From contig DNLN01000025.1 of assembly GCA_003488465.1 (NCBI GenBank), positions 1 to 6,599 of the forward strand: a stretch of DNA of 6,599 bases, in the 5' to 3' direction. This stretch comes from Sutterella sp. GTDB lineage: Bacteria > Pseudomonadota > Gammaproteobacteria > Burkholderiales > Burkholderiaceae_F. The position numbers and the translations under genes were made by a program. This document shows positions 1-6,599 of the stretch, in pieces; the stretch's first letter is position 1, and each line of letters opens with the position of its first letter. The notes beneath the pieces were generated by a model that searched no databases, was not told where the DNA came from, and saw only the letters and a program-made list of their open reading frames with translations.

Positions 1-2
1 GC

Positions 3-362
3 GGCACGCAGCTGCGCGAGACCGTGGACTTCCTTTACGGGGCCGGGGCCAAGGAAGTGCACATGCGCTCGGCCTGCCCGCCCATCATGTACAGCTGCAA
101 GTACCTGAACTTCTCCCGCGGCAACTCGGACATGGAGCTGATCGCCCGGCGCATCGTGCAGGAGCTCGAGGGCGACGAGGGGCAGCTGCATCTGGATGAA
201 TACGCCGACGCCAGCACCGAGCGCGGCAAGCGCCTTCTGAAGTGCATCTGCGAGAAGCTCGGCTTCGATTCCCTCGGCTTCCAGAGCCTGGAGGGCATTC
301 TTGAGGCGATCGGTCTTGACCGAGAATGCCTGTGCACCTACTGCTGGGACGGCAGGGAATAG
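3..362 (+). CDS. purF: Amidophosphoribosyltransferase, C-terminal part (5' end outside window)
   Basis: The frame is open from the window edge, and the last 119 codons are present, ending in TAG. PurF transfers ammonia from glutamine to PRPP, the first committed step of cytosolic purine synthesis. The first visible residues, GTQLRETVDFLYGAGAKEVH, match the segment just after the PRPP-binding loop (DDSIVRGTT in E. coli PurF). They are followed by the family's SACPPI segment, a SCKYLNFSRG stretch and MELIARRI. The protein ends in LCTYCWDGRE, a tail I associate with the PurF subfamily of Bacteroidetes, Clostridia and Desulfovibrio rather than with the longer E. coli type. The N-terminal glutaminase domain and catalytic Cys lie outside the window. 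Two hairpins downstream suggest this is the last gene of its transcript. A paralogous PRPP transferase is the main alternative. Confidence 0.85.
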   Translation, partial: GTQLRETVDFLYGAGAKEVHMRSACPPIMYSCKYLNFSRGNSDMELIARRIVQELEGDEGQLHLDEYADASTERGKRLLKCICEKLGFDSLGFQSLEGILEAIGLDRECLCTYCWDGRE

Positions 363-385
363 AGCTTTCCGTCAAGAAAATGAGA

Positions 386-429
386 AGAGACGCCCTTGGT
401 CGAGCAGTGAGGCCGGGGCGTTTCTCTTT
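386..429 (+). terminator. Probable intrinsic terminator after purF
   Basis: A hairpin starts 24 nt after the purF stop. Positions 386-395 (AGAGACGCCC) pair with 416-425, with one G-U pair, and an inner GGTC/GGCC stem (398-401 with 411-414) extends it. The 3' side runs into the T-rich but interrupted TTTCTCTTT, so termination may be only partial. Strand and position fit the purF end. Confidence 0.55.
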
Positions 430-446
430 GGCGAGCAAAAAAACGT

Positions 447-477
447 AGCCTGTGCCTAAAATTAGCAGGCTTTTTTT
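447..477 (+). terminator. Second hairpin with T-run
   Basis: AGCCTG (447-452) pairs with CAGGCT (466-471). An inner CTA/TAG stem (456-458 with 463-465) is separated by a three-base bulge. An uninterrupted T tract to 477 follows directly, which is the classic intrinsic terminator form. It probably backs up the weaker hairpin at 386-429. It lies only 20 nt before the ATG of the next gene, so it could instead act as an attenuator if that gene's transcript starts upstream. A TAAAAT at 457-462 resembles a -10 box, but no matching -35 is seen. Confidence 0.55.
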
Positions 478-496
478 GGATTTATTCGCTAATCCC

Positions 497-982
497 ATGC
501 AGACAACAAACGAACAGAACCCGGAGCCGAGCAAGGCTCCAGAGGAGCAGGCCTCAGGGCAGGCGGCTCCGGCAGCAGTGCAGCCCGAGGCCGACCGGAA
601 GGCTGACGACCGCAGCAAGCCTTCCGCCAAGGGGCATCGCCGGCACGGCAAGGGACAGGGCAGGCGTGAGCAGGCCAAGCCCTTGCCGCAGGGCGCTCTG
701 CAGGACGCAATCCGCGGCGCCGCAGGCGACTGGAAGGCGTTCCGCAATGAGCAGACGGCGCTCGGCCGCTCTCAGAAGACCTTCTGGCTCACCGAGGAGG
801 AGGCCTGGCGCGTTCGCAATTACATCCGCAAGATCCGTGAAAAGGCAGAGAAGCACCAGAAGCTTCTTGCCGAGCAGGCGCGGGGCAAGGCCGAACGCGA
901 GAAACAGGCTCTCGAAAAGTCTCTTGAGCAGGCCATGGCCGCGCCCAAGCAGGAACCCGAGGAGCCGGCTTCCGAGCAATGA
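497..982 (+). CDS. Hypothetical charged coiled-coil protein, coupled to AEC permease
   Basis: A 161-residue protein that I do not recognise. Residues 1-65 are rich in E, Q, A, P and K and look disordered, with a basic patch GHRRHGKGQGRR near 46-57. Residues 66-113 contain the only fold-like segment, including SQKTFWLTEEEAWRVRNYIR (92-111). Residues 112-147 are a K/E/Q/A-rich heptad-like stretch likely to form a coiled coil, and the tail is acidic. There is no signal peptide or membrane segment, so it is probably cytoplasmic. I chose ATG 497 because the longer GTG start at 452 lies inside the terminator hairpin and would code through its T-run. Neither start has a clear Shine-Dalgarno sequence. 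The stop overlaps the next start (ATGA at 979-982), which implies translational coupling. The basic patch could bind nucleic acid, but that is a guess. Confidence 0.7.
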   Translation: MQTTNEQNPEPSKAPEEQASGQAAPAAVQPEADRKADDRSKPSAKGHRRHGKGQGRREQAKPLPQGALQDAIRGAAGDWKAFRNEQTALGRSQKTFWLTEEEAWRVRNYIRKIREKAEKHQKLLAEQARGKAEREKQALEKSLEQAMAAPKQEPEEPASEQ

Positions 983-1926
983 GCCAGACGCTCCAGAGTT
1001 TTCTTTGGCTCATCTTTGACACCATCTGCCCGATCGCACTGGGCTACGTGCTGCATGTGCGCGGGATGGTGACGCGCCAGCAGACGCAGGCTCTCATCAC
1101 CTTCAACGTGCGGGTGATGTATACGCTTCTTGCATTCCTCGCGTTCTGGAGCCTGAACATCACGGCCGAACTCTTCTGGATCGTGCCGGTGTCGCTCTTG
1201 CTGTATTTCTTTCCGTACTGGATGGGCCTGGGCATGAGCCGCGGCGTGAAGGATCCGGCCGTGCGGGGACCCTTCGTCATCTCGGCCATGCTGGGCAACG
1301 TGGGTTCGCTGGGCGGTCTGATGGCCTTTCTGATCCTGGGACAGTCCGGTTTTGCCATCTCGCAGATCGCCACCGTGGTGCAGACGACGCTGCTTGTTGT
1401 GTACTGCTTTCCCGTCTGCCAGAAGTACAGCGATCTGGCGAGCGCCGGGAACTCTCCGGTGCGAAAGCGATCCCTGCGCGAGCTGCTTCTTACCTGGAAC
1501 CAGATCTCGGTGCTTGGCATGGTGCTGGGCGGCGTCTTTTCGGTCTGCGGAGTGCATCAGCCCGAGTCGCTCTCGACGGTCTTCAAGGCGCTCATCCACA
1601 TTGCATGCTGGATCAATTTCCTGCCCGTCGGCCTGCTCATCGACTTCAGGGCCGCGCTGCCCTACATGCGGCTTGTGAGCAGCCTTATCCCGATCAAGTT
1701 CCTTCTTGCTCCGGCCGTCATCTGGGCCGTTTGCGAGGTCGTGTTCAATGATCCGCTGATCACAAGGACTCTTGTCATCCTCGCGGCGACCCCCACGGCC
1801 ATCAATGCGGTGCTCTCAAGCGCGCTCTATGGACTGAAAAAGGACGTGGCAATTGCCTCGTTCATCGGCACGAGCGTGCTCTTCTGCCTGATCGTCGGCC
1901 CGGCGCTCTTTCTGCTTCTGTCCTGA
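979..1926 (+). CDS. AEC (auxin efflux carrier) family permease
   Basis: A 315-residue polytopic membrane protein of the AEC family (Mem_trans), whose bacterial members export or exchange small organic acids and related anions. The substrate here cannot be read from sequence. About ten hydrophobic segments are visible, near residues 8-26, 43-60, 66-83, 100-121, 128-146, 174-192, 207-224, 236-256, 262-282 and 289-313. Family marks are GNVGSLGG (106-113) in the N-terminal half and the C-terminal PTAINAVLSSALYG segment (272-285) before KKDVAIAS. Length is typical for the family (about 300-320). The central loop (about 147-172) is basic, which suits a cytoplasmic loop between two five-helix halves. 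The start overlaps the upstream stop as ATGA, and GAGGAG at 959-964 is rather distant, so coupling to the upstream gene is likely. The gene converges on the YbiI-like gene with only 27 bp between stops and no clear terminator. Confidence 0.88.
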   Translation: MSQTLQSFLWLIFDTICPIALGYVLHVRGMVTRQQTQALITFNVRVMYTLLAFLAFWSLNITAELFWIVPVSLLLYFFPYWMGLGMSRGVKDPAVRGPFVISAMLGNVGSLGGLMAFLILGQSGFAISQIATVVQTTLLVVYCFPVCQKYSDLASAGNSPVRKRSLRELLLTWNQISVLGMVLGGVFSVCGVHQPESLSTVFKALIHIACWINFLPVGLLIDFRAALPYMRLVSSLIPIKFLLAPAVIWAVCEVVFNDPLITRTLVILAATPTAINAVLSSALYGLKKDVAIASFIGTSVLFCLIVGPALFLLLS

Positions 1927-1953
1927 AGGCAGCCCGAGGCGCAATCTGCGGCA

Positions 1954-2220
1954 TCAGCGCAGCTGGCTGTCCTTGGAGCCGCGGCGGTTGAAGAGGGCGT
2001 GAGGCCCTTGGGTCCTGTCCAGAGCCTCCTGGCAGCGGATGCACAGGCGCACGCCAGGCAGCGCCTTGCGGCGTCCCTCGGGAATCGGCTCTCCGCACTC
2101 TTCGCAGTGCGTGAGCGAAATGCCCGTATGCAGGTTTCGTCTTGCCCGGGCGATTTCGTCGTTGACCGTATCCTCGATCTGTTCGTTGACGGCGTTGTCG
2201 CCCGCCCATCCGACTGCCAT
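1954..2220 (-). CDS. ybiI: DksA/TraR-type zinc-finger protein, YbiI-like
   Basis: An 88-residue protein, the same length as E. coli YbiI as I recall it, and matching over most of its length, including GWA-D-AVNEQI at the N-terminus, the PGVRLCI segment and the C-terminal NRRGSKDSQLR. A C4 zinc finger is formed by Cys39, Cys42, Cys60 and Cys63 (CEECGEPIP, then LCIRC). The family is related to DksA, which binds in the RNA polymerase secondary channel. This short form lacks the long N-terminal coiled coil of DksA, so a DksA-like action is unproven, and YbiI itself is poorly characterised. Start ATG 2220 is supported by AAGGAGAG at 2225-2232, well spaced. It lies 22 nt after the stop of the SFPD-repeat gene on the same strand, so the two are probably co-transcribed. 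Confidence 0.93.
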   Translation of the reverse strand: MAVGWAGDNAVNEQIEDTVNDEIARARRNLHTGISLTHCEECGEPIPEGRRKALPGVRLCIRCQEALDRTQGPHALFNRRGSKDSQLR

Positions 2221-2224
2221 GGCG

Positions 2225-2232
2225 CTCTCCTT
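2225..2232 (-). promoter_or_regulatory. Ribosome binding site of ybiI-like gene
   Basis: AAGGAGAG on the minus strand, with the AGGAG core 6 nt before ATG 2220. It lies within the 22-nt gap after the upstream stop, so ybiI can be translated on its own from a shared transcript. Confidence 0.75.
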
Positions 2233-2242
2233 GAGATTGCCG

Positions 2243-2566
2243 TCAGGGCAGGCCGGGGAAGGAATTCACGTACTGGATCTTCACATCCGGGAATGAGTTG
2301 ACGAACTGCACCTTGGTGTCCGGGAAGGAGTTCACGAACTGCCATTTGCCGCACTTGTCCGGGAACGAATTGACAACCTTCACCTTGAGGTCAGGAAACG
2401 AGCTGACGACCTGCACCTTGATGTCGGGAAATGAGTTCACGACCTGGATCTTGCCGTAGAGCTTCTTGCCGTTGTATGTGCAGCTGCCGCCGACTCTGCC
2501 GGCCTGGGCGGCCGTTACGGCAAAAAGGCCGAGCGTGACGGCAAGTGCCAAAGATCGAATGCGCAT
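2243..2566 (-). CDS. Exported SFPD-repeat protein, 7(1) septoil knot-like
   Basis: A 107-residue protein. Residues 1-22 are a Sec signal peptide: basic MRIR, a hydrophobic core, then AAQA with predicted cleavage before Gly23. The mature part is almost entirely repeats of about 11 residues around SFPD, starting at residues 45, 56, 67, 80, 91 and 102. Typical units are VVNSFPDIKVQ, VVSSFPDLKVK and FVNSFPDTKVQ. One unit carries a two-residue insertion (DKCGKWQ), and the chain ends in NSFPGLP. A leading SCTYNGKKLYGK block precedes them. Cys29 and Cys72 could form a disulfide after export. From memory, this pattern matches the 7(1) septoil knot (Septknot) family, small beta proteins predicted to be tied in a 7_1 knot. 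Its function is unknown to me. I chose ATG 2566 over an upstream ATG because it gives a clean signal peptide; the site before it (AGAGAGAAAGAG) is purine-rich but lacks a strong Shine-Dalgarno. It heads a likely operon with ybiI. Confidence 0.8.
   Translation of the reverse strand: MRIRSLALAVTLGLFAVTAAQAGRVGGSCTYNGKKLYGKIQVVNSFPDIKVQVVSSFPDLKVKVVNSFPDKCGKWQFVNSFPDTKVQFVNSFPDVKIQYVNSFPGLP
2246..2452 (-). repeat. Tandem coding repeat, about 33 bp period
   Basis: Six diverged copies of an 11-codon unit, visible on the plus strand as recurring GGGAA(C/T/G)GA(A/G)TT blocks, encode the SFPD repeats. Spacing is 33 bp except for one 39-bp step where KCGKW adds two codons. The third positions differ between copies, so this is an old, selected protein repeat rather than a recent DNA expansion. 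Confidence 0.8.
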
Positions 2567-2646
2567 CTCTTTCTCTCTGAAAAGTCTCGGATGCTGCACA
2601 TTTTAAGATCATTCCCGCAGAGCGTTCTGCGCAGCGCTTGTGCACA

Positions 2647-2785
2647 TCACAGGGCGGGAATGAATCTTTCGATGAGGGACCTGCCGGAGAATTCCAGAGT
2701 CTCGATGGCCTCAATGCGCTGGAGCCGGAAATGTCCGTTGGAAGGAATGACGTAAAGCGTCGCGCCGCCCGTGAGGGGCGCTCAT
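2647..2785 (-). pseudogene. Short coding-like frame, probably frameshifted small gene or remnant
   Basis: On the minus strand, codons ending in TGA at 2647-2649 read TGGATLYVIPSNGHFRLQRI, then EAIETLEFSGRSLIERFIPA and a final L. Codon third positions are mostly G or C, as in the real genes here. The frame has no ATG, GTG or TTG start. An ATG at 2783-2785 sits one frame off, and adding one base to the G run at 2775-2778 would join them into a 46-residue product starting MSAPLTGGATLYV. It is therefore either a frameshifted gene, a base-call error in a homopolymer, or a decayed end of a longer gene. There is no convincing Shine-Dalgarno before the ATG. I recognise no family. It lies 80 nt upstream of the SFPD-repeat gene on the same strand. 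Confidence 0.35.
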
Positions 2786-2874
2786 GGATTATTTCGCTCG
2801 TCCCGTGATAAGGAACGTGGTTTGCCAGGAGCGATCGAACGGCGAGTCCGGCAGTTTTTGTGTTGCGAAAGCTC

Positions 2875-2903
2875 TTGCGAAAAAAAAGCAAGATCTGTAG
2901 AAT
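2875..2903 (+). promoter_or_regulatory. Sigma-70 promoter of tRNA-Ser
   Basis: TTGCGA (2875-2880), a 17-bp spacer with an A tract, and TAGAAT (2898-2903) match the consensus well. The predicted start is near 2910, giving about 74 nt of 5' leader to be removed by RNase P. The G+C-rich GCGC just after the -10 box is the kind of discriminator seen at stringently controlled stable-RNA promoters. Confidence 0.65.
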
Positions 2904-2983
2904 GCGCAATCTCTTCGTTGGCAGAGACGCCTTTCCGGCTGTCGAGATAACCCGACTCCGGATCTAATAAACGAAGACCCACT

Positions 2984-3073
2984 GGAAGGGTGGCAGAGTG
3001 GTTTAATGTACCGCCCTGGAAAGGCGGCGTATCCAATCGGGTACCGAGAGTTCGAATCTCTCCCCTTCCGCCA
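2984..3073 (+). tRNA. tRNA-Ser (anticodon GGA)
   Basis: A full cloverleaf with encoded CCA. The acceptor stem GGAAGGG (2984-2990) pairs with CCCTTCC (3063-3069), followed by discriminator G and CCA (3071-3073). The D arm is TGGCAGAGTGGTTTAATG. The anticodon stem CCGCC/GGCGG encloses loop CTGGAAA, giving anticodon GGA, which reads UCC and UCU. The long variable arm (GTATCC aatc GGGTAC) is the class II feature of serine tRNAs. The T arm is GAGAG TTCGAAT CTCTC. It stands alone with its own promoter and terminator. Confidence 0.97.
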
Positions 3074-3082
3074 GGACACCAG

Positions 3083-3115
3083 ATCCCGCAGAACATCCAT
3101 CTGCGGGATTTTTTT
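3083..3115 (+). terminator. Intrinsic terminator after tRNA-Ser
   Basis: A perfect 10-bp stem, ATCCCGCAGA (3083-3092) with TCTGCGGGAT (3100-3109), around a 7-nt loop, running directly into a T tract to 3115. It begins 10 nt after the tRNA CCA, so the tRNA is transcribed as a single-gene unit. Confidence 0.92.
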
Positions 3116-3144
3116 ATAGCAACGAATTAAGACATTTGATTTTT

Positions 3145-3173
3145 TTAACGGATTTTTAACTGCTTACTATTAT
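3145..3173 (+). promoter_or_regulatory. Candidate promoter of DUF362 gene
   Basis: TTAACG (3145-3150), 17 bp, then TATTAT (3168-3173), in the only A+T-rich stretch between the tRNA terminator and the gene. The predicted start is near 3180, leaving a leader of about 140 nt. The -35 match is moderate. Confidence 0.4.
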
Positions 3174-3190
3174 TCCGCTTTGTCCCCGCA

Positions 3191-3296
3191 CGTGGTAAGA
3201 ATGGGCAGATCTTTGCCACGAATTCCGAGGCTAACATTCGGATTTTTGGAGATAATGCTGAAATCGGCTGCGTGCCGCCGCTTCGGCTGTGCAGCC
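3191..3296 (+). promoter_or_regulatory. Structured 5' leader of DUF362 gene
   Basis: Three hairpins lie in series upstream of the gene. CGTGGTAAG (3191-3199) pairs with 3212-3220, including G-U pairs. TCCGA (3224-3228) pairs with TCGGA (3238-3242) and is followed by five Ts, like a weak terminator. GGCTGC (3266-3271) pairs with GCAGCC (3291-3296), with an inner GCCG/CGGC stem, and ends 8 nt before the GGAG ribosome site at 3305-3308. I recognise no known riboswitch class. A regulatory role (attenuation or control of ribosome access) is inference from shape alone. Confidence 0.35.
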
Positions 3297-3319
3297 TCTT
3301 TCATGGAGCAGTAGCAGCA

Positions 3320-4294
3320 ATGTCTCAAATCGAAATTCTCGGAAAAAAGGTCACTCAGAAAAACACGCCGGTGATCGGCTCGAAGCTTGTTGACGGCACT
3401 GCCGAAGGCACGACCGCCAAGGTGTTCTTCTCGCGGCACATCGATGCCGAGCACCTCATCAAGCTCTATTCCCTTGTCAATGACAGCATCTACGGCAAGG
3501 TGGCCATCAAGCTGCATACCGGCGAGCAGCACGGTCCCAACATTCTGCCGCGCGACCTTGTGAAGGCGTTCCAGAGTCAGGTTCCCAACAGTGCGATCGT
3601 CGAGACGAACACGCTTTATCAGGGCGACCGCTATACGACCGAGGATCACCGCAAGACGCTCGAAGTGAACGGCTGGACGTTCTGTCCGGTTGACATTCTC
3701 GACGAGGAGGGCGGCGTGGATCTGCCCGTGCGCGGCGGCAAGCATCTCAAGTTCGTGACCATGGGCGGACATCTCGTCAACTACGACTCGCTCATCGTGC
3801 TCACGCACTTCAAGGGGCACGCCATGGGCGGTTTCGGCGGATCGATGAAGAATATCGCCATCGGCTGCGCTTCCGGCCAGGTCGGCAAGCGTCAGGTGCA
3901 CGGCGTCGTGGAGAATATGCCCGAGAACTACCTTGAGTGGCCGATGAAGGAGTACTTCATGGAGCTCATGGCCGAGTCGGCCAAGGCAACCATTGATTAC
4001 TTCGGCAAGAAGGTTGTGTTCATCAATGTGATGCGCCGCATGTCGGTTGACTGTGACTGCGCGGGCATCCATGCCGCTGAGCCCACGATTCCCGACATCG
4101 GCATCGTTGCCTCGACGGACATCCTGGCAGCCGACCAGGCCTGCGTGGACATGGTCTACAGCCTCACGCACGAGGAGAACCACGACCTCAAGGAGCGCAT
4201 CGAGACGAGGCACGGCCTGCGCCAGCTCTCCCGCATGAATGAACTCAAGATGGGCAATCCCCGGTATGAACTGATCGACATCGACGCGCTCTAG
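3320..4294 (+). CDS. DUF362 domain protein (putative Fe-S centre protein)
   Basis: A 324-residue protein filled by one DUF362 domain, with no membrane segment or signal peptide. Family marks are VAIKLHTGEQ (61-70), HFKGHAMGGFGGSMKN (163-178) with Cys183 soon after, and DCDCAGIHAAEPTIPDIGIVA (244-264) followed by STDILAADQACVDMVY. In annotated relatives these proteins are called uncharacterised Fe-S centre proteins. Cys183, Cys245, Cys247 and Cys275 with nearby His residues are candidate ligands, but the reaction is unknown. Many relatives carry a C-terminal CxxCxxC ferredoxin segment, which this protein lacks. I chose ATG 3320 because GGAG (3305-3308) precedes it; an upstream ATG at 3272 would add 16 residues that lie in the leader hairpin. 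The gene stands alone between its promoter and terminator. Confidence 0.88.
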   Translation: MSQIEILGKKVTQKNTPVIGSKLVDGTAEGTTAKVFFSRHIDAEHLIKLYSLVNDSIYGKVAIKLHTGEQHGPNILPRDLVKAFQSQVPNSAIVETNTLYQGDRYTTEDHRKTLEVNGWTFCPVDILDEEGGVDLPVRGGKHLKFVTMGGHLVNYDSLIVLTHFKGHAMGGFGGSMKNIAIGCASGQVGKRQVHGVVENMPENYLEWPMKEYFMELMAESAKATIDYFGKKVVFINVMRRMSVDCDCAGIHAAEPTIPDIGIVASTDILAADQACVDMVYSLTHEENHDLKERIETRHGLRQLSRMNELKMGNPRYELIDIDAL

Positions 4295-4319
4295 TCCTAG
4301 TCCGCGGCAAATAGAAAAT

Positions 4320-4358
4320 GGCGTCGGTTCGGAGCGATTCCGGATCGACGTCTTTTTT
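4320..4358 (+). terminator. Intrinsic terminator after DUF362 gene
   Basis: Positions 4320-4334 pair with 4338-4352 in one unbroken stem that includes several G-U pairs, with a tight loop, followed by six Ts (4353-4358). It starts 25 nt after the DUF362 stop. On the minus strand the G-U pairs become A-C mismatches, so it serves mainly the plus strand and is a weaker end for the convergent U32 gene, whose stop is at 4370. Confidence 0.88.
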
Positions 4359-4369
4359 GGTGCGCCTCG

Positions 4370-6295
4370 TCAGGCAAGGCTGATCGTCATTTCGCAAGCC
4401 CGACAGTCAAACCGCGCGATCAGGGTTCGCCCCTTCGGGTCGATGAGCTTCATGGGTTCTGGCTTCAAGTGCCCGCCGTTCAGTTTCTTGAAGCGCTCCT
4501 TTGCCTGCGGATCCCCCTTGACCATTTTCGGACACAGGCCAAGCGTGTGCCGCACGCAGTGGCGGCAGCGCATGAGTTCTGCCGTCTCAAGCGAAACGCC
4601 CTTCGGATTGCTTTCAAAAGCGGCTTCGATCGATTTGACGCCGTGCTCGCTCCAGAAACTTCGGGCCGCTGCGTTGGCAACGTTGCCGTGCCAGTCGAGG
4701 GAATCGAAGGGCGCGGCTGCGGCGATGGGAGCGAGCAGCCGCGGAGCGGGCTTGCGGCAGATGCGTTTTTCGAGCTCAGTCAGGGCGGCCCTGCGCATGC
4801 GGTTTGCAATCGAGGCGGGAATGAAGGGCACCGTGCCGGCAGGCTCGACCGTGATGGCACGGGCGGCAAAGATGGTCTCGCCGGTCTTGGCGAGGTTTCC
4901 CCGCAGGCTCTCGAGTCCCTTGACGGGATCCTTTGCGGCCTGGGCGCAGAACGGCTCCTTCACGAGGGCGGTCTCGCCCGCCGCATGCGCGCTGAGCGAT
5001 ACAGACTGCCGGTCGGACGAGAGCACGAAGTCCACGGGAATGGTTCGGCGGGCGCTTTCGCCCTCAAGCGCCTTGTCAAAGGCCCTGTCGCGGGTTCGGT
5101 TGAGCCGGGCGCCGGGAGCAAGATCCGGATGCCGGGAAAGGGAATCGCGCGGATACAGGCGCTGTCTGCTGCCCGGGAGTTCCTCGGCCCTGTTGATCAT
5201 GAGGCCGACTACTTCTCCGTGGGAGTCCGTGTAGATGAGGCCGTCGCCGTTGGCGATCGGCTCGCAAATGCGCACGTCCAGGCTCTGAGGCGGCCTCGTG
5301 TTGAGGCAGAGAACCTGTCCGACGGGCTTGCCGGTGCTCTTTGGCGTATCCAGTTCGGCAATCATCGGCTGACGGCCGCGCACGAAATAGTCGGTGCTGC
5401 CGCGATGAAAGGTCTTCTGCGGATCGGGCGTGAAGGAAAACGCCGTGGCGCCAAGGCTTGAGGCCTGCCAGCCCTCGGCCGCATGCTTTTCAAGGAGGGC
5501 GTCGATTTTGCGGCGGTAGTAGGCCGTGATGTTCTTCACGTAGGCGGCGTCCTTGAGGCGGCCCTCGATCTTGAAGCTTGAGACGCCGGCCCGAACAAGG
5601 TCTTCGAGGTTCCCGCTCTGGTCATTGTCCCGCAGGCTGAGCACGTGCTTGCGGTGCGCAACCTCGCGCCCGGCGAAATCAATCACCTGATAGGGAAGGC
5701 GGCAGGGTTGGGCGCACTGGCCGCGGTTTGCGCTTCGGCCGCTCTCGACGCAGGACAGGTAGCAGCGGCCCGAGTAGGAGACGCACAGCGCTCCGTGCAC
5801 GAAGAACTCGATGCGGGCCCGCGGCATCGCCGCGCGGCAGGCTGCGATCTCTTCGAGCGTGAGCTCGCGGGCGAGCACCACCTGGGAAAATCCGACGGCA
5901 TCGAGAAAAGCGGCCTTTTCGGGCGTGCGGATGTCGCACTGGGTGGAGGCGTGGATTTCCAGGGGCGGCAGATCGGTCTTCAAAAGTCCCATGTCCTGGA
6001 TGATGAGTCCGTCCACGCCCGCCTCATGGGCGGACCAGGCGATGGCGTTCGCCTGCTCGAGCTCCCCGTCAAAGAGGATCGTGTTGAGCGTCAGATAGAT
6101 GCGGGCGCGGTACCTGTGGGCATAGGCGGCAAGCTTTTCGATGTCCGAGAAGCTGTTGCCTGCGTCGGCTCTCGCGCCGAATCCGGGGCCGCCGATGTAG
6201 ACGGCGTCCGCCCCGTGCCCGATGGCGGCCATGCCGACAGCGCAGTCCCTTGCGGGCGCAAGCAGTTCAAGCGGTGCGAACGGAGTCGGCGGCAC
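4370..6295 (-). CDS. rlhA: U32 family protein, RlhA-like 23S rRNA hydroxylation enzyme
   Basis: A 641-residue cytoplasmic protein of the U32 'peptidase' family. Its length and layout match E. coli RlhA (YdcP, about 650 residues), which makes 5-hydroxycytidine at 23S rRNA C2501 using a prephenate-dependent pathway. The N-terminal TIM-barrel-like domain opens with LELLAPARD (8-16) and GADAVYIGGPGFGAR (28-42). The U32 signature is EFFVHGALCVSYSGRCYLS (163-181). Cys171, Cys178, Cys194 and Cys198 are the expected metal-cluster ligands. FKIEGRLKD and YVKNITAYYR follow, then a long C-terminal region ending in two more Cys groups (Cys577, Cys580, Cys588 and Cys631, Cys634). The GTG start has a strong AGGAGG 9 nt upstream that overlaps the stop of the preceding ankyrin gene, indicating an operon. 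TrhP-type tRNA hydroxylases are the alternative, but they are shorter (about 450 residues). Confidence 0.85.
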   Translation of the reverse strand: MPPTPFAPLELLAPARDCAVGMAAIGHGADAVYIGGPGFGARADAGNSFSDIEKLAAYAHRYRARIYLTLNTILFDGELEQANAIAWSAHEAGVDGLIIQDMGLLKTDLPPLEIHASTQCDIRTPEKAAFLDAVGFSQVVLARELTLEEIAACRAAMPRARIEFFVHGALCVSYSGRCYLSCVESGRSANRGQCAQPCRLPYQVIDFAGREVAHRKHVLSLRDNDQSGNLEDLVRAGVSSFKIEGRLKDAAYVKNITAYYRRKIDALLEKHAAEGWQASSLGATAFSFTPDPQKTFHRGSTDYFVRGRQPMIAELDTPKSTGKPVGQVLCLNTRPPQSLDVRICEPIANGDGLIYTDSHGEVVGLMINRAEELPGSRQRLYPRDSLSRHPDLAPGARLNRTRDRAFDKALEGESARRTIPVDFVLSSDRQSVSLSAHAAGETALVKEPFCAQAAKDPVKGLESLRGNLAKTGETIFAARAITVEPAGTVPFIPASIANRMRRAALTELEKRICRKPAPRLLAPIAAAAPFDSLDWHGNVANAAARSFWSEHGVKSIEAAFESNPKGVSLETAELMRCRHCVRHTLGLCPKMVKGDPQAKERFKKLNGGHLKPEPMKLIDPKGRTLIARFDCRACEMTISLA

Positions 6296-6304
6296 GGGGG
6301 GAGG

Positions 6305-6311
6305 CCTCCTA
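6305..6311 (-). promoter_or_regulatory. Ribosome binding site fixing the GTG start of the U32 gene
   Basis: TAGGAGG on the minus strand, 9 nt before GTG 6295. Its first three bases are the TAG stop of the ankyrin-repeat gene, so ribosomes ending there can reinitiate. It is the best argument for the GTG start. Confidence 0.85.
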
Positions 6312-6599
6312 CTTGAGTTTGGCGCTTGGAATCAAGGCCAGCTTGGCGGGATCGGCGCACTTTTCGATTGCCAGGAACGAGGCGAGCTTCTCGTCGCCGG
6401 CCTTCTTGGCGGCATCAGCCGGGGACATGCCCTGGTCGTTGCACAGGTCGCGGAAGGCGCCGGCCTTCAAAAGCAGCATCACTGCCTCGCGGGACGGACG
6501 GCGGGCCGCCATGTAAAGGGGCGTGACGCCGCTTGCAGTGAGCACGTTCACGCGGGCGCCCTTTTTCAGAAAGAGCTTCATGATCTCGATGTGGCCGTT
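6309..6599 (-). CDS. Ankyrin-repeat protein, C-terminal part (5' end outside window)
   Basis: The frame runs to the window edge, so at least 96 C-terminal codons are present. The edge reads NGHIEIMKLFLKKGARVNVL, the second half of an ankyrin repeat. A complete repeat follows, with SGVTPLYMAARRPSREAVML and LLKAGA, and a degenerate one with GMSPADAAKKAGDEKLASFL. The tail, IEKCADPAKLALIPSAKLK, is not a repeat. Ankyrin repeats are protein-binding scaffolds, so the sequence does not reveal a partner. The in-frame ATG at 6581 lies inside a repeat and is not the true start. Its stop lies 13 nt before the U32 start and overlaps that gene's ribosome site, so the two genes are very likely co-transcribed. 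Any signal peptide would be in the missing part. Confidence 0.88.
   Translation of the reverse strand, partial: NGHIEIMKLFLKKGARVNVLTASGVTPLYMAARRPSREAVMLLLKAGAFRDLCNDQGMSPADAAKKAGDEKLASFLAIEKCADPAKLALIPSAKLK

What the first reader, a model, noticed from the sequence alone, without database searches (positions are those of the whole stretch)
2243..2566. Exported candidate 7_1-knotted repeat protein
A mature chain of only about 85 residues is made of six SFPD units and has a clear Sec signal. The pattern resembles the septoil knot family, among the most topologically complex small proteins proposed. An exported version with two cysteines (29 and 72) placed to lock the fold by a disulfide in the periplasm raises questions of how it threads through Sec and then knots. 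The repeat and signal are seen directly; the family is from memory; the knot and disulfide are inferred.
Basis: partly seen in the sequence, partly recalled or inferred. Interest (0 to 1): 0.75.

Follow-up and report, generated by a model that had tools for sequence, protein, structure and literature searches.

The report
Exported, disulfide-pinned knotted repeat protein
This bacterial gene encodes a small six-repeat protein related to the most tangled protein knot solved so far; it is predicted to be exported and to fold as a knot, likely with five rather than seven crossings and likely pinned by a disulfide bond, and relatives of it lie among the genes of several kinds of bacterial viruses, which hints at where to look for its job.

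Summary
In detail: window 2243-2566 (minus) encodes 107 aa with a Sec-type signal and an 85-residue mature chain of six SFP(D/G) units, with Cys29 and Cys72. It belongs to the septoil-knot family: the solved 7_1 knot Q9PR55 (8iwa) matches at E 3e-14, all 120 listed relatives carry PF19647, AlphaFold2 gives pLDDT 94, and only Q9PR55 chains match the fold.

The '7_1' label is doubtful: the published relative that fits this build (P73136, 112 aa) is predicted 5_1, superposition on Q9PR55 is partial (TM 0.55-0.64), and no coordinates were available to compute the knot.

Beyond the finding: in 105 family members the two Cys occur together (64) or not at all (41), which supports a disulfide, though on about three independent changes only. 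The family equals PHROG 6462; of 31 viral contigs carrying it, 27 place it beside phage tail, packaging or lysis genes; in 18 it lies within a run of baseplate genes. The window copy is a rare accessory gene (2 of 10 genomes of its genus) beside a TraR-type zinc-finger gene and a tRNA-Ser. Function in the envelope is inferred, not shown.

The parts
2243..2566 (-). septoil-knot family gene, 107 aa precursor plus stop
   Evidence: phrog_6462, E 1.3e-35
2501..2566 (-). predicted Sec signal peptide, residues 1-22 (cleavage after AQA inferred)
   Evidence: sequence read by eye; signal-like N-termini in most relatives
2246..2500 (-). predicted mature chain, residues 23-107, six strands, AlphaFold2 pLDDT 94.0
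2423..2455 (-). unit 1, residues 38-48 (GKIQVVNSFPD)
2390..2422 (-). unit 2, residues 49-59
2357..2389 (-). unit 3, residues 60-70
2318..2356 (-). unit 4, residues 71-83, two residues longer (KCGKWQ), opens the second half
2285..2317 (-). unit 5, residues 84-94
2252..2284 (-). unit 6, residues 95-105, ends SFPG
2480..2482 (-). Cys29 codon, ahead of the first half
2351..2353 (-). Cys72 codon, ahead of the second half
2256..2456 (-). two 96-nt halves (2256-2351 and 2361-2456), 74% identical, 105 nt apart: an internal duplication of three units
1954..2220 (-). downstream TraR/DksA-type C4 zinc-finger gene (88 aa), co-oriented and next to the knot gene in the sister species too; phrog_54; NCBIfam TIGR02419 (phage/conjugal plasmid TraR family) and NF008243 over cut-off
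2984..3073 (+). tRNA-Ser (GGA), upstream neighbour, also near the gene in the sister species

Best explanation
The gene encodes a small six-repeat protein of the septoil-knot family that is predicted to be exported through Sec, to tie itself into a torus knot (likely 5_1 rather than 7_1) outside the cytoplasm, and to be pinned there by a likely Cys29-Cys72 disulfide that joins the starts of its two repeated halves. Steps: (1) the precursor would cross Sec unfolded, because Sec passes unfolded chains (established knowledge), so knotting has to follow export; (2) the chain is a duplication of a three-unit half, and the predicted structure seems to close at six units; (3) the disulfide would tie residue 29 to residue 72, just ahead of the two halves, and hold the knot closed; (4) knot plus disulfide would make a chain that is very hard to unfold or digest, fit for the envelope; (5) the gene is a rare accessory gene here and prophage cargo in some relatives, so its job is likely one that pays for a mobile element in the host envelope, superinfection exclusion being the specific form I would bet on first. 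Shown: sequence, repeat, relatives, predicted fold, paired Cys, phage contexts of relatives. Inferred: export, knot type, disulfide, stability, function.
Confidence: 0.55

Rival explanations
1. The chain forms a true 7_1 knot, with the same winding as Q9PR55.
For: The repeat units of the Q9PR55 core (27-83) have counterparts in the window protein, and the superposition spans model 7-78 on chain 15-89.
Against: P73136, the published relative whose length fits this build, is predicted 5_1; the 7_1 core ends six residues from the C-terminus of Q9PR55, where the window protein has a further strand; TM only 0.55-0.64.
Confidence: 0.3
2. An unknotted open beta-solenoid or sheet; the knot is an artefact of prediction.
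For: AlphaFold can pass chains through each other (PMC10672856, passages); the knot type was not computed here.
Against: 43-50% identity over the aligned part to a protein whose 7_1 knot is solved; the only fold matches are those entries; the same PMC10672856 passage says these 5_1 and 7_1 cases may be real.
Confidence: 0.08
3. In phages it is a baseplate or tail part, not cargo, and the window copy is a leftover tail gene.
For: In 18 viral contigs the gene lies between a baseplate-hub gene upstream and a baseplate-wedge gene downstream; it starts 3 bp after the gene before it in 17 of 17 mapped cases and overlaps the next start by 4 bp in the cases listed; the same order is annotated in a Leptospira weilii plasmid record; two further contigs have it next to a baseplate-hub gene.
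Against: A signal peptide is out of place for a part assembled in the cytoplasm; in 8 of 8 other contexts printed it runs against the nearest gene of a phage family (families); most genome loci show no tail genes like these near.
Confidence: 0.15
4. A late-expressed lysis helper acting in the periplasm.
For: 35 bp from an Rz-like spanin and 468 bp from an endolysin in L146; about 1.0 and 1.5 kb from them in L165.
Against: Spanin and endolysin genes are already there; the gene runs against them; the window has no lysis gene among its family matches.
Confidence: 0.08

Closest known systems
Q9PR55 (UU089.1), Ureaplasma; PDB 8iwa, 8iwb, 8iwc, 8jrm, 8w68: the solved 7_1 knot
   Same: Same repeat motif and register, window residues 31-96 on 20-85; same fold by Foldseek
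   Different: No Cys at the place of C72 (the place of C29 is outside the alignment); the window protein has a further C-terminal strand ending SFPG; superposition partial
P73136, predicted 5_1 knot (Brems et al. 2022, PMC9278004, passages seen)
   Same: 112 aa, knotted core from 45; the 112-aa Synechocystis salina protein L034, which has signal, Cys pair and six units, is 54% identical to the window protein over 112 columns
   Different: The sequence of P73136 was not fetched; that it is a Synechocystis protein and like L034 is recalled and inferred
PHROG 6462 (phage protein family of unknown function)
   Same: Window protein matches nearly the whole profile, E 1.3e-35; a Leptospira-type prophage member E 1.1e-48
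   Different: The window copy lies beside ordinary genes with no phage structural gene in the 6.6 kb contig
Phage morons with exported products (lambda bor, T4 spackle; recalled)
   Same: Small exported product; in L165 and L146 a counter-oriented gene between lysis and terminase genes
   Different: No sequence relation claimed; effect untested

Membership tests
Septoil-knot family (PF19647) | Match to the PF19647 profile | tested here: inconclusive
Septoil-knot family (PF19647) | Sequence relation to the solved knot Q9PR55 | tested here: met
   E 3.4e-14; profile E 6e-17
Septoil-knot family (PF19647) | Predicted fold matches the solved members | tested here: met
7_1 torus knot | Seven essential crossings of the closed backbone | not testable with these tools
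   No coordinates are laid in the script box; the published relative of fitting length is predicted 5_1
Exported variant with a disulfide | N-terminal signal and two Cys kept as a pair | tested here: met
   Signal by eye; Cys pair counts
Exported variant with a disulfide | Actual disulfide in the protein | not testable with these tools
   Needs thiol assay or structure
Phage-borne family phrog_6462 | Match to the PHROG profile | tested here: met
   E 1.3e-35, residues 10-107 on 6-103 of 103
Phage moron in the window | Lies within a prophage | tested here: not met
   Neighbours with family matches: membrane-transport (just under cut-off), zinc-finger, DUF362, peptidase U32 and ankyrin genes, and a tRNA-Ser

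The most novel reading that the evidence does not exclude
The most complex knotted fold known is a mobile, phage-spread periplasmic device: phages of at least four kinds carry torus-knot proteins, most of them exported, in their tail, packaging and lysis regions, the knot being tied after Sec export and locked by a disulfide between two duplicated halves, to give an undigestible envelope protein that shuts out rival phages; the window gene is a domesticated copy.
Probability: 0.2. Interest if true: 0.85.

Novelty: new member of a known kind. Interest (0 to 1): 0.55.

Why it matters
An exported knot has to be tied after passing Sec unfolded, so this 85-residue chain makes 'how does a deep knot form outside the cytoplasm, without ATP-driven chaperones' a bench question with built-in controls: natural members with and without the Cys pair, with and without the signal, and with 2, 4, 5, 6 and 7 units. 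The prophage contexts give a lead on the function of a fold for which I saw none stated. In the open-access library I found no paper that links septoil knots with phages (searches; listings, and passages of some papers).

Tried and rejected
Pfam scan for the Septknot profile: empty, cause unclear. NCBIfam: nothing over cut-off for the knot protein. 'Each extra unit adds a winding, so a seven-unit relative would be 9_1': not supported by the P0004 model, whose last block has pLDDT 53, with the caveat that few alignment rows cover the extra unit. Recent DNA duplication or chance repeat: rejected. Conserved neighbourhood across phyla: the largest clusters among 82 loci hold 6 loci (a DEAD-box-like one spans Parvularculaceae and one Bacteroidales, a macrodomain-like one is Negativicutes only); nothing general. 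Defence family: none. Annotated phages (50,697 records): no match with the window protein, an L165 or an L149 protein. Plasmids: 3 records. BFVD fold search: no match under E 0.001. Domain fusions: open frames up to 433 aa were seen but not studied.

Rows dropped before counts: the trees leave out L001 (the window itself), L002, L003, L007, L051, L080, L081, L082, the short L008 copy, the second L043 copy and L145 (my script picked the wrong ORF there). In one search the Cys were scored by text patterns: 6 of 105 rows were flagged as one-Cys and left out of that change count, and the Cys columns were in the tree; one search repeated it by alignment column with the two columns removed. By reading, three of the six (L074, L075, L077) carry another Cys at the C-terminus, L062 and L152 were false flags, and L139 has one shifted Cys. 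The rows without a signal were chosen by eye; the start of L055 is uncertain and L142 and L143 are identical. In one search the 35 'neither' rows include pieces (L080, L081 twice, L082) and L074, L075, L077.

Full report
What is there. On the minus strand, 2566 to 2243, lies an ATG-started ORF of 107 codons plus stop. Its first 22 residues read as a Sec signal (by eye). The mature 85 residues hold six SFP(D/G) motifs at 45, 56, 67, 80, 91 and 102, and no shuffle of 200,000 reached six. At DNA level the two halves form a 96-nt direct repeat 105 nt apart, 74% identical, so the chain is a duplicated three-unit half. Codons differ between units, and dN/dS against the gene of Sutterella isolate RUG068 (L008) is about 0.14 for the mature part.

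Which knot. Brems et al. 2022 (PMC9278004; passages) predict 7_1 for Q9PR55 (89 aa, core 27-83) and 5_1 for P73136 (112 aa, core 45-94). The Q9PR55 knot was later solved (PMC13352647 and PMC11223836, passages). The Synechocystis salina protein L034 is 112 aa with signal, Cys pair and six units; phmmer aligns its residue 45 to residue 27 of 8iwa, the two core starts in the paper. The window protein aligns to L034 with one five-residue gap, in the signal peptide; a core like that of P73136 would be window residues 40-89. That P73136 is a Synechocystis protein is recalled and its sequence was not fetched. So 5_1 is the better bet, about 0.5 against 0.3 for 7_1; no tool here computed it. A seven-unit relative (P0004) was folded on a 62-row alignment (A2): the first six strands are confident and the last unit is not, so the structure seems to close at six.

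The Cys pair. On an alignment of 206 sequences (120 listed database relatives and 86 others, the window among them), 165 have Cys at both places, 35 at neither and 6 at one; of the six, L003 (twice) and the short L008 copy are short or cut copies of one Sutterella contig, L007 is cut by a contig end, L051 was cut by my start choice, and L043's second copy is a true single. The 120 database rows are the nearest relatives and all have both, so the informative rows are those from loci. On 105 such rows, scored by alignment column, 64 have both, 41 neither and none one only. On a tree built without these two columns each Cys changes state three times; the 2 independent pairs on well-supported branches agree, and all branches allow 3 pairs; that is too few for significance. 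Three rows (L074, L075, L077) lack C72 but carry a Cys near the N-part and another at the C-terminus, perhaps an alternative pair. The five rows that I judge to lack a signal (L055, L067, L142, L143, L167) have neither Cys, but four of them belong to one group whose exported members lack the pair too. The pattern is what a disulfide outside the cytoplasm would leave. It is not needed for the fold, since exported members without it are common in Negativicutes. The genome has DsbA-fold proteins (3 matches) but no DsbB match, which 4 of 10 genomes of the genus have, and no VKOR (0 of 10).

Where it lives. The gene is rare: 2 of 10 genomes of the genus, 6 of 67 of the family, 2 of 369 of a sample of the class, the window's own genome included each time. 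It is found across many phyla (75 loci); on the tree the phylum labels need 17 changes where 8 is the least possible, with few well-supported branches. In both genomes of the genus it is followed by a TraR/DksA-type zinc-finger gene (phrog_54), and the same tRNA-Ser is near. In RUG068 the pair is duplicated: one knot gene is whole, the other has two units left beside a cut zinc-finger gene, with a gene of phage family phrog_15286 between.

Phages. The window protein matches phrog_6462, E 1.3e-35. A scan of viral contigs gave 31 loci. In 27 of 31 the neighbours include members of clusters whose scanned members PHROGs names tail, packaging or lysis genes; neighbours were scanned in 7 loci (L139, L142, L146, L147, L149, L165, L167) and the other 20 rest on BLAST clusters. 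L137, L138, L140 and L141 were not scanned. Kinds of context: (a) 18 contigs of one type, akin to Leptospira prophages, with a baseplate-hub gene upstream and a baseplate-wedge gene downstream in 18 of 18; the gene starts 3 bp after a 120-aa gene (phrog_5564, unknown function; gp25-like by eye) in 17 of 17 mapped cases, and the next baseplate-wedge gene starts 4 bp before its end in the cases listed and overlaps it in L148 by reading (L145 was mapped by tblastn alone). The same order is annotated in an L. weilii plasmid record, whose protein is 98% identical to that of L151. (b) L165 and L146, the gene lying between lysis and terminase genes; L152 and L166 share the terminase side with L165 by cluster. 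(c) L142 and L143, beside terminase genes. (d) L139 and L147, beside a baseplate-hub gene. (e) L167, beside tail-protein and tape-measure genes. Outside (a) the gene runs against the nearest gene of a phage family in 8 of 8 loci printed, as an independently expressed moron would. The study of transposable Leptospira prophages (PMC8705779; passages and one section) has no hit for moron, cargo, signal peptide or SFPD in its main text.

How it likely works. A chain that must be unfolded in Sec is tied outside the cytoplasm; a duplicated half, a closing strand and a disulfide ahead of the two halves hold it. Q9PR55 is reported to resist unfolding and proteolysis (recalled from Hsu et al. 2024, not held). 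A digest-proof envelope protein that some phages carry and that is kept under constraint suggests an exclusion or shielding role; this last step is a bet at about 0.2. Confidence by step: family 0.95, export 0.9, knot of some kind 0.85, disulfide 0.7, 5_1 0.5, cargo history 0.5. The 0.55 given is for the statement without the exclusion role as a firm part.

Noticed in passing
L008:2514-2699 (+) and 2726-2830: A 62-aa copy of the knot gene with only two units left, beside a cut zinc-finger gene, in the sister species: a natural test of the smallest version.
   Followed up: partly
P0005, P0004, L079:5977-6231: Natural members with five, seven and four units; P0005 is close to the window protein and lacks one unit.
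   Followed up: partly
L074:1894-2271, L075:5800-6177, L077:5899-6276: No Cys at the second place, but one near the N-part and one in the C-terminal FPGCGK: perhaps an alternative disulfide pairing.
   Followed up: no
L043:6313-6654: A second, very diverged paralogue directly downstream of a normal member.
   Followed up: no
L050, L053, L060, L062, L068, L080, L140: In Negativicutes loci macrodomain-like and, in some, ADP-ribosylglycohydrolase-like genes (named by eye) lie near the knot gene.
   Followed up: no
   Followed up: partly
window 4370-6295 (-), 3272-4294 (+), 979-1926 (+): Ordinary neighbours: peptidase U32, DUF362, and a transporter (Pfam Mem_trans just under cut-off).
   Followed up: partly
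G000 and genus: DsbA-fold proteins present in G000, but DsbB found in only 4 of 10 genomes and VKOR in none: the route of disulfide formation in this genus is open.
   Followed up: partly
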